DNA from: Rhodocyclaceae bacterium
Lineage (GTDB): Bacteria; Pseudomonadota; Gammaproteobacteria; Burkholderiales; Rhodocyclaceae
NCBI GenBank assembly: GCA_013791905.1
Contig: VMSX01000029.1
Coordinates: forward strand, 62,001 to 126,000
DNA length: 64,000 nucleotides
Direction of reading: 5' to 3'
The notes under the pieces were generated by a model. It was given only the letters and a program-made list of their open reading frames with translations. It ran no database searches and was not told where the DNA came from. Positions 1-64,000 of this stretch are shown one piece after another. Numbering within the stretch: the first letter of the stretch is position 1; every line of letters starts with the position of its first letter. The position numbers were made by a program, and so were the translations under genes.

Positions 1-241
1 CCTGCGCCCCCTGCGGGCGGCTGACATCGAACGAGTTGCAGGGCGCGAGCTGGTTGCCTGGGTCGAGACCGCCAATTTCGTAACTGACCTGCCCGGGCAG
101 ACCCTTGGTCTGGATCTTGAGCCAGCTATCGATGGCTTTTTTCACCGGAGCGGGGTCCTGTTGGGCCTGGGCCAGCGAAGCACCCAGGCCAAGGGCAAGT
201 AAGCAGAGCAGGGTGCGGAGGGGAATGGTCAAGTGTCGCAT
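1..241 (-). CDS. flgA: FlgA, flagellar P-ring assembly chaperone (5' part, cut by window edge)
   Basis: FlgA is a periplasmic chaperone that helps FlgI polymerise into the P-ring. Read on the minus strand from the ATG at 241, 80 codons are visible. They comprise a hydrophobic signal peptide ending near ASLAQA, then WLKIQTKGLPGQVSYEIG and the family hallmark LDPGNQLAPCNSFDVS. The SAF-like C-terminal domain lies outside the window. It sits 82 nt downstream of norD on the same strand, so read-through from the nor operon is possible. A weak CGGCG/CGCCG hairpin near 285-305 lies between them. In many bacteria flgA is divergent from flgB; here a 7-kb nor block separates them. Confidence 0.9.
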   Translation of the reverse strand, partial: MRHLTIPLRTLLCLLALGLGASLAQAQQDPAPVKKAIDSWLKIQTKGLPGQVSYEIGGLDPGNQLAPCNSFDVSRPQGAQ

Positions 242-323
242 GCCGGCATTGAACCATCTGGCAGCGGATCAGGGTTGACTGCGTATCGGCGCTTTTTCGC
301 CGCTGTTCCCTCTTGGTGCTCGG

Positions 324-2192
324 CTAACGGGTCAGCTGGGCATAGAACAGCGGCAGACGTGTCGGCAGTTCCTCGGGCTTGCGGATCACCGCATATCCGG
401 CCGGTCCGAACAAGTGTGGCAAATAGCTCGCGCCTTCGCGATCGATGGTTACGCAGAACGGCACCAGTCCCTGACGGCGCGCTGCGCCGATGGCGACGCG
501 GGTGTCCTCAATGCCGTAGCGGCCCTCGTACAGATCAAGGTCGTTCGGTTTCCCGTCGGAGAGGATGAGCAGGATGCGCCGACTGGCGGTTTCGCTGCCA
601 TGCAGCGAGGCAGCGTGACGGATGGCTGCACCGAGGCGGGTGTAGTAGCCGGACTTGATCGCAGCGATCCTGCCGCGCACCTTGTCGTCAAAGCGCTCGT
701 CGAAGTTTTTCAGTCGATGGAAACGCACGTTGCTGCGCTTGAGCGACGAGAAGCCGCAGATCGCGAAGCGGTCACCGGTGGCGTCCAGCGCTTCGCCAAA
801 CAGCAGCAAGGAATCGCGGATGACGTCGATTACCCGGGCGTCGGATGAAATCCAGGAGTCGGTCGACAGCGACAGATCGGCCAGTACCAGGCAGGACAGG
901 TCGCGCGTGCGTTTCTCGAGCGAGAGATAGAGTTGTTCGGAGGGGTGGCGACCGACGCTGCGGTCGGTCTGTGCACGCACTACTGCATCGACGTCGAGTT
1001 CGGTGCCGTCGGGGCGATGCTTGAGCCAGATGCGACCCGGCTGCAACGCGGCAAACTGCTGGTGCAGGCGCCGCGCGGTACGGCGCAGACCTGGAGGCAG
1101 AGCGGCCGGAGCGGCGTTGCGTGCCACCAGCTCGGTCAAACACACGTGGTCTTCGAGCAGGCGCTGCTTGCGATAGTCCCACTCGGGTAGCCGGATGCCT
1201 GGCCCGAGCACGACATCGTCCTCGGCGTCCGACGGCAGGTCGAGGTCGAATTTGACTTTCGATGCAATCGGTTCCTTGTCCTGGGCAAGGGAAAGGTGGT
1301 CGAGGTCACGCGCGGCAGCTGCGGCGTTCGGGTCGGGGTCGTCGTCAGTCGGGCGGTTGATGCGCAGGAATTCGGCTACGGCGAGCAGGCTTTCGGCGCG
1401 GAACATGATCGCCAGGCCGTTCTTCTCCTGCGGCATGTCCTCGCGTTGGGCGCGATAGGCGTGCCGCTCCGTCTCCTCCGACGGCGGCGCGCCATTGGTG
1501 GTCTGTTCGTGATCGGCATCGGTCGAGCGGACTGCTGATGCGCGTGTCCCCAAGGCGCCCGAAAGCCAAAGCCGTACCGGTTCGGCCGCAGGTGCGTCAG
1601 TGCTTACTGCGGGCAGGATCGTTACACTGCCAGGTTCTGTCAAGGCGCACCGGATCGCCTGTTCGCGTTCGGCCTCGGCCGCGGGTAGCCGGGACGGCTC
1701 GATGCGGGTTGGCAGATACGCATTGACCAGTCGGCGGTAGCGAGCGCTGATTCCCGGCCAGGTTTTGAGGACGGAACAGGTTGCGGCTTGATTGCGCCGG
1801 AAATCGCCTGCGGGGTCGGGCGTGAACCCCGGGTCGTCGGGTAGCCGGTCGTGTGCGGCGGCCAGGGCGGCAAGCCACAGGTAGAGGTCGCGGTTCAGGG
1901 CGCGCTCTGGCAAGCAGTCGATCTCCGGCGGTAGCCGCAGTGTTGCCTGATCCATGCGCGCCAGTGCCATCTTGTCGCCGACCCCGGCAATCCGTGCGAA
2001 CCAGCCACGCCGAGCACCGTGCTGGTCGTTGGTCGCTGCCGCCACGAGCAAGCCAGGGTCGCCACCGAGTGCGCGGAAGTAGACGCCGGCGGTGCGTTCG
2101 ATTTCCTTGAGCCGGACTGCCGCTGCCGGGAACCGTTGTTCGGCCGTGCGCGTGATCAGGCGGTGCCAGAGCTTGCCTACGGTTTCTTCCAT
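324..2192 (-). CDS. norD: NorD, VWA-domain protein for nitric oxide reductase activation
   Basis: NorD works with the AAA+ protein NorQ to mature or activate cNOR, probably by helping insert the non-heme iron. The 622-residue protein begins METTV-like (MEETVGKLWHR) at the ATG at 2192, 7 nt after the preceding gene. The frame stays open upstream inside that gene, but the extra 146 codons are low-complexity shadow sequence and were rejected. The C-terminal third is a von Willebrand A domain with a MIDAS motif (DLSLSTDS), followed by the ILLILSDGKPNDLD segment typical of NorD. It is the last nor gene before flgA. The length fits the family. Confidence 0.92.
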   Translation of the reverse strand: MEETVGKLWHRLITRTAEQRFPAAAVRLKEIERTAGVYFRALGGDPGLLVAAATNDQHGARRGWFARIAGVGDKMALARMDQATLRLPPEIDCLPERALNRDLYLWLAALAAAHDRLPDDPGFTPDPAGDFRRNQAATCSVLKTWPGISARYRRLVNAYLPTRIEPSRLPAAEAEREQAIRCALTEPGSVTILPAVSTDAPAAEPVRLWLSGALGTRASAVRSTDADHEQTTNGAPPSEETERHAYRAQREDMPQEKNGLAIMFRAESLLAVAEFLRINRPTDDDPDPNAAAAARDLDHLSLAQDKEPIASKVKFDLDLPSDAEDDVVLGPGIRLPEWDYRKQRLLEDHVCLTELVARNAAPAALPPGLRRTARRLHQQFAALQPGRIWLKHRPDGTELDVDAVVRAQTDRSVGRHPSEQLYLSLEKRTRDLSCLVLADLSLSTDSWISSDARVIDVIRDSLLLFGEALDATGDRFAICGFSSLKRSNVRFHRLKNFDERFDDKVRGRIAAIKSGYYTRLGAAIRHAASLHGSETASRRILLILSDGKPNDLDLYEGRYGIEDTRVAIGAARRQGLVPFCVTIDREGASYLPHLFGPAGYAVIRKPEELPTRLPLFYAQLTR

Positions 2193-2199
2193 GTCCGGA

Positions 2200-3258
2200 T
2201 CACTGTTTGCGCCGTCGCAGCTGCGCGGCGGAGCGGAAGCCAGCCTCATTCTCGCGGGCTGCCGCATCGCTGACCCAGGCGAGCAAGGGGCCGTCCGGGT
2301 TGTCGCGCTGCGTCTGCCCGCAGGCGTCGATGCACTGGCCGCACTGGGTGCAGGTGAACATGTGGCGCTTGATGTTGCGTGGCGGCAGGCGCATTGGACA
2401 AGCCGCCTCGCAGGCCGAAGAGCGGTCAGGCAGGCAGGTGGCGCAGGTTGTGGCACGCTGGCGTTTGAATCCCACCACCATCGCATTGCGATTGCCCATC
2501 CACGCGAGACTCTGGAACAGTCCCACGGCGCATGCGTAGCGGCAGAACAGGTGGCGGGCGAAGAGGAATTCGAATGACAATGCCGCCGTGCCGATCCCGA
2601 TAAAGAGCGCCTGATTGCGGGTGAGTTCACCGTGCCACAGGTTGCCGTATACCTGTGCCGGGGGAATCAGATAGGTGAGCAGAACGACCGCCCAGAGCAG
2701 GGCGAACAGTACCGCAGCCGGAACGACGATGCCCCACCAGCGCGGATCGGGTTGCCAGCGCGCGCCATCGGAACGCCAGGGCGTGAGTCGGGCCGTTTCC
2801 CAGACGCTGGGTTTGCCGGAGGCGCGGATCATCAACCGGTTGATGGTTTCCACCACCGAGAAATGAGGGCACAGCCAGCCGCAGTAGAGGCGCCCCCACT
2901 TCCAGGCCACAAACAGGAACAGCGCAGCGCCACCGAGCAGGGGCAGGAACAGGCGGAGGATCACATTTCCCGCTGCTGCGAATGGGCCGCTGCGCCCGGC
3001 GAGGAAATCATCCAGGCCAAGCCGCCATTCCATGCCCAGCAACCAGGCGTGACCGACCGTCAGATCGAAGCGCAGCAGATCGAAGATTGGCGCGATGATG
3101 AACAACAGAAAAAAGCCGGTCTGCCACCAGGCGCGCTTGACCTGGGTATTGCTGCGTGAGGGCGATGGCACGGCAGCGATCGGGATGGTGCGTCTGTTAC
3201 CCGTGAGCGAGCCCTTTCCGGGGGAACCGGCATGGGATGGACTAAGCGGCACGGTCAT
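2200..3258 (-). CDS. NapH/CcoG-like polytopic 4Fe-4S ferredoxin protein of the nor operon
   Basis: This is a membrane iron-sulfur protein of 352 residues. Several hydrophobic segments (about residues 45-65, 95-120, 160-185 and 195-215) surround a CGWLCP motif, the NapH/NosR/CcoG signature for a membrane-edge cysteine pair. The C-terminal part has cysteine clusters CATC, CEAACP and CTQCGQCIDACG, consistent with [4Fe-4S] sites. Family members pass electrons across the membrane or assist metal-centre maturation. The position between norD and a small membrane gene suggests a role in cNOR assembly or electron supply, but this is inferred from context. The ATG at 3258 was chosen. The protein is not NosR, because the periplasmic FMN domain is absent. 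Confidence 0.78.
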   Translation of the reverse strand: MTVPLSPSHAGSPGKGSLTGNRRTIPIAAVPSPSRSNTQVKRAWWQTGFFLLFIIAPIFDLLRFDLTVGHAWLLGMEWRLGLDDFLAGRSGPFAAAGNVILRLFLPLLGGAALFLFVAWKWGRLYCGWLCPHFSVVETINRLMIRASGKPSVWETARLTPWRSDGARWQPDPRWWGIVVPAAVLFALLWAVVLLTYLIPPAQVYGNLWHGELTRNQALFIGIGTAALSFEFLFARHLFCRYACAVGLFQSLAWMGNRNAMVVGFKRQRATTCATCLPDRSSACEAACPMRLPPRNIKRHMFTCTQCGQCIDACGQTQRDNPDGPLLAWVSDAAARENEAGFRSAAQLRRRKQ

Positions 3259-3268
3259 TGCGTGAGTA

Positions 3269-3676
3269 TCATTCTTCGATGCGCGGGCCGAGCAGTGGAT
3301 AGCGCCACTTGCGCGCGAGAATCGCCCGATTCAGGCCGAACACGCCGAGCAGGATCAGGGCGGCATGGACGCAGATGAAGTACAACACTCCGATGACCCA
3401 CGAAACCGGGTTATCGAGGCCACCAAGCAGGAATATCGTGACGCTCACCCCGACCAGGATGGCACCGCCGCTGATGCTGGTGACAACGGTCTGCTGCAGG
3501 TGGTTGCGGACGACGGCCGAGTCGCTGTGGCGATACTTCCACCATAAAAGCACCATCAGCACGAAGCCGAGAACCGGAATGATCATCAGGTTGGCCAGAA
3601 ACAGCGCTTCGGCAAGCACCGCAATCGGCGGACCGGGCATGTTCTCCTTGAGCAGATTGGGTTGCCTGTCAGTCAT
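3269..3676 (-). CDS. Small four-helix membrane protein in the nor operon
   Basis: A 135-residue hydrophobic protein with about four predicted transmembrane stretches (residues ~22-45, 68-90, 93-115 and a shorter one). The loop RHSDSAVVRNHLQQTVV resembles the conserved part of DUF4870/Tic20-like membrane proteins, but I cannot assign it firmly. The protein ends in a basic stretch, ARKWRYPLLGPR. It lies 10 nt upstream of the 4Fe-4S protein gene and 114 nt after norQ, so it is probably part of the nor transcript. It does not look like NorE, which is larger and related to cytochrome oxidase subunit III. Function unknown; an accessory role in cNOR biogenesis is a guess from context. Confidence 0.7.
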   Translation of the reverse strand: MTDRQPNLLKENMPGPPIAVLAEALFLANLMIIPVLGFVLMVLLWWKYRHSDSAVVRNHLQQTVVTSISGGAILVGVSVTIFLLGGLDNPVSWVIGVLYFICVHAALILLGVFGLNRAILARKWRYPLLGPRIEE

Positions 3677-3790
3677 CGAAAATAGACTCCGGTAAAAGGG
3701 TGATTGAACAATTCGAGAGAAGACGCTCCCTGCCCGAACATATTTGGCCGACAGGTCAGCAGACCCTGTCGCGGCTTGCTTGGCGGCCGT

Positions 3791-4591
3791 TTAGCGGCCG
3801 AACGTTGCCGCCACAACTTCCATCAGTGCTGCGGCAATCTCCGCGTCGTCGGTGAGACTCTCGACGATGGCGGCGCGGCACGCGCTGACCGGGTCCATGC
3901 CGGCGCGGATCAGCAGCGCTGCGTAGACGAGCAGGCGCGTGCTGGCGGCTTCTTCGAGGTCGTGCTCTTTCAGGGTGCGCAGCGAGTTGGCGATGCCGAC
4001 CAGGCGGCGTGCCAGATCAAGGTCGCAGCCGACTTCACCGAGCAAAATCGCTTCTTCGCGCTCGCTGGTCGGGAAGTCGAAACGCAGGCTGACGAAGCGC
4101 TGCCGGGTCGACGGCTTCATGCCCTTGAGCAGATTCTGGTAGCCGGGGTTGTAGGAAACCACCAGCATGAATCCCGGTGGCGCCTTGAGCAATTCGCCGG
4201 TGCGGTCGATCGGCAGGATGCGCCGGTCGTCGGCGAGTGGATGCAGCACCACAGTGGTGTCCTTGCGTGCCTCGACAATCTCGTCGAGATAGCAGATGCC
4301 ACCTTCGCGTACAGCCCGCGTCAGGGGGCCGTCGCACCAGACAGTCTGGCCGTCACCGATCAGATGGCGGCCGACCAGATCGGCTGCCGTCAGGTCGTCG
4401 TGGCAGGCCACCGTGTAAAGGGGCAGTCCCAGCCGTGCCGCCATGTGGGCGACAAAACGGGTTTTGCCGCAACCGGTCGGTCCCTTTATGAGCAGTGGCA
4501 ATTTGTTCTGCCAGGCATGCTCGAACACGGTGACCTCGTCGCCGGCAGCTTGATAGAACGGTACGGCAGGATGCGGGTTTTCAAGTTTCAT
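3791..4591 (-). CDS. norQ: NorQ, MoxR-type AAA+ ATPase for nitric oxide reductase
   Basis: NorQ is a cytoplasmic AAA+ chaperone that partners NorD to activate NorCB. The 266-residue protein shows a Walker A motif GPTGCGKT near residue 38, a Walker B region GGICYLDEIVEARKD near residue 97, and the arginine-rich sensor segment around STRQRFVSLRFDFP. It begins MKLENPHPAVPFY, typical of NorQ/CbbQ proteins. The ATG at 4591 lies 45 nt after norB, preceded by GGAAAGGAC. The gene order norC-norB-norQ supports NorQ rather than CbbQ. Confidence 0.94.
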   Translation of the reverse strand: MKLENPHPAVPFYQAAGDEVTVFEHAWQNKLPLLIKGPTGCGKTRFVAHMAARLGLPLYTVACHDDLTAADLVGRHLIGDGQTVWCDGPLTRAVREGGICYLDEIVEARKDTTVVLHPLADDRRILPIDRTGELLKAPPGFMLVVSYNPGYQNLLKGMKPSTRQRFVSLRFDFPTSEREEAILLGEVGCDLDLARRLVGIANSLRTLKEHDLEEAASTRLLVYAALLIRAGMDPVSACRAAIVESLTDDAEIAAALMEVVAATFGR

Positions 4592-4636
4592 GCAGTAAGT
4601 CCTTTCCCGCCGGCCGGAGCCGGCGGGCTGACGACG

Positions 4637-6028
<1,392 letters not shown>

Positions 6029-6066
6029 TTATGCGTAAGCTCGATAGGAATTGATGGGCGGGCGGC

Positions 6067-6492
6067 TCAGCCTTCGATGTTGGGTGGCCATTTCTGCGTA
6101 TTGATTCCTGCCGAGTAGCGGAAGAACTCAACCAGATCGTCCAGTTCCTTATCGGTCAGATGGAATTGCGGCATCTGCCGGCGGCCCGGGGCATTGGTCG
6201 GCATGGCCTGGATCCAGGCCTTGATGAAGTCAGGGCCACGGCGGGTGTACACGTTGCCCAGTTCGGGTGCGTAATAGGCACCTTCACCGAGGAGGGTGTG
6301 ACAGCCGATGCAGTTGCGGGTCTCCCAGATGTGTTTGCCGGCGACGGCACCCGGAGTGAGGTTTTGCCGGTTGTCGGTCTTGGGCAGTGCCTTCATGGTG
6401 TCGAAGGTCAGGGCCAGGAAAAGGAGGAAGAAGAAGACCGACCCGCCATAGAAGACATTGCGGGCCATGGCTTTGGTGAAAGTGCCGCTCAT
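6067..6492 (-). CDS. norC: NorC, membrane-anchored cytochrome c subunit of nitric oxide reductase
   Basis: NorC takes electrons from periplasmic cytochrome c or azurin and passes them to NorB. The 141-residue protein has an N-terminal transmembrane anchor (residues ~14-30), a heme c site CIGCH at residues 61-65 and a likely axial methionine near residue 107 (RRQMPQF). The stretch LLGEGAYYAPELGNVY is highly characteristic of NorC. The ATG at 6492 is preceded by AGAGGT. It is the first gene of the nor operon, so the promoter should lie in 6493-6640. Confidence 0.96.
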   Translation of the reverse strand: MSGTFTKAMARNVFYGGSVFFFLLFLALTFDTMKALPKTDNRQNLTPGAVAGKHIWETRNCIGCHTLLGEGAYYAPELGNVYTRRGPDFIKAWIQAMPTNAPGRRQMPQFHLTDKELDDLVEFFRYSAGINTQKWPPNIEG

Positions 6493-6545
6493 GGGTTACC
6501 TCTTTTCGTATTGTCGGCTTGAGATAAATTGCCGAGTTGATCGGA

Positions 6546-6564
6546 CGAGTTCGCGATGAACTCG
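6546..6564. promoter_or_regulatory. Inverted repeat upstream of norC
   Basis: Perfect 7-bp arms with a 5-nt spacer (CGAGTTC gcgat GAACTCG), 54-72 nt upstream of the norC start codon. It could be an operator for an NO- or oxygen-responsive regulator, or a hairpin in the norC leader. It does not match the FNR/DNR consensus TTGAT-N4-ATCAA or a NorR half-site that I recognise, so no regulator is named. Confidence 0.4.
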
Positions 6565-6604
6565 GCAGACACTTTACGTCGCGCGATTCTTCTAGAAAAT
6601 GATA

Positions 6605-6630
6605 TTAGTCAACTTTGTTAGTCAACTTTG
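6605..6630. repeat. Tandem 13-bp repeat in the norC upstream region
   Basis: Two exact adjacent copies of TTAGTCAACTTTG (6605-6617 and 6618-6630). On the minus strand each copy carries TTGACT, a good -35 hexamer. From the norC-distal copy, TATCAT follows after a 15-nt gap and could serve as -10. The repeat therefore either provides the norC promoter or a pair of regulator sites between norC and the divergent gene at 6688. Confidence 0.5.
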
Positions 6631-6687
6631 CTGGTAACTTGTTGCCTGGGTGTTGCAGTCTGCTGCACTCAGATAGGTGGTGCGTGC

Positions 6688-7023
6688 ATGCAGCATCAAA
6701 TCCGAGCAAGAACAATCAAGAACGCCATGACCTCAATTCCATTACCCTTGTACGTCGCATTTTTCTTCTTCTTCGGTGGGGCGTTGATACTGAATCTTTT
6801 CCACCGCTACCAGAACAAGCAGAGAGCGTTGCCAGCGCGCGACCTGTACCTTTCAGCTCACCAGCTGGCCGAGCCGGTCTGTCATGTATGTGGGTCTGCC
6901 AGGCTTGCAGAGAGAGGACTGACGCATGGCGCGGATGAGCGGCGCATCTTCAGTTGCCTCGACTGCAAATCAATGTTGTTTCAGGATCACCACGCGGCAA
7001 CCGCGGAGGAAGTTTCCGCCTGA
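6688..7023 (+). CDS. Small membrane-anchored zinc-ribbon protein, unknown function
   Basis: A 111-residue protein with one transmembrane stretch (IPLPLYVAFFFFFGGALIL) followed by a soluble part. That part has two CxxC pairs, CHVCG and CLDCK, 25-30 residues apart, as in a zinc ribbon. I do not recognise the family. The ATG at 6688 is preceded by AGGTGG at a good distance. An internal ATG at 6727 would still keep the membrane segment (98 residues). It is divergent from norC and upstream of flgB, from which it is separated by 202 nt containing a GCCGGC/GCCGGC hairpin and the flgB sigma-54 promoter. Confidence 0.6.
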   Translation: MQHQIRARTIKNAMTSIPLPLYVAFFFFFGGALILNLFHRYQNKQRALPARDLYLSAHQLAEPVCHVCGSARLAERGLTHGADERRIFSCLDCKSMLFQDHHAATAEEVSA

Positions 7024-7172
7024 CGGCGGCTGGGCGCGACTTTGCCGGCTATTGGCCGGCGCAGCGAGCAGGCAAAAATTGCCGCTCTACAGTCAGCTTG
7101 CCGGTTGATTTGCCGGCAGCAAGGCGCATTAGAAAACACGGGATGGCTTACAGCTAGTGCGTTGCGGGCTTC

Positions 7173-7188
7173 TGGCACGGTTACTGCA
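7173..7188 (+). promoter_or_regulatory. Sigma-54 (RpoN) -24/-12 promoter of the flgB operon
   Basis: TGGCACGGTTACTGCA matches the RpoN consensus with GG and GC exactly 12 nt apart. The predicted start is near 7199, 27 nt before flgB. A GGCAA-N3-TTGCC dyad at 7071-7083 lies about 90 nt upstream and may be an activator site. Confidence 0.85.
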
Positions 7189-7225
7189 TATTGGTACTGC
7201 CCGAACAACTATTGCCCTACCAACC

Positions 7226-7642
7226 ATGATCGACCGCCTTGAACAAGACCTGCAATTCACCCAAACGGCTCTCAAGTTGCGCAGCCATCGGCAGGAATTG
7301 CTGGCGTCGAATATTGCCAACGCCGACACGCCGCACTTCAAGGCGCGTGATATCGACTTCAAGTCGGCGCTGGCCAATGCCCTGGGCGGCACCGGCGCGG
7401 CTGGAGTGGCGCCGGTAAGCCTGGCACGCACCCATGCAGGACATCAAGGCGGAGAAGGCGCGACGCCGTTTGGCGCCGCTGCCAAATATCGTAGCGAGTA
7501 TCAGGGCTCCGTCGATGGCAATACCGTGAATATGGATATCGAGCGTGCTGCATTTGCCGAGAACGCCATGCAAACCGAAGCGCTGATGACTTTTATTAAC
7601 AAGCGCTTCCGTGGTTTGACTACCGCCATTCAGGGCCAATAA
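7226..7642 (+). CDS. flgB: FlgB, proximal rod protein
   Basis: FlgB is a proximal rod subunit exported by the flagellar type III system. The 138-residue protein shows the rod/hook N-terminal signature ELLASNIANADTPHFKARDIDF and ends in the amphipathic helix FAENAMQTEALMTFINKRFRGL, both used for coiled-coil packing. The ATG at 7226 was chosen because the family starts with MIDRLEQ-like sequence; an upstream in-frame extension of 23 residues is not conserved. No clear ribosome-binding site is seen. It is the first gene of flgBCDEFGHIJ. Confidence 0.95.
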   Translation: MIDRLEQDLQFTQTALKLRSHRQELLASNIANADTPHFKARDIDFKSALANALGGTGAAGVAPVSLARTHAGHQGGEGATPFGAAAKYRSEYQGSVDGNTVNMDIERAAFAENAMQTEALMTFINKRFRGLTTAIQGQ

Positions 7643-7657
7643 GGCGCGAGAGCAAAC

Positions 7658-8059
7658 ATGAGCGACTTCAGAATCTTCGCCATCGCCGGCTCTGCGCTTA
7701 CCGCGCAGTCCGCCCGCCTCAATGCCGTGGCGAGCAATCTTGCCAACGCCGACAGCGTGGCTGGTGCCGACGGTCAGCCCTACCGCGCCAAACAGGTGGT
7801 GTTCCAGGCCATGCCGGTCGAAGGCGGTGGCATGGGGGTGCGCGTGACGCAGGTGGTGGACAGCGCAGCCCCGTTGCGCATGACCTACGACCCGGCCAAT
7901 CCCGCCGCCAATGAGCAGGGTTATGTGGCGATGCCTAATGTGAACGTGGTGGAGGAAATGGTGAACATGATCTCAGCCTCGCGCGCCTACCAGACCAATG
8001 CCGAAGTAATGAACACCGCCAAGACCTTGATGACCAAGGCGCTGGCAATTGGCCAGTAA
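7658..8059 (+). CDS. flgC: FlgC, proximal rod protein
   Basis: FlgC forms part of the proximal rod. The 133-residue protein has the N-terminal motif [23 protein letters not shown] and the C-terminal helix [29 protein letters not shown], both typical of FlgC. Length is normal for the family. It lies 15 nt after flgB and 15 nt before flgD within the same operon. Confidence 0.96.
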
Positions 8060-8074
8060 TCGGAGAAAACCATA

Positions 8075-8752
8075 ATGACAACCGCAGTCACGAACACCCA
8101 AAACAGTCAGGCCGCAGAAATTTATAGTGCGCTCAATGTCACGCGCGAAACAGGAACGGCCACCGAAGACATTCAGAACCGTTTTCTCACCTTGCTGACG
8201 GCCCAGTTGAAAAACCAGGATCCGACCTCGCCAATGGATAGCGCGCAGATGACCTCGCAATTGGCGCAGATCAGCACGGTGGATGGTATTGAACGGCTAA
8301 ACGACACGCTACAGAAAATGCTTGGCAGCACCACCGATGCTCAAGCCATGCAGGCAGCGGCGCTGGTCGGGCGGGGTGTGCTGGTACCCGGTTCCGCTCT
8401 GCAACTGGTCGAAGGCTCAGCCGTCGGCGCATTGGAACTGAGTGGTCCGGCCGACCAGGTCACCGTCGCCATCAAGGATGCCAGTGGCCTCGTACAACGG
8501 ACGATCAATCTTGGCGCGCTTTCCGCCGGCGTCCATGGTTTCTCATGGGACGGCATGAACGACGGCGGCGCACCGGTCGTGGATGGCAGTTACAGCATGA
8601 GTATTGCTGCCGAACAAGGCGGCAAATCGGTCACGGCGAACGCTCTGGCGTTGGGGATGGTGTCCAGCATCACGCGCGCCGGACAAGGCATGGCGGTCAA
8701 TGTGGGTTCGCTGGGTGCTTTCACCCTGGCGGATATCAGAGAAATTCTTTAA
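8075..8752 (+). CDS. flgD: FlgD, hook-cap scaffold protein
   Basis: FlgD caps the growing hook and directs FlgE assembly. The 225-residue protein shows the N-terminal FlgD signature FLTLLTAQLKNQDPTSPMDS and QMTSQLAQISTVDGIERLN. A C-terminal beta-rich region with a FlgD Ig-like/tudor fold follows (GVHGFSWDGMNDGGAPVVDGSY). Start ATG at 8075 is preceded by GGAGAAAACC. It lies 22 nt before flgE. Confidence 0.95.
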   Translation: MTTAVTNTQNSQAAEIYSALNVTRETGTATEDIQNRFLTLLTAQLKNQDPTSPMDSAQMTSQLAQISTVDGIERLNDTLQKMLGSTTDAQAMQAAALVGRGVLVPGSALQLVEGSAVGALELSGPADQVTVAIKDASGLVQRTINLGALSAGVHGFSWDGMNDGGAPVVDGSYSMSIAAEQGGKSVTANALALGMVSSITRAGQGMAVNVGSLGAFTLADIREIL

Positions 8753-8774
8753 CGAATAATAGCGGGAGACAGCG

Positions 8775-10235
8775 ATGAGCTTTCAACAAGGTTTGAGCGG
8801 ACTGAATGCGGCAGCCAAGTCGCTCGATACGCTCGGCAACAATATTGCAAACTCCGGCACGGTCGGCTTCAAGTCGTCCTCCACCCTGTTCGGCGACGTT
8901 TTCGCGGCCACGCTCGGCGGTGGCATCCAGGTTGGCATCGGTGTCTCAGTGGGTGGTGTTAGCCAGCAATTCTCCCAAGGCAACCTGACGGTGACCAGCA
9001 ACCCGCTGGATCTGGCCATTAACGGCCAGGGCATGTTTCGCCTGTCCAATAACGGTGCCACGACTTTTACGCGCAACGGCCAGTTCAACATCGACAAGGA
9101 CGGTTTTGTCGTCAATACCAGCGGCTACCGGCTGACCGGTTATCTGGCCAATGCCGCAAACGTTATCGTGCCATCGACGCCGGCTGAAATCTTCATCAAC
9201 ACGGCCGACCTCCAGCCACAAGCGACTGGCAACTCGAGCGTAGGTGCCCGAATCGGTCTCAACCTGGACTCGCGGCAATCGAGCTATTTGCCGCTGGCGG
9301 CTGCCGCAGCGGCAGCGGGGACGGCGGCATCAGCTGCAGTACTGCTTGCTAACCCGGCTGCCGCAGCGGAAGCCGCCGCAGCATCGACGGCGGCATCGAC
9401 GGCGGTGACGGGAGGGGCGACGATGGCCGCAGCGGCGGCGGCGGCATCGGCAGCAGTATTGGCCCTTACTCCAGCGGCCACCGCAGAAGCCGCTGCAGCG
9501 GCTTCTGCGGTGGCATCATCCCCCACCCCGGCAGCGGCATTCAACGTCAACGACCCGCTGACGTATAACAGTTCGACCTCGATCACGGTTTTTGATTCTC
9601 TTGGCAATCCACATCTGATGTCGCTTTTCTTCAGAAAGACTGCCGCCAACAATTGGGATCTCTATACCAACCTGGATGGGGGCACCGCATCGCCGGCCAC
9701 CACCCTGTCCTTCAACAGCACCGGTACCCTGACAGCGCCGGCGGGGGGCATCATTGCCCAAACCCACGCAGTGACAACGGGTGCCACTTCACCCCTCACC
9801 TTCAACCTCAATCTGGTCGGATCGACCCAATACGGCAACATTTTTGGCGTCAATAGCGTTGCCCAGGACGGGTATACCTCGGGTCGCCTGTCCGGCCTCA
9901 GCATCGCGGCCGACGGCACCATCCAGGGTCGATATAGCAACGGCCAATCGCGCGACCTGGCGCAGGTGGTGCTTGCCAACTTCAACAACCCGAACGGTCT
10001 GACTTCGCTGGGCAATAACCAGTGGGGCGAGACCCCGGAATCCGGCCAGCCGCTGGTCGGCGTGCCAGGCAGCGGTTCGCTCGGCGCGCTGCAGTCAGCG
10101 GCGGTTGAAGAATCGAACGTTGACCTGACGGCCGAACTGGTGGCGATGATTACCCAGCAGCGCGCCTATCAGGCCAATGCGCAGACCATCAAAACGCAGG
10201 ACCAGATTTTGCAGACCCTGGTCAACCTGCGTTAA
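8775..10235 (+). CDS. flgE: FlgE, flagellar hook protein with an alanine-rich insertion
   Basis: FlgE polymerises into the hook, the universal joint between rod and filament. The N-terminus (SFQQGLSGLNAAAKSLDTLG) and C-terminus (VDLTAELVAMITQQRAYQAN) are canonical. At 486 residues it is longer than the roughly 400 usual for this group. The excess is an alanine-rich stretch at about residues 175-256 (DNA 9297-9540), made of two imperfect copies of a unit containing SAAVL...PAA.AEAAAA. It falls between D0/D1 and the surface domains. The flanking family sequence (LNLDSRQ before, FNVNDPLTYNSSTS after) is intact, so the gene is probably functional. RBS GGGAGA precedes the ATG. Confidence 0.95.
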   Translation: MSFQQGLSGLNAAAKSLDTLGNNIANSGTVGFKSSSTLFGDVFAATLGGGIQVGIGVSVGGVSQQFSQGNLTVTSNPLDLAINGQGMFRLSNNGATTFTRNGQFNIDKDGFVVNTSGYRLTGYLANAANVIVPSTPAEIFINTADLQPQATGNSSVGARIGLNLDSRQSSYLPLAAAAAAAGTAASAAVLLANPAAAAEAAAASTAASTAVTGGATMAAAAAAASAAVLALTPAATAEAAAAASAVASSPTPAAAFNVNDPLTYNSSTSITVFDSLGNPHLMSLFFRKTAANNWDLYTNLDGGTASPATTLSFNSTGTLTAPAGGIIAQTHAVTTGATSPLTFNLNLVGSTQYGNIFGVNSVAQDGYTSGRLSGLSIAADGTIQGRYSNGQSRDLAQVVLANFNNPNGLTSLGNNQWGETPESGQPLVGVPGSGSLGALQSAAVEESNVDLTAELVAMITQQRAYQANAQTIKTQDQILQTLVNLR

Positions 10236-10258
10236 AAGTCGGCGCTGACGAGACGGCG
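10234..10258. repeat. Short dispersed repeat after flgE
   Basis: AAAAGTCGGCGCTGACGAG followed by ACGGCG begins inside the flgE stop codon. It matches the short repeat found at about ten other places in the window (see findings). Confidence 0.6.
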
Positions 10259-10279
10259 AAATGAGCGGCGAAATAAACC

Positions 10280-11035
10280 ATGGATAAACTGATCTACACC
10301 GCGATGACCGGCGCCAGTGCCACACTGGGACGGCAGGCTGCAGTGGCGCACAATCTCGCCAACGTCGCCACGCACGGCTACCGTGCGGAAGAGCATCGCC
10401 TGCGCGCGGCGCAGGTGCAGACACACAACAACACGCCGCCCGCCCTGCCAACGCGGGCCTTTACCGTCGATGCCAGTACGCACAGTGATTTCCGGGAAGG
10501 CTCGTTGATGCATACCGGCGGCATTTTCGATGTCGCGGTACGTGGCCGTGGCTGGATTGCGCTGGCGCTGCCAGATGGCAGCGAGGCCTACACGCGCAAC
10601 GGCGGCTTCGAGATTTCCGAGAATGGCGTGCTGCAAACCCGTGGCGGCATCCCGGTGCAGGGCGATGGCGGGCCACTGGCGATTCCGCCCGATACCCGCG
10701 TCTCCATTGAGGGCGACGGCACAATCTCGGTGACGCCCGAAACCGGTGCGAAGAATACCGTGAATGCAGTCGGCCGCATCAAGCTGGTGAACCCGCCAGA
10801 AGCCGATCTGGTGCGTGGCCCTGACGGACTGTTCCGCATGAGAACCGGCGATCCGGCGCCTCAGGACGAGCAGGTGAAAGTGTCTTCCGGCTACCTTGAA
10901 AACAGCAATGTCAATCCGGTCGAGCAGATGGTGACGATGATTTCGCTGGCGCGCCAGTTTGAAATGCAGATCAAGCTGCTGACCAATGCCGAAACGAATG
11001 ATCGTGCCGCCACGCAAGTGCTGGCGCAACGCTGA
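10280..11035 (+). CDS. flgF: FlgF, proximal rod protein
   Basis: FlgF is a rod subunit of the flagellar basal-body rod family. The 251-residue protein begins MDKLIYTAMTGASATLGRQ, contains HNLANVATHGYRAEEHRL, and ends with the conserved helix NPVEQMVTMISLARQFEMQIKLL. Length is normal. It lies 45 nt after flgE, with a short repeat in the gap, and 28 nt before flgG. Confidence 0.95.
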   Translation: MDKLIYTAMTGASATLGRQAAVAHNLANVATHGYRAEEHRLRAAQVQTHNNTPPALPTRAFTVDASTHSDFREGSLMHTGGIFDVAVRGRGWIALALPDGSEAYTRNGGFEISENGVLQTRGGIPVQGDGGPLAIPPDTRVSIEGDGTISVTPETGAKNTVNAVGRIKLVNPPEADLVRGPDGLFRMRTGDPAPQDEQVKVSSGYLENSNVNPVEQMVTMISLARQFEMQIKLLTNAETNDRAATQVLAQR

Positions 11036-11062
11036 TGGACTGTTATTTGTGAGGATGATTGA

Positions 11063-11845
11063 ATGATCCGCTCCCTGTGGACTGCCAAAACCGGTCTGGA
11101 TGCCCAGCAGACTCATCTCGATGTCATTTCGAATAACCTCGCCAACGTCAGTACCAACGGCTTCAAGCGGCAACGGGCGATCTTCGAAGACCTGCTCTAC
11201 CAGACCATGCGCCAGCCGGGCGCCCAATCGTCCCAGCAGACACAGGTTGCCTCTGGACTGACGATCGGCGTCGGCGTCCGCACCGTGGCGACCGAAAATA
11301 TTCATACGCAAGGCAGCCTGCAGCGCACCGAAAACTCTCTCGATATGGCGATCAATGGTCAGGGATATTTCCAGATCCAGATGCCGGATGGCACACTGGC
11401 TTATTCGCGGAGCGGCACCTTCCAGCGCGACAGCACCGGCCAGATCGTCACGCCGAGCGGCTACCCGCTGTCGCCAGCCATTACCATCCCCTCCGATGCC
11501 CTGAGCATCACCATCAGCCGGGATGGCATCGTGTCGGTTCTCCAGACCGGCAACACGACGCCGACCCAGGTGGGCAACATACAACTGGCCACCTTCGTCA
11601 ATCCGGGCGGCCTGCAAAGCACCGGAGAAAACCTGTTTGTCGAAACCGCCTCGTCCGGCACGGCAACGCCGAACACGCCGGGCAGCAATGGTTCCGGTCT
11701 GATCAACCAGGGCATGGTGGAAACCTCGAACGTCAACGTAGCTGAAGAACTGGTCAACATGATCCAGACGCAGCGCGCTTATGAATTGAATTCGCGTGTC
11801 GTGCAGACTTCCGATTCGATGCTGGGCAGATTGGCGCAATTGTGA
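11063..11845 (+). CDS. flgG: FlgG, distal rod protein
   Basis: FlgG forms the distal rod that passes through the P- and L-rings. The 260-residue protein begins [17 protein letters not shown] and has the FlgG signature [21 protein letters not shown] and the C-terminal [23 protein letters not shown]. Length (about 260) is exactly that of the family. The stop codon shares one base with the flgH start codon (TGATG). Confidence 0.97.
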
Positions 11846-12522
11846 TGAACGCCATGAAATCACTGACTATCTTGCTGGCACTCATGGCGGGCTTGCTCGC
11901 CGGCTGCGTGACCACCCCGCCAGCGACCGCCGTGCATCAACCGATGACGGTCCGGCCGGAGGCGCGCTTGGGCGTTGCCCCCGCCAACGGCAGCATTTAC
12001 AACGTCGCCAGCGCGCGCCCTCTGTTCGAGGACCGGCGGGCGCGCTACATCGGCGACACCATCACTATCAACATTGCCGAAAAAACTGCGGCAGCGAAGA
12101 AATCCGACACCAAGGCCGATCGCAGCCATGATGCTTCATTGGCCGTGCCGACGATCGCCGGCTTGCCGTTCAAGAGTTTCCAGGGCACCACGCTGGGGGC
12201 GAGCAGCAGCACCGCATTCGAAGGCAAGGGCGAAAATTCGTCGTCGAACAATTTCACCGGCACGTTGACGGTGACCGTGATCGACGTCTATCCGAATGGC
12301 AACCTGCTGGTGTCGGGCGAGAAACAGATTGGACTCAAGGAAGGTGAAGAGTTCGTGCGCTTCTCGGGCGTAGTCAATCCCAACAACATCACTGCCAGCA
12401 ATACCGTGCAATCCGTGCAAGTCGCCGATGCGCGCATCGAATACAAGGCCAATGGCTTCATTGATTCGGCCCAGGTAATGGGCTGGTTGGGGCGATTCTT
12501 CCTGACTTTCCTGCCGTTCTAA
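11845..12522 (+). CDS. flgH: FlgH, outer-membrane L-ring lipoprotein
   Basis: FlgH forms the L-ring in the outer membrane. The 225-residue protein has a lipoprotein signal peptide with lipobox LLAGC (about residue 17), followed by SIYN...ARPLFEDRRARYIGDTITI and the C-terminal YKANGFIDSAQVMGWLGRFF typical of FlgH. The ATG overlapping the flgG stop was chosen; a GTG one codon upstream and an ATG at 11854 are alternatives that do not change the lipobox. The overlap suggests translational coupling. Confidence 0.95.
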   Translation: MNAMKSLTILLALMAGLLAGCVTTPPATAVHQPMTVRPEARLGVAPANGSIYNVASARPLFEDRRARYIGDTITINIAEKTAAAKKSDTKADRSHDASLAVPTIAGLPFKSFQGTTLGASSSTAFEGKGENSSSNNFTGTLTVTVIDVYPNGNLLVSGEKQIGLKEGEEFVRFSGVVNPNNITASNTVQSVQVADARIEYKANGFIDSAQVMGWLGRFFLTFLPF

Positions 12523-12535
12523 ATTGATTGACACC

Positions 12536-13651
12536 ATGAGTACCACACATAAAGTTCTGATCGGCCTGATGTGGGTTTTCGCCGCCCTGTTGGTGAGTGA
12601 TGCCGCCCGCGCCGAACGCATCAAGGAAATCGCCTCGATTGCTGGGGTGCGTAGCAACCAGTTGGTGGGCTACGGCATTGTCATCGGCTTGGATGGCACC
12701 GGTGACCAGACGACACAGACGCCTTTTACGGTGCAGAGCATGATCAACATGCTGTCGCGCATGGGCGTCTCACTGCCGCCGGGCCAGTCGCTGCAATTGA
12801 AAAATGTGGCTGCGGTGATGGTGACGACCGACCTGCCGCCCTTTGCGCGTATTGGCCAACCTATCGACGTGACGGTTTCATCGATCGGCAATGCGAAATC
12901 ATTGCGCGGTGGCACTCTGGTCATGACGCCTTTGAAGGGTGCGGACGGTCAGACCTATGGCATGGCGCAAGGCAACGTGGTGGTGGGCGGCGCGGGTGCC
13001 TCGGCTGGTGGCGCGAAGACCACCGTCAACCACCTCTCGGTGGGCCGCATCGCGAATGGCGCGACCGTGGAGCGCGAAGTGTCAATGGTCATCGGTCAGG
13101 GCGATATCGTTAGTCTGGAACTGCGCCGTACGGATTTCGGCACTGCCCAGCGCGTGACTGATGCGATCAATCTGGCCATGGGCCAGGGCACGGCCAGCGC
13201 AATAGACGCTCGCCAGGTGCAGGTCAGACTGCCGGTCAATCTTGGCGAACGCGTCGCGTTTCTCGGCGCTGTGGAAAATCTTAATGTGACGCCGATGAAG
13301 ATGGCCGCCAAGGTAATCGTCAATGCACGGACCGGCTCGGTGGTGATGAACCATGCCGTCACGATTGAAGAATGCGCCATCGCCCACGGCAACCTTTCCG
13401 TTTCGGTGACCGCCGACAATACCGTCAGCCAGCCAGGTGCCTTGTCGGGGGGGCAGACGGTGGGTGTCACCAATGTTGCCATTGATATCAAGCAGGAAGG
13501 CGGCGCCTTGCAGGCGCTGAAGACGGGGGTGAACCTGGCCGACGTGGTGAAGGCACTCAACGCCATCGGCGCCAATCCGCAAGACCTGATTGCCATCCTG
13601 CAGGCAATGAAGATGGCCGGTTCGCTGCGCGCCGAGCTGGAAATTATATAA
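12536..13651 (+). CDS. flgI: FlgI, periplasmic P-ring protein
   Basis: FlgI forms the P-ring in the peptidoglycan layer. The protein has a Sec signal peptide ending in DAARA followed by ERIKEIASIAGVRSNQLVGY. GLDGTGDQT, NVAAVMVTTDLPPFA and the C-terminal NAIGANPQDLIAILQAMK are all diagnostic. The ATG at 12536 gives 371 residues; a TTG 12 nt upstream is possible but less likely. It lies 13 nt after flgH. A long hairpin repeat begins about 10 nt after its stop and separates it from flgJ. Confidence 0.95.
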   Translation: MSTTHKVLIGLMWVFAALLVSDAARAERIKEIASIAGVRSNQLVGYGIVIGLDGTGDQTTQTPFTVQSMINMLSRMGVSLPPGQSLQLKNVAAVMVTTDLPPFARIGQPIDVTVSSIGNAKSLRGGTLVMTPLKGADGQTYGMAQGNVVVGGAGASAGGAKTTVNHLSVGRIANGATVEREVSMVIGQGDIVSLELRRTDFGTAQRVTDAINLAMGQGTASAIDARQVQVRLPVNLGERVAFLGAVENLNVTPMKMAAKVIVNARTGSVVMNHAVTIEECAIAHGNLSVSVTADNTVSQPGALSGGQTVGVTNVAIDIKQEGGALQALKTGVNLADVVKALNAIGANPQDLIAILQAMKMAGSLRAELEII

Positions 13652-13660
13652 ACGATCATC

Positions 13661-13765
13661 CCCCCAGCCCCCTTCCTGGGGAAGAGGGTGATGGGGGTTC
13701 GCGGGCGGTGCCCGCTCCATGTTTGGCCGTTCCTCCTTGGGACGGCCCGGCGGAGGAACACGGCA
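13661..13765. repeat. Hairpin repeat element, copy A (flgI-flgJ gap)
   Basis: After the flgI stop come a C-rich tract (CCCCCCAGCCCCC), a pyrimidine/purine hairpin, and an inverted repeat GTTCCTCC/GGAGGAAC (13729-13736 and 13752-13759). The inverted repeat encloses TTGGGACGGCCCGGC, the reverse complement of the family loop. The family lies in at least seven intergenic sites of the window. Confidence 0.8.
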
Positions 13766-13823
13766 TGAATTGCCGGTATGTTCGGACAATTGCCGCTGCC
13801 AGTGCACGGCAACCTATAGGACG

Positions 13824-14771
13824 ATGAACTCAGCGACCCCAATCCCCTCTATTTTTGACACGCAATCGCTCACCGCGTTGAAGGGCGACTTGCGCAAAGG
13901 CGATGCGCAGGCACTGAAAGCGACCGCGCAACAGTTTGAAGCAGTGTTCCTGCAGATGATCCTGAAGTCGATGCGGGCCGCCACCCCGCAGGACGGCATC
14001 TTCGACAGCGAACAGACGCGTTTTTATCAGGAAATGCTTGACTCGCAGCTGTCTCAGGTTATGGCCGCAAAAGGTGGCATGGGATTGGCCGCAGTGATCG
14101 AGCGCCAACTGTCACGACCAGATGCCGTGATTGCGCCCGACAACGAGAAAGGTATGCCCTTGCTGTCGCCGGGACGCTTTATGCCGCTGGAGCCGGCGCA
14201 GCGCGCCTTCCCGCTGCCTGCCGACAAGGCGCCGCCGCTTCTTCCGATAGAGAGCAGTCCCGTGCGGCCCGCCTTGCCGCCCATTTCGGCGGCTGGCGAT
14301 GGGCAAGCGCAGGCTTTCGTCAATGGTGTCTGGCCGCATGCCGCAGCGGCGAGCCAGCAAACCGGCATCCCGCCGCACTTCCTGGTGGCGCATGCGGCCC
14401 TCGAAAGCGGTTGGGGGCGCTCTGAACCGCGCTTTGCCGATGGTCGTCCCAGTCACAACCTGTTCGGCATCAAGGCGGGCAACAACTGGCAGGGTGCCGT
14501 GGTAACGGCGCCCACCACGGAATATGTCAATGGTGTCGCCGAGCAGCGCGCCGAGCGTTTTCGCGCCTATGGCTCATATGCCGAAGCCTTTCAGGATTAC
14601 GCACAACTGCTGGCGAAAGCACCGCGCTATGCGGAAGTCGTGGCCAGCCGCGATGCCAGCAGCTTCGCCCGTGGCCTGCAGCGCGCGGGCTATGCCACCG
14701 ATCCCCTGTACGCGTCCAAGCTGGAGCGGATCATCGGTGGCCCGACGTTGAGGACCGCACTGGCCGGTTGA
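13824..14771 (+). CDS. flgJ: FlgJ, rod-assembly chaperone and peptidoglycan hydrolase
   Basis: FlgJ caps the growing rod and opens the peptidoglycan. Residues ~10-105 form the rod-binding domain (ATAQQFEAVFLQMILKSMRAA, FYQEMLDSQLSQ). Residues ~155-315 form a glucosaminidase domain (GIPPHFLVAHAALESGWGRS, NLFGIKAGNNWQG). The two-domain form is typical of beta- and gammaproteobacteria. The ATG at 13824 has AGGA at a suitable spacing; the upstream open frame lies in repeat copy A and was rejected. A long GC-rich hairpin follows the stop codon. Confidence 0.95.
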   Translation: MNSATPIPSIFDTQSLTALKGDLRKGDAQALKATAQQFEAVFLQMILKSMRAATPQDGIFDSEQTRFYQEMLDSQLSQVMAAKGGMGLAAVIERQLSRPDAVIAPDNEKGMPLLSPGRFMPLEPAQRAFPLPADKAPPLLPIESSPVRPALPPISAAGDGQAQAFVNGVWPHAAAASQQTGIPPHFLVAHAALESGWGRSEPRFADGRPSHNLFGIKAGNNWQGAVVTAPTTEYVNGVAEQRAERFRAYGSYAEAFQDYAQLLAKAPRYAEVVASRDASSFARGLQRAGYATDPLYASKLERIIGGPTLRTALAG

Positions 14772-14774
14772 AGG

Positions 14775-14823
14775 CCCGCCCCATCGTAGCCTCACCCGCG
14801 CGGAGAGGCTGCGATGGGGCGGG
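14775..14823. terminator. Large GC-rich hairpin after flgJ
   Basis: CCCGCCCCATCG pairs with CGATGGGGCGGG through an extended, slightly mismatched stem (GCCTC/GAGGC inner part) with a 9-nt loop. No T-run follows, so it may be a processing or pausing structure rather than a classic intrinsic terminator. It separates the flgB operon from the flgK promoter. Confidence 0.5.
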
Positions 14824-14830
14824 TAATTGC

Positions 14831-14846
14831 TGGCATAACAGTTGCT
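14831..14846 (+). promoter_or_regulatory. Sigma-54 -24/-12 promoter of flgKL
   Basis: TGGCATAACAGTTGCT has GG and GC at the required 12-nt offset. The predicted start is near 14857. A dyad TCGGCA-N5-TGCCGA at 14871-14887 lies just downstream, where FlrC-type activators are known to bind in Vibrio. Confidence 0.8.
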
Positions 14847-14913
14847 ATATCTCTGGTAACCCCTCAATGGTCGGCAGTTATTGCCGATATTGAAACTGTT
14901 ACACGGAGAAATC

Positions 14914-16875
14914 ATGGCCAGCGGAATATTCAACGTCGCAATCAGCGGTCTCAATGCTGCGCAAACAGGTGTTCTTACCACCAGTCACAATATCGCCAAT
15001 GCCTCGACGCCGGGTTATTCGCGGCAGCAGATCATCCAGACGACCAACACGCCGCAGTTCACCGGTGCCGGCTTCATTGGCAAGGGAACCAATGTCGAGT
15101 CTATCCAGCGCGTGTACAGCCAATATCTCACTGGCCAGGTACTGTCGGCGCAAACCGGCGCCGCCCAGATGGACAGTTATCTGGCTCAGATCAGGCAGAT
15201 CGACAACCTGCTGGCCGATCCGAGTGCCGGACTGAGCCCGGCTCTGGCGGATTTTTTCAAGGGCGTGCAGGAAGTGGCGGCCAACCCCGCATCGCTGCCC
15301 GCGCGTCAGGCCATGCTCTCAAGCAGCCAGTCACTGGTGGCGCGCTTCCAATCCATTGACCAGCGCCTGCGCGAGATCCGCGAGGGCGTCAACAGCCAGA
15401 TCACCAGTGAAATCACGCTGATCAATTCCTACTCAAAACAGATCGCCGACGTAAACCAGCGCATCGTTCTCGCCCAGGCCTCAGGACCAGGACAGCCCGC
15501 AAACGATCTGCTCGACCAGCGTGACCAGTTAATTGCCGATCTCAACAAGGAAATCCGCGTCAGCACACTGCAGCAAACCGATGGCACTTTTAGCGTCTTT
15601 ATCGGCAACGGTCAGCCGCTGGTAGTCGGAAATCTCAGTTACACCATGCAGGCTGTCGCCGCATCCGACGATCCCGAGCGCACCATCGTCGCCTTGCGTT
15701 CGCCGACGGGAACTACAGTCAACATCCCCGAGTCCATGCTGACCGGCGGGAAACTCGGCGGCCTGATCGCCTTTCGCGCCGAATCGCTCGACTCCGTGCA
15801 GAATTCACTAGGCCGCATCGCATTGACGCTGGCGCAAAACTTCAATGACCAGCATCGGCTCGGACAGGACCTGACCGGCGCGCTGGGCAGCAATTATTTT
15901 GACACCAGCATGGCTGGGCCGGTGGTGATGGCGAACTCGAATAATGCCGTGCCACCCCAGAGTCCTGTCGTGACGGTAAGCAACTATGCCGCGCTAACGA
16001 CGAGCGACTACCGTCTGAGTTACGATGGTGCCAACTACACGGTGACACGCTTGTCTGACAGCTTGACGCAAACCTTCGCCACGCTGCCGCAGACGGTTGA
16101 TGGCGTAACAATTGCAACAGGTAGCTGGACTCCCGTGGCGGGCGACAGCTTCCAGATTCAGCCCACCAGAAACGGGGCCGGCAACCTGGCGCTGTCTATT
16201 AACGACACGCGTAACATCGCAGCTGCCGCGCCGATCCGCAGTTCCGCTGCGCTGACTAACAGCGGCACTGGCCGCGTTGATCCAGGTACCGTGGTCGACA
16301 CGACGAACGTAGCCTTTGCCACCCCCGGCATGCTGACACCGCCGATCGTGATCCAGTTCGACACCGCAACAAGCTACACCATCTACGATAATACCAATCC
16401 GCTGGTACCCGTCGCGCTTGAAGGCCCGATTCCCTATACCGCCGGCACCGAGGTCTTCCCAACGCCTTTATCGCTCGACTACGGGTACCGGATCAAGATC
16501 AGCGGAGCGCCTGCGGGGGGGGATAAGTTCGCGGTTGACTGGAATTCCAACGGCGTTTCAGACAACCGCAATACGATGCTGCTGGGTGCGCTGCAAACGC
16601 AGACGCCGATGGCCAATGGCACGGCCAGCTACCAATCGGCGTATTCGCAGATCGTCAGCCAGGTCGGCAACAAAACGCGTGAGGTCGAGGTAACCGGCAA
16701 GGCGCAACAAACCTTGGCCGATCAGGCGCAGAACGAGGTCGAAAAAATGTCGGGCGTCAATCTCGACGAGGAGGCGGCCAACTTGCTGCGCTTCCAGCAG
16801 GCCTACCAGGCCTCGGCAAAACTGATCGAGATCGCGGGTCGTCTTTTTGACGAAATCCTTGCCATCAGCCGCTAA
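14914..16875 (+). CDS. flgK: FlgK, hook-filament junction protein 1 (HAP1)
   Basis: FlgK joins the hook to the filament. The 653-residue protein begins MASGIFNVAISGLNAAQTG, contains SHNIANASTPGYSRQQ, and ends with the conserved SGVNLDEEAANLLRFQQAYQ helix. Length is within the range for betaproteobacterial FlgK. The ATG at 14914 is preceded by CGGAGAAATC; the open frame upstream of it is not conserved. It has its own sigma-54 promoter and is followed by flgL after 18 nt. Confidence 0.96.
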   Translation: MASGIFNVAISGLNAAQTGVLTTSHNIANASTPGYSRQQIIQTTNTPQFTGAGFIGKGTNVESIQRVYSQYLTGQVLSAQTGAAQMDSYLAQIRQIDNLLADPSAGLSPALADFFKGVQEVAANPASLPARQAMLSSSQSLVARFQSIDQRLREIREGVNSQITSEITLINSYSKQIADVNQRIVLAQASGPGQPANDLLDQRDQLIADLNKEIRVSTLQQTDGTFSVFIGNGQPLVVGNLSYTMQAVAASDDPERTIVALRSPTGTTVNIPESMLTGGKLGGLIAFRAESLDSVQNSLGRIALTLAQNFNDQHRLGQDLTGALGSNYFDTSMAGPVVMANSNNAVPPQSPVVTVSNYAALTTSDYRLSYDGANYTVTRLSDSLTQTFATLPQTVDGVTIATGSWTPVAGDSFQIQPTRNGAGNLALSINDTRNIAAAAPIRSSAALTNSGTGRVDPGTVVDTTNVAFATPGMLTPPIVIQFDTATSYTIYDNTNPLVPVALEGPIPYTAGTEVFPTPLSLDYGYRIKISGAPAGGDKFAVDWNSNGVSDNRNTMLLGALQTQTPMANGTASYQSAYSQIVSQVGNKTREVEVTGKAQQTLADQAQNEVEKMSGVNLDEEAANLLRFQQAYQASAKLIEIAGRLFDEILAISR

Positions 16876-16893
16876 GGGAAACGGAGAAAATTC

Positions 16894-18543
16894 ATGATCA
16901 GAGTCAGCACCAGCATGATCTTCAACGCGGGGGTCAAAACCATCAATTCCCAGACCGCTTCTCTGCTGCATTTGCAACAGCAGGTCGCCAGCGGGCGGCG
17001 CATCCTCACCCCTGCCGACGATCCGGTCGGGGCGGCGCGCGCACTTGAAGTCACCCAGGCGAAAGATGTCACGGCGCAGCACTCGACCAATCATGACAAT
17101 GCCAAATCGGCGTTGGGGCTGGAGGAGGTGCAACTGACCAGTGTCAACGATATGCTGGCCCGTCTCAAGGAACTGACGGTGCAGGCTGGCAATGCAACGC
17201 TATCGGCAACTGATCGGCGCAGTGTTGCCGTGGAACTGCGCGGCCGCTTCGACGAGTTGCTTGGCCTTGCCAATGCGACCGATGGTACCGGCCAGTTCCT
17301 GTTCTCCGGATTCATGGGGAGTACCAAGCCCTTTGGCGCTTCCATCGACGCGATGATCCAGAACCCCGCGCTGGAGGTGAGCTACCAGGGCGATGATGGT
17401 CAGCGGCGCTTGCAGATGTCGCCAACGCGTTTCCTCGAAATCGGCGATTCCGGCAACGACGTGTTCAATCGCATCAAAAGCGGCAACGGTTATTTCGCGA
17501 CTGACTATGCGACGACTAACATCGGCTCTGCTGTGATCGATGCCGGTAACCTGAATAATCCGGCGCTGTGGGTCGCTGTGCCTGCTGCTGCCAAGCAGAA
17601 TGTCGAGGTGCGTTTCTGGCACGACACCGGCGTTGTCGGTAGCGCAGTGATCGGAGCGACGACGCTTACCACTGGCGTCGACGATGAATTCATGATTTCG
17701 GTGGCGGGTTCTCCCGCGGCGACGGTGACGCTGCCAGCGGGACTCTATGCCGATGCCACGGCTCTGGCGGCGGCGATGCAGACCGCGGTTAACACTTCCT
17801 TGGGTGTCTCTCCTCCCGCGCCCGGGTCGGCAGTCGCCTCCGCCGACGCGAGTGGCCATATGATGCTGCAATCCCCCACCGGTCAGGTCATTACGATTAC
17901 GGAGGTGCTTGGCAACACTGGTCTGGCGACGATGTTCGGTACGCCGGCAGCCGGCAGCGGTTCGACCTATTACGATTTGGTCGATGTTACCGGTAACGTC
18001 TCGCTGCTGACTGGTGCTGTCCCGACAGCCTCGTTTCCCGGGCCGGCTGGCCTGCGGCGTTATTTCGATGGGCAGCCGATCGCCTTCAATGGATTGGTGG
18101 GCGCTACAGCCGACTACGGCATCAGCGTGAATATCACCGGCGACCCGGCTGCAGGCGACCGCTTCAGCCTGGCGCCCAGTACCAGCCAGAGCGTGTTTCG
18201 CACACTGGCCAATTTGATCGGTGCTTTGGAGAGCGACACGGCAGGACCTGGTGGCCAGGCGAAATTCGCCAACGAGATAGGTTTTGCCCTGACCAATCTC
18301 GATCAGGCCAACGACAATATTTTGCGCGTTCGCGCGGCGATCGGCTCGCGCCTGAACGAGGTGGACTCGCTATCGAGCGTGAATCAGGATCTCCAGCTGC
18401 AATACCAGCAGACACTCTCAACGCTGCAGGATCTCGACTACGCTAAGGCAATCTCCGATCTGACACGCAAGCAGACCGATCTTGAGGCGGCGCAGCAATC
18501 CTTCGTTCGCGTATCCCAACTCTCGTTATTCAACTATCTGTGA
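16894..18543 (+). CDS. flgL: FlgL, hook-filament junction protein 3 (HAP3), long variant
   Basis: FlgL forms the second junction layer between hook and filament. The 549-residue protein has flagellin-like ends: MIRVSTSMIFNAGVKTINSQ with SGRRILTPADDP, and RAAIGSRLNEVDSLSSVNQD near the C-terminus. Many FlgL proteins are 300-420 residues. The extra length is in the central surface domain (residues ~160-420), which looks beta-rich. RBS ACGGAGAAAATTC precedes the ATG. Confidence 0.93.
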   Translation: MIRVSTSMIFNAGVKTINSQTASLLHLQQQVASGRRILTPADDPVGAARALEVTQAKDVTAQHSTNHDNAKSALGLEEVQLTSVNDMLARLKELTVQAGNATLSATDRRSVAVELRGRFDELLGLANATDGTGQFLFSGFMGSTKPFGASIDAMIQNPALEVSYQGDDGQRRLQMSPTRFLEIGDSGNDVFNRIKSGNGYFATDYATTNIGSAVIDAGNLNNPALWVAVPAAAKQNVEVRFWHDTGVVGSAVIGATTLTTGVDDEFMISVAGSPAATVTLPAGLYADATALAAAMQTAVNTSLGVSPPAPGSAVASADASGHMMLQSPTGQVITITEVLGNTGLATMFGTPAAGSGSTYYDLVDVTGNVSLLTGAVPTASFPGPAGLRRYFDGQPIAFNGLVGATADYGISVNITGDPAAGDRFSLAPSTSQSVFRTLANLIGALESDTAGPGGQAKFANEIGFALTNLDQANDNILRVRAAIGSRLNEVDSLSSVNQDLQLQYQQTLSTLQDLDYAKAISDLTRKQTDLEAAQQSFVRVSQLSLFNYL

Positions 18544-19124
18544 TGATGACCTCTATTGCGCCGTACCCGCTGCGGGGCATTTCATCCCACCAGTCCCATG
18601 GGGATTCCCTTCGGTCACGCCGACTTTTAATTGCCGCCATTATTGGCAGCCTGCTTTCCGGCTGCGCCAGCAATCCGAATGCAGTGAGCGCCACCGGCAT
18701 AGCCGGCAAAACCACTGAAGTCGCCGCCAAGACGACCAGCACGATCATTGGCGGGCCACTGATTCCCGATGCCGTGGTGCAATTGGGCCCGTCACTGTCC
18801 TATCCTCTGGAGAAGCTGGTCTATTGGGGTGTCTATGTCGGTGCCGCCTACCTGATTCTCGACCCGCTGGCACCGAACTGGGACATTCAGGAAGCGCGTT
18901 TTCCGGAAAACCACATGCATTTCCGGTTGAACATGAAGCGTTTCTATGCCGGCGGTGCCGGTGAAGCGCGCGTGATTTTCAATCGACGTGCCAAGGAAAT
19001 GATGCGCGCCGGCGGATTCGGCAGCTACGAAGTGGTCGAGTATTCCGAGGGTATGGAATCCTCGGTGCTCGGTTCGCAGCGCACCGCTGAGGGCGTGGTT
19101 CGCTTCACAAAAACGCAGGGCTAA
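18543..19124 (+). CDS. Predicted lipoprotein downstream of flgL, unknown function
   Basis: A 193-residue protein with a hydrophobic signal and lipobox LLSGCASN (cysteine near residue 41). The N-region is unusually long (about 25 residues) and carries a partial match to the short repeat at 18614-18635. A real start inside that region cannot be excluded. The mature part contains YWGVYVGAAYLILDPLAPNW, perhaps a membrane-associated helix, and a soluble C-terminal domain. I do not recognise the family. Its ATG overlaps the flgL stop codon, so it is probably translated from the flgKL message. Confidence 0.65.
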   Translation: MMTSIAPYPLRGISSHQSHGDSLRSRRLLIAAIIGSLLSGCASNPNAVSATGIAGKTTEVAAKTTSTIIGGPLIPDAVVQLGPSLSYPLEKLVYWGVYVGAAYLILDPLAPNWDIQEARFPENHMHFRLNMKRFYAGGAGEARVIFNRRAKEMMRAGGFGSYEVVEYSEGMESSVLGSQRTAEGVVRFTKTQG

Positions 19125-19159
19125 CCCGATCCCGACGCAGCCTTGCCGCCGGGTGCAAT

Positions 19160-19942
19160 TCACGCCGCAGCCCGCATCACTGCTGCCATGGCGCGGAATG
19201 TCTGGTCAAACAGGTTTTCCATTGCTGCGCCGAAGTATGGAATTGAAAACATCAGTATCACAAAGCCGGACGTTAACGTGACCGGAAAGCCGACAGCGAA
19301 AATGTTGAGCTGCGGGGCGACGCGCGCCAGGACACCCATGGCGAGGTTGGTGATCAGCAGGGCGGTGATCAACGGCAGTGCCAGCAAAAGCCCTGCTGAA
19401 AACAGGACAGATGACCAAGCCAGAAAACTGGCAAAACTACCGGCACTGATTGGTGTGGCGGACACCGGCAGCAGTTTGAAACTCTCGGCCAGTACCGAGA
19501 GCGTGAGCAGATGGCCGTTCATGGCGAGAAAGACCAGTGTAACGATGAGCCCGAGGAATTCGGAGAGCACGGGGGTTTGACCGGCGTTCTGTGGGTCGTA
19601 GAAAACCGCGAAAGACAGACCCATTTGCAGGCCGATCAGCTCGCCGGCAAGATCGATGGCGGCGAAAGCGATCCGCAGTGTGAGGCCGAGCAGTATGCCG
19701 ATAAGCATCTGCTGAGTGAGTATGGCCAAGCCGACCCACGAACCGGCCGGGATTGCCGGCATGGGCGGCAAGACCGGTAACAGCGCCAGGGTCACGACGA
19801 TGCCGAAGGCGAGACGGATGCGCTTCGGCATGGCAACGCTATTGAATACCGGCGCAGCCGCCAGCAGGCCCAGAATTCGCGCCAACGGAAATATGAACGA
19901 TGTCAGCCAGATATCCAGTTGCGCGCTGGTAAAGGAGATCAC
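19160..19942 (-). CDS. fliR: FliR, flagellar export gate membrane protein
   Basis: FliR is a component of the FliPQR export gate in the inner membrane. The 260-residue protein is strongly hydrophobic and begins MISFTSAQLDIWLTSFIFPLARI. It contains GLQMGLSFAVFYDPQN and VLARVAPQLNIFAVGFPV, diagnostic of FliR/SpaR proteins. It is the last gene of the fliK-to-fliR run and converges with the lipoprotein gene 35 nt away. Confidence 0.95.
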   Translation of the reverse strand: MISFTSAQLDIWLTSFIFPLARILGLLAAAPVFNSVAMPKRIRLAFGIVVTLALLPVLPPMPAIPAGSWVGLAILTQQMLIGILLGLTLRIAFAAIDLAGELIGLQMGLSFAVFYDPQNAGQTPVLSEFLGLIVTLVFLAMNGHLLTLSVLAESFKLLPVSATPISAGSFASFLAWSSVLFSAGLLLALPLITALLITNLAMGVLARVAPQLNIFAVGFPVTLTSGFVILMFSIPYFGAAMENLFDQTFRAMAAVMRAAA

Positions 19943-19961
19943 TGCGGTTTTCCCCGCCGGC

Positions 19962-20231
19962 CTAGCCGATGATGCTGGGTATCGACCCGTAAAGCCGGCG
20001 CATGAAATCGGTCAGCACGGTGATCATCCATGGCCCGGCAATCACCAGCGTGAGGAAGACGACGATCAACTTCGGCACGAAAGACAGCGTGGCCTCGTTG
20101 ATTTGCGTGGCTGCCTGAAAAATCGAGATGATGAGGCCGGTCGCCAGCGCAGCGATAAATAGCGGCGCCGAGATCAACAGGAGAACCTCGACGGCCTGGC
20201 GACCGATTTCAACGACAGCGGTGGGGGTCAT
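19962..20231 (-). CDS. fliQ: FliQ, flagellar export gate membrane protein
   Basis: FliQ is a small subunit of the FliPQR gate. The 89-residue protein has two transmembrane helices and the family sequences VVEIGRQAVEVLLLISAPL and SIFQAATQINEATLSFVPK. Length is exactly that of the family (~89). It lies between fliP (9 nt) and fliR (19 nt). Confidence 0.96.
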   Translation of the reverse strand: MTPTAVVEIGRQAVEVLLLISAPLFIAALATGLIISIFQAATQINEATLSFVPKLIVVFLTLVIAGPWMITVLTDFMRRLYGSIPSIIG

Positions 20232-20240
20232 GTTGGCTCC

Positions 20241-20987
20241 CTAACCAAAAGTTGTTACGAGAGAACCGATCACCAGCTGCCAGCCATCGACTAGCACAAA
20301 CAGCATGATCTTGAAGGGCAGGGCGATCATCACCGGCGACATCATCATCATGCCCATCGACATCAGCACGGAAGCCACCACCATGTCGATGATGAGAAAG
20401 GGAATGAAGATGATGAAACCGATCTGAAATGCGGTCTTCAACTCAGAGGTGACGAAGGCGGGAATCAATACGCGCAGCGGCACCTCGTCGACATTTGCCG
20501 GTGCCGGCGATTGCGAAATCTTCGTGAAGAGGGCGAGATCGGCATCGCGCGTCTGCTTGAGCATGAAGGCCCGCAGCGGCACCGCCCCGCGATCGAGTGC
20601 CTGCGTGAAGGTGATGCGATTTTCGGACAAGGGCAGATAGGCGTCGGCATAAATCTTCTCGCCCACCGGCGCCATGATGAAAAAGGTGAGAAACAGGGCC
20701 AGGCCTACCAGCACTTGGTTGGGTGGCGACGTCTGGGTCCCCATGGCGTGGCGCAATAATGAAAACACGATGATGATGCGCGTGAAGCTGGTCATCATCA
20801 GCAGCATCGCCGGCAGGAAGGACAGGCCGGTGAGCAGCAGCAATGTCTGGATCGACAGTGACCACTGCGTGCCGCCTCCCGCTGCCGGGGTGCTGGTGAT
20901 GGCGGGCAGCACCTGAGCCAACGCAGCGTCAGGCGCGACCGACAGCAACAGGAAAAGCAGAAAAAGGGGCCGACCAGGCTTAGCCAC
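20241..20987 (-). CDS. fliP: FliP, flagellar export gate membrane protein
   Basis: FliP forms the core of the export gate. From a GTG at 20987 the protein is 248 residues with a signal peptide ([17 protein letters not shown]). It contains [26 protein letters not shown] and [21 protein letters not shown], both diagnostic. The frame is open upstream for 50 codons inside fliO, but those residues are not FliP-like. The GTG start gives an 8-nt overlap with fliO and normal length (about 245). Confidence 0.94.
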
Positions 20988-21402
20988 GGCGTTCGACCAT
21001 ATGCTTGAGCCAGGCTGGGAAATCACGCCCAGCAGGCATCTCAGGTGAAGTGGAGACTTCCTGACGAGGGATTTCGGCGAGCGTCGAAACGCGGCCGGGG
21101 GCGACGCCCAATACCAGCCAGCTATTGCCCAGCTCAAGAATCACCACGCGCTCACGTGCGCCGACCGAGGTTGCAGCGATGACCCGCATCAAGCCGGCTT
21201 TAGCCCCGCGTGGCTGGCTGATGCGCTTGAGCAGCCACAGCGTACCGAGCAGCAAACCGAGCACCAGAAGCAGCCCCAAGACCATCTGCAGGGCGCTGGA
21301 GCCGAGATCGGGCGCGGAAGTCGGCGCTGGTGGGACGGCGCTCGTCGCCCAGACGGCGGGCGTCAGCAACAGGGTGACGAGAAAAACAGGGCGTGGCGAC
21401 AT
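20980..21402 (-). CDS. fliO: FliO, export gate assembly protein
   Basis: FliO helps the FliP ring assemble. The 140-residue protein has an N-terminal signal-like segment, a transmembrane helix ([18 protein letters not shown], residues ~45-62), and a cytoplasmic domain with [21 protein letters not shown] typical of FliO. The ATG at 21402 is preferred over one 11 codons upstream. The periplasmic linker ([11 protein letters not shown]) is encoded by a copy of the short dispersed repeat at 21317-21340. It is separated from fliN by repeat copy B. Confidence 0.88.
21317..21340. repeat. Short dispersed repeat inside fliO
   Basis: GAAGTCGGCGCTGGTGGG followed by ACGGCG matches the family core and is read in frame as VPPAPT in the FliO linker. 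Confidence 0.7.
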
Positions 21403-21475
21403 GGCCACGAGATTAGCTCGCCAGATTGCGGGCAATGGCGGGATTACAGGGGAAAATCAGGCCTACATAATCCAG

Positions 21476-21625
21476 CAGCCTTGCCGCCGGGCCGCCCCAA
21501 GGCAAGGCGGCACGCGCCGCCAGGCGCAATCCGCTCGATTGTTATTCCGGAGTCGCCCGTAATAAACGAGCGCAGCGAGTCAACAGTCACCCCCTTCCTC
21601 AGGAAGGGGGCTGGGGGGAAAGGGC
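21476..21625. repeat. Hairpin repeat element, copy B (fliN-fliO gap), best-preserved
   Basis: Stem GCCTTGCC/GGCAAGGC (21478-21485, 21501-21508) encloses the 15-nt loop GCCGGGCCGCCCCAA. A middle segment with CGAGCGCAGCGAGTCAACAG follows. A second hairpin CCCCCTTCC/GGAAGGGGG (21590-21598, 21602-21610) and a G-tract end directly at the fliN stop codon. In the fliN mRNA the order is therefore stop, C-rich tract, hairpin II, hairpin I. Confidence 0.85.
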
Positions 21626-22105
21626 TCACTTGTTTAGTTTCCGCACCCGCTCCTGCGGTGTGATGATGTCGGTAAGTCGGATGCCGAACTTTTCATTCAC
21701 CACCACAACCTCGCCTTGGGCGATGAGCGTGCCATTGATCAATACATCCATCGGCTCGCCGGCCAGTCCGTCAAGCTCAACGACCGAGCCATGTGCCAGT
21801 TGCAGAAGATTGCGTATCGAAATCTTGGTGCGGCCGAGCTCGACCGTCAGGCTGACCGGAATGTCGAGAATCAGCTCGAAGCCCTGGTTTGACGCCGGGG
21901 CGGATTGTGCGCCCGAAAACTGCTCGAAAACCTTGGCGGGGGCTGCAGCGTTGGCCGACTTCTCGGCTGCCGCCTGTTCGCCCATTGCCGCAGCCCAATC
22001 GTCATCGGCAGCGGTGGTTCCTTCTGCGACCGCCTGTTCGCCCATAGCGGCGGCCCAGTCGTCATCGGTAACCTGAGCTTCTTCCTGCTTCACTTCGTCA
22101 TTCAT
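21626..22105 (-). CDS. fliN: FliN, C-ring switch protein with a duplicated N-terminal motif
   Basis: FliN is the lower C-ring protein, used for switching and for docking export cargo. The C-terminal SpoA domain (ILDIPVSLTVELGRTKISI, VELDGLAGEPMDVLINGTLIAQGEVVVV) is canonical. At 159 residues it is somewhat longer than E. coli FliN (137). The N-terminal motif DDDWAAAMGEQA appears twice, at residues 14-25 and 34-45, where E. coli has a single DDLWAEAL-like motif. It lies between fliM (53 nt upstream) and repeat copy B. Confidence 0.95.
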   Translation of the reverse strand: MNDEVKQEEAQVTDDDWAAAMGEQAVAEGTTAADDDWAAAMGEQAAAEKSANAAAPAKVFEQFSGAQSAPASNQGFELILDIPVSLTVELGRTKISIRNLLQLAHGSVVELDGLAGEPMDVLINGTLIAQGEVVVVNEKFGIRLTDIITPQERVRKLNK

Positions 22106-22158
22106 GACAAAACCTCAATTGGTTACGGCATAGCTTCAGTGGACGCTGTTATCAACCT

Positions 22159-23151
22159 TCATTGAAGGCTATTTTCGGCGGCCTCTTCCTGCGCTACAAA
22201 TTGCTCTACTTTCAGTGCGTATTGTCCGCTGTTGACGCCATAGCGGCAGTTCAGCAGCGGAATGCCGTCGACGCGTACATTGACGAGGTCTTCAATGTGG
22301 ATCGGTACGATATCGCCGACCTGCAGATTGGCCACCTCGCCCAGCGTGATTTGTGCGCCGCCCAGCGGGGCGACGAGTTCCACCTCCGCAGAGAGCAGTT
22401 GCCGCCGCAGGGTGCCTATCCAGCGCTTGTCACTGCCGGCCTGCTCGCTGTGCATGGTGCTGTAAAGCACGTCACGGATGGGTTCGATCATCGAGTAGGG
22501 CAGGCAGATGTGCATTTCTGCCGAGTTACCGGACAGTTCGAGGGTGAAGGTAAACGCAACGACTACCTCGGACGGTGTTGCGATGTTGGCAAACTGGGTG
22601 TTCATCTCGGAGCGGATGTATTCGAACTTCGCCTCATATACCGGCTTCCAGGCTTTTTCATATTCGGCAAACACGACGTTGAGCATGCCCTGGATGATGC
22701 GTTGTTCGGTCGGCGTGAAGTCGCGCCCCTCAACCCGGGTATGAAAGCGTCCATCACTGCCAAACATGTTGTCGACCACCAGAAACACCAGATTCGGGTC
22801 AAACACTACGAGGCCAGTGCCGCGCAACGGTTTCATCTGAATCAGATTAAGGTTGGTCGGGACCACCAGATTGCGGATGAAATCACTGTATTTCTGGACG
22901 CGCACCGGCCCGACCGAAATTTCGGTGCTACGGTGCATGAAATTGAACAGGCCAATGCGCAGGTAACGCGCAAAGCGCTCATTGATGAGTTCCATCGTCG
23001 GCATGCGGCCGCGGACTATGCGCTCCTGCCGACCGAGGTCGTAATTCCGGACCCCCTCGGCCTGCTCTTCCTGGGGTGCTTCATCGGCCTCCCCCGTGAC
23101 GCCCTTCAACAGGGCATCAACCTCTTCCTGGGAGAGAAAGTCCTGGCTCAT
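22159..23151 (-). CDS. fliM: FliM, C-ring switch protein
   Basis: FliM binds phospho-CheY and links FliG to FliN. The 330-residue protein has the N-terminal CheY-binding peptide MSQDFLSQEEVDALLKG. The middle domain shows PTMELINERFARYLRIGLFNFM, LRGTGLVVFDPNLVFLVVDNMFG and FTPTEQRIIQGML. The C-terminal SpoA domain ends SGQYALKVEQFV. Length is typical. It lies 5 nt after fliL, indicating tight coupling. Confidence 0.97.
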   Translation of the reverse strand: MSQDFLSQEEVDALLKGVTGEADEAPQEEQAEGVRNYDLGRQERIVRGRMPTMELINERFARYLRIGLFNFMHRSTEISVGPVRVQKYSDFIRNLVVPTNLNLIQMKPLRGTGLVVFDPNLVFLVVDNMFGSDGRFHTRVEGRDFTPTEQRIIQGMLNVVFAEYEKAWKPVYEAKFEYIRSEMNTQFANIATPSEVVVAFTFTLELSGNSAEMHICLPYSMIEPIRDVLYSTMHSEQAGSDKRWIGTLRRQLLSAEVELVAPLGGAQITLGEVANLQVGDIVPIHIEDLVNVRVDGIPLLNCRYGVNSGQYALKVEQFVAQEEAAENSLQ

Positions 23152-23156
23152 CTGTT

Positions 23157-23735
23157 CTATTGCACAATCAACGAAGAAAAGAACACTGCCTGCACCGGCG
23201 AGCCAGGTTCTGCGATGTCCTGTTTTTCCAGTGCGACGTTCACCCTGTCGCCTGTGAGCGAGGCATTGATCGAGACCCGGATCTGGTTGGCAAGCAGTTG
23301 CAGCCCTTCGGGTGTCGCGAGGTCAGACGGTTTTTTTCCGGCCAGGATCATCAGTACCTTGTGGCGAATCTCGGGCATCAGCAGCTTGACCCGGTCTGCG
23401 ACTAAGGCGTCGAGGAGCCTTAATTCGGGGAGAGTCTGAACATAGGATTCCTGCTCTCCGGACTGCAATTTGACAATGAACGGCTCAAGTTTGACGAAAA
23501 CCGGGGGAGCCTCGGCATCCTTTTTCTTCTTCGCCTTGGCTGATTTGGCCGGAGGTCCGTCACCATCCTCGGCTTCTTCATCCGCGGAACTTTTCTTCAG
23601 CAACAGGAAAGCTGCGCCGCCGCCGAGCACCAGTACCAGCACGCCAATGATGATGATCAGAAGCAGCTTGCTTTTTTTCTTGGGGACGACTTCTTCGCCC
23701 TCTGCGGCGGCTTCCGGTTTCTTGGCTTCAGCCAT
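23157..23735 (-). CDS. fliL: FliL, flagellar basal-body associated protein
   Basis: FliL surrounds the stator and supports torque. The 192-residue protein has a charged N-terminus with a Lys-rich patch, one transmembrane helix (LLLIIIIGVLVLVLGGGAAFLL, residues ~25-46), and an acidic/Lys-rich linker. The periplasmic domain has PPVFVKLEPFIVKLQ and LLMPEIRHKVLMILAGKKPSDL. Length is slightly above average because of the linker. It is part of fliKLMNOPQR. Confidence 0.95.
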   Translation of the reverse strand: MAEAKKPEAAAEGEEVVPKKKSKLLLIIIIGVLVLVLGGGAAFLLLKKSSADEEAEDGDGPPAKSAKAKKKKDAEAPPVFVKLEPFIVKLQSGEQESYVQTLPELRLLDALVADRVKLLMPEIRHKVLMILAGKKPSDLATPEGLQLLANQIRVSINASLTGDRVNVALEKQDIAEPGSPVQAVFFSSLIVQ

Positions 23736-23773
23736 GTATCACTCCTGTCTGGTTTGACCGAACATTCAAGGGT

Positions 23774-24895
23774 TCAGGCAAATACATCGACAAGACCACG
23801 CCCCATCTTGAGGCCGCTGGGCGTCGAGGGAGTGTCGGTGATTGTCTGAAACGCCACACCATTGGAGGTGGCGTCTTGCCCAAAGGCAAAATTATCACCG
23901 TTTTTCTCCTGCTGTGCAGATTGTCGGGAGTTTTCTGCGCCAACTTGGGCCTGCCCAAGTTGGATGCCTGCGTCGGCCAGCATTTCGCGCAGGCGCGGCA
24001 TGGCCGCTTCAAGTGCTTCCCGCACTACTGGGTTGGCGGAGGTGAAGATGGCGCTGGCCTGGTCGCCCGCGACCGTCAGACTGACCTCGATGCGTCCCAT
24101 TTGCGGCGGTGTCAGCACCAGTTCAGCCCGACTTTCCATGCGGTTGGCCATCCAGGCGATCCGGTTGCCCAGCTCCTGGCCCCAGCCGGGAGCGCCGACG
24201 GTTTGAGCAATCGGCAGTGTCGGCATCGGAGCGCCAATACCTTGGGCGTGAGAGAGCCCCATGGCCTGTGGCGCATGTCCACTGGCATTCCCCAAGAATT
24301 GAGGGAGTGTTTTTTCGCCTGCACTGTTCAGGGCGATTGACAGTTGCGAGGAAAACTCCCCTTTGGCTGCGAGCCCGCGACCGCCATCACTGGCGGCATC
24401 CGCCACACTCAAGGCTTGCGCTGCCAATTTCGCTACTCCACCTGCCGGGCTCTTTCCGAGATTTCCGAAGCGCTCACGTGCGGCAGATATTGCCGGATCG
24501 TTTGCCGATTGAGGCGACAGTGCCACGGCAAGTCCTGCCAGTGGAGATCCTTCGGCGCTTACCTCGGTCAGACTCTTTAAAACGTCTCCGGCTGCCTTTC
24601 TTGCATCATTTTTGGTCAGACCCAATGCATCGAGAAAGGGCAGGAGTGCAGCGAGCGTGTCGCTGAGTTGGGCAGGATCGACCTCTATCGCAGTACCGGC
24701 GGGCAACACCATTGCGTTCTGCCCTACGTCAGCAGAAATCTGCTTGCCCAGTAGCTGCTGGAACAGCGCCGTGAACTGCTCGGGGTTTCCGGCATCCGAA
24801 GATGCAAAGGCGGTATCGGCGTCGCCTGCTCCGGCCTGAGTGGCCGGCACGAGCGAAACAGCAGGGCTGGAAGCAGTATGGATAGTGGCGGACAT
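23774..24895 (-). CDS. fliK: FliK, hook-length control protein (first FliK-like gene)
   Basis: FliK measures hook length and triggers the export switch. The N-terminal two-thirds of this 373-residue protein is low-complexity and Ala/Gln-rich. The C-terminal domain (residues ~235-340) has ELVLTPPQMGRIEVSLTVAG and REALEAAMPRLREMLADAGI, the Flg_hook signature. It lies first in the fliKLMNOPQR run behind its own sigma-54 promoter. A second protein with a Flg_hook-like end is encoded at 34585-35748. Confidence 0.92.
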   Translation of the reverse strand: MSATIHTASSPAVSLVPATQAGAGDADTAFASSDAGNPEQFTALFQQLLGKQISADVGQNAMVLPAGTAIEVDPAQLSDTLAALLPFLDALGLTKNDARKAAGDVLKSLTEVSAEGSPLAGLAVALSPQSANDPAISAARERFGNLGKSPAGGVAKLAAQALSVADAASDGGRGLAAKGEFSSQLSIALNSAGEKTLPQFLGNASGHAPQAMGLSHAQGIGAPMPTLPIAQTVGAPGWGQELGNRIAWMANRMESRAELVLTPPQMGRIEVSLTVAGDQASAIFTSANPVVREALEAAMPRLREMLADAGIQLGQAQVGAENSRQSAQQEKNGDNFAFGQDATSNGVAFQTITDTPSTPSGLKMGRGLVDVFA

Positions 24896-24937
24896 GAGGG
24901 TGATCCTTGCGGTTAAAGCAGCTTGTCATCGACATAA

Positions 24938-24953
24938 CGCAAGGAGCGTGCCA
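24938..24953 (-). promoter_or_regulatory. Sigma-54 -24/-12 promoter of fliKLMNOPQR
   Basis: On the minus strand the sequence is TGGCACGCTCCTTGCG, matching the RpoN consensus with correct spacing. The predicted start is near 24926, 30 nt before fliK. It abuts the C-rich end of repeat copy C. Confidence 0.82.
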
Positions 24954-24960
24954 GTAATTT

Positions 24961-25118
24961 CCGCCCCTCCCAGCCTCCCCTCGCGGGGAGGTGACTGTGG
25001 TTCGCTACGCTCGTCTGTTACGGGTCGCCATGCTCGGATTACGGCACGGATTGCGCCTTGCGGCGTGTACCACCTTGCCTTGGGGCGGCCCGGCGGCAAG
25101 GCTGAGTCGTCATCCGAT
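24961..25118. repeat. Hairpin repeat element, copy C (fliJ-fliK gap)
   Basis: Stem CCTTGCC/GGCAAGG (25073-25079, 25095-25101) encloses TTGGGGCGGCCCGGC, the loop in reverse complement. A second hairpin CCTCCCC/GGGGAGG lies near 24975. Relative to fliJ this copy is inverted compared with copies A, B, D, E and G. Confidence 0.8.
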
Positions 25119-25132
25119 CCAGGGTAATCCGA

Positions 25133-25582
25133 TTACTCTTCTTCGGTTGCAACACCATAACGCCGGGCCGAGTGTTCGTCGGATTGTTTCTGCTCCTGCC
25201 GGGCGTCGGCATAGTTAGCGCGCGCCGAGTGGCGCTCTGCCAAGGTGTCGAAAGCCTTGACCTTGCCGCGCTTGTCCAGCCAATTGCGCTGACCGGCGGC
25301 AGTGTGCTGTTTTGAGGTATCGACGATTGCCCGCGCCTGCTCGATGGCTTGGTCGAGCCGCTCGAGAAAATATTGATAGTTGCGCCAGGCATCTGGCCCG
25401 ATTCCGTTGCTGGCTGCAGCGGAAAAGCGCACTTGATACTCGTCGCGATATTGCACCAGCAACTCAAGCCGCTGGCCAGCTTCCTGTTCGCCAGCGATCA
25501 GCTTGCCCAACTGTTGTGCGGCCTCGTCAAGCCGCAAATTGGAAAGATCCAGCAGGGATTGCAGTTGAAACGGTTTACTCAT
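25133..25582 (-). CDS. fliJ: FliJ, export chaperone and ATPase stalk
   Basis: FliJ is the coiled-coil stalk of the FliI ATPase and escorts chaperones. The 149-residue protein is predicted to be almost entirely alpha-helical and begins MSKPFQLQSLLDLSNLRLDEAAQQL, typical of FliJ. It has central heptad-rich segments and length normal for the family. It follows fliI by 36 nt and is the last gene before repeat copy C and the fliK promoter. Confidence 0.88.
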   Translation of the reverse strand: MSKPFQLQSLLDLSNLRLDEAAQQLGKLIAGEQEAGQRLELLVQYRDEYQVRFSAAASNGIGPDAWRNYQYFLERLDQAIEQARAIVDTSKQHTAAGQRNWLDKRGKVKAFDTLAERHSARANYADARQEQKQSDEHSARRYGVATEEE

Positions 25583-25618
25583 GGTGGAAGTATAGCTGCG
25601 CAGCGGCGGACAGGAGCC

Positions 25619-27016
25619 TTATTGCCCCTCGGGGAACAAGGCTTCAAGTGCGGTTAGGCTCTCCGCGATGTCGGCGCGCTCCTCGATATCCTGCTGCAAA
25701 AAGGTTTCAAGATGCGGATAAAGCGCGATGGCGCGATCAAGTAGGGGATCAGAGCCCGGCACATAAGCACCCACGGCCAACAGGTCGCGCGCGCGCTGAT
25801 AACGCGAATACAACTGCTTGAAACGACGTACCCTTCCCAGATGCTCGGGCGTGATGAGGTTGGTCATCGCGCGCGAGATCGATTGCTCGATGTCGATGGC
25901 CGGATAGTGCCCGGCATCGGCCAGCGTGCGGTTGAGCACGAAGTGGCCATCCAGAATGGCCCGCGCGGAATCGGCAATGGGGTCCTGCTGGTCGTCTCCC
26001 TCAACCAGCACCGTGTAAAACGCGGTGATCGAACCGCCACCGATTGGACCATTGCCGGCGCGCTCGACGAGTTGCGGCAAGCGGGCGAAGACGCTGGGCG
26101 GATAACCGCGCGTGACCGGCGGCTCGCCGATCGCCAGCGCGATTTCGCGTTGTGCCATGGCATAGCGGGTCAGTGAATCCATGATCAGCAAAACATGCTT
26201 GCCCTCTTCGCGAAAATGTTCGGCAATCGCGGTGGCGTAGGCCGCGCCCTGCAGACGCATCAAGGGGCCTACGTCGGCGGGTGCAGCAACCACGACCGAG
26301 CGGCGCAGACCTTCGCCGCCGAGGTTTTGTTCGATAAACTCCTTCACCTCGCGACTCCGTTCGCCGATCAGCCCGACGACGATCACATCGGCAGCGGTGT
26401 AGCGCGCCATCATGCCCAGCAACACGCTCTTGCCGATTCCGGATCCGGCGAACAGGCCGAGGCGCTGGCCGCGTCCGACAGTGAGCAAGGTGTTGATGGC
26501 GCGAATGCCGACGTCGAGCGTCTGCACTATGGGAGCCCGCTGCAAGGGGTTGGAGGCACGGCCGATGAGAGAGCGGGTCAGCTTGTCGTCGAGCGGGCCA
26601 AGCCCATCGAGCGGGCGCGCGTTGCCATCGACCACCCGGCCCAGCAACTGGTCGCCAACGGGCAGATGCTTGGCGCGATCCTGGTTGCGGCGGCGCGGCT
26701 CACTGCGTTGTCCCAGTTGTGGCGGACGTGTCGGGATCTCCAGCGGAACGACATGAGCGCCAGGCGCCAGTCCATAGACATCCTCAGTTGGCATCATGTA
26801 AAGCTTTTCGCCAGCGAAGCCGACTACTTCGGCTTCGACAAGGCCGCCATCGGGTGCCTCGATCTGGCAGCCCGAGCCCAGCGGCAGCTTGAGCCCGGCG
26901 GCCTCCATGACCAGGCCATTGATGCGCGTCAGCCGTCCCGCGATGCGGAACGGCTGCGGGGTCGCCACGCGGCGCCGGCAGTCGGCAAGGTGCTCGCGAA
27001 TTCTCTCAGGGTTCAT
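25619..27016 (-). CDS. fliI: FliI, flagellar type III export ATPase
   Basis: FliI is the F1-beta-like ATPase that energises export. The 465-residue protein has Walker [16 protein letters not shown] (residues ~175-188) and Walker [20 protein letters not shown]. It also has [25 protein letters not shown], a diagnostic run for type III ATPases. Its start overlaps fliH by 11 nt. Length is typical (about 450-470). Confidence 0.97.
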
Positions 27017-27707
27017 TGCTGGTGGTGGTCATGGTCGGTTCGCCCTCCGCAGGCTGCCAGGCCGAAGCGATGCCCAAGCCTTCCAATACCCGCCGCCAGC
27101 GCATGGCCATGGTTGCATCAACCTGGCTGCCACCGCTTTCCAGTACGCAATCGCCACGTGCCAGCTTGAAGTCTTCGTGGATGCGGTGGCCGGCATGGGT
27201 GAGTTGGTCTCCCATGTAAGAGCGGAGCAGGGAGGCATCGTCCGGGTGCAGATAGATAGCCGCATGCTGATGGGGCAATTGCGCCAGTGCTTCACGTACC
27301 ACGTTGAGCAGGGTTTCCGGGTGGACGGAGATTTCCTGGCGCAGCACTTCGCGCGCCAGTTCGACAGCCAGCATCAGCAGTTCATCGGCAACCTGGGCGT
27401 CAAGCTCGCTGAGTCCCTTTTCCAGTTTGGCGACGGCCTGCGCAAGTTTTTGCGCTGCGCCACGGGTTTCATCATGCCCCTTCTTCAGGCCGGTCTGATA
27501 GCCTTCCTGCTGCCCTTTCTGGTAGCCCTCGTCACGTGCCTGCTGATGAATCTGCTCGATCTCTGTAGCCGTGGGTAGCTTGAATGGAAGAGTTTCGTCG
27601 GTGCCGGGCGATGAAGTTACTGCAGATGACTCTGCAGTTTCGCTTCCCTCGTTAAAGCTCGCGAGTTCCCAGCGTTCCCAGGCGGTCAGTTTTGATGGCT
27701 CACTCAT
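27006..27707 (-). CDS. fliH: FliH, negative regulator of the FliI ATPase
   Basis: FliH forms the peripheral stalk that anchors FliI to the C-ring. The 233-residue protein has an acidic/serine-rich N-terminus with the aromatic motif [14 protein letters not shown] GxxxG-like helix ([21 protein letters not shown]) and a conserved C-terminal domain ([26 protein letters not shown]) follow. It lies between fliG and fliI, overlapping fliI. Confidence 0.93.
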
Positions 27708-27728
27708 GATTGTTCCAATGAGCCGACC

Positions 27729-28736
27729 TTATACCATTTGATCGTCGCCACCCTTGCCACCCAGTTGGATCTGACCTTCGTCGGCGAGGCGGCGGGCGAT
27801 TTTGAGAATTTCCTTCTGCTCGGATTCAACCTCGGACAGGCGCACCGGCCCTTTCGATTCCAGGTCTTCCCGGAGCATTTCGGCTGCACGTTGCGACATG
27901 TTCTTGAAGACTTTCTCGCGCAATTCTGGCGATGAACCCTTGAGCGCCAGGATGAGCGAATCTGACTGAATTTCACGCAGCAGCAGTTGAATGCCGCGGT
28001 CATCGATGTCAAGCAAATTCTCGAAGACGAACATTTCATCGAGAATTTTCTGGGCGAGTTCCGGATCGTATTCGCGCACATTGTCGACAATGGCCGTCTC
28101 GGAGGCCTGGCCGACGAAGTTGAGAATCTCTGCCGCGTGGCGAATGCCGCCCATTGCTGTCTTCTTGACGTTCGCTGACGCGCCTGCCAGCAGCCGCGTC
28201 ATGGCGTCGTTGAGTTCATGCAGGGCGTTCGGCTGCACCCCATCGAGCGTGGCGATGCGTAGCAGCACGTCGTTCCGCAGCCGTTCGCTGAAAGACTTGA
28301 GAACTTCTCCGGCGTGGTCGAATTCCAGATGAACCAGGATGGTGGCGATGATCTGCGGGTGTTCGTTCTTGATCAGATCGGCGACCGTTGGCGCATCCAT
28401 CCACTTCAGGCTTTCAATGCCGGCAGTGTCACCGCCCTGCAGGATGCGTCCGATCAGATTGGCCGCCTTGTCGTCGCCGAGTGCTTTGGTGAGCATGGCC
28501 CGGATCATGTCAGCGTCGGCAGACAACGGGGCCCCCTTGGCGGTGTGGGCATCCATTTCCTGCAGTATGTCCTCGACCTTTTCGCGGGGTACGGATTTGG
28601 TGGCGGCCATGGCATGGCCGAGCTTTTGCACCTCCTTCGGACCAAGGTGCTTGAGCACTTCCGCCGCCGCGTCAGCGCCGAGCGTGAGCAGGAGCATTGC
28701 GCTCTTTTCGATGCCCTCGTCAGGTCCCGTTGGCAC
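27729..28736 (-). CDS. fliG: FliG, rotor switch protein
   Basis: FliG contacts the stator and generates torque. The 335-residue protein has the N-terminal SAMLLLTLGADAAAEVLKHLGPKEV, the armadillo middle domain (WMDAPTVADLIKNEHPQIIATIL) and the C-terminal charged torque helix region (DDRGIQLLLREIQSDSLILALKG). The start is a GTG at 28736, overlapping the fliF 3' end by 17 nt. Length is typical. Confidence 0.96.
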   Translation of the reverse strand: MPTGPDEGIEKSAMLLLTLGADAAAEVLKHLGPKEVQKLGHAMAATKSVPREKVEDILQEMDAHTAKGAPLSADADMIRAMLTKALGDDKAANLIGRILQGGDTAGIESLKWMDAPTVADLIKNEHPQIIATILVHLEFDHAGEVLKSFSERLRNDVLLRIATLDGVQPNALHELNDAMTRLLAGASANVKKTAMGGIRHAAEILNFVGQASETAIVDNVREYDPELAQKILDEMFVFENLLDIDDRGIQLLLREIQSDSLILALKGSSPELREKVFKNMSQRAAEMLREDLESKGPVRLSEVESEQKEILKIARRLADEGQIQLGGKGGDDQMV

Positions 28737-30363
28737 CCATCCACCCCTTGATCATCTCGGCCACCAACTTGGGGTCCTGTTGCGCGACGTCACGTGCCGC
28801 CTTGACCTTGTCGTCGTACGAGGTCATCCCATGCGTGGCGCGATAAGACTCTGACGTTTCTTTCATTCTGCTTGCCTCCGCCTTTTGCTCGGCCTCGGCA
28901 CGTTGTGCCGCGGCCGCCAACGTCGCAAAGAGAGGTTTCATGAGCTTGGTCCAGATCAGATAGACAATTAGCGCGAAAACCAGATATTTGCCCAGTTCCT
29001 TGCCCAACGCAATGAGTTCCGGATCTTGCCAGAGCTGGATCTCGGGTACAACCTCGGGTTCCGGGGGCACGAAGGATGCGGCAGCCACATTGATCGAGTC
29101 GCCACGCGTCTGGTTGAAGCCCACGGCTTCGCGTACCAGATCGTTGATGCGCTTCAATTCCTCGGCGGTGGGCGGCTTGCCCGGCTTGCTGTCCTTCTCC
29201 GGCCCCTTTTTGTGGTTGACCACCACGGCGACCGACAGCCGCTTGACCATGCCCGGCGGACCGCGCGTGTGCCGGACTGTCTTGTCGACTTCGTAATTGA
29301 TGGTGGCGTTACGGGTGTAATTGTTGTTCTGGCCCGCTCCGGCCGCTGCGCCACCAACCTGCGGGTTGGTGATTGGCGCGGTGGCGGGAACGGGCGGCTG
29401 ATTGGTCAAGGCGCCAGGAACGCCGATGGCCGGCGGGTTGCCGGCGCCCGTTTCTGCGGTTTGCTGGCTGCGGATGGTCGCTTCCGGGACCGGGTTGGGC
29501 TTGTAGGTTTCTGCGACCTGATCGACGTTGGAAAAATCGAGTTCGGCTGCCACCTGGGCGCGAAAATTCCCCTTGCCGACCAGAGGCTCGAGGATTGTTT
29601 CGACGCGCTGCAGATATTGCGCCTCGACATCCTTCACATACTTGATCTGGTTGGGATTGAGGCTGGCGTTCTTGAGGGAATCCTGTTGCTGGGAGATCAG
29701 ATTGCCGTTCTGATCGATCACGCTGACATTCGCCGGATTGAGTTGCGGCACCGAGGATGACACCAGATGCACGATACCGGCGATCTGCGCCGGTTCGAGC
29801 GAGCGACCGGGTTGCAGGCCAACCAGCACCGATGCCGACGGTTTAAGATCATCCCGCAGGAAGGCAGTCTGCTTGGGGATGGCCAGATGCACGCGGGCGC
29901 CACGTACGGCCGCCAGTGTCTGGATGGTGCGGGCCAGTTCGCCTTCCAGGCCGCGCTGGTAATTGATCTGCTCGGCAAACTGACTGATGCCGAGCTTCTG
30001 GTTTTCCATCACCTCGAAGCCGACCAGCCCGCCTTTGGGGAGACCCTGCGAGGCCAGCCGCAGCCGGGCGTCGTGCACCATGCTGGACGGCACCATGATG
30101 GCGCCGCCGCTGGCGGAAAACTTGTACGGAATGTTTTGTTGCTGCAGTGAGGTGACAATTTGTCCGCCATCCTGGTCGTTCAGGTTGGAAAACAGCACGC
30201 CGTAGGGCGGCTCCTTCGTCCACAGCCAGGCGCCGACCAGTATCGCGATGGCCAAAGCAATTGCCACCGCTGCGCCCATTTTCTGGCGTGCGTCAAGGTT
30301 GGAGAGTGCCGCCAAACTGAGTGGGGAAGCGGACACTGAAGATGCCGTTGCCTGTTCTGCCAT
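28720..30363 (-). CDS. fliF: FliF, MS-ring protein
   Basis: FliF builds the MS-ring on which the basal body assembles. The 547-residue protein has two transmembrane helices (residues ~30-50 and ~450-470). The YscJ/FliF ring motifs are present (YGVLFSNLNDQDGGQIV, INYQRGLEGELARTIQTL, ARVHLAIPKQTAF), and the C-terminal FliG-binding tail carries WMGANGT. It is the first gene of fliFGHIJ, divergent from flrB, with a sigma-54 promoter about 60 nt upstream. Confidence 0.96.
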   Translation of the reverse strand: MAEQATASSVSASPLSLAALSNLDARQKMGAAVAIALAIAILVGAWLWTKEPPYGVLFSNLNDQDGGQIVTSLQQQNIPYKFSASGGAIMVPSSMVHDARLRLASQGLPKGGLVGFEVMENQKLGISQFAEQINYQRGLEGELARTIQTLAAVRGARVHLAIPKQTAFLRDDLKPSASVLVGLQPGRSLEPAQIAGIVHLVSSSVPQLNPANVSVIDQNGNLISQQQDSLKNASLNPNQIKYVKDVEAQYLQRVETILEPLVGKGNFRAQVAAELDFSNVDQVAETYKPNPVPEATIRSQQTAETGAGNPPAIGVPGALTNQPPVPATAPITNPQVGGAAAGAGQNNNYTRNATINYEVDKTVRHTRGPPGMVKRLSVAVVVNHKKGPEKDSKPGKPPTAEELKRINDLVREAVGFNQTRGDSINVAAASFVPPEPEVVPEIQLWQDPELIALGKELGKYLVFALIVYLIWTKLMKPLFATLAAAAQRAEAEQKAEASRMKETSESYRATHGMTSYDDKVKAARDVAQQDPKLVAEMIKGWMGANGT

Positions 30364-30425
30364 ATGTGTGAAGCGTTATCCGGTTATTGTGCCCGAGGAG
30401 GCGCTGACGGATTGTGTCTTGCGCT

Positions 30426-30441
30426 AGCAAGTCGGGTTCCA
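30426..30441 (-). promoter_or_regulatory. Sigma-54-like promoter of fliFGHIJ
   Basis: Minus strand TGGAACCCGACTTGCT keeps the essential GG and GC at the right distance but departs from CAC in the -24 element. The predicted start is near 30414, about 50 nt before fliF. Confidence 0.6.
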
Positions 30442-30448
30442 GCAAGTA

Positions 30449-30465
30449 GCGGCAAAATTTGCCGC
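30449..30465. promoter_or_regulatory. Palindrome between divergent fliF and flrB
   Basis: GCGGCAAA-A-TTTGCCGC, 8-bp arms around one base. The inner GGCAAAATTTGCC is nearly the same as the 13-mer at 7071-7083 upstream of the flgB sigma-54 promoter. It is a candidate binding site for a flagellar activator. Confidence 0.45.
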
Positions 30466-30481
30466 CATTTCGGTTATTGTT

Positions 30482-30507
30482 CGCCGTATCACCAGCGCCG
30501 ACTTTCG
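30482..30507. repeat. Short dispersed repeat upstream of flrB
   Basis: CGCCGTATCACCAGCGCCGA then CTTTCG; the core CCAGCGCCGACTTT is identical to the other copies. It lies in the flrB leader, 18 nt before the start codon. Confidence 0.6.
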
Positions 30508-30524
30508 GCGATCATTCGACAACC

Positions 30525-31430
30525 ATGATCCAGTCCGAATCTCCGCCAACTTCCCTGCTGACCGAAATACCGACCGACCCGGCCAAACTGGCCGAGGCAT
30601 TCAGGCTTTTCAACCAGGTCTCCGAAGAACTGTCGACTGCGTATGGCGCACTGGAGCGACAGGTCGTGGCGCTCACCGCCGAACTCGCCGCCGCGAATGC
30701 CGAAACGCAGCGCCTCCGCGAGCAGGCCGAGCGCAACGCCCGCCTGACGGCGATGGGTGAAATGGCGGCGCAACTCGCCCATCAGCTGCGCACCCCGCTG
30801 GCTGCCGCGCTGCTCTATGCCGGCAACCTTGAAAACCCCGGGCTTCCCGAAGCCAGCCGCATCAGCATCGCGCAGAAGACGGTGGGGCGCCTGAAGCACC
30901 TCGAACGGCTGATCCAGGACATGTTGTTGTTCGCCCGCGGCGAAGTGCTGGGCCGCGAAGCTTTTCTGGTGGAAGATCTGCTGCACGAATTAGCGCATAC
31001 CTTCGAGCCGCTGGCGCGCACCCGTGGGGTCGAATTTCTGCTGCTGCCGGCCCCACAGGATCTGGGACTCACCGGCAATCGCAAGGCAATTGCCGGTGCA
31101 TTGACGAATTTGCTCGAAAACGCTCTGCAGGCGGTGGTTGCCGGTGATGGCGGACGGGTCAGCCTGGGCGTGACGGCGACCGACGAACGACTTGCCTTCA
31201 GCATCCGCGACAATGGTCGTGGCATGTCGCCCGATGTCGTCATCCGCCTGTTCCAGCCATTTTTCACCACCCGCTCCGACGGTACCGGCCTGGGACTCGC
31301 CATTGCCCGCGGCGTAGCACGCGCCCATGGCGGTGGCATCGATGTCGAATCGGTGCCTGGCGCGGGCACCGAGTTTGTCCTCACCGTCAGCCGGGGTGCG
31401 GATGGCGTAACACCTGTGGAGTCAGCCTGA
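30525..31430 (+). CDS. flrB: FlrB/FleS-type cytoplasmic sensor histidine kinase
   Basis: The kinase of the flagellar two-component pair that turns on sigma-54-dependent basal-body and hook genes. The 301-residue protein has no membrane segment. It has an N-terminal coiled coil (residues ~15-75), the HisKA box LAHQLRTPLAA with the phosphorylated histidine near residue 87, and an HATPase domain (NLLENALQAV, IRDNGRGMS, TTRSDGTGLGLAIARG). The ATG at 30525 was chosen; the upstream extension runs through the short repeat. The stop codon overlaps the flrC start, and fliE follows, fixing the flagellar role. No PAS domain is obvious. Confidence 0.88.
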   Translation: MIQSESPPTSLLTEIPTDPAKLAEAFRLFNQVSEELSTAYGALERQVVALTAELAAANAETQRLREQAERNARLTAMGEMAAQLAHQLRTPLAAALLYAGNLENPGLPEASRISIAQKTVGRLKHLERLIQDMLLFARGEVLGREAFLVEDLLHELAHTFEPLARTRGVEFLLLPAPQDLGLTGNRKAIAGALTNLLENALQAVVAGDGGRVSLGVTATDERLAFSIRDNGRGMSPDVVIRLFQPFFTTRSDGTGLGLAIARGVARAHGGGIDVESVPGAGTEFVLTVSRGADGVTPVESA

Positions 31431-32863
31431 TGGCAAAAAATTCAATGCAATTTCTGGTCGTCGAAGATGATGACGCCCTGCGCGATGCGCTGCTGATCAC
31501 GCTTGAAGCCGCCGGTTATCGTGCCAGCGGGGCGGACGGCGGTCCGGCTGCCCTGGCCCTGATTGAACGCCAGGATTTCCACATGGTGATCTCCGACCTG
31601 CGCATGTCACCGATGGACGGCCTGCAATTACTGGCCGAGATACGTTCCCGGAAACCCGGCTTGCCGGTCCTGCTGATGACGGCCTTCGGTGATGTCGATA
31701 AGGCCGTGGCGGCCATGCGCGGCGGTGCCTGCGACTTCATGCTCAAGCCTTTCGAGCCCAAAGCCCTGCTCGACCAGGTGGTGCGCTATGCCATCCCGCC
31801 CGCCGCAGCGGGCGTGATCGCGGTGGCCCAGGCAACCCGCGACGTGCTGCTGCTGGCGGCGCGCGTGGCAAAGAGCGATGCCACGGTGCTGCTGACCGGC
31901 GAATCCGGTGTCGGCAAGGAAGTTTTTGCCCGCTACATCCATGACCAGTCGCTGCGCAACAAGGGGCCGTTTGTCGCCATCAACTGTGCGGCGATTCCGG
32001 ACAACCTGCTCGAAGCGACGCTCTTCGGCCACGAAAAAGGCGCTTTCACCGGCGCGCAAAGCGCACAGGCCGGCAAGTTCGAACAGGCTAACGGCGGCAC
32101 CCTGCTGCTCGACGAAATTTCTGAAATGCCGCAGGCGCTGCAAGCCAAATTGTTGCGCGTGCTGCAAGAGCGCGAGGTCGAGCGGGTGGGCGGCAAGCGG
32201 CCGGCGCCAGTCGATATCCGCGTGCTCGCCACATCCAACCGTAACATGGCGGCCGAAGTGGCGGGGGGCCGTTTTCGTGAGGACCTTTACTACCGGCTCA
32301 ACGTCTTTCCCCTGTTGATTCCTTCCCTGCGCGAGCGGCCGGAAGACATTGTGCCGCTGGCGCAGCATTTTCTGGCCGAGCATGGTGCGCGTCTCGGCAG
32401 AGTGGTGAAAATCAGTACTGACGCGGCGGCAAATCTTGCCGCCCACCGTTGGCCGGGCAACGTGCGCGAACTCGAAAACGTCATGCAACGCGCCCTGATC
32501 TTGGCGTCAGGCGACATGATCGAAGCTGAACACCTGCTGCTACAGGGGGAGGGGGTGGCTTCGCTCAAGGTCGCCCCGACGCTGGCTGCCAGCACCCCTG
32601 GCAATCTGGAGGGCGCGACAGGCGCCGTTCTACCAGCGCCGACTTTTGCGCCCGCATCGCCGCAAGTCACTGCTTTATCAGGAAACTCTCCCAACATGAA
32701 GGATCTTGAGCGGCAGCACATCCTCGAAACGCTTGCCAAGGTCGGCGGTTCGCGCAAGAAAGCCATCGAGATTCTGGGCATTTCAGAACGCACCTTGCGC
32801 TACAAATTGAAGCAATATCGCGAGGAAGGTGCTTTCGCTGAAGGAAAAACGGCGGGGGAGTAG
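31430..32863 (+). CDS. flrC: FlrC/FleR-type sigma-54 response regulator
   Basis: Activator of flagellar sigma-54 promoters. The 477-residue protein has a receiver domain (VVEDDDALRDAL, phospho-acceptor Asp56 in VISDLRM). A sigma-54 AAA+ domain follows (Walker A TGESGVGKE, the sigma-contact GAFTGA loop, VLATSNRNM), and a Fis-type HTH ends the protein (GGSRKKAIEILGISERTLRYKLK). The linker before the HTH contains a short dispersed repeat (32620-32646) read as VLPAPTFAPA. It is translationally coupled to flrB. The sigma-54 promoters in the window are its likely targets. Confidence 0.92.
   Translation: MAKNSMQFLVVEDDDALRDALLITLEAAGYRASGADGGPAALALIERQDFHMVISDLRMSPMDGLQLLAEIRSRKPGLPVLLMTAFGDVDKAVAAMRGGACDFMLKPFEPKALLDQVVRYAIPPAAAGVIAVAQATRDVLLLAARVAKSDATVLLTGESGVGKEVFARYIHDQSLRNKGPFVAINCAAIPDNLLEATLFGHEKGAFTGAQSAQAGKFEQANGGTLLLDEISEMPQALQAKLLRVLQEREVERVGGKRPAPVDIRVLATSNRNMAAEVAGGRFREDLYYRLNVFPLLIPSLRERPEDIVPLAQHFLAEHGARLGRVVKISTDAAANLAAHRWPGNVRELENVMQRALILASGDMIEAEHLLLQGEGVASLKVAPTLAASTPGNLEGATGAVLPAPTFAPASPQVTALSGNSPNMKDLERQHILETLAKVGGSRKKAIEILGISERTLRYKLKQYREEGAFAEGKTAGE
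32620..32646. repeat. Short dispersed repeat inside flrC
   Basis: GGCGCCGTTCTA followed by CCAGCGCCGACTTTT, in frame in the AAA+/HTH linker (PAPTF). Confidence 0.7.
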
Positions 32864-32868
32864 AATTT

Positions 32869-32884
32869 CGGCACGCACCTTGCT
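32869..32884 (+). promoter_or_regulatory. Sigma-54 -24/-12 promoter of fliE
   Basis: CGGCACGCACCTTGCT just after the flrC stop codon, with GG/GC at correct spacing. The predicted start near 32896 leaves about 30 nt of leader. The dyad GCCAA-N4-TTGGC at 32899-32912 lies immediately downstream. Confidence 0.8.
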
Positions 32885-32927
32885 ATAAATTCGTGAATGC
32901 CAAGTTATTGGCGACAGGATAATCACC

Positions 32928-33251
32928 ATGGCTATCGATACCAGCAACCTTGAACTGATGCTTTCCCAACTCAGCGCCGCCAGTGCCGTGGCGCAGGGCA
33001 AGCCCGCGTCTGCCACACCGGCCGGTGGCGTCGAGTTCAGCCAGGCGCTGAAGTCGGCCATCGATCAGGTCAGCGCCGCCCAGCAATCCGCCCAGCAAAT
33101 GACCAAGGATTTCGTCGGCGGGCAAAGCAACGTCGACCTGCAGGACGTCATGATCAACCTGCAAAAAGCCAGCCTGTCGTTTCAGCAGATGGTGCAGGTG
33201 CGCAACAAGCTTGTCAGCGCCTATCAGGACGTGATGAACATGCCTGTTTAA
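32928..33251 (+). CDS. fliE: FliE, MS-ring/rod junction protein
   Basis: FliE links the MS-ring to the rod and is the first exported substrate. The 107-residue protein ends in the family signature VDLQDVMINLQKASLSFQQMVQVRNKLVSAYQDVMNMPV. RBS AGGATAATCACC precedes the ATG. In Pseudomonas fliE begins fliEFGHIJ; here it is alone after flrC, with fliF divergent on the other side of flrBC. Confidence 0.95.
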   Translation: MAIDTSNLELMLSQLSAASAVAQGKPASATPAGGVEFSQALKSAIDQVSAAQQSAQQMTKDFVGGQSNVDLQDVMINLQKASLSFQQMVQVRNKLVSAYQDVMNMPV

Positions 33252-33281
33252 GGACGTCCTGGGGAAGAGGAGAAAAGCATC

Positions 33282-33434
33282 CCAGCAGCAGTCTCGCCGC
33301 CGGGCCGCCCCAAGGCGAGACGACACGCGGCGCCAGCCGCAATTCCTACCCCAGCAACTACAACGCTCCCCGTAACAGACGCGCGTAGCGCGTCAACAGT
33401 CACCTCCCCGCGAGGGGAGGCTGGGAGGGGCGGG
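33282..33434. repeat. Hairpin repeat element, copy D (fliE-ycgR gap)
   Basis: Stem GTCTCGCC/GGCGAGAC (33291-33298, 33314-33321) encloses the identical loop GCCGGGCCGCCCCAA. The middle GACGCGCGTAGCGCGTCAAC is followed by hairpin CCTCCCC/GGGGAGG (33403-33409, 33414-33420). The G-tract ends about 9 nt from the ycgR stop codon. Confidence 0.85.
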
Positions 33435-33443
33435 ATATTAGTG

Positions 33444-34226
33444 TTATCCCATCCCCAGTTCGCGCGCTTTGCGTTCCCGCTCCACCTTGATGATGTATCG
33501 CTGGACCAGCGTCATCATCGGCCCGGGCAGCTTGACGAATTCGCATCCGGCGCGCCGGACCCGCATGCCGTTTCTCAAGTTGATGTCGAACAGGCTCTTC
33601 ACCTTGAGCTTGCCGGTGATCGAGCCAACCTCGGGCAATTCGATGTGGCAATCGGGAAACACGTTGTCGATGTCGAAGGGGATTCCCTCGGGTGGCGCCG
33701 AAATTCCCAGGCCGCCGCCGCTGATGTCGAAAACATGCGCCTCATGGCCGTGCAGGCTGCCGTCAGGCAGGGGAATCGTCACCATGCACTTCAGCGGACG
33801 GGCGATCGGCGTGGTCAATCGATAGTATTCGCGGCGCTGCAGGCGCAAGACCTCTGCCGGCAGCGCGCAGCGAAAGGAAGGGCGGCCATCATGTTCAACC
33901 ATGGTGAAGCCGCGCAGGATGAACTGCACCCGCACCTTCTCCAGCGTGGTCACGCAAAAATGTTTTTCGGCCAGCAAGGCCTTGCGGTTCATCTCGCTGC
34001 TCGGGCCGAAGTCGAGGATGAGATGGTCATCCGCCACGACCGCCAGCGTAGTGATCAACATGTCGCTGCCTTCGTTGAAGAAGGCCGTGATCTGGCATAC
34101 ATGGCTGTAGAGCCCGCGCATCACCACCAGAATTTCCGCCGGCGTGCGCAGCATGAACTGGTCGTACTCGCTGCCTTCGAGAATGGTGGGTGGCTGAGCG
34201 ATGGATGTCGTGGTGGTGTTGGCCAT
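33444..34226 (-). CDS. ycgR: YcgR-type flagellar brake protein (PilZ domain)
   Basis: YcgR binds cyclic di-GMP through PilZ and slows or biases the motor. The 260-residue protein has a YcgR N-terminal domain (LRTPAEILVVMRGLYSHVCQITAFF) and a PilZ domain with RREYYRLTTPIARPLKC near residues 130-150. The downstream DISGGGLGIS completes the RxxxR ... DxSxxG c-di-GMP signature. It is the third gene of the fliK-like/fhlB/ycgR set, 33 nt after fhlB. Confidence 0.88.
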   Translation of the reverse strand: MANTTTTSIAQPPTILEGSEYDQFMLRTPAEILVVMRGLYSHVCQITAFFNEGSDMLITTLAVVADDHLILDFGPSSEMNRKALLAEKHFCVTTLEKVRVQFILRGFTMVEHDGRPSFRCALPAEVLRLQRREYYRLTTPIARPLKCMVTIPLPDGSLHGHEAHVFDISGGGLGISAPPEGIPFDIDNVFPDCHIELPEVGSITGKLKVKSLFDINLRNGMRVRRAGCEFVKLPGPMMTLVQRYIIKVERERKARELGMG

Positions 34227-34259
34227 GGCGGGGTGGGTGACAGTCGGCGAAAGCCGATT

Positions 34260-34592
34260 TTATTCCTCCACCAGGCCAGCATTCGAGGGAAGAACCGCGC
34301 CGACGTCCCCCTGTTCCATCCGATACAACCAGGCCAGCAGCTCGGCTACGGCAATATACAAAGCAGGCGGGATGTGATCGTCCAGATTGACCTGTTGCAA
34401 AAGGGTGACCAGTTCCGGCGACTCATGCACAAACACCCCATGCGCCTGGGCGCGCGCGATGATTTCCTGGGCGACCAGCCCACGCCCCTTGGCAACCACC
34501 TTTGGTGCGCGGTCACCCGGCGCATATTTCAGCGCGACGGCCAACGCGCGCCCTTCCTGCGCGTGCGCGGCCGGGGAGTCTGATTTATTCAT
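34260..34592 (-). CDS. fhlB: FhlB, FlhB C-terminal-like export protein
   Basis: The 110-residue protein resembles only the cytoplasmic autocleavage domain of FlhB (AVALKYAPGDRAPKVVAKGRGLVAQ, then ELVTLLQQVNLDDHIPPALY). There is no membrane part. The usual NPTH cleavage motif is absent, the equivalent region starting near the Tyr-Ala-Pro. Such FhlB proteins can support hook-to-filament switching. It overlaps the upstream fliK-like gene by 8 nt, which pairs it with hook-length control. Confidence 0.85.
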   Translation of the reverse strand: MNKSDSPAAHAQEGRALAVALKYAPGDRAPKVVAKGRGLVAQEIIARAQAHGVFVHESPELVTLLQQVNLDDHIPPALYIAVAELLAWLYRMEQGDVGAVLPSNAGLVEE

Positions 34593-35748
34593 TTTTGACC
34601 TGGAATTCGATTAGCGGCACGCCTGCCGTGGCGAGTGCCTCGGCCAGTTTTGGCGCACCACCGCGCAGATCCGCGGCGCTGGCGCCATCCGGCGTAGCGA
34701 GTGTCACGCGGACGCCGCTGGGCGTCAGTTGCAATGCGGCAGCCACATGCCCGAGACGTGGCGTGGTGAGCGACAGCGTGGTGCGCCAGTTCGATTTTTC
34801 TTCGTCTTCGCCACTGGCGGCACGCTCGCCTTCCCACTCGATTTGCCAGTCCATCGATTGTCGCGGCCAGACCTCGCCTTGCCAGAAAGCTCTCTGCGTG
34901 GCGAAGGCTTCAAGTTGCTGCTGCACCAGCAGACGGAGTTCATCAGGCACCTGGCGGACGAAAGTGGCTGACTGAGCGGCGAGTTGCGCTGCGGCCTGGC
35001 TGGTGCCGGCCGGTGCTGTCCCGGACAGAGCGGCGGCCCCGGCTGGCGCCGTCCCGCCAGAGCCGACTTTCTCGCCACCCGCCTGCAAGGTTTGCAGAAT
35101 GCTGCCGGCGGTGACCGGGCGCTCGCTTGCGGCATACTGGAATGCGCCGGGTGCCGAGCGCTGACCCTGCGGTTCCTGCAGCAATTGCGCGAGTGGCAGT
35201 TTGCCGCTCACCCATTGTGCTTGATGCGCCTCATAGAACAAGCCGCTTTGCGACACCGCCCTGGCCAGGGTTGGTGCCAACTGCGCGGCAGCGGCTCCTG
35301 ACTGGGGTGGTTGCGACAGGAGCGGCTGACCACGGTTCAGTTGTGCCGGCGGCGGAGTTTCGCCATCGGCAGGCAGCAATTGGCCGATCAAGCGTGCCGC
35401 CGGGCTGAAGCGGGCAAACGCGTAGGGCGCAGCCTGGCCCTCGGCTGCGGCGGTCCCTTGCGCAAGCTTGGCGATGATGACCTGGCCCGAGCGATCGGCG
35501 ACGACCAACTCAAGCAAATCGCCAGGCTTGGCCCCAGCGGCCAGTTGCAGCGTCAGCTGCCGACCGGCCACCAGCGCCTTGTAGGTATTGTTGGGGAGAG
35601 CTTCCTGAATCTGTGCGGTAAAGCTCTGCCCCTGGCGCAAATCCGGCAACTTGGACGGCAGATCGCGCGGCGGCGTGACCGGCTGCAGCAGGTTTGTTTC
35701 GGTCTGCATCCGCATGCGGATGCCAACATCAGGAGGAATCAGCGCCAT
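34585..35748 (-). CDS. Second FliK-like hook-length control protein
   Basis: A 387-residue Ala/Gln/Pro-rich protein. The N-terminal part (SFTAQIQEALPNNTYKALVAGRQLTLQL, LLELVVADRSGQVI) is a beta-rich domain seen in FliK homologues encoded beside fhlB. The C-terminal LSLTTPRLGHVAAALQLTPSGVRVTL resembles a degenerate Flg_hook domain. It is probably a paralogue of FliK with a different task, or a replacement. Residues KVGSGGTAP in the linker come from the short dispersed repeat at 35045-35071. Confidence 0.75.
   Translation of the reverse strand: MALIPPDVGIRMRMQTETNLLQPVTPPRDLPSKLPDLRQGQSFTAQIQEALPNNTYKALVAGRQLTLQLAAGAKPGDLLELVVADRSGQVIIAKLAQGTAAAEGQAAPYAFARFSPAARLIGQLLPADGETPPPAQLNRGQPLLSQPPQSGAAAAQLAPTLARAVSQSGLFYEAHQAQWVSGKLPLAQLLQEPQGQRSAPGAFQYAASERPVTAGSILQTLQAGGEKVGSGGTAPAGAAALSGTAPAGTSQAAAQLAAQSATFVRQVPDELRLLVQQQLEAFATQRAFWQGEVWPRQSMDWQIEWEGERAASGEDEEKSNWRTTLSLTTPRLGHVAAALQLTPSGVRVTLATPDGASAADLRGGAPKLAEALATAGVPLIEFQVKNE
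35045..35071. repeat. Short dispersed repeat inside the second fliK-like gene
   Basis: GGCGCCGTCCCG followed by CCAGAGCCGACTTTC, in frame on the minus strand as KVGSGGTAP. Confidence 0.7.
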
Positions 35749-35795
35749 GTGTTTTCAGTCACCCGACGTAACTACTCAGGTGCAGCCGGTTTTCT

Positions 35796-35893
35796 CCCTC
35801 TCCCCTTGCGGGAGAGGGGCGGGGAGAGGGGTGGGGTGCGCAAACTCTCCAATACATACTCCTCTCCCTAACCCTCATCAAGGGGAGAGAGGA
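35796..35893. repeat. CTCTCCCC-type inverted repeat sequence
   Basis: CCCTCTCCCCTTGCGGGAGAGGGG forms a hairpin (positions ~35798-35819), and a second one, CTCTCCC/GGGGAGAG, lies near 35863-35889. This class of intergenic repeat is common in proteobacteria. Its distal end supplies the last codons of the ParD-like gene. Confidence 0.55.
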
Positions 35894-36086
35894 CTGGGCT
35901 GGTGGATTCCTGATCGGCAACCAGAATCTCACGGATCATGGCGAAAGGCAGGTCAGGATTTTCCTCGGCGATTTTGCCAATCTTCGACCAATACTCGATC
36001 TGCTTGGGAACAGATCGATGCTGGATGTGCGCGTAGCGTCTGGCCTGCTCGACCAAGCCTTCCGATAGCTTGACATTGATGGACAC
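35868..36086 (-). CDS. ParD-like antitoxin without a visible toxin
   Basis: A 72-residue protein, MSINVKLSEGLVEQARRYA then HRSVPKQIEYWSKIGKIAEENPDLP, matching the ParD-like antitoxin family. It should bind DNA as a ribbon-helix-helix dimer. The C-terminal ~12 residues (STSPVLSPLDEG) are encoded by repeat sequence, so the native end may be lost. No toxin gene is adjacent on either strand, so it is an orphan or a remnant. Confidence 0.7.
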   Translation of the reverse strand: MSINVKLSEGLVEQARRYAHIQHRSVPKQIEYWSKIGKIAEENPDLPFAMIREILVADQESTSPVLSPLDEG

Positions 36087-36186
36087 TGTAGCCTCCTTGA
36101 AAAGGCCAAAATTAGACCGAAAGATTCCTAAAGGTAACCTTTTGTGGAATTATGGTCCGGCTTGGCTGGGGTTAGCGTGAAACACC

Positions 36187-36342
36187 AGCGTTTGCGCCGG
36201 GCCGCCTTATTGGCCAAATGAGGCAAACGCGACATGCGGCGCAAGCCGCAAACCGCTCCACCCCCAAACGCCGCACCCCGTGATATTCGAGCGCCAGCGA
36301 GCCGTTCGGAACCCCCGAGAGGGGGGCGAAGGGGGCGGGCCA
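36187..36342. repeat. Hairpin repeat element, copy E (diverged)
   Basis: CGTTTGC/GCAAACG (36189-36195, 36223-36229) enclose GCCGGGCCGCC plus inserted sequence instead of the usual 15-nt loop. The middle GAGCGCCAGCGAGC and a CCCCC/GGGGG hairpin with G-tract end 1-2 nt from the fliT stop codon. This stem differs from all other copies yet still pairs. Confidence 0.7.
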
Positions 36343-36675
36343 TTAGCTGCCTGCGCCGTAGGCCTGGTCCACCTGCCGCTTGCGCACGTCGCCACTCAGG
36401 AAGCGCCGTACCTGTTCCATCCAGGGTTCGGTATGGCGGCGCACCTCGGCGTCATCCTTGAGAATGCGCTGGATCATGTCGCGCTTTCTTTCCGCGTCGC
36501 GCGGATCGGGCGAGCCGTTTTCGGCTTCCTGCGCCAGTGTGTCGCGCAATCCAGCTACCGCCTGTTCCAGATCGATCAGGCGCTCCCAGTCGTTGGCGCG
36601 GGCCGCTTCCACCATGCGGGTGGACAGGGCGCACATCTGTTCGTAGATCTCGATCTGGGCAGGCATCAGCAGCAT
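36343..36675 (-). CDS. fliT: FliT-like flagellar chaperone
   Basis: FliT is the export chaperone for the FliD cap. The 110-residue helical protein (QIEIYEQMCALSTRMVEAARANDWERLIDLE) matches betaproteobacterial FliT in position and pattern. The C-terminus HTEPWMEQVRRFL is typical of the group. The start at 36675 or 36666 (MPAQIEIYEQ) cannot be decided; the longer open frame upstream overlaps fliS and is rejected. It follows fliS by 8 nt. Confidence 0.8.
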   Translation of the reverse strand: MLLMPAQIEIYEQMCALSTRMVEAARANDWERLIDLEQAVAGLRDTLAQEAENGSPDPRDAERKRDMIQRILKDDAEVRRHTEPWMEQVRRFLSGDVRKRQVDQAYGAGS

Positions 36676-36683
36676 GGTAGCGA

Positions 36684-37109
36684 TCACGCAACCCTTCTGC
36701 TGTCTGAAACAGCGGCCGGATCGCGGGCTATTTCCTCCCACGCCCCACGCAGTTCGCGGAGCAGGCCGGAAACTTCCTCGATGATCTTTTTATCGTTCTT
36801 CACGTTTGCCGAAAGTAGGCGCTCGGCCATGTAGTCATACAGCGCCGCCAACTTCTCGGACAGGCCGGAGTTGTCATCGAAATTGAGGCTGACCTTGAGG
36901 CCGTTGATGATGATGTCGATGGCCTTGGAGATGGCCTGGCCCTTTTCGGCGATCCGGCCTTCCTGCATGGCGTGGGTGGCCGTGCCCAGGGCCATCAAGG
37001 CGCCATCGAAGAGCATGAGGATCAGCTTGTGCGGGTTGGCGGCGGTCACGCCGGTTTCGACGCCGACCTTGGTGTAGGCGGAAGAGGGGCTGTGCATCGA
37101 GCTGAACAT
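36684..37109 (-). CDS. fliS: FliS, flagellin export chaperone
   Basis: FliS keeps flagellin unfolded for export. The 141-residue protein has YTKVGVETGVTAANPHKLILMLFDGAL and LYDYMAERLLSANVKND, diagnostic of FliS. The ATG at 37109 is preferred to one two codons upstream because AAGGAT then lies 6-7 nt before it. It sits between fliD (21 nt) and fliT. Confidence 0.94.
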   Translation of the reverse strand: MFSSMHSPSSAYTKVGVETGVTAANPHKLILMLFDGALMALGTATHAMQEGRIAEKGQAISKAIDIIINGLKVSLNFDDNSGLSEKLAALYDYMAERLLSANVKNDKKIIEEVSGLLRELRGAWEEIARDPAAVSDSRRVA

Positions 37110-37130
37110 GGTCATATCCTTAAGCGGTCA

Positions 37131-38522
37131 TTAATTGTTTCTGCTGGAGCCGGGCAGGTTGGCGAGTTGCTGGGTGAGGTAGGTCGAAGTCTGGTTCATG
37201 CTGGCGACGAGCGTATCGAGTGCCGAGAATTGCGCGCGGTAGCGCTTTTCCACCAGAGCCAGGCGTACCTGCAGGGCTTCACCGCGTTTTTTGATGTCCT
37301 TGATCGTTGAGTTGATGCCATCGGTGCGGTTGGCTATCAGGCCGCTTGCGCCGATAACCCTTTCAATCGCTTCATTGAAGCGCACGGCAATGCCCTTGTT
37401 GGAGCCCTCTGTCGCGCCAAACAGTGTGGCCAGATCGACATCCCGATTTTCCAGGGCAGCCTGCAGTTTGGTGGAGTTGGTAGCCAACTTGCCGTCTTTT
37501 TGAACCGCGATGCCAATGTCTGAAAGCCGGGAAATGCCTCCGGCCACGCCGCTGATCGTCGCGCCGAGCAGGCTGCTCAGTTGCGACTGGATGCCGCGTG
37601 CCGTACTGTCCCCGGTTAGCACCGAGGCTTTTTGATTCGCCACGTCGTAGGCGGTGAGGTTCTTGATCTGGCCGACGACGTCGTTATAAGCCTTGACGAA
37701 GGCGGCGATTGCCGTGCTGGCGGTAGCCGTATCGCGTGACACGGTAATGGTTGCCGTATTGTCTTCCTTCACCAGTTTCAGCGTCACGCCGTCGATGGCA
37801 TCCGTGATGGTATTGCTCGTGCGGGTCAATAAAATATTGTTGACCTTGAATGTAGCGTCATCCGCGGGTTGGACATGTTCCATGTCAGTGCCGGCTACAT
37901 CTGTCGCCAACCCGCTCAGTAAATGAACGCCGCCGCTGCCACTGTCGGTAACAGTCACCGTAATTTCACCCGCGCTGCCCGTCGTGCCCGATGTCAATAC
38001 CAGTCGGTTGGTCGTGCCGGTATTGACAATGGTGGCGGTCACGCCGGCATTCGCATCGTTGATGGCCTGCCGAACGCCGGCCAGGGAATTGTTGGCGGCG
38101 TCGATGACGATATCTTTGCTCGTGCTGCCGACCTTGATGGTCAGCGTGCCGGTGTTGAAGGTGTCGGCATTCGTCGCATAGGGCGTGTTGGAAGCGATGG
38201 CATGGTTCTTCGCCAGCGTAATGGTCTCGATGTTGTAAGTGCCTGCTGCCGCCGTGCCTGCCGCCGTTGCGGACAACACCGACGAATCCGAAGACACCGC
38301 CAACCTGCCGGCGAAGGTGCTGCCCGTCATCAAAGCCTTGGCGGACGTTTGCAGTGACGACAGCGCACCCTTCAAGCTGCCGTAAGCCGACAGCTTCGCT
38401 TGTTGGCCTGCTTCCTTGGTCGCCAGCGTGGTCAACGGCTGACTCTCGACCTTCATCAAACTGCTGACGATACCGTTGACGTCGAGGCCGGAACCGATGC
38501 CCGGAGTTGAAAGTACTGCCAT
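37131..38522 (-). CDS. fliD: FliD, filament cap protein (HAP2)
   Basis: FliD caps the filament and folds incoming flagellin. The 463-residue protein has the N-terminal signature STPGIGSGLDVNGIVSSLMKVESQPL and the C-terminal coiled coil (EKRYRAQFSALDTLVASMNQTSTYL). The central region is Thr/Ser-rich, with FKVNNILLTRTSNTITDAIDGVTL typical of FliD. A weak sigma-28-like sequence (TCAG-N14-GCCG, minus strand, 38551-38575) lies in the vapC tail upstream. vapBC separates it from flaG. Confidence 0.95.
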   Translation of the reverse strand: MAVLSTPGIGSGLDVNGIVSSLMKVESQPLTTLATKEAGQQAKLSAYGSLKGALSSLQTSAKALMTGSTFAGRLAVSSDSSVLSATAAGTAAAGTYNIETITLAKNHAIASNTPYATNADTFNTGTLTIKVGSTSKDIVIDAANNSLAGVRQAINDANAGVTATIVNTGTTNRLVLTSGTTGSAGEITVTVTDSGSGGVHLLSGLATDVAGTDMEHVQPADDATFKVNNILLTRTSNTITDAIDGVTLKLVKEDNTATITVSRDTATASTAIAAFVKAYNDVVGQIKNLTAYDVANQKASVLTGDSTARGIQSQLSSLLGATISGVAGGISRLSDIGIAVQKDGKLATNSTKLQAALENRDVDLATLFGATEGSNKGIAVRFNEAIERVIGASGLIANRTDGINSTIKDIKKRGEALQVRLALVEKRYRAQFSALDTLVASMNQTSTYLTQQLANLPGSSRNN

Positions 38523-38579
38523 GTCGTTTTCCTTGTCGATTACCTGACTACTACGGCGCTAAACCAGAATTCTGAAGCC

Positions 38580-38993
38580 CTATGCCGACTCTTTCCAAAC
38601 GCCCACGCCAGAGGCCAGGGCGGCATCGCGCAAAGCGGCATCCTGGGTGGCGATCGGCAATTGCAGGCGCAGGGCCAGATCGAGATAGGCGGCATCGTAG
38701 CTGCTGAGATTGTGGCGCAGGGCCAGCGCCAGGTTTTCGGCCGGGTCAACCGTTCCGCCATGCACAACCACGGATAGCTCGGCTTGGAAACGCAGAATCT
38801 CCTGCGCGCGCGCCGCGTCGATTTTCTTGCCCGTCAATGCCTTGCGCAGTACGTTGGAAAATTCCAGCGGCCAGAGGGCGGGGGCATGGGCAATATCGTC
38901 AACCAGCCGATCCAGCGCGGCCTCCGTGTAGGGTGTTGCCTGACCGCCAAAGTGCCAGCCAGCAACCACCGAGTTGTCCACCACGAAAGGCAT
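38580..38993 (-). CDS. vapC: VapC-type PIN-domain toxin
   Basis: A PIN-domain ribonuclease of 137 residues. The expected acidic residues are present: Asp6 in MPFVVDNSVV, Glu in WPLEFSNVL, Asp in SYDAAYLDLA and Asp in IATQDAALRDAA. VapC toxins usually cleave tRNA or rRNA. Its ATG overlaps the last base of the vapB stop codon (TGATG), as expected for a coupled toxin-antitoxin pair. The pair sits between fliD and flaG. Confidence 0.9.
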   Translation of the reverse strand: MPFVVDNSVVAGWHFGGQATPYTEAALDRLVDDIAHAPALWPLEFSNVLRKALTGKKIDAARAQEILRFQAELSVVVHGGTVDPAENLALALRHNLSSYDAAYLDLALRLQLPIATQDAALRDAALASGVGVWKESA

Positions 38994-39247
38994 CAGTCGC
39001 GTCCTTCCTCAATCGCGGCCCGCACGTCGAAATCCAGCCGTGGCAGAGCATCGCGCGCCTCGCGGCATTGCCCGATCAACTTGCGCCGCGCGGTGCACAT
39101 TGCTGCATCGTGTGCCTGGCGTCGATAGGGGATGATGCGGGCGATGGGTTCCCCGCGTTTGGTCACGGTGAAATCCTCCCCATGTTCAACTGCGGCGAGA
39201 ATTTGGGAGAGGCGCGACTTGGCCTCAAAGACAGCGACGGTTTTCAT
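38993..39247 (-). CDS. vapB: Phd/YefM-type antitoxin paired with VapC
   Basis: An 84-residue protein with MKTVAVFEAKSRLSQILAAVEHGEDF and VTKRGEPIARIIPY, the Phd/YefM antitoxin fold that neutralises the toxin and represses the operon. The ATG at 39247 is preceded by GGGATC; the upstream extension is not conserved. It lies immediately before vapC. Confidence 0.88.
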   Translation of the reverse strand: MKTVAVFEAKSRLSQILAAVEHGEDFTVTKRGEPIARIIPYRRQAHDAAMCTARRKLIGQCREARDALPRLDFDVRAAIEEGRD

Positions 39248-39390
39248 GATAGATCCCATTAGATGACTAGCTAGCCACATTGTAGTATGGCTTTATTCAA
39301 GTGCAAGTTCTATTGAGATGTCAGCATGCCGTTCCAGCAGTCCTGAAAAGGGAATTTCCTGCGGTTATGCCGACTATTAAGTGCCAGCAC

Positions 39391-39427
39391 AAAAAAAGCC
39401 CGCGCCGACGTGAATCGGGCGGGCTTT
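39391..39427 (-). terminator. Rho-independent terminator of flaG
   Basis: AGCCCGC...GCGGGCT hairpin followed on the minus strand by a run of seven T. It lies 28 nt after the flaG stop codon. The span 39248-39390 upstream of vapB shows no gene. Confidence 0.8.
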
Positions 39428-39454
39428 CTGTTGCTGTATTTCCTTTACGAACGC

Positions 39455-39817
39455 TCAGGCTTCCTGCCGTAACAGCAGCCCCTGCATCCTGTCGAGCGAT
39501 TGGGCGATGGCCAGCATTTCCTCGGAAGGAATCTGCCGGATCAGTTCGCCGGTTTCGTTGTCGGTGATGCGGACGATTGATTTGCCGGTGCTGTCGTCGA
39601 TAGAGAAATCCAAACCGTTGGCAACAACCGGATCCACCAACTGCTTGAGTTCCTTGACGACCTGCTCGATCTTGGCACGCTCGGGGGGCGGCTGGCTTGG
39701 CTGGGGGGCCTGGAGTTGCACCTCCGGCCGGGCAGCCTGCTGCGCGGGCGCGCCCCCCTGGGGGGCGGCCGGCTGCGGCGTGCTTGAGCCGAAGTTGCCG
39801 ACGGATGTTATTGCCAT
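39455..39817 (-). CDS. flaG: FlaG family protein
   Basis: FlaG influences filament length. The 120-residue protein has a Gln/Pro/Ala-rich N-terminus and the conserved C-terminal domain VANGLDFSIDDSTGKSIVRITDNETGELIRQIPSEEMLAIAQSL, diagnostic of FlaG. It lies 88 nt after fliC, separated by a hairpin. Confidence 0.93.
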   Translation of the reverse strand: MAITSVGNFGSSTPQPAAPQGGAPAQQAARPEVQLQAPQPSQPPPERAKIEQVVKELKQLVDPVVANGLDFSIDDSTGKSIVRITDNETGELIRQIPSEEMLAIAQSLDRMQGLLLRQEA

Positions 39818-39839
39818 GTCTTGCTCCTTGCCTGTGAGC

Positions 39840-39875
39840 GGGAAGCGGTCTCGGTCATCCCGAGCAGCGCTTCCC
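39840..39875. terminator. Hairpin after fliC
   Basis: GGGAAGCG pairs with CGCTTCCC, with an inner CTCGG/CCGAG. It lies 30 nt after the fliC stop codon on the minus strand. No long T-run; it probably attenuates read-through into flaG or stabilises the fliC message. Confidence 0.55.
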
Positions 39876-39905
39876 GTCTATCACCTTACACTAGTCGCGT
39901 TCCGC

Positions 39906-41747
39906 TTAACCGCGCAGCAGTGTCAGCACATTGTTGGGCAGGGCATTCGCCTGCGCCAGCATCGCCACGCCCGCTTGCTGCAGGATCTGGTTGCGGGTCA
40001 GTTGCGCCGTTTCCGCCGCAAAGTCCGCATCCTGAATCCGGCTACGTGCGGCCGAGAGGTTCTCCGAAGAGGCCGTCAAGCTGGAGACAACGCTGCTGAA
40101 ACGGTTTTGCAGGGCGCCCATGTTGCCACGAATCGTGGCAACCTGACTTAAGGCACCGTCAATGATGTTGATCGCGCTATTGGAACCGGCGACCGTCAAG
40201 ATATTCACGGTTGACAGTGTCGTGAGTGCAGCAGAAGTTGTACTCAACCCGGCATAGGCCGCTTCGCTACCTGACACAGTGAAACCAGTCCCCGAGCTGA
40301 GAGAGATCGTGCCACGAGTGGTAACGCCGGTACCGTCTGCAGGCGCTGTGCCAGCAGTAGTTATAACCGCCGATGCAGTTCCCGATGAAGTCGTAGAGTA
40401 GACAATATTTGCGGAGCCCAACTTGTCATCTGTGAGAGTCAGATTGGTAGCGCTGGCTCCTGATGCAACAACACTGCTGCGTCCGGCCGTATATTCTGCA
40501 TTGATTGCAGTTTGCAGTGCGAGAATCGAGACGGTCGGTGTCGCAGCTGCGGCGACCGTTACGGCAACATTGCCAGCTGTGACAGTTCCAGTTGTGGAGA
40601 GCTCGTAGGTGCGGCCTCCAAGAGTGAACGTATCACCAGTAGCCAAGGCAGGGGAACCAGAATCCAGGTTGCCTGCGCCGAATGTCACAGTGTTTACTTC
40701 ACGCAAGGCTGCGTTGGCGCCAGTCGATGCATCAAGGCCGGTGGCATTCTGGATAGCCTGTGCACCTGCTGCAGTTGCGGGTGAGGAGGTGATGGCGATA
40801 TTGCGGCCATCGGAAGTTGTCAGGGCCAGGGCGCCGGTGCTGGCGTTGGCAACGGCCGTGACGCCGGTCAGTGCTGTCTGGGCATTGATTGCGGTTGCGG
40901 CGTTGTTCCCTTGCGTCACGGCGCTGGTGCTGGCGCCAATCGCGCCAATTGCCACGCCATTAATGAGCAGTGCGCCGCTGGCAAGGCCGGAACGAGCAAT
41001 CGGGATGCCACCGGTGAGTGAGCTGCTGGCCGCTGCGGTTACGCCGGTATCGGTGGTCTTTGCATTGATGGCGGTCGCCTTGGCGGTGGCGCTATCGGCA
41101 GTGACGAGGTTGTTGCCGGTTGAACCCGTCGCAACTGAGACGCCGATCGTCGTGGCGCTGCCGCCGTTTGGTGTGATGGTGAAATTGGCACCAGTAAATG
41201 CGGAGCTGGTAACTGCAGTACCTGTTTGTTGATACGCGCCGAGAGCTGTGGTCTGCGAGTTGCCGGTGCTGGCGGTAATGGTCTGGTTGGCATTCGCCCC
41301 GACCTGGAACTGCGCTGAGGTAAAGGTGCCATCCAGGATGTTCTGGCCGTTGAACTGGGTGGTGGTTGCGACGCGCGAAATTTCAGCCAGCAGCTGGGTC
41401 ACTTCGGCGTTGAGCGAAGCCCGGTCGGATGCGGTGTTGGTGGCGTTGGCCGACTGAATGGCCAGTTCGCGAATCCGTTGCAGGTTGTTGCCAACCTCGG
41501 CCAGACCGCCTTCAGCGGTTTGCGCCAGGGAAACGCCGTCGTTGGCGTTGCGGGCTGCCTGGTTCAGGCCGCGAATCTGCGAGGTCATCCGGTCGGAAAT
41601 TGCCAGACCGGCGGCGTCGTCCTTGGCGCTGTTGATGCGCAGGCCCGAAGACAGGCGCTGCAGGGAGGTCGCCAGGGCGGACTGGGAGGTATTCAGGTTG
41701 CGCTGAGCGTTCAGCGACGAGATGTTGGTGTTGATTACTTGTGGCAT
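39906..41747 (-). CDS. fliC: Flagellin FliC
   Basis: The filament subunit, 613 residues. N-terminal D0/D1 ([41 protein letters not shown]) and C-terminal D1/D0 ([40 protein letters not shown]) are canonical. The central variable region (~residues 180-510) is rich in Ala, Thr, Ser and Gly with flagellin_IN-like repeats and has very few charged or aromatic residues. It is transcribed from a sigma-28-like promoter. Confidence 0.97.
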
Positions 41748-41810
41748 TTGGAGTCTCCTTAGCCGGATCAGGGTCAGATTTCCGAGAGCACCTTGCTCCC
41801 GATGCTTGCA

Positions 41811-41838
41811 CTAACGGATAGGCCCCGGGGAAACTTGA
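41811..41838 (-). promoter_or_regulatory. Sigma-28 (FliA)-like promoter of fliC
   Basis: On the minus strand TCAAGTTT, then 12 nt, then TCCGTTAG. The -35 matches the FliA element (TCAAGTTT/TAAAGTTT) and the -10 resembles GCCGATAA. The predicted start leaves about 57 nt of leader. No other sigma factor motif is evident here. Confidence 0.55.
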
Positions 41839-41936
41839 GCGGATATTTGCATCAATTGCAGTATCTGCGCAGGCCGACATCATTCCCTATAACTTCTTGC
41901 ACCATAACTTGAGAATGGTGTCAAAACTGCTACCAT

Positions 41937-42359
41937 ATGGTCATGCGTGTAGTCATTGATACGAATGTGTTTATTGGCGCTTGTCTGGGGGTCGGGGCGG
42001 CTAATGCAGTTGTGGCGGCCTGCTTGCAGGGGCGCTGCACGCCTTTGATGGGGGCGGCACTGTTTGCCGAGTATGAGGACGTGATGGGGCGCGCGCCCCT
42101 CTTTCACGGTTGTCGACTGGATGCGGACGAGCGCGAGGAGTTGCTGGACGTGTTCCTGTCCCGTTGTGAATGGACGCGTGTGTATTGCCTGTGGCGCCCG
42201 AATTTGCGTGACGAGGCGGATAACCATCTGGTGGAACTCGCCGTTGCCGGTGCCGCCGAATGTATTGTGACGCGCAACTTGCGTGATCTGCGCGCCATGG
42301 AGTTGAGGTTCCCGGCCTTGCGGGTTGTATCGCCCGAGGCTTTTTTGGAGGAGATTTGA
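41937..42359 (+). CDS. PIN-domain toxin (COG1569 type)
   Basis: A 140-residue PIN protein, MRVVIDTNVFIGACLG at the N-terminus and DNHLVELAVAGAAECIVTRNLRDL at the C-terminus, with the acidic residues expected for a metal-dependent RNase. An ATG at 41937 or 41943 is possible. The antitoxin-like gene follows 1 nt after the stop codon, so the order is toxin first. Its 3' segment is duplicated at 44270-44299. Confidence 0.85.
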   Translation: MVMRVVIDTNVFIGACLGVGAANAVVAACLQGRCTPLMGAALFAEYEDVMGRAPLFHGCRLDADEREELLDVFLSRCEWTRVYCLWRPNLRDEADNHLVELAVAGAAECIVTRNLRDLRAMELRFPALRVVSPEAFLEEI

Positions 42360-42360
42360 C

Positions 42361-42576
42361 ATGACCGCCATTACCGTACGGCTGCCCGACGAAAAGCACC
42401 GCCGCCTAAAGGCGCTGGCAAAGAGCCGAGGCACGCCGCTCAATCGCCTGATTGACGAAATGACGACGCTGATGCTGGCCGAATTTGATGCAGAAACCCG
42501 TTTCCAAGTGCGCGCAGCCAGCGGCACGGGGCGGGTCGAGCGCGGACTGGAATTGCTTGAGAAGGCGGCTGGTTAG
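42361..42576 (+). CDS. Ribbon-helix-helix antitoxin paired with the PIN toxin
   Basis: A 71-residue protein beginning MTAITVRLPDEKHRRLKALAKSRGTPLNRLID, a CopG/HicB-like ribbon-helix-helix DNA-binding head. The tail is likely to bind the toxin. A strong GGAGGAGA ribosome site lies inside the toxin 3' end. Confidence 0.85.
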   Translation: MTAITVRLPDEKHRRLKALAKSRGTPLNRLIDEMTTLMLAEFDAETRFQVRAASGTGRVERGLELLEKAAG

Positions 42577-42582
42577 CGAAAA

Positions 42583-42605
42583 ACCGGGGTCAGACCCCGG
42601 TTTCC
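42583..42605. repeat. AACCGGGGTCAGACCCCGGTT palindromic repeat
   Basis: A perfect palindrome AAACCGGGGTC/GACCCCGGTTT around one base after the antitoxin. Related partial copies occur at 43438-43482 and 44310-44326. GGGGTCAGACCCC sequences of this kind are dispersed in many proteobacterial genomes. Here it could also terminate the toxin-antitoxin message. Confidence 0.65.
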
Positions 42606-42608
42606 CGG

Positions 42609-43394
42609 CTAGAAAGTTCCCGGATACGCCCCGCCGTCGAGCAGCCAGTTCTGGCCGGTGATGTAGCCGGCCTGGGCGCTGCACAGCCAGGCGCAAGCGG
42701 CTCCAAACTCCGCGGGGTCGCCAATGCGGCCGGCGGGGATGGTGGTGATGCGCGCGGAAATCGCCTGCGCGTAGTCGATGCCTTTCGCCTTGGCCTGCGC
42801 GCCGACGACACTGCGGATGCGGTCGGTGTCGAAGAGGCCGGGCAACAGGTTGTTGATGGTGACGTTGTGCTGCACCGTCTTGCGCGCGATGCCGGCGACG
42901 AAGCCGGTCAGGCCGGAGCGTGCGCCGTTGGACAGGCCCAGTACGTCGATGGGCGCCTTGACCGCGCCCGAGGTGATGTTGACGATGCGGCCGAACTTCC
43001 GCGCGATCATGCCATCCACCGTCGCCTTGATGAGTTCGATGGGGGTCAGCATGTTGGCGTCGAGCGCCTTGATCCAGTCGTCGCGATTCCAGTCGCGGAA
43101 GTCGCCGGGCGGTGGGCCGCCGGCGTTGGTGACGAGGATGTCCGGGTCGGGGCAGGCGGCGAGCGCCGCCGCGCGGCCTTCGGGGGTGGTGATGTCGGCG
43201 CAGACCGCAATTGGCGCCGTCCCGCCAGCGCCGACTTTCCTGAGTTCTGCCAGCGTCGCTTCCAGCGCTTCACTGCCGCGCGCGACGATGGTGACGTTCA
43301 CGCCTTCCTGCGCCAGCGCCAGCGCGCAGCCACGGCCCAGCCCCTTGCTTGCCGCGCAGACCAGCGCGCGTTTGCCCTGAATGCCAAGATCCAT
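42609..43394 (-). CDS. SDR-family oxidoreductase with altered catalytic motif
   Basis: A 261-residue Rossmann-fold protein. The NAD(P) motif is CAASKGLGRGCALALA rather than TGxxxGxG, and NAGG is present. The canonical YxxxK is replaced by SNGAR (LSNGARSGLTGF), leaving neither the Tyr nor the Lys. Members with this pattern may use a different mechanism or be non-catalytic. Substrate unknown. Residues KVGAGGTAPIA are encoded by a short dispersed repeat at 43213-43239. It is a single gene between two TA modules. Confidence 0.8.
   Translation of the reverse strand: MDLGIQGKRALVCAASKGLGRGCALALAQEGVNVTIVARGSEALEATLAELRKVGAGGTAPIAVCADITTPEGRAAALAACPDPDILVTNAGGPPPGDFRDWNRDDWIKALDANMLTPIELIKATVDGMIARKFGRIVNITSGAVKAPIDVLGLSNGARSGLTGFVAGIARKTVQHNVTINNLLPGLFDTDRIRSVVGAQAKAKGIDYAQAISARITTIPAGRIGDPAEFGAACAWLCSAQAGYITGQNWLLDGGAYPGTF
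43213..43239. repeat. Short dispersed repeat inside the SDR gene
   Basis: GGCGCCGTCCCG followed by CCAGCGCCGACTTTC, the consensus form, in frame on the minus strand as KVGAGGTAP. Confidence 0.75.
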
Positions 43395-43437
43395 TGTTTT
43401 CTCCCTGTTTGATTGTCGCCATCCTACTAAAAATCTC

Positions 43438-43562
43438 GGGGTCAGAAAACCGGGGGCCAGAAAACCGGGGTCAGACCACGGTTTCTGATTAATTCGTCAC
43501 ACCGGCGAAGGCCGGTGTCCAGGTTGTTGATATTCCTGGATTCCGGCTTTCGCCGGAATGGC
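43438..43562. repeat. Composite repeat region between SDR and higA
   Basis: Three imperfect GGGGTCAGA units (43438-43482) are followed by ACACCGGCGAAGGCCGGTGT and a GATTCCGGCTTTCGCCGGAAT palindrome (43498-43562). The last two are a widespread proteobacterial intergenic repeat pair. No gene is seen in 43395-43586. Confidence 0.7.
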
Positions 43563-43586
43563 AACATTGGAATTGATGGCGTTTCC

Positions 43587-43895
43587 CTAAGTCGCCAGCA
43601 CCGCGCGCTTAATGGCTGGCGGCGGTGAGGATTGGCTTGACTGCCACAAATCGTAGCTGATCTGCATCCGCAGAAAGCTTTCTGCGGATGGTCCGCCCTG
43701 CTCTGTTGCCAGCCATGCTTCCAACCGCCTGGCCAGATCGACGGAAATGCCGGACTTCTCGTGCAGCACGCGCGAAAGCTGCACGCGGGACACCCCAAGT
43801 TGGCGCGCGGCCTCCGTTACCGTCAGTCCCAGTTCCGGCAACACGTCTTCCCGCAGAATCGAAGCCGGATGTGGTGGATTGAACATGCGTCCCAT
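43587..43895 (-). CDS. higA: HigA-type XRE antitoxin
   Basis: A 102-residue protein with MGRMFNPPHPASILREDVLPELGLTVTEAARQLGVSR and VLHEKSGISVDLARRLEAWL, the HigA/VapI helix-turn-helix. It represses the operon and neutralises HigB. The ATG at 43895 follows higB by 10 nt. Confidence 0.92.
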   Translation of the reverse strand: MGRMFNPPHPASILREDVLPELGLTVTEAARQLGVSRVQLSRVLHEKSGISVDLARRLEAWLATEQGGPSAESFLRMQISYDLWQSSQSSPPPAIKRAVLAT

Positions 43896-43905
43896 TGTTT
43901 TGTCC

Positions 43906-44175
43906 TTAGTGGTAGTCCTGATAGTCAACCAAGATCACGTTCTCGCCCTCGAAGGTAAACGTCAACCGCCAGTTGCCGTTCACCCACACCGACCAATGTC
44001 CAGTTGATAGTTGGTGCAGACGCCAGCCGGGATAGTCCATTTCGCCCGGCCTCATCGACACATCCAACTGCGCAAGCTGGCGCGCAAGTCGCGGGGCATG
44101 ATGCGGCTGAATCCCGGCTTTCGATCCTGTCTCGAAAAATCGCTGCAAGCCGGCATGTCGGAAACCCTTGATCAC
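43906..44175 (-). CDS. higB: HigB-type ribosome-dependent mRNA interferase
   Basis: A RelE/HigB toxin of 89 residues from a GTG at 44175 (VIKGFRHAGLQRFFETGSK, then WRLHQLSTGHWSVWVNGNWRLTF). HigB starts with IKSFRH-like sequence, which supports this start over an ATG 12 codons upstream. The toxin-then-antitoxin order is typical of higBA. It sits upstream of higA with a palindromic region at its promoter. Confidence 0.87.
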   Translation of the reverse strand: MIKGFRHAGLQRFFETGSKAGIQPHHAPRLARQLAQLDVSMRPGEMDYPGWRLHQLSTGHWSVWVNGNWRLTFTFEGENVILVDYQDYH

Positions 44176-44262
44176 GATATCAAGTGTATCTTGTGATGAT
44201 ACAGATTGCAATATTTGTCATGCGCATGCCGAGTGTTAAGGCCATGTAAATGATATCGTGAT
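44171..44262. promoter_or_regulatory. Widely spaced 12-bp inverted repeat in the higBA promoter
   Basis: ATCACGATATCA (44171-44182, overlapping the higB start) and TGATATCGTGAT (44251-44262) are exact reverse complements 68 bp apart. A closer dyad GTATC-N7-GATAC lies at about 44196-44212. It is a plausible HigA operator, possibly bound at two sites with DNA looping. Confidence 0.45.
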
Positions 44263-44269
44263 GTGTTAG

Positions 44270-44299
44270 TTGCGCGATCTGCGCGCCATGGAGTTGAGG
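44270..44299 (+). pseudogene. Duplicated 30-bp fragment of the PIN-toxin gene
   Basis: Identical to 42279-42308 (inside the PIN toxin gene) except for one base. It is followed by a GTGTCTGACCCC repeat end and then hypE, so this looks like a rearrangement scar. No frame is preserved. Confidence 0.6.
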
Positions 44300-44329
44300 C
44301 TAAATGATCGTGTCTGACCCCATTTCCCC

Positions 44330-45379
44330 ATGCCCCGCCAAAACTATATCCGCCCGCTCGACCTGAAACACGGCTGCATCGACATGAGCCACGGCGCCGG
44401 TGGACGCGCGGGTGCCCAGTTGGTCGAGGAACTGTTCCTGCGCCATCTGGACAATCCTTTTTTGCGCCAGGGCGACGATGGCGCCGTCCTGTCATGGCCG
44501 ACTTTTGGTGAAAGGCTGGTGCTCAGCACCGATTGCCACGTCGTGTCGCCGCTGTTCTTCCCCGGTGGCGACATCGGCTGCCTGGCCGTGCATGGCACGC
44601 TCAACGACGTGGCGATGATGGGGGCGCGGCCGCTGGCGCTGACGGCAGGCTTCGTCATCGAAGAGGGTTTTGCGCTGGCCGAGCTCGACCGCATCGTCGC
44701 CTCAATGGCTGCTGCCGCCCGCGCCGCTGGCGTGCCGGTGGTGGCGGGCGATACCAAGGTGGTGGAGCGCGGCAAGGGCGACGGGGTGTTCATCACCACC
44801 ACCGGTTTTGGCGTGGTGCCGGCCGGGGTGGAACTGTCGGGCGCGCGGGCCAGGCCTGGCGACGCGATTTTGCTGTCGGGCAGCATCGGCGAGCATGGCA
44901 TGGCGGTCATGAGCCAGCGCGAGAACCTGGCCTTCGAGGCGCCGATCATCTCGGATACCGCCGCGCTGCACACACTGGTGGCAGCGATGCTGGCAACCGG
45001 CGCCGACCTGCGCTGCCTGCGCGACCCGACCCGTGGTGGACTGGCGACCACCCTGAACGAGATTGCCCGCCAGTCCGGGGTGGGCATGCTGCTGGATGAA
45101 ACGGCGATTCCGCTGCAGCCCGCCGTGGCAGCCGCCTGCGAATTCCTCGGCCTCGATCCGCTGTATGTGGCCAACGAGGGCAAGCTCGTGGCCATCGTTG
45201 CCGCCGCCGATGCCGACCGGGTGCTGGCGGCCATGCGCGCGCATCCGCTGGGCGCGGGCGCCGTGCGGATCGGCACCGTGCAGACCGACCCCGGCCACTT
45301 CGTGCAGATGACTACCTGCCTGGGCGGGCGGCGTAACGTCGACTGGCTCACTGGCGAGCAATTGCCGCGAATTTGTTGA
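44330..45379 (+). CDS. hypE: HypE, [NiFe]-hydrogenase cyanide-ligand maturation protein
   Basis: HypE, with HypF, makes the CN ligands of [NiFe]-hydrogenase iron. The 349-residue protein has MSHGAGGRAGAQLVEELFL-like sequence (DMSHGAGG), TDCHVVSPLFFPGGDIGCLAVHGTLNDVAMMGA, and ends in PRIC, whose terminal Cys carries the thiocarbamoyl group. All these are diagnostic. No other hyp or hydrogenase gene is visible. The sequence upstream is repeat debris, so it may be a survivor of a rearranged hyp operon. Confidence 0.95.
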   Translation: MPRQNYIRPLDLKHGCIDMSHGAGGRAGAQLVEELFLRHLDNPFLRQGDDGAVLSWPTFGERLVLSTDCHVVSPLFFPGGDIGCLAVHGTLNDVAMMGARPLALTAGFVIEEGFALAELDRIVASMAAAARAAGVPVVAGDTKVVERGKGDGVFITTTGFGVVPAGVELSGARARPGDAILLSGSIGEHGMAVMSQRENLAFEAPIISDTAALHTLVAAMLATGADLRCLRDPTRGGLATTLNEIARQSGVGMLLDETAIPLQPAVAAACEFLGLDPLYVANEGKLVAIVAAADADRVLAAMRAHPLGAGAVRIGTVQTDPGHFVQMTTCLGGRRNVDWLTGEQLPRIC

Positions 45380-45391
45380 AAGGATTTGACG

Positions 45392-46567
45392 ATGGGCGCG
45401 AATAAATTTCAATGGGCAGACCCACTGCTGCTCGACGCGCAACTCAGCGACGAGGAGCGGCTGATCAGTGCCACGGCGCGACGCTACGCACAGGAAAAGC
45501 TGCTGCCGCGCGTGCTCGATGCCTTTCGCCACGAGCGTACTGACGTGGAGATTTTCCGCGAGATGGGCGCACTTGGCCTGCTGGGTGCCACTCTGCCGCC
45601 GGAATACGGCGGCGCCGGCCTCAACTACGTCAGCTATGGCCTGATCGCCCGCGAGATCGAACGGGTCGATTCCGGCTTCCGCTCGATGATGAGCGTGCAG
45701 TCCTCGCTGGTGATGGTGCCGATCTTCGAATTCGGCACGGAGGCACAAAAGCAGAAATATTTGCCGCAGTTGGCCAGTGGCGCGTCGATCGGCTGCTTCG
45801 GCCTCACCGAGCCGAATCACGGTTCCGACCCCGGCAGCATGGCGGCGCGCGCGCGCCAGGTCGCGGGGGGCTACACGCTCTCCGGCAGCAAGATGTGGAT
45901 CACCAATGCGCCCATCGCCGATGTCTTCGTCGTCTGGGCCAAGGATGATGCGGGGCAGATCCGCGGCTTCATCCTCGAAAAAGGCATGGCCGGGTTGTCA
46001 GCGCCGGCGATCCACGGCAAGGTCGGCCTGCGCACCTCGATCACCGGTGAGATCGTCATGGCTGACGTGTTTGTGCCGGAAGAGAATGCCTTCCCCTTGG
46101 TGCGTGGGCTCAAGGGCCCGTTCACCTGCCTCAACTCAGCGCGCTATGGGATTGCCTGGGGCGCCCTGGGCGCGGCGGAAGACTGCTGGCACCGCGCGCG
46201 CCAGTATGTGCTCGACCGCCAGCAGTTCGGCCGGCCACTCGCCGCCAACCAGTTGATCCAGAAGAAGCTCGCCGACATGCAGACGGAAATCGCCCTCGGC
46301 CTGCAGGGCTGCTTGCGGCTGGGGCGCATCAAGGATGAAGGCGGCGATGCGCCGGAGATGACCTCCTTGCTCAAGCGCAATTCCTGCGGCAAGGCGCTGA
46401 CCATCGCCCGCGAAGCCAGGGACATGCTGGGTGGCAACGGCATCTCCGACGAGTTCGGCGTGATCCGCCATCTGGTCAATCTTGAAGTGGTCAACACGTA
46501 TGAGGGCACGCATGACATTCATGCACTGATTCTCGGTCGTGCGCAGACTGGAATCGCCGCATTTTGA
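45392..46567 (+). CDS. gcdH: GcdH, glutaryl-CoA dehydrogenase
   Basis: An acyl-CoA dehydrogenase family flavoenzyme that oxidises and decarboxylates glutaryl-CoA to crotonyl-CoA (lysine, benzoyl-CoA-type and glutarate catabolism). The 391-residue protein has [20 protein letters not shown] at the start. [19 protein letters not shown] and [21 protein letters not shown] follow, the latter holding the catalytic-base Glu; all are characteristic of GcdH. AAAGGA precedes the ATG. The next gene starts 82 nt later. Confidence 0.9.
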
Positions 46568-46649
46568 GCGCAGCAGCACACCCCGGCATCTGTCGAAGGT
46601 ATCATTCGCGCTTCACCCGCCAGCAAGACAATTCATAAAGGAGAGAGTT

Positions 46650-47594
46650 ATGAGACTACGTACCCTGATCGCTGCATCTGTGCTTGTGCTGACTGCAACT
46701 GCCAGTCATGCCAATGAATTCATCAATGTGCTGACCGGCGGCACCAGCGGCGTCTATTACCCGCTGGGCGTTTCGCTGACCCAGATTTATGGCAAGGCAA
46801 TGCCGAATGTCAAGACCTCCGTGCAAGCCACCAAGGCCAGCGCCGAGAATCTCAACTTGCTGCAGGCTGGCCGTGGCGAAGTCGCCTTCAGCCTCGGCGA
46901 CACCTTCAGCGAGGCCTGGAAGGGCAACGAGGAAGTGGGCTTCAAGACGCCACTGAAGAAACTGCGCACCCTGGCCGCCATTTACCCGAACTACATCCAC
47001 TTCATCGCCAATGCCGATTCCGGCATCAAGACGCTGGCCGACCTCAAGGGCAAGCGGGTTTCCGTCGGCGCGCCGAAAAGCGGTACTGAGCTGAACAGCC
47101 GCGAGATTCTCAAGGCCGCCGGCATGAGCTACAAGGATCTCGCCAAAGTCGAATACCTTGGCTATTCCGAATCGGTCGAATTGATCAAGAACCGCCAGCT
47201 CGACGCCACGCTGCAATCGTCCGGCCTCGGCATGGCAGCGGTGCGCGACCTGGCGACGGCGATCAAGATGGTCGTCATTCCGATCCCCGTCGATGTGGTC
47301 AAGAAGATCGAGGATGCGGCTTATTCTCCGGGCGTCATTCCGGCCAATACCTACAATGGCCAGACCGTGGATGTGCCGACGGTGGCCGTGCAGAACTACC
47401 TGGTGACGCACGAAGGCGTGTCGACCGATACCGTGTACAAGATGACCAAGTCGATGTTCGAGAATCTCGATGCCATGGTTGCCTCGCATGGTGCCGCCAA
47501 GGCCATCAATCCGAAGACGGCAGGTATCGGCTCCCCGGTGCCGCTGCACCCCGGTGCCGAAAAGTACTACCGCGAAGCCGGCCTGATCAAGTAA
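46650..47594 (+). CDS. TAXI-family TRAP transporter substrate-binding protein
   Basis: A periplasmic solute-binding protein of 314 residues with a Sec signal (LIAASVLVLTATASHA). It contains NVLTGGTSGVYYPLG, TKASAENLNLLQAGRGEVAFSLGD and ISVGAPKSGTELNSRE-like motifs of the TAXI family. The likely ligand class is dicarboxylates or other organic acids, but it is not known. AAAGGAGAG precedes the ATG at 46650. The fused permease gene follows 7 nt after. Confidence 0.92.
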   Translation: MRLRTLIAASVLVLTATASHANEFINVLTGGTSGVYYPLGVSLTQIYGKAMPNVKTSVQATKASAENLNLLQAGRGEVAFSLGDTFSEAWKGNEEVGFKTPLKKLRTLAAIYPNYIHFIANADSGIKTLADLKGKRVSVGAPKSGTELNSREILKAAGMSYKDLAKVEYLGYSESVELIKNRQLDATLQSSGLGMAAVRDLATAIKMVVIPIPVDVVKKIEDAAYSPGVIPANTYNGQTVDVPTVAVQNYLVTHEGVSTDTVYKMTKSMFENLDAMVASHGAAKAINPKTAGIGSPVPLHPGAEKYYREAGLIK

Positions 47595-47601
47595 CGGAGT
47601 C

Positions 47602-49680
<2,079 letters not shown>

Positions 49681-49786
49681 TGCCTCCGCCGGGCCACCCC
49701 AAGGAGGCTCAACCAAAACTTGGAGCGGGCCTTACCCGCGAACACCCGTCACCCCCTTCCCCCGGAAGGGGGTTGGGGGGATGGAG
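49681..49786. repeat. Hairpin repeat element, copy F (TRAP-DUF1850 gap)
   Basis: Stem GCCTCC/GGAGGC (49682-49687, 49703-49708) encloses GCCGGGCCACCCCAA, the loop with one substitution. Hairpin CCCCCTTCC/GGAAGGGGG (49752-49760, 49764-49772) is followed by TTGGGGGGATGGAGG. Immediately 3' of a short repeat copy, and inverted relative to the stop codon when compared with copies A, B, D, E and G. Confidence 0.82.
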
Positions 49787-49796
49787 GTCTTGATTC

Positions 49797-50207
49797 ATGT
49801 CCCTGTGCCTGGCCGCCGGCGCGCTGGTGACCTCTCTGCTGGCCGGATCGCTGACGCTATCGTGGCAGCATTCGATTGAAAAAATTCTCTGGGAAGAAGA
49901 CTGGCGCCTGGAGGGGCAGGCGCTGGTCATTCAGGAGGCCCGCGTGCGTGGCACCGGTGCCGGGATGGAGCCTCCTGCCGGCGCCCAACTCAGGGATGGC
50001 TCCTGGCATTACGTGCCGCCCCTGCCGCCCCTGCCGTCGCTGCGTCTGACACACTCTCCCTATGTGGCACCCTATACAATCTGCGTCAAAGGCGATTGCC
50101 GCCACATTGACGAATGGCTGAAGGGCTTGCCGGCGCATGCGGTCGTCGAGTTGCTGCCCTGCACAGGGTTGGCTGAGCGCAGCAGCGGAGCACCCGGAGT
50201 ACCATAA
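49797..50207 (+). CDS. DUF1850 protein accompanying the TRAP transporter
   Basis: A 136-residue protein with an N-terminal hydrophobic segment and the DUF1850 pattern LSWQHSIEKILWEEDWRLEG, later LRLTHSPYVAPYTICV. DUF1850 genes often neighbour TAXI-TRAP transporters, which supports co-function. Its best ribosome site (GGAGG, about 49783-49787) is the G-rich end of repeat copy F. The cysteines at ICVKGDCRH and LPC may form disulfides. Confidence 0.75.
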   Translation: MSLCLAAGALVTSLLAGSLTLSWQHSIEKILWEEDWRLEGQALVIQEARVRGTGAGMEPPAGAQLRDGSWHYVPPLPPLPSLRLTHSPYVAPYTICVKGDCRHIDEWLKGLPAHAVVELLPCTGLAERSSGAPGVP

Positions 50208-50256
50208 ACGTTTATCAGCACAAGGCTGATCGACCGGAAGGCGGCTCCATTACCAC

Positions 50257-50958
50257 ATGTACTACGGCGAAAAATTCAACGCGGTGACGCATCTCATCGG
50301 CGCCATTCTGGCGTTCGCCGGCGCGATATTGCTCGTTGTGCTGTCAGCGCTGGACGGCGATCCGTGGAAGGTGCTGAGCGTCTCGATCTACGGCGCGACG
50401 CTGGTGCTGCTGTACAGCGCCTCCACGCTCTATCACAGCCTGCGCGGGCGCGCCAAGGATATCCTGCGCAAGTTCGATCACCACAGTATCTATCTGCTCA
50501 TCGCCGGCAGTTACACGCCGTTCTGCCTGGTGACGCTGCGCGGCCCCTGGGGCTGGTCGTTGTTCTGCGTGGTGTGGGGGCTCGCCGTGCTGGGCATCCT
50601 TCAGGAGATGATTCCGGCCCGCAATAGTCGCTCTGCAGAGTTCTCCACCCAGGAGGCCAAGCAACACTTGGGGCGGCCCGGCATGTTGCTTGATCGCCTA
50701 AGGGGCGAAGCACGCATCTTGTCGGTGGCGATCTATGTGGTGATGGGCTGGGTGGCCTTGGTGGCCATCGTTCCGCTGCTCGATAAGCTAGGGTTCGCCG
50801 GCTTTGCCTGGCTTGCGGCGGGCGGTTTGTTTTATACGATTGGCATCATCTTCTTCGCGCTCGATACCCGTCTGCGCCACGCGCATGGCATCTGGCACCT
50901 GTTCGTCATCGCCGGCAGCGCCGCGCACTTCATTGCGATCCTGTATTACGTGCTGTAA
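50257..50958 (+). CDS. Hemolysin III family membrane protein
   Basis: A 233-residue PAQR-like membrane protein with about seven helices. Signature residues are MYYGEKFNAVTHLIGAILA, STLYHSLRGRAKDILRKFDHHSIYLLIAGSYTPF and HGIWHLFVIAGSAAHF. The His/Asp residues resemble a zinc site of the alkaline ceramidase/PAQR fold. The natural role is uncertain; family members are named hemolysin III from one early report. The gene stands alone. Confidence 0.85.
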   Translation: MYYGEKFNAVTHLIGAILAFAGAILLVVLSALDGDPWKVLSVSIYGATLVLLYSASTLYHSLRGRAKDILRKFDHHSIYLLIAGSYTPFCLVTLRGPWGWSLFCVVWGLAVLGILQEMIPARNSRSAEFSTQEAKQHLGRPGMLLDRLRGEARILSVAIYVVMGWVALVAIVPLLDKLGFAGFAWLAAGGLFYTIGIIFFALDTRLRHAHGIWHLFVIAGSAAHFIAILYYVL

Positions 50959-50973
50959 GCGGAGCAGTGCATG

Positions 50974-51005
50974 AAAAAAGCCACTAACCTTGCGGGTTAG
51001 TGGCT
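50974..51005 (-). terminator. Terminator of the tRNA-Glu/tRNA-Ala transcript
   Basis: GCCACTAACC/GGTTAGTGGC hairpin followed on the minus strand by T6. It also lies between the hemolysin III gene and the tRNAs, so it may insulate both directions. Confidence 0.8.
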
Positions 51006-51017
51006 CGCTTCATTTTC

Positions 51018-51093
51018 TGGCGACCCCACGGGGATTCGAACCCCGGTTCATACCGTGAAAGGGTATTGTCCTAGGCCTCTAGACGATAGGGTC
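51018..51093 (-). tRNA. tRNA-Glu (UUC)
   Basis: A 76-nt cloverleaf with encoded CCA: acceptor GACCCTA... pairing with ...TGGGGTC, D-arm TCTAGAGGCC region, anticodon CTTTCAC (UUC) and T-arm GGGGTTCGAATCCCC. Co-transcribed with tRNA-Ala upstream. Confidence 0.97.
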
Positions 51094-51100
51094 ATATCGT

Positions 51101-51176
<76 letters not shown>

Positions 51177-51238
51177 AAAAGAGAGGGCGCATTATACGGA
51201 AGGCGACCTCCGTGTGTAAACTTTTTTGCCAGAAATAT

Positions 51239-52666
51239 TCAGAAGATTTTCCCGGGGTTCATTAGATGTTGCGGATCGAGCGCCTGCTTGAGTGCGCGCA
51301 TCATGTCCATTTCGACCTCGCTCTTGTAGCGCAACAGTTCGGCGCGCTTCAACTGGCCGATGCCATGTTCGGCCGAGATCGAGCCACCGAGGTCATTTGC
51401 GATGTCGTGCACGATGCGATTCACGGTCGCTGTCTGGGCAATGAAGGCGGCGTTGTCGGCCGCTGTCGGATTGGACGGGTTGTAGTGCAGGTTGCCATCG
51501 CCGAGATGGCCGAAGCAGACGATGCGGATGCCGGGAAACGCGGCGATCAGCGCAGCGTCGGCGCGCGCGATGAATTCCGGCAGGCGCGAGATGGGAACGG
51601 AAATGTCGTGTTTGATTGACAGCCCCTCGATCTTCTGGGCGGTCGGGATGCCTTCGCGCAGTGCCCACAACGCACGCGCTTGCGACAGGCTCTGCGCGAT
51701 GGTGGCATCGTTGGCGTGGCCCGCCTCGATGCCTGTGGCCAGCGCGCTTTCGAGGGCTTTGCCAAGCGTGTCGGCAAGATTGGGCTGCAGGGTGTCGACG
51801 ATCTCGACCAGCACCTGCCATGGCGGTCGATTGACCAGCGGATCGCGGCTGTCGGGGAGATGCTTGAGTACCAGGTCGAGTGCGGGGCGACCGATCAATT
51901 CGAAGGCCGTCACGCGGTCGCCAAGTTGCTCGCGCAGCAGCGAGAGCAGGGCGACTGCCGCCGCCGGTTCGGGAACGGCCACCCAGGCCGTGGCTGAATG
52001 GGTCGGCTGCGGAAAGAGCTTGAGCACGGCGGCGGTGATCAGGCCGAGCGTGCCTTCCGCGCCGATGAACAATTGCTTGAGGTCGTAGCCGGTATTGTTT
52101 TTGCGCAGGCCGCACAGGCCATCCCAGAGGCGGCCGTCCGGCAGCACGACTTCGAGGCCGAGGCAGAGTTCGCGCGCATTGCCGTAGCGCAGCACCTGCA
52201 CGCCGCCGGCATTGGTGGCGAGGTTGCCGCCAATGGTCGCCGTGCCTTCGGCGGCCAGCGACAGCGGGAACAGCCGGCCCGCCGCCGCCGCCGCGTCCTT
52301 GACGCTGGCGAGGGTGCAGCCGGCCTCGACGGTCAGGGTGTTGTTGGCGGGGTCGATGGCGCGAACATGGTTGAGGCGCGTCAGACTGACGATTACCTCA
52401 CCACCCGGCTGGCGGGCCGGGCCGAGGGGCGTGGCACCGCCGCACAGGCCGGTGTTGCCACCCTGCGGCACGATGGCCACGCCGGCAGCGTTGCAGTACT
52501 GCACCACGGCGGCGACCTCTGCGGCGTCGGCCGGCTTGACCACGCAAAGCGGCTGGCCGCTGTAGCGTCCGCGCCAGTCGGTGCAGTAGGGCGCGATGTC
52601 GAAAGGGTCGGTCAAGACGTGGGTCGCACCCAGTGTGGCACGCAGGGAATCGATCAGCGGGTTCAT
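51239..52666 (-). CDS. GlcD-type FAD-linked oxidoreductase (D-lactate/D-2-hydroxyglutarate type)
   Basis: A 475-residue PCMH-type flavoprotein with FAD-linking PQGGNTGLCGGATP. The motif LRKNNTGYDLKQLFIGAEGTLGLIT and the C-terminal GGSISAEHGIGQLKR are typical of D-lactate, glycolate or D-2-hydroxyglutarate dehydrogenases. The exact substrate cannot be told. The ATG overlaps the patatin stop codon by 4 nt (ATGA), making it the last gene of a four-gene coupled chain. Confidence 0.85.
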   Translation of the reverse strand: MNPLIDSLRATLGATHVLTDPFDIAPYCTDWRGRYSGQPLCVVKPADAAEVAAVVQYCNAAGVAIVPQGGNTGLCGGATPLGPARQPGGEVIVSLTRLNHVRAIDPANNTLTVEAGCTLASVKDAAAAAGRLFPLSLAAEGTATIGGNLATNAGGVQVLRYGNARELCLGLEVVLPDGRLWDGLCGLRKNNTGYDLKQLFIGAEGTLGLITAAVLKLFPQPTHSATAWVAVPEPAAAVALLSLLREQLGDRVTAFELIGRPALDLVLKHLPDSRDPLVNRPPWQVLVEIVDTLQPNLADTLGKALESALATGIEAGHANDATIAQSLSQARALWALREGIPTAQKIEGLSIKHDISVPISRLPEFIARADAALIAAFPGIRIVCFGHLGDGNLHYNPSNPTAADNAAFIAQTATVNRIVHDIANDLGGSISAEHGIGQLKRAELLRYKSEVEMDMMRALKQALDPQHLMNPGKIF

Positions 52667-53529
52667 GGATGCAATGCGAATTCGATGGCCGGCAGCATGC
52701 GCTTGACGGCGGCGGCACCTTCACCGATGGCTTCGGCGGCACGGTGATAGTCCATCAGCCCGAGATGGGCCAGACGCGGTGCAACGAGCGCGTCGGCCGG
52801 CTCGCCGGCCAGCCGGCTCCTGGCGATGCGTGACTGCATGATGTTGATGCTGGTCGACAGCACGGCGGCGAGCGACGGCTGATCGTGATCGTGCTTGAGC
52901 CCCAGACTGGCCAGCAGCTTGTCGGTCCAGCCCGGGCCGCCGCTTCCAGCAGCCCTTGCTGCCTGTTTCAGCGAACGGCCAACGATGTCCGAGCCCAGGT
53001 CGACGGCAATGACGATGTCGGCGCCCAGCGCCCGGCACAGCGATACCGGCACGGGATTGACGAGGCCGCCATCGACGAGCAGCCGGCCGTCGTGATTGAC
53101 CGGCGCCAGCAGGCCCGGCATGGCAATCGAGGCATGTACGGCAGCGGCGACCGAGCCTTCGCGCAGCCAGATTTCCCGACCGTTGGCGAGATCTGTCGCC
53201 ACGCAGGCGAAGGGCAGCGGCAGCGCGGAGAAATCCTTGTCGACAAAATGTCTTTCAAAGAAGGTCATCAGTTTGTCGCCCTTGATCAGTCCGCCTGCCA
53301 AGCCGACGTCCAGCAGTCCGACGACATCCCGCCAGGCCAACCCGGTCGCCCAGTGTTCCAGCTGATCAAGGTCGCCGTCCGCATAGGCCGCCCCCACCAA
53401 GGCGCCGATCGAGCAGCCGCACAGTATGTCCGGGGTAATGCCGGCTTCCTGCAAGGCGCGGAGTACGCCGATATGCGCCCAACCACGCGCGGAGCCACTG
53501 CCCAGCGCCAGGCCGATTTTCGGTTTCAT
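52663..53529 (-). CDS. Patatin-like phospholipase (RssA/NTE type)
   Basis: A 288-residue serine acyl hydrolase with the oxyanion motif [12 protein letters not shown] near residue 9, the nucleophile motif GCSIGA (Ser near residue 42) and a catalytic DGG (Asp in [13 protein letters not shown]). Such enzymes cleave acyl esters in lipids; the substrate is unknown. The ATG at 53529 overlaps rimO by 4 nt. The short upstream extension was rejected. Confidence 0.88.
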
Positions 53530-54851
53530 GCCGGAGCTGCGTTCACTGTGGCATAGAGATCGTGCACGTCGCAATCGGTGATGGTGACCTCGGCAAATTC
53601 GCCGATCTCCAGATCGTGGCCATCGCTGATATAGACCAGTCCATCGACGTCGGGTGCATCGCCTGCGCTGCGGGCGATGGCGCCTTCTTCGTCAATGTCG
53701 TCGACCAGGACCGTCAGGGTGCGGCCGATCTTTGCTTCGAGGCGCTGTGTGGAGATGTCTTCCTGATGCGCCATCAGGCGCATCTTGCGTTCTTCGCGCA
53801 CCGCTTCGGGCAGGGCACCGGGCAGGGCATTAGCGGCAGCGCCTGCGACGGGCGAATAGGCGAAGGCGCCGACGCGGTCGAGCTGGGCTACATCGAGAAA
53901 ATCGAGCAATTCATTGAATTCGGCTTCGGTCTCGCCGGGGAAGCCGGTGATGAAGGTGCTGCGAATCGTCAGATCGGGCACGACGGTGCGCCAGGCGGCG
54001 ATGCGTTCGAGCACCTTCTCGGCGGAGGCCGGCCGCTTCATCAGCTTGAGGATGCGCGGACTGGCATGCTGGAAGGGCACGTCGAGATAGGGGAGGATTT
54101 TCCCCTCCACCATCAGCGGCAACAGGTCATCGACGCTGGGATAAGGATAGACGTAGTGCAGGCGAATCCACATGCCGAGTTCGCCGAGTTCCTTGCACAG
54201 TTCGAAGAGGCGTGTTTTCACCGGGCGGCCAGAGGCAAAGCCGGTGCGATATTTCACATCGACGCCATAGGCGCTGGTGTCCTGCGAGATGATCAAAAGT
54301 TCCCTGACGCCAGCTTCGGCCAGCGTTTCGGCTTCCTTGAGCACTTCGCCGATCGGGCGGCTCACCAGGTCGCCACGCAAGGAGGGAATGATGCAGAAGC
54401 TGCAACGATGGTTGCAGCCTTCGGAGATCTTGAGGTAGGCGTAGTGGTCCGGCGTCAGCCGGATGCCCTGTGGCGGCACCAGATCGACAAAGGGGTCGTG
54501 CAGTGGTGGCAGGTGCTGATGCACTGCATCCATGACTTCCTGCAGCGCGTGCGGACCGGTGACGGCCAGCACGGCAGGATGGGTCTCGCGCACCACGTTA
54601 CCCTTGGCGCCCAGGCAGCCAGTGACGATGACCTTGCCGTTTTCGGCGAGCGCCTCGCCGATCGCATCGAGCGATTCCTCGACGGCGGCGTCGATGAAGC
54701 CGCAGGTATTGACGACGACCAGGTCAGCGCCGTCATAGTTGCCTGATATTTCGTAACCTTCGGCACGCAGCCGGGTGAGGATCTGTTCGGCGTCGCTGGC
54801 CGCCTTCGGGCAGCCCAGCGAGACGAAGCCCACCTTTGGGCTGCGCTTCAT
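53526..54851 (-). CDS. rimO: RimO, ribosomal protein S12 methylthiotransferase
   Basis: RimO is a radical-SAM enzyme adding a methylthio group to an Asp of ribosomal protein S12. The 441-residue protein has the N-terminal UPF0004 domain ([20 protein letters not shown]), the SAM cluster motif GCNHRCSFC, and a C-terminal TRAM domain with [14 protein letters not shown]. Start and stop overlap phaR and the patatin gene by 4 nt each. Confidence 0.96.
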
Positions 54852-55423
54852 TTATTCTCTTCGGTCTTCCCCGGCTTTGTCTGGCCGGGGGGGGGGTTCT
54901 GTAGCTGGAAGCCGGTCATCATCTTGCGCGTCTGTTCCTGCACGCCTTCCTGCATCTGCTGGAACATTTTCTGGCTTTGCTCGACGTAGGAACCCATCAT
55001 GCTCTGGATGGCCGGGCCCTGAAAGTTGAGGAACTGCGCCCAGAGATCCGCGCTCATCCCGGGTTTGTCCCCGTATAGCGTCTTGGTCTGGTCCTGCAGT
55101 TTTTTCTGCATGTCGGAAAATGCCGTGATGTTGTTTTCGAGATACTTGCCCATCATGCCCTGCATGGCATTGCCATAGAAGCGGATCATTTGCGAGAGCA
55201 GGTCGGAAGTGAACATCGGCGCACCGCCGGCTTCTTCTTCGAGAATGATCTGCAGCAGGATGCTGCGGGTCAGGTCGTCGCCCGACTTGGCGTCCACCAC
55301 GCGAAATTCCTCGTGCTTCAGTACCAGAACCTTGACGTCGACCAGCGTGATGTAGGTGCTGGTGCGCGTGTCGTAAAGACGGCGATTGGGATATTTCTTG
55401 ATGAGACGGGCCTGCTCGGACAT
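54848..55423 (-). CDS. phaR: PhaR, polyhydroxyalkanoate synthesis repressor
   Basis: PhaR represses phasin synthesis and binds PHA granules. The 191-residue protein has the DNA-binding N-terminus [20 protein letters not shown], then a PHB_acc-like granule segment, and a Gln/Met-rich amphipathic C-terminus. The ATG at 55423 is supported by AGGGGG upstream; the open frame to 55921 lies antisense-like inside phaB and is rejected. It overlaps rimO by 4 nt. Confidence 0.93.
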
Positions 55424-55491
55424 TATATTTTTCCCCCTTGCTATGCGCGGTAGCGACTTGGCTGCGGCCACGCCGCTACCGGTAGTGCAGA

Positions 55492-56235
55492 TTACTGGAA
55501 GTACAGACCGCCGTTGATGTTGAGCGTGGCGCCGGTCATGTAGCCAGCCAGATCGGAAGCCAGATAGGAGCACAGGGCGCCCATCTCTTCCGGCTTGGCC
55601 AGACGCTTCATCGGGATGGTGTCGACGATGCTCTTGAGAATGTCCTCGCGGATCGCCATGACCATCTTGGTCGCGACGTAACCCGGAGCGATGGCATTCA
55701 CCGTGACGCCCTTGGTGGCCAGTTCCTGCGCCAGTGCCTTGGTGAAGCCGATCACGCCGGCCTTGGCGGCCGAGTAGTTGGACTGGCCGGCCTGGCCCTT
55801 GACGCCATTCACCGAGGAAATGTTGATGATGCGGCCCCAGCCGCGCGTGGCCATCTTGGCGGATACCTGCTTGGTCATGTTGAACAGGCTGGTGAGGTTG
55901 GTGGAGATCACGGCATCCCACTGGTCCTTTTCCATCTTGGCGAACATCTTGTCGCGGGTGATGCCGGCGTTGTTGACCAGGATGTCGATCGGGCCGGCAT
56001 TGGTTTCGGCTTCCGTCACCATGGCGGCGCAGGCGGCGATATCGGCGACGTCACCGGCGACGCAGACGAAGTCCTTGAAACCGGCGGCGGCCATTTCCTT
56101 CAGCCACTCGTCCTTGTTGTCGAATTCGGGGTGGTAAGCGGCGACGACCTTGTAGCCGTCCTTGGCAAAGGCTTGGCAGATGGCGGTGCCGAGGCCGCCC
56201 ATGGCGCCGGTGACGAAAGCTACGCGTTGAGTCAT
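55492..56235 (-). CDS. phaB: PhaB, acetoacetyl-CoA reductase
   Basis: PhaB reduces acetoacetyl-CoA to (R)-3-hydroxybutyryl-CoA with NADPH. The 247-residue SDR protein has VTGAMGGLGTAICQAFAKDG, NNAGITRD and the catalytic YSAAKAGVIGFTKALA. GKAGETNVNAIAPGYVATKM-like sequence (TVNAIAPGYVATKMV) is typical of PhaB. AAGGAAA precedes the ATG at 56235. It lies between phaC and phaR; no phaA is in the window. Confidence 0.94.
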   Translation of the reverse strand: MTQRVAFVTGAMGGLGTAICQAFAKDGYKVVAAYHPEFDNKDEWLKEMAAAGFKDFVCVAGDVADIAACAAMVTEAETNAGPIDILVNNAGITRDKMFAKMEKDQWDAVISTNLTSLFNMTKQVSAKMATRGWGRIINISSVNGVKGQAGQSNYSAAKAGVIGFTKALAQELATKGVTVNAIAPGYVATKMVMAIREDILKSIVDTIPMKRLAKPEEMGALCSYLASDLAGYMTGATLNINGGLYFQ

Positions 56236-56292
56236 GGTGTTTCCTTTCATTGCTCGTTGGTTGATGTTTCAGGTTGTTGTTGAGCCTGGGTT

Positions 56293-58038
56293 TCAGGCTT
56301 TCTGTTTTACGTAATGGCCGGGTGCCGGCTGGCCTGGCGGGAATTGGGCGCTGCCCAGCCGACCGCGCGCCGGCACTGTGCCGGCGGCATGCTGCTGGAG
56401 CCAATCGGTCCAGCGTGGCCACCAGCTGCCCTTGACCTCTGTCGACGTGTCCAGCCATTCCTGCGGGTCGGCAGTGGCACTGTCATTGACCCAGTGGCTG
56501 CGCTTGTTCTTGGCCGCCGGATTGATCACGCCGGCAATGTGGCCGGAAGCGCCGAGGACGAAAGTCACCGCTCCGCTGAGCAGCTTGCGGCTGAGGTAGG
56601 AGGACTGCCAGGGCACGATGTGATCCTCACGCGTGGCGAGGATGAAGGCCGGCATGTCGAGCTGGCCGAGATCGGCGCGGACGCCGCACATCGACAGTTT
56701 GCCCGGCACGCGCAGGTTGTTTTCCAGATAGAGGTTGCGCAGATACCAGGCGGCAAACGGTCCAGGCAGATTGGTCGAATCACTGTTCCAGTAGAGCAGG
56801 TCGAAGGCCGTCGGCTGGTTGCCCTTCAGGTAGTTGCCGACGACATATTGCCAGATCAGGTCGTTGGCGCGCAGGGAGGAAAAGGTGGTGGACAAATCCT
56901 TGCCGGTCAGCAGGCCACCCTGGCCGATGGTCGCTTCACGGTTCGCCACCGACTGTTCGTCGACGTAGCAGCCGATCTCGCCGGTGTCCGAAAAATCGAG
57001 CAGTGTGGTCAGCAGCGTCAGCGCGGCAACCGGATTTTCGCCGCGAGCTTTTGCCACAGCCAGTGCAGCGGACAGGATGGTGCCGCCGACGCAGAAACCG
57101 AGCGCATTGATCTGCTCGATGGCGCAAATTTCGCGCACCACCTTCAGCGCGGTGAGGGCGCCGTGTTCCAGATAATCGTCCCAGGTCAGATGACCCTGGG
57201 CGACCTGCGGATTGCGCCAGGAAACGAGGAAGACCGTTTGGCCCTGCGCCACGGCATAGCGGACAAAGGAGTTCTCCGGCTGCAAATCAAGGATGTAGTA
57301 CTTGTTGATGCAGGGCGGCACGATCAGCAGCGGCCGTTGCGCCACCGTATCGGTCAGCGGTGAATACTGCAGCAACTGGAACACCTCGTTTTCGAAAACC
57401 ACCGCACCCGGTGTGGTCGCCAGGTTGCGGCCGACCTCGAAAGCGCTGTCGTCGGTCATCGAAATGCGGCCTTTTTCCAGGTCGCCGAGCAGGTTCTGCA
57501 GACCGAGCTTTATGCTCTCGCCATTGGTTTCGAGCGCTTTCTTGACGAATTCCGGGTTGGTTGCCGCGAAGTTGGACGGGGCCAGCGCGTCGGTGATCTG
57601 GCGGGTCATGAACTGCAGCCGGCTTTTGGCAAGGCTGTCGGTGAGTGGCGCGGCCTCGGCCATCTTCTTCAGATAACCGGCATTCAGCAGATAGGCTTGC
57701 CGCACATAATCGTAAATCGGGCTTTCGGCCCAGGCTGGATGGTCGAAGCGGCGGTCGCCGGGTTCCGCCTTGACCAGGGGTTCGGCTGCCTCATTTTTGT
57801 TGCGCCGGAGCATGGCCTGCCACAGTGCAGCATGCTGTTGCTGCCATTCTTGCTGCAGGGCCGCCAGTGCAGCATTTTCCTGCTGCTGGCCCGTCCCGGC
57901 TGCTGGCGCAAGCGCGGCCAACTGCGCCGGCCAGTTCTTTTGCTGGCCGCCCATGAATTGCGCCATGCCCTGCGCGAACGTCTGGCCGGCCTGGAAAAAT
58001 GCCTGCATTGCGGCGTTGGGATCGTTGGAAGAAGTCAT
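56293..58038 (-). CDS. phaC: PhaC, class I polyhydroxyalkanoate synthase
   Basis: PhaC polymerises hydroxyacyl-CoA into PHA granules. The protein has the lipase-like box GFCVGG with the active Cys, plus CINKYYILDLQPENSFVRYAV and the C-terminal His in GHIAGVINPAAKNKRSHW. The start at 58038 gives 581 residues; an alternative ATG 11 codons upstream exists. Length fits class I. No phaE partner is seen. Confidence 0.95.
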   Translation of the reverse strand: MTSSNDPNAAMQAFFQAGQTFAQGMAQFMGGQQKNWPAQLAALAPAAGTGQQQENAALAALQQEWQQQHAALWQAMLRRNKNEAAEPLVKAEPGDRRFDHPAWAESPIYDYVRQAYLLNAGYLKKMAEAAPLTDSLAKSRLQFMTRQITDALAPSNFAATNPEFVKKALETNGESIKLGLQNLLGDLEKGRISMTDDSAFEVGRNLATTPGAVVFENEVFQLLQYSPLTDTVAQRPLLIVPPCINKYYILDLQPENSFVRYAVAQGQTVFLVSWRNPQVAQGHLTWDDYLEHGALTALKVVREICAIEQINALGFCVGGTILSAALAVAKARGENPVAALTLLTTLLDFSDTGEIGCYVDEQSVANREATIGQGGLLTGKDLSTTFSSLRANDLIWQYVVGNYLKGNQPTAFDLLYWNSDSTNLPGPFAAWYLRNLYLENNLRVPGKLSMCGVRADLGQLDMPAFILATREDHIVPWQSSYLSRKLLSGAVTFVLGASGHIAGVINPAAKNKRSHWVNDSATADPQEWLDTSTEVKGSWWPRWTDWLQQHAAGTVPARGRLGSAQFPPGQPAPGHYVKQKA

Positions 58039-58118
58039 GAACTTATGTGAGGAGTTGACGGAATTGTGCAATTTTGCAATGCAGCATAGTAGCTGTCAAT
58101 GCGTGCAAAGTCATCACG

Positions 58119-58155
58119 CCACAGCCTTGCCGCCGGGGCGTCCAAAGCTTGGGCG
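58119..58155. repeat. Degenerate hairpin repeat upstream of phaC
   Basis: GCCTTGCCGCCGGGGCG then TCCAAAGCTTGGGCGGG is a broken copy of the loop module; its stem only partly pairs. The second hairpin is missing. Confidence 0.55.
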
Positions 58156-58159
58156 GGTA

Positions 58160-58981
58160 TTACAGCCGCCAGATCAGGCTGGCCATGCGACCGGTGACGA
58201 TCTCGCGCCGGTAGGAAAAAAAGCGTTGGCTGTCGCGTACCGTGCAAAAGTCGGCGCCGGGCCGCCCCAAGCCGACGTCAGCCCCCCGTGGGGGCAGCGA
58301 GCCGGAGTTGCGAGCGTGGGGGCCAATAAACTCGGCGCTGGTGATACGGCGTATGTTCAATGCAGCGAGCCGCTGTCGCGCAAGTAAATAGATGTTGCAC
58401 AGCCATTTGCCATTTGGCTTGGCGACAAACGCTTCTGCTGCCTGCTGATCATGCGCGATGAATGCCGCGCGCACCTCGTCGCCGACCTCGAAGTTTTCTG
58501 GACCGATCGCCGGCCCGAGCCAGGCCATGAGCCGTTCTCCCGGCTGCTCCAGTGCGGCCACCGTGGACTCGATCACGCCGCCCGCCAGCCCGCGCCAGCC
58601 GGCATGCGCGGCGGCGACCGCGCTGCCGTCCTCGTCGCAGAGCAACACGGGCAGGCAGTCTGCGGTAAGCACGGCGCAGACCACGCCGGGCGCACGGCTG
58701 AACGCGGCGTCCGCCTCAGTTTCCACTCCGATTTCGGCAAGTTGCGCGTCGATGCATTTGTTGCCATGCACCTGCTTGAGCCAGACCGGTTCGGCGGGCA
58801 GGTGCTGGCGCAGCCGGCCGCGGTTTGCCGCGACTGCCTCAGGCGTGTCGCCGACGTGGTCGCCGAGGTTGAAGCTCGCGTAGGGCGCGCTGCTGACGCC
58901 GCCCAGCCGGGTTGTTACCAGCGCTCGGACATTCGGTGGCGCCGCCCAGTCGGGAATGATGAAGCCGGCGAATTCATTCAC
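58160..58981 (-). CDS. pgeF: PgeF/YfiH, peptidoglycan/purine-nucleoside metal enzyme with a repeat insertion
   Basis: A multicopper-oxidase-like fold protein (laccase domain) that acts on nucleosides or peptidoglycan fragments. The metal-site residues are present in LKQVHGN, LTADCLPVLLC and AAHAGWRGLAGG. The C-terminal CTVRDSQRFFSYRREIVTGRMASLIW is family-typical. Residues ~214-245 (SAEFIGPHARNSGSLPPRG and on) are extra compared with E. coli and are encoded by repeats (58246-58351). The start is a GTG at 58981 overlapping rluD by 8 nt. Confidence 0.88.
   Translation of the reverse strand: MNEFAGFIIPDWAAPPNVRALVTTRLGGVSSAPYASFNLGDHVGDTPEAVAANRGRLRQHLPAEPVWLKQVHGNKCIDAQLAEIGVETEADAAFSRAPGVVCAVLTADCLPVLLCDEDGSAVAAAHAGWRGLAGGVIESTVAALEQPGERLMAWLGPAIGPENFEVGDEVRAAFIAHDQQAAEAFVAKPNGKWLCNIYLLARQRLAALNIRRITSAEFIGPHARNSGSLPPRGADVGLGRPGADFCTVRDSQRFFSYRREIVTGRMASLIWRL
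58246..58351. repeat. Repeat insertion inside pgeF (hairpin loop module flanked by short repeats)
   Basis: Stem GTCGGC/GCCGAC (58250-58255, 58271-58276) encloses GCCGGGCCGCCCCAA, the exact family loop. The left part AAAAGTCGGCGC equals the start of the short repeat, and a second short-repeat-like run (58328-58351) lies at the other end in the same orientation. The whole segment is read in frame. Confidence 0.8.
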
Positions 58982-59924
58982 CGCGCAAGGCTTCCAGCAA
59001 GGCCGCGAAATCAGCTGGTGGGGCCGTTTCCCAGGCCATGTCCGCGCCCGAATCCGGATGGACCAGCGCCAGCCGCCAGGCGTGCAAGGCCTGCCGTGGG
59101 AAGGCGTCGAGTGTTGCATCGCCACTCTTGCCCTTGCAGTAGGTCGTATCGCCGACCAGCGGGTGGCCAATGCTCGCCATGTGCACGCGGATCTGATGCG
59201 TGCGGCCGGTTTCGAGCCGGCACTCGAGCAGCGTGCAGCGCGCGAAGCGTTCTTTCACCGCATAGTGAGTGCGTGCTTCCTTGCCGCCATGCTTCAGCAC
59301 AGCCATCTTGGTACGCTGCGCCGGATGGCGGCCGAGCGGGGCATCGACCGTCCCGGAAGATGAGACCTTGCCGCGCGCCAGCGCGAGATAGTGGCGCTTG
59401 ACGGTGCGCGCCTGCAACTGGCGCACCAGAGCGGTTTGCGCCGTCAGGGTCTTGGCGACCACCAGCAGGCCGGAAGTCTCCTTGTCGAGCCGATGCACGA
59501 TGCCGGCACGCGGAATGCCGGCCAGCGCCGGCACATGATGGAGCAGCGCGTTCATCAGGGTGCCGGAGGCGTTGCCGTTGCCCGGATGCATCACCAGGCC
59601 GGCCGGCTTGTCGATGACAATCAGGGCGTCGTCCTCATACACGATGGGCAGCGCGATGTCCTCTGCTGCGTTGGCAAAAGTCGGCGCTGGCGGGACGGTG
59701 ATGCGAATGCGCTCACCCCCCCATACCTTGCGCTTGGGGTCGGCCAGGTTGCCATCGAGCGTGATCAGGCCCTCGCGCAACCAGTTCTGCAGGCGGCTGC
59801 GCGAATGCTCGGGCAATTGCCGGGCCAACGCGGCATCCAGCCGCATGCCGGAACAATCGGGCGGAACCGTGAATTCCGTTGGGGAGATATAATCGGGCGA
59901 CTTTATTTGGGGTTCGTTCATCAT
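58974..59924 (-). CDS. rluD: RluD-type 23S rRNA pseudouridine synthase
   Basis: RluD makes pseudouridines in 23S rRNA helix 69. The protein (316 residues) has an N-terminal S4-like segment (MRLDAALARQLPEHSRSRLQNWL) and the catalytic motif GIVHRLDKETSGLLVV. It starts at the ATG pair 59924/59921, which abuts the divergent bamD start. The residues PPAPTFANA in a linker come from a short dispersed repeat (59676-59699). Its C-terminus overlaps pgeF by 8 nt. Confidence 0.92.
   Translation of the reverse strand: MMNEPQIKSPDYISPTEFTVPPDCSGMRLDAALARQLPEHSRSRLQNWLREGLITLDGNLADPKRKVWGGERIRITVPPAPTFANAAEDIALPIVYEDDALIVIDKPAGLVMHPGNGNASGTLMNALLHHVPALAGIPRAGIVHRLDKETSGLLVVAKTLTAQTALVRQLQARTVKRHYLALARGKVSSSGTVDAPLGRHPAQRTKMAVLKHGGKEARTHYAVKERFARCTLLECRLETGRTHQIRVHMASIGHPLVGDTTYCKGKSGDATLDAFPRQALHAWRLALVHPDSGADMAWETAPPADFAALLEALRGE
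59676..59699. repeat. Short dispersed repeat inside rluD
   Basis: AAAAGTCGGCGCTGGCGGG followed by ACGGT, in frame on the minus strand as VPPAPTF. Confidence 0.75.
59888..59893 (+). promoter_or_regulatory. Candidate sigma-70 -10 (TATAAT) of bamD
   Basis: A perfect TATAAT lies 29 nt before the bamD start codon, inside the rluD coding sequence. A -35 is weak. GGGGTTCG before the start may serve as the ribosome site. Confidence 0.45.
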
Positions 59925-60717
59925 GCGTAGTGTAGCCGCCCTGCTTGCCGTTCTCTCGTTGGTCTTCTTCGCCGGTTGCGGCCTGCTGCCCGAACAGGTG
60001 GATGAAACCGCCGGCTGGTCGGCCAACAAGCTGTATGCCGAAGCCAAGACCGCCATGGGCGATGGCGCCTACGACAAGGCCATCAAGTATTTCGAAAAGC
60101 TCGAAGCGCGCTATCCCTATGGGCGCTTTGCCCAGCAGGCGCAGCTCGAGGTCGCCTACGCGCATTACAAGCAGCAGGAAAAGGTGCAGGCAATTGCCGC
60201 CTGCGACCGCTTCATCCGCCTCCACCCGAATCACCCCAACGTCGACTACGCCTACTATCTGAAGGGGCTGGTCAATTTCAACGAGGATCTCGGCCTGCTG
60301 GGCTACGTCGCCATGCAGGACCTGACCGAGCGCGACCCGAAGGCGGCGGAAGAATCTTTTGAGTCCTTCAAGGCGCTGGTCAATCGTTTCCCGGACAGTA
60401 AATATGCCAAGGATGCCACTTTGCGCATGGCTTATCTGGTGAATACGCTGGCCTCGCACGAAGTCCATGTCGCGCGCTATTACATGAAACGCGGCGCCTA
60501 TGTCGCGGCCGTCAATCGCGCCCAGTCCTCGATCAAGACCTATCCCAACGCGCCGGCCAACGAGGAAGCGCTGTTCGTCATGATCAAGGCCTACGATGCA
60601 CTCAACATGGCCGACCTGCGCGACGATACCGAACGCGTGATGAAGAAGAACTTCCCCAACAGCGAATACTACAAGCGCGGCCTGAACCGGGTCGAGCCGT
60701 GGTGGAAGCTCTGGTAG
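59923..60717 (+). CDS. bamD: BamD, outer-membrane beta-barrel assembly lipoprotein
   Basis: BamD is an essential part of the BAM complex. The 264-residue protein has a lipoprotein signal with lipobox FFAGC. TPR-type repeats follow (YAEAKTAMGDGAYDKAIKYFEKLEARYPYGRFAQQAQLEVAYAHYK region), with a conserved C-terminal part. Length is slightly above average. Its start codon is adjacent to the rluD start on the other strand, so their promoters must overlap the other gene. Confidence 0.95.
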   Translation: MRSVAALLAVLSLVFFAGCGLLPEQVDETAGWSANKLYAEAKTAMGDGAYDKAIKYFEKLEARYPYGRFAQQAQLEVAYAHYKQQEKVQAIAACDRFIRLHPNHPNVDYAYYLKGLVNFNEDLGLLGYVAMQDLTERDPKAAEESFESFKALVNRFPDSKYAKDATLRMAYLVNTLASHEVHVARYYMKRGAYVAAVNRAQSSIKTYPNAPANEEALFVMIKAYDALNMADLRDDTERVMKKNFPNSEYYKRGLNRVEPWWKLW

Positions 60718-60721
60718 AAAT

Positions 60722-60985
60722 TTCGCCCGCCCCCCTTCGCCCCCCTCGCGGGGGGTTCTAAACGGCTCGCTGCGCTCGCTTATTACGGGGTGCAACTATT
60801 AGCAGCGGAGCGGATTGCGGCTGGCGCCGCGTGCCGTCTCGCCTTGGGACGGCCCGGCGGCGAGACTGCTGTGGTGTGGGCTGAGGTGGTGCAGGTTTTC
60901 TCCCCTTTCCCTTGGCGGGAAAGGGGCCGGGGGAAAGGGGGAGCCACCAGAAAGCCCTTTTCCCGCAAGGCGGGATAAGGGCGGC
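60722..60985. repeat. Hairpin repeat element, copy G (bamD-rlmB gap)
   Basis: C-rich tract and CCCCCC/GGGGGG hairpin begin about 8 nt after the bamD stop codon. GAGCGCAGCGAGC-like sequence follows (as CGCTGCGCTCGC). Stem GTCTCGCC/GGCGAGAC (60836-60843, 60859-60866) encloses TTGGGACGGCCCGGC. A further CCCCTTTCCC/GGGAAAGGGG hairpin lies near 60902-60940. No gene is seen in the 297 nt between bamD and rlmB. Confidence 0.82.
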
Positions 60986-61014
60986 CCGGCGCAAACGCTG
61001 CGGTGTCTTTCACG

Positions 61015-61752
61015 TTAACTTCTCTGGCGGCGCGCCTCGAACAGGCAAATCCCGCTCGCCACCGACACATTGAGGCTTTCGACCGAGCCGTACATCGGAA
61101 TTTTCGCCAGTTCGTCACAGGTGTCGCGCGTCAGGCGCCGCAGGCCTTCGCCCTCGGCGCCCAGCACCCAAGCGGTCGCACCCTTCTGTTCGATGGCATA
61201 CAGGTCGCGCGTTGCCTCGCCGGCGGCGCCGATGGTCCAGATGCCGCGTTCCTTGATCTCGCGCAGCGAGCGGGCCAGATTGGTCACGACGATGTAGGGC
61301 ACGGTGTCGGCGGCGCCGCTGGCTACCTTGATGGCCGTGGCATTCAGGCCGCAGGCGCGATCTTTCGGCGCCACCACGGCATGCGCCCCGGCCGCGTCGG
61401 CGACGCGCAGGCAGGCACCCAGATTGTGCGGGTCGGTGACGCCGTCGAGCACCAGCAGCAGGGCCGGCTCGGCGAGGTTGTCCAGCACATCGTCGAGCGT
61501 CACATACCGCTGCCGGGCGGCCACGCTGGCCACCACGCCCTGATGGCTTTCGCCTTTCGCCATGCCATCGAGGCGCGCCGTATCGACACTGACGATGCGG
61601 ATGCCGCACTCGCCGGCCAGCTTGACGAGGTCTTTGGCGCGGCCGTCCTGACGCCCTGACGCCAGATAAATCTCGCGCACGCCTTCGGCGTCCTGGCGCA
61701 GCTTGGCGGTGACGGCGTGGAAGCCATGGATCAGGCGAGTTTCTTCGCTCAT
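61015..61752 (-). CDS. rlmB: RlmB, 23S rRNA (guanosine-2'-O)-methyltransferase
   Basis: RlmB methylates G2251 of 23S rRNA. The 245-residue SPOUT protein has a substrate-binding N-terminal domain ([12 protein letters not shown]) and the SPOUT knot motifs [31 protein letters not shown] and [12 protein letters not shown]. Length is typical. It overlaps the mutarotase gene by 4 nt (ATGA), so it is the last gene of a small operon. Confidence 0.96.
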
Positions 61753-62666
61753 GATTTGATGGTGCGGTACTGCGCGGTCATGCGATGTGTTTCACCCGGC
61801 GCGAGGGTGATTACGTCGTCGGCGGCATTCGCGGTTTCGACGCAGACCATGCGGTTTTCACCCTGCCGGCCGAAATCGCCCATCTTCGCCGCCTTTGCCG
61901 CGCCCGGGTTCCACACCACGGTGGAGCGGCTGCCGGTGCTGGTGATGAGGATGGTGCGCTTCAATACCGGATCGATGATCCCGCAGCAGCCCGTGGTACC
62001 GAGATAGACGCGGTCTGTTTCGCCGTTGAAGGTCACCGCGCCCTTTTGCTTCTTGCGCTTGTCGCCGGCCAGCCTGTCGATGTAGGTGCAGCCGGCGAGT
62101 CCGGCGATACTGGTCTGGCCGATGTCGCCGACCGTGAAATAGGTATGCAGTGCCTGGCTGAGCTGGAAGGGTGCGCTGTCGTTGTTCCGGGTGACGAGTG
62201 CGACAACGAGTTCCTGCCCGACGGTGACGTTGTAGCGCACGGTCGAGGCATGCGGCCACTGCGCGAGCGCCGCGTCGTTCATCTCCGGCTTGAATTCGAG
62301 GCGCACGCGACCGTCAGGCAGCTTGCGCGCATCGAATAATGACCAGGGAATGGTGCGGGCGAAACCGTGGCCGGGATAGCCTGCTTCCGTTGTGTGCGGG
62401 CCGAACCATGGCCAGCAAAGCGGCACGCCACCGCGGATCGATTTGCCCGGCGCAAATTTGGCCTGGGACGAGAGCCAGATCACCGGCTTATGCCCCTGCG
62501 GTTGCCAACTCGTCACATGCGCGCCCTGCAGGGCGACGGTGCACTTCGAGAAGGGCGTCGCGACCTGAACTGCAATGAAGCCAGGGGCAATTTCAGTGAA
62601 GGATAGAAAGTCGGCGCTGGCCGGGTTAGCAATAAAGCGGCGCTTGAGTTCGTCGATAGTCGTCAT
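61749..62666 (-). CDS. D-hexose-6-phosphate mutarotase (YeaD-type aldose epimerase)
   Basis: A galactose-mutarotase-like beta-sandwich protein of 305 residues with [25 protein letters not shown] and [10 protein letters not shown], typical of glucose-6-phosphate 1-epimerases. The ATG at 62666 is preceded by GGAGGAG; the N-terminal extension up to 63233 is another gene's shadow. The residues [10 protein letters not shown] near the start are encoded by a short repeat (62606-62625). It overlaps the HEAT gene by 4 nt. Confidence 0.88.
62606..62625. repeat. Short dispersed repeat inside the mutarotase gene
   Basis: GAAAGTCGGCGCTGGCCGGG; on the minus strand it is read as PASADF, the same frame as in the TRAP permease copy. 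Confidence 0.65.
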
Positions 62667-63166
62667 GTTGGGTGCTCCTCCTTGGTTAATTCTTCCAGGC
62701 TCTCCGCCGCTATTTCCCTCACCTCGGCATCCGGATCGTCCAGTCGTGGTTCGAGAAAGCGGGTGGCTGCGGCTGTGCCGCTCAACCCCAGGAAGTAACA
62801 GGCTTCGGCCCGCACGCGGGCGTCGCCGTGCATGCTCAGCATGCCGAGTGCCGGTACCAGGGCCTGCAGCGCGGTGCTGCCGGCCTGGCGTTCGAACACC
62901 GCGCTGGCGCCAATGCGCACGTTGATGCTGGCATCGGGATTGGCGACGATCGGCAGCAGGTCGGCGAGCGCCGCCGGCACGCGACTGACCACCTCGATTA
63001 CCCGGGCGAGCAGGCCTTCCATGAGCCAGATATGGAACTGCTCGGCGCGGTCGCGCATGCCGAGCCGCAAGGCCTCGCGCGTGGTGTCGGTAGCGGTGGG
63101 GTATTTGAAGCGCACTATGGCCATGTCGTGCAGCAGGCAAGCCTGATTTGATGTCTCGCGAATCAT
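62663..63166 (-). CDS. HEAT-repeat protein
   Basis: A 167-residue all-helical protein with two HEAT-like units (ADLLPIVANPDASINVRIGASAV and ALVPALGMLSMHGDARVRAEACYFL, then FLEPRLDDPDAEVREIAAESLEEL). Such proteins are scaffolds; no enzymatic site is seen. The ATG at 63166 or 63124 is possible. The gene is the first of the HEAT-mutarotase-rlmB set and lies after a bidirectional terminator. Confidence 0.75.
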   Translation of the reverse strand: MIRETSNQACLLHDMAIVRFKYPTATDTTREALRLGMRDRAEQFHIWLMEGLLARVIEVVSRVPAALADLLPIVANPDASINVRIGASAVFERQAGSTALQALVPALGMLSMHGDARVRAEACYFLGLSGTAAATRFLEPRLDDPDAEVREIAAESLEELTKEEHPT

Positions 63167-63195
63167 AGCCGCTCTTGAGGCTGGCTGGAAAAAGA

Positions 63196-63225
63196 AAAAG
63201 CCCGACGGAATTCCGTCGGGCTTTT
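63196..63225. terminator. Bidirectional terminator between PEP-CTERM and HEAT genes
   Basis: AAAAGCCCGACGGAA/TTCCGTCGGGCTTTT, a perfect 15-bp inverted repeat with A- and T-runs on both sides. Confidence 0.9.
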
Positions 63226-63256
63226 ATTGCCAAAGCTTTTCGTCAGGTAATTGTAA

Positions 63257-63886
63257 TTAGTTGAACTTGCGACGGCGCAGTGCGGCGAGTCCAGCCAGTC
63301 CGAGTCCCATCAGCGCCAATGAAGCAGGTTCGGGAACCGTACCTGGGTTCGGGTTTCCAAGGCACTCGCTTCTGTCTGTCGCATTGACGCACAATTGCGA
63401 TTTTGCCAACGTGACAAGCCATCCCTCATCTGACCCATCAATCGCAATTTGAATTTGAAGGCCTGCGGCAATATCGTCAATCAGGGCAAACGTGTCAGTG
63501 TAAATGTCAAACCAGGAAAACGCCCAAATATCGTTGGCACCCTGCAGATAACCAAGGTTCACCCAAGAAGCTGAAGCGCTATCGTAGCCAGAAATCATGT
63601 CACGTTCGCCTATGGGCCAGTTGGGAGGATTACCAGCATAGTCAACATCAAAGGCACTGATCATCAAGTAGGCCGAAGTGATGCTCCCGCCGATTGCATT
63701 GTGAGTCCAAGTCCAATCCTGACCTGATCCACGGTAGTAAGGATTATCATATTTTTCAGCATCAGTCGGCACAAAATACCCAGTCGGAGCTTGAATGATG
63801 TCAATAACCGCTGCGGCCTGGCTTGCCGAAGCCAAGCCCATCGTTGCGGCAACGACGAGAATCTTGAGGTTTTTGCTTAGGTTCAT
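63257..63886 (-). CDS. PEP-CTERM sorting-domain secreted protein
   Basis: A 209-residue exported protein. It has a Sec signal (LVVAATMGLASASQAAA), a beta-rich middle without lysines in the last part, and the C-terminal sorting signal VPEPASLALMGLGLAGLAALRRRKFN. That signal contains VPEP, a transmembrane stretch and an Arg-rich tail, which exosortase removes. Such proteins go with exopolysaccharide-producing cells. Exosortase itself is not in the window. A CRP-like palindrome lies 22 nt upstream of the start codon. Confidence 0.92.
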   Translation of the reverse strand: MNLSKNLKILVVAATMGLASASQAAAVIDIIQAPTGYFVPTDAEKYDNPYYRGSGQDWTWTHNAIGGSITSAYLMISAFDVDYAGNPPNWPIGERDMISGYDSASASWVNLGYLQGANDIWAFSWFDIYTDTFALIDDIAAGLQIQIAIDGSDEGWLVTLAKSQLCVNATDRSECLGNPNPGTVPEPASLALMGLGLAGLAALRRRKFN

Positions 63887-63907
63887 GGCTTGCCCCTTCC
63901 CTGATAA

Positions 63908-63923
63908 TGTGATTAAGGTCACA
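63908..63923. promoter_or_regulatory. CRP-type palindromic site upstream of the PEP-CTERM gene
   Basis: TGTGA-TTAAGG-TCACA is a perfect match to the CRP/Vfr consensus TGTGA-N6-TCACA. It is 22 nt from the start codon, which would put it near or downstream of the transcription start and so perhaps a repressing position. Confidence 0.6.
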
Positions 63924-64000
63924 AAGCGGAATTATGTGTCTTCGCTTTGTTAGCCTCAAGGGAGCAATAATAATGCCATGCTATACATTCTATTGAAATA

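What the first reader, a model, noticed from the sequence alone, without database searches (positions are those of the whole stretch)
21476..21625. Dispersed repeat with an invariant 15-nt loop and a covarying stem
At least seven intergenic copies (13661-13765, 21476-21625, 24961-25118, 33282-33434, 36187-36342, 49681-49786, 60722-60985) and one intragenic copy (58246) share the loop GCCGGGCC[G/A][C/T]CCCAA. The stem around it is different in sequence but still fully complementary: GTTCCTCC/GGAGGAAC, GCCTTGCC/GGCAAGGC, CCTTGCC/GGCAAGG, GTCTCGCC/GGCGAGAC (twice), GCCTCC/GGAGGC, GTCGGC/GCCGAC. Conserved loop with compensatory stem changes is the hallmark of a selected hairpin, in RNA or single-stranded DNA, or of a mechanism that rewrites one arm from the other. 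I do not recognise the family by name. This is direct observation; the functional reading is inference.
Basis: partly seen in the sequence, partly recalled or inferred. Interest (0 to 1): 0.86.

Follow-up and report, generated by a model that had tools for sequence, protein, structure and literature searches.

The report
Mobile DNA hairpins with interchangeable stems
The repeated hairpins belong to a large family of tiny mobile DNA elements, spread through many betaproteobacteria and sometimes inserted in frame inside genes, whose 15-base loop hardly changes while the 8-pair stem differs but still matches in copy after copy.

Summary
Eight exact loops lie in the window and 196 in the genome (reversed control 0). 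In 94 own-genome copies, stem pairs 1-8 are Watson-Crick in 80-92 of 94 and pair 9 in 27; dealing right arms among copies gives 31-45 for pairs 2-8. Two corrections: the 36187 copy lacks the exact loop, and an exact copy inside a HlyIII-family gene was missed.

They are not RNAs conserved in place. They are mobile palindromic elements of about 80-290 bp with at least four bodies, missing at sharp empty sites in same-genus genomes; some lie in frame inside genes. In a 398-genome survey all 14 genomes with 2 or more copies belong to the window's order. Orthologous stems that differ are mostly uncompensated, and stem type is unlinked to body ancestry. So pairing seems set when a copy is made, and stems are exchanged or rewritten between copies. 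At a few sites the stem is target sequence (58256, L355), but not in general.

I infer mobilisation by an unidentified hairpin-reading enzyme; RAYT genes do not track copy number. New variant of a known kind.

The parts
13729..13759 (-). B-type element: hairpin GTTCCTCC-GCCGGGCCGTCCCAA-GGAGGAAC (loop 13737-13751)
   Evidence: B-type body follows
21478..21508 (+). A-type element: hairpin GCCTTGCC-GCCGGGCCGCCCCAA-GGCAAGGC (loop 21486-21500)
25072..25102 (-). A-type element: hairpin GCCTTGCC-loop-GGCAAGGT (loop 25080-25094; pair 8 is G-T)
33291..33321 (+). A-type element: hairpin GTCTCGCC-loop-GGCGAGAC (loop 33299-33313)
49681..49795 (+). B-type insertion, 115 bp, absent in G015 (TAA joined to CATG there) and G009, present in G008; hairpin GCCTCC-loop-GGAGGC, loop 49688-49702
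50610..50700 (-). C-like insertion of about 91 bp in frame in a HlyIII-family gene (ORF 50230-50955, +); loop 50668-50682; absent in G008, G009, G015
58247..58341 (+). D-type insertion (81 bp) in frame in a PgeF/Cu-oxidase_4 gene (ORF 58163-59254, -), with the two copies of its target (58247-58260, 58328-58341); left arm AAGTCGGC is native in 7 of 8 aligned empty genomes (AACTCGGC in G016); right arm GCCGAC (58271-58276) is inside the insert
60718..61002 (-). A-type insertion of about 285 bp, absent in G003 and G011 (G016 has other sequence there); exact loop 60844-60858, variant loop 60976-60990
36188..36230 (+). Variant copy: GCGTTTGC, then GCCGGGCCGCC joined to another short hairpin, then GCAAACGC; no exact loop

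Best explanation
A family of short non-autonomous mobile palindromic elements, like REP, MITE and Rickettsia palindromic elements. Each has at its left end a hairpin with a fixed 15-nt loop and a stem of about 8 bp (10 in type C) of free sequence, followed by one of at least four bodies (A about 270 bp, B about 115 bp, C and D about 80-90 bp) with further hairpins. SHOWN: dispersed repeats, sharp insertions at empty sites, in-frame insertions in genes, covariation among copies, mostly uncompensated differences between orthologues, and stem type independent of body ancestry in type A. INFERRED: while mobile, the element folds as single-stranded DNA (less likely RNA); the loop is read by an unidentified hairpin-specific nuclease or transposase; the stem only has to pair. 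Copies with broken stems drop out of the mobile pool, and stems are swapped by recombination between copies or rewritten from one arm. After insertion most copies decay.
For: 196 own copies, 240 in G008, 0 in 5 of 18 same-genus genomes (G001, G003, G006, G011, G016). Empty counterparts in G008/G009/G010/G015 for 23 of 26 panel sites and for four window sites. Of 9 ORFs given to Pfam, the element lies within the family match in 4 (HlyIII, Cu-oxidase_4, NAD_synthase, DabA), just before the best of two stretches in 1 (PGI), in the N-terminal coding part in 3 (ValRS-like, TsaE, MoaC), and before or at the start in 1 (Mur ligase, L078). Short direct repeats at ends: CATCA at L067, ATTCAT at L114; an 8-bp overlap at L355 with two empty genomes. 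Stem pairing stops sharply after pair 8 in G000 (80, then 27 of 94) and in f49 genomes (55, then 22 of 86), and after pair 10 in the C-type contigs (85, then 14 of 122). In pairs 2-8 of the own copies only 22 of 658 cells are G-T. Stems unlinked to bodies.
Against: No enzyme identified: PF01797 (RAYT/IS200) occurs in 10 of 23 genomes with 5 or more motif copies and in 54 of the other 98, and no motif with 3 or fewer mismatches flanks the rayt genes in L203 or L204. No terminal inverted repeats seen. The direct-repeat test shows no excess for types A (0 of 63), B (1 of 31) and C (4 of 98), only for D. The A-type body tree has only 7 strongly supported branches. In f49 genomes only 26 of 86 copies have all 8 pairs. 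At 58256 and L355 the left arm is native target sequence, and at L013 and L016 part of it is, which a simple 'both arms are carried' model does not explain.
Confidence: 0.72

Rival explanations
1. A cis-acting structured RNA (attenuator, processing or decay signal) kept by selection at each place; the stem covaries because the RNA helix is needed.
For: Strong covariation with an invariant loop; many copies lie in intergenic or operon positions, some leaving a GGAGG before a start codon (L021, L027; by eye).
Against: Of 12 orthologous rows whose stems differ, 10 show no compensated pair. Copies are polymorphic between relatives and sit in frame inside genes. No Rfam family at gathering score in the window; the best weak hit at 58200-58360 is 20.4 bits against a threshold of 70.
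Confidence: 0.1
2. Guide-directed insertion: the right arm pairs with the target DNA and the stem is the guide-target duplex, as the guide and cleavage sites of IS200/IS605 elements are recalled to do over about 4 nt.
For: At 58256 7 of 8 aligned empty genomes carry CAAAAGTCGGCGC and the insert carries GCCGAC. At L355 the empty genomes G507 and G512 carry TTTTTCAT once, the filled site has TTTTTCAT at both ends and ATGAAAAA as right arm. The same right arm GATGAAAAAG occurs at another locus in G511 (L432). The arm GCCGACGTC recurs at L010, L246 and L249, each beside AAAGTCGGCGC or AAACTCGGCGC.
Against: Over 23 sites with empty counterparts the right arm is no more complementary to the empty site than arms of other sites (mean 5.48 against 5.46 of 9). 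At L067, L114 and L095 the left arm lies inside the insert. C-type arms are nearly constant whatever the target (that set was fetched by its arms).
Confidence: 0.12
3. Fold-back synthesis: on or after insertion one arm is copied from the other (or from the target next to it) by template switching around the loop, so any 8-nt neighbour becomes a perfect stem.
For: Stem independent of body; the stem equals target and duplicated target at L355; compensated C-G to T-A between G000 and G008 at L071 (by eye); several one-off stems in G450 and G475 (a partial list).
Against: Most orthologous stems that differ are not re-paired, so rewriting in place is rare at this divergence. Arm types recur (GCCTTGCC 11 and GTCTCGCC 9 of 55 fully paired own copies), unlike random neighbours.
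Confidence: 0.2
4. Ordinary MITE of a known insertion sequence with terminal inverted repeats.
For: Short, numerous, non-coding, with direct repeats at some ends.
Against: The canonical C ends (CTCTCAAG ... GGGGGCGCTC) and D ends are not inverted repeats of each other (by inspection). No parent element seen, though none was searched for systematically.
Confidence: 0.12

Closest known systems
REP elements and RAYT transposases (IS200/IS605-like), as in Nunvar et al. 2010, PMC2817692 (passages read)
   Same: GC-rich palindromes at more than 100 copies per genome, able to form stem-loops. The second hairpin of type B (GGAGCGGGC..GCCCGCGAAC) resembles the P. putida REP TGTGGGAGCGGGCnTGCCCGCGAA in that paper's table.
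   Different: No GT(A/G)G head seen before the first hairpin; invariant 15-nt loop with a free stem; copy number does not track RAYT presence; in-frame insertions in genes.
Rickettsia palindromic elements (RPE), as described in the MITE review PMC10969869 (passages read)
   Same: Several families of short palindromes, found inside genes in frame as well as between genes.
   Different: Another bacterial group, no sequence link tested; an invariant loop with an interchangeable stem is not mentioned in the passages read.
MITEs in general (PMC10969869, passages read)
   Same: Non-autonomous, numerous, short, with direct repeats at some sites.
   Different: No terminal inverted repeats seen; GC-rich; no parent insertion sequence seen.
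Hairpin-displayed nick sites of rolling-circle replicons (recalled, no call)
   Same: Conserved loop sequence with a stem that varies but stays complementary.
   Different: A functional analogy only; no replication gene or nick site shown here.

Membership tests
[quoted passage not shown]
   By inspection, first hairpins are preceded by arm and flank without a recurrent such head
REP/RAYT | RAYT gene in the genome, with REPs beside it | tested here: not met
   PF01797 in 10 of 23 motif-rich genomes against 54 of 98 others (some genomes incomplete); no motif with 3 or fewer mismatches in the two rayt loci read, L203 and L204
Rickettsia palindromic elements | In-frame insertion within protein genes | tested here: met
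   Of 9 ORFs given to Pfam, 4 with the element within the match, 1 just before the best of two stretches, 3 in N-terminal coding parts, 1 before or at the start; other copies were not given to Pfam
Rickettsia palindromic elements | Sequence kinship with RPE families | not tested
   RPE sequences were not fetched
MITE | Terminal inverted repeats | tested here: not met
   C and D ends compared by eye
MITE | Target site duplication | tested here: inconclusive
   8 bp at L355, CATCA at L067, ATTCAT at L114; 12 of 41 D-type copies share 7 nt or more against 7.9% in control (a few of the 12 look like chance), but A 0 of 63, B 1 of 31, C 4 of 98 are at control level; 41 of 274 copies, followed by another copy, were left out
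IS200/IS605-type guide and target pairing | Element guide complementary to the flanking target (recalled) | tested here: not met
   23 sites: 5.48 against 5.46 matches of 9; best exceptions L355 (8), 58256 (7) and L114 (7)
Rfam structured RNA | Match at gathering score | tested here: not met
   Only two tRNAs in the window; no credible hit at E up to 10 in 58200-58360

The most novel reading that the evidence does not exclude
A natural family of 80-bp transposons in which the arm behind a fixed 15-nt loop acts as a sequence guide: it pairs with about 8 nt of target DNA, insertion duplicates those 8 bp, and the guide is exchanged or rewritten from the new target, so the element retargets itself. 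L355 (three copies of the target: two direct, one inverted) and 58256 would be fresh examples, and the many carried-arm copies would be moves of already programmed elements.
Probability: 0.12. Interest if true: 0.92.

Novelty: new variant of a known kind. Interest (0 to 1): 0.64.

Why it matters
The family is large (196 copies here; 2 or more in 11 of 11 sampled genomes of another family of the order). I found it neither in Rfam (window at gathering score; one copy at E up to 10) nor in print by exact strings in the held open library. It shows strong stem covariation that does not mean a conserved RNA, which is a warning for covariation-based RNA discovery: paralogous mobile copies give the signal without function in place. 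In-frame insertions in PGI, NadE and PgeF genes make it a possible natural source of new protein segments. How stems are swapped while staying paired is directly testable.

Tried and rejected
RAYT as the driver: no association. Stem as a general copy of the target: rejected as a rule, kept for 58256 and L355; L029 carries the target once in the empty genome G009 and on both sides when filled, but its own right arm in G000 has decayed and scores at chance. Known RNA family: no Rfam match. Mobile carriers: no phage record and one record in the plasmid collection (Burkholderia arboris, 3.5 Mb) with one C-type query; 3 and 1 viral contigs with two patterns. Exact-string paper searches: 0 papers; topic searches listed REP, REPIN, RPE and MITE papers, none recognisably this family, and one search listed nothing (listings only, except passages of PMC2817692 and PMC10969869). 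The orthologue search for 45 A-type copies in G008 and G015 was mostly uninformative: 40 G008 stretches were fetched, A-rich intergenic regions differ, and the BLAST step returned nothing because of my options, so only sites with alignable left flanks were used. insertion lengths are approximate at the edges (L071 reads 82 there, while its open frame implies a multiple of 3). Not done for lack of caps or time: empty sites for G120 and G475 copies, a genome-wide intragenic count, a search for a full-length parent, a covariance model.

Full report
What was checked. The loop GCCGGGCCRYCCCAA is present 8 times exactly in the window, with 13 matches at up to 2 mismatches against 1.72 expected from shuffles. 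The own genome G000 (3.64 Mb, 30 contigs) holds 196 copies and none of the reversed control.

Covariation. I took 94 distinct own-genome copies; one search listed only the first 100 of 196 places, so the rest were not read. Pairs 1-8 are Watson-Crick in 92, 87, 86, 90, 86, 85, 82 and 80 of 94. Dealing right-hand letters anew gives 88, 43, 33, 34, 36, 32, 31 and 45. Pair 9 falls to 27 (18 expected); pairs 10-14 are 41 (41), 41 (31), 23 (19), 20 (19) and 17 (22). Sliding the right arm by -2, -1, +1, +2 or +3 leaves 156-200 of 564 cells for pairs 3-8, against 509. In 86 copies from genomes of a second family (f49) the cut-off is also after pair 8 (55, then 22), though only 26 of 86 have all eight pairs. 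In 122 copies from named contigs, mostly C type and fetched by their arms, it lies after pair 10 (85, then 14). Of the 94 own copies 55 are fully paired, with 24 different stems (all).

Anatomy. Behind the right arm come four main bodies: A (GGCACGCGGCGCCAGCCGCAAYCCGC..., about 270 bp), B (GCCAAACATGGAGCGGGC..GCCCGCGAAC..., about 115 bp), C (GGCCCCYTGRGGGGAGAACGCCGCGCAGCGGCGTTTTCGGGGGGGC, about 80-90 bp) and D (CCCCCCGTGGGGGGCAGCGAGCCGGGTTTGCGAGCGTGGGGGGCC, about 80 bp). A rough sorting of the 94 by pattern gave A 46, B 17, C 16, D 15. Inner hairpins of C and D seem to vary in the same manner (by eye, not tested).

Mobility. Same-genus genomes range from 0 to 240 exact copies. Alignments show sharp empty sites. 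At 49681-49795, G015 joins TAA to CATG where the window has 115 bp; at 60718-61002, G003 and G011 lack about 285 bp and G016 has other sequence; in the HlyIII-family gene three genomes lack about 91 bp; at 58256 eight aligned genomes lack the insert, and G009 and G015 share it. A panel of 26 further own-genome sites against G008, G009, G010 and G015 gave empty counterparts with measurable insert length at 23. Some inserts lie at overlapping stop and start codons and leave a GGAGG in front of the start codon (L021, L027; by eye).

Insertions inside genes. I gave nine ORFs to Pfam. In four the element lies within the family match: Cu-oxidase_4 (window 58163-59254, -), HlyIII (window 50230-50955, +), NAD_synthase (L065), DabA (L029). 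In PGI (L002) it lies just before the best of two stretches. In three it lies in the N-terminal coding part: a class I tRNA synthetase with a valyl-type start (L071; the name is from reading), TsaE (L069) and MoaC (L074, right behind the start codon). In a Mur ligase (L078) it lies before or at the start. The frames are open through the element. The other copies were not given to Pfam.

In place or on the move. Where an orthologous copy could be aligned by its left flank (21 rows, 19 sites), arms were identical in 9 and different in 12. Of the 12, 10 show no compensated pair; 1 (L027 against G015) has a new paired stem at a site that is empty in G008 and G009, so it may be an independent insertion; 1 (L005) was replaced by another module. 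Fourteen rows were dropped for unalignable left flanks; one of them, L071 against G008, shows a compensated change by eye. So pairing is not generally maintained where the copy sits. On a tree of 45 A-type bodies (110 bp behind the stem) the right-arm type, in four classes, shows 22 changes against a shuffled mean of 22.5, as low in 98 of 200. Only 7 branches are strong, but these alone force at least 5 changes for GCCTTGCC and 4 for GTCTCGCC. Stems therefore move between bodies, or are rewritten.

Stem and target. At 58256, 7 of 8 aligned empty genomes carry CAAAAGTCGGCGC (G016 has CAAAACTCGGCGC), so the left arm there is native, the right arm GCCGAC is new and the target is repeated at the right end. 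L355 in G450 is the cleanest case: G507 and G512 are empty with one TTTTTCAT, and the filled site has TTTTTCAT on both sides plus ATGAAAAA as right arm; the BLAST pieces overlap by exactly 8 bases in both. The same right arm sits at another locus in G511 (L432). At L013 and L016 the empty sites hold part of the left arm. But over 23 sites the right arm does not match the empty site better than arms of other sites do (5.48 against 5.46 of 9), and at L067, L114 and L095 the left arm lies inside the insert. Target-derived stems are thus exceptions that any full mechanism must explain.

Distribution. In 398 genomes drawn across the phylum, 2 or more copies occur in 14, all in the window's own order; these include all 11 sampled genomes of family f49, and outside the order the counts are 0 or 1. 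A C-type 27-mer hits 92 stretches (80 shown with titles) in records named Rhodocyclaceae, Burkholderiaceae, Thiomonas, Thiobacillaceae, Hydrogenophilales, Tepidicella xavieri, Sulfuritalea, Sulfurisoma and others; records labelled Gammaproteobacteria also carry several copies, so the family may reach beyond the order.

Mechanism. I hold that the hairpin is the recognition structure of a small mobile DNA: the loop is read, the stem only has to pair. Selection for mobility keeps pairs perfect in the mobile pool, and exchange between the many copies or fold-back copying makes new stems. The enzyme is unknown. RAYT/IS200 genes do not follow copy number (10 of 23 against 54 of 98). The steps from 'the loop is read' onward are inference.

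Known or new. It works most like REP, RPE and MITE elements, but fails the REP head, RAYT and terminal-repeat tests (see the membership table). Exact strings gave no paper in the held library and Rfam no family for the window. I call it a new variant of a known kind.

Noticed in passing
window 49660-49680; flanks in L003, L069, L070, L093, L097: Another dispersed motif, about AAAAGTCGGCGCTGGCGRKACGGCG, is seen at several loci of the genus, also at sites without the hairpin element; D-type elements with GTCGGC arms sit in it (58256, L029, L246, L249). Seen by eye, not counted.
   Followed up: partly
L089, L111, L194, L208: A second palindromic element (GACAAGGCCGYAGGCCGCAGGACAGCCGAAGGCTGGTYCCGC..GCGGRATGCGGCTTTGCCGCACACAA) is inserted inside copies of the hairpin element.
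   Followed up: no
L343, L344, L345, L346, L348 (f49 genomes): Tandem arrays of D-type units with periods of about 80-84 bp; six units in L343.
   Followed up: partly
window 13661-13735 and other B bodies: The second hairpin of type B (GGAGCGGGC..GCCCGCGAAC) resembles the Pseudomonas putida REP sequence in PMC2817692 and also varies in stem (GGAAGCCGC..GCGGCTGAAC in L016).
   Followed up: partly
window 36196, 60976-60990; L306, L315, L337: Composite copies in which the loop is cut after GCCGGGCCGCC or GCCGGGCCGCCC and joined to another hairpin module (TTCTCCCGCAAGCGGGTGAAGGGC and similar), as if modules recombine inside the loop.
   Followed up: no
L339, L340, L341 and L219: Three IMG/VR contigs and Tepidicella xavieri carry a C-type element beside closely similar flanking sequence, so the element also occurs on virus-labelled contigs.
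   Followed up: no
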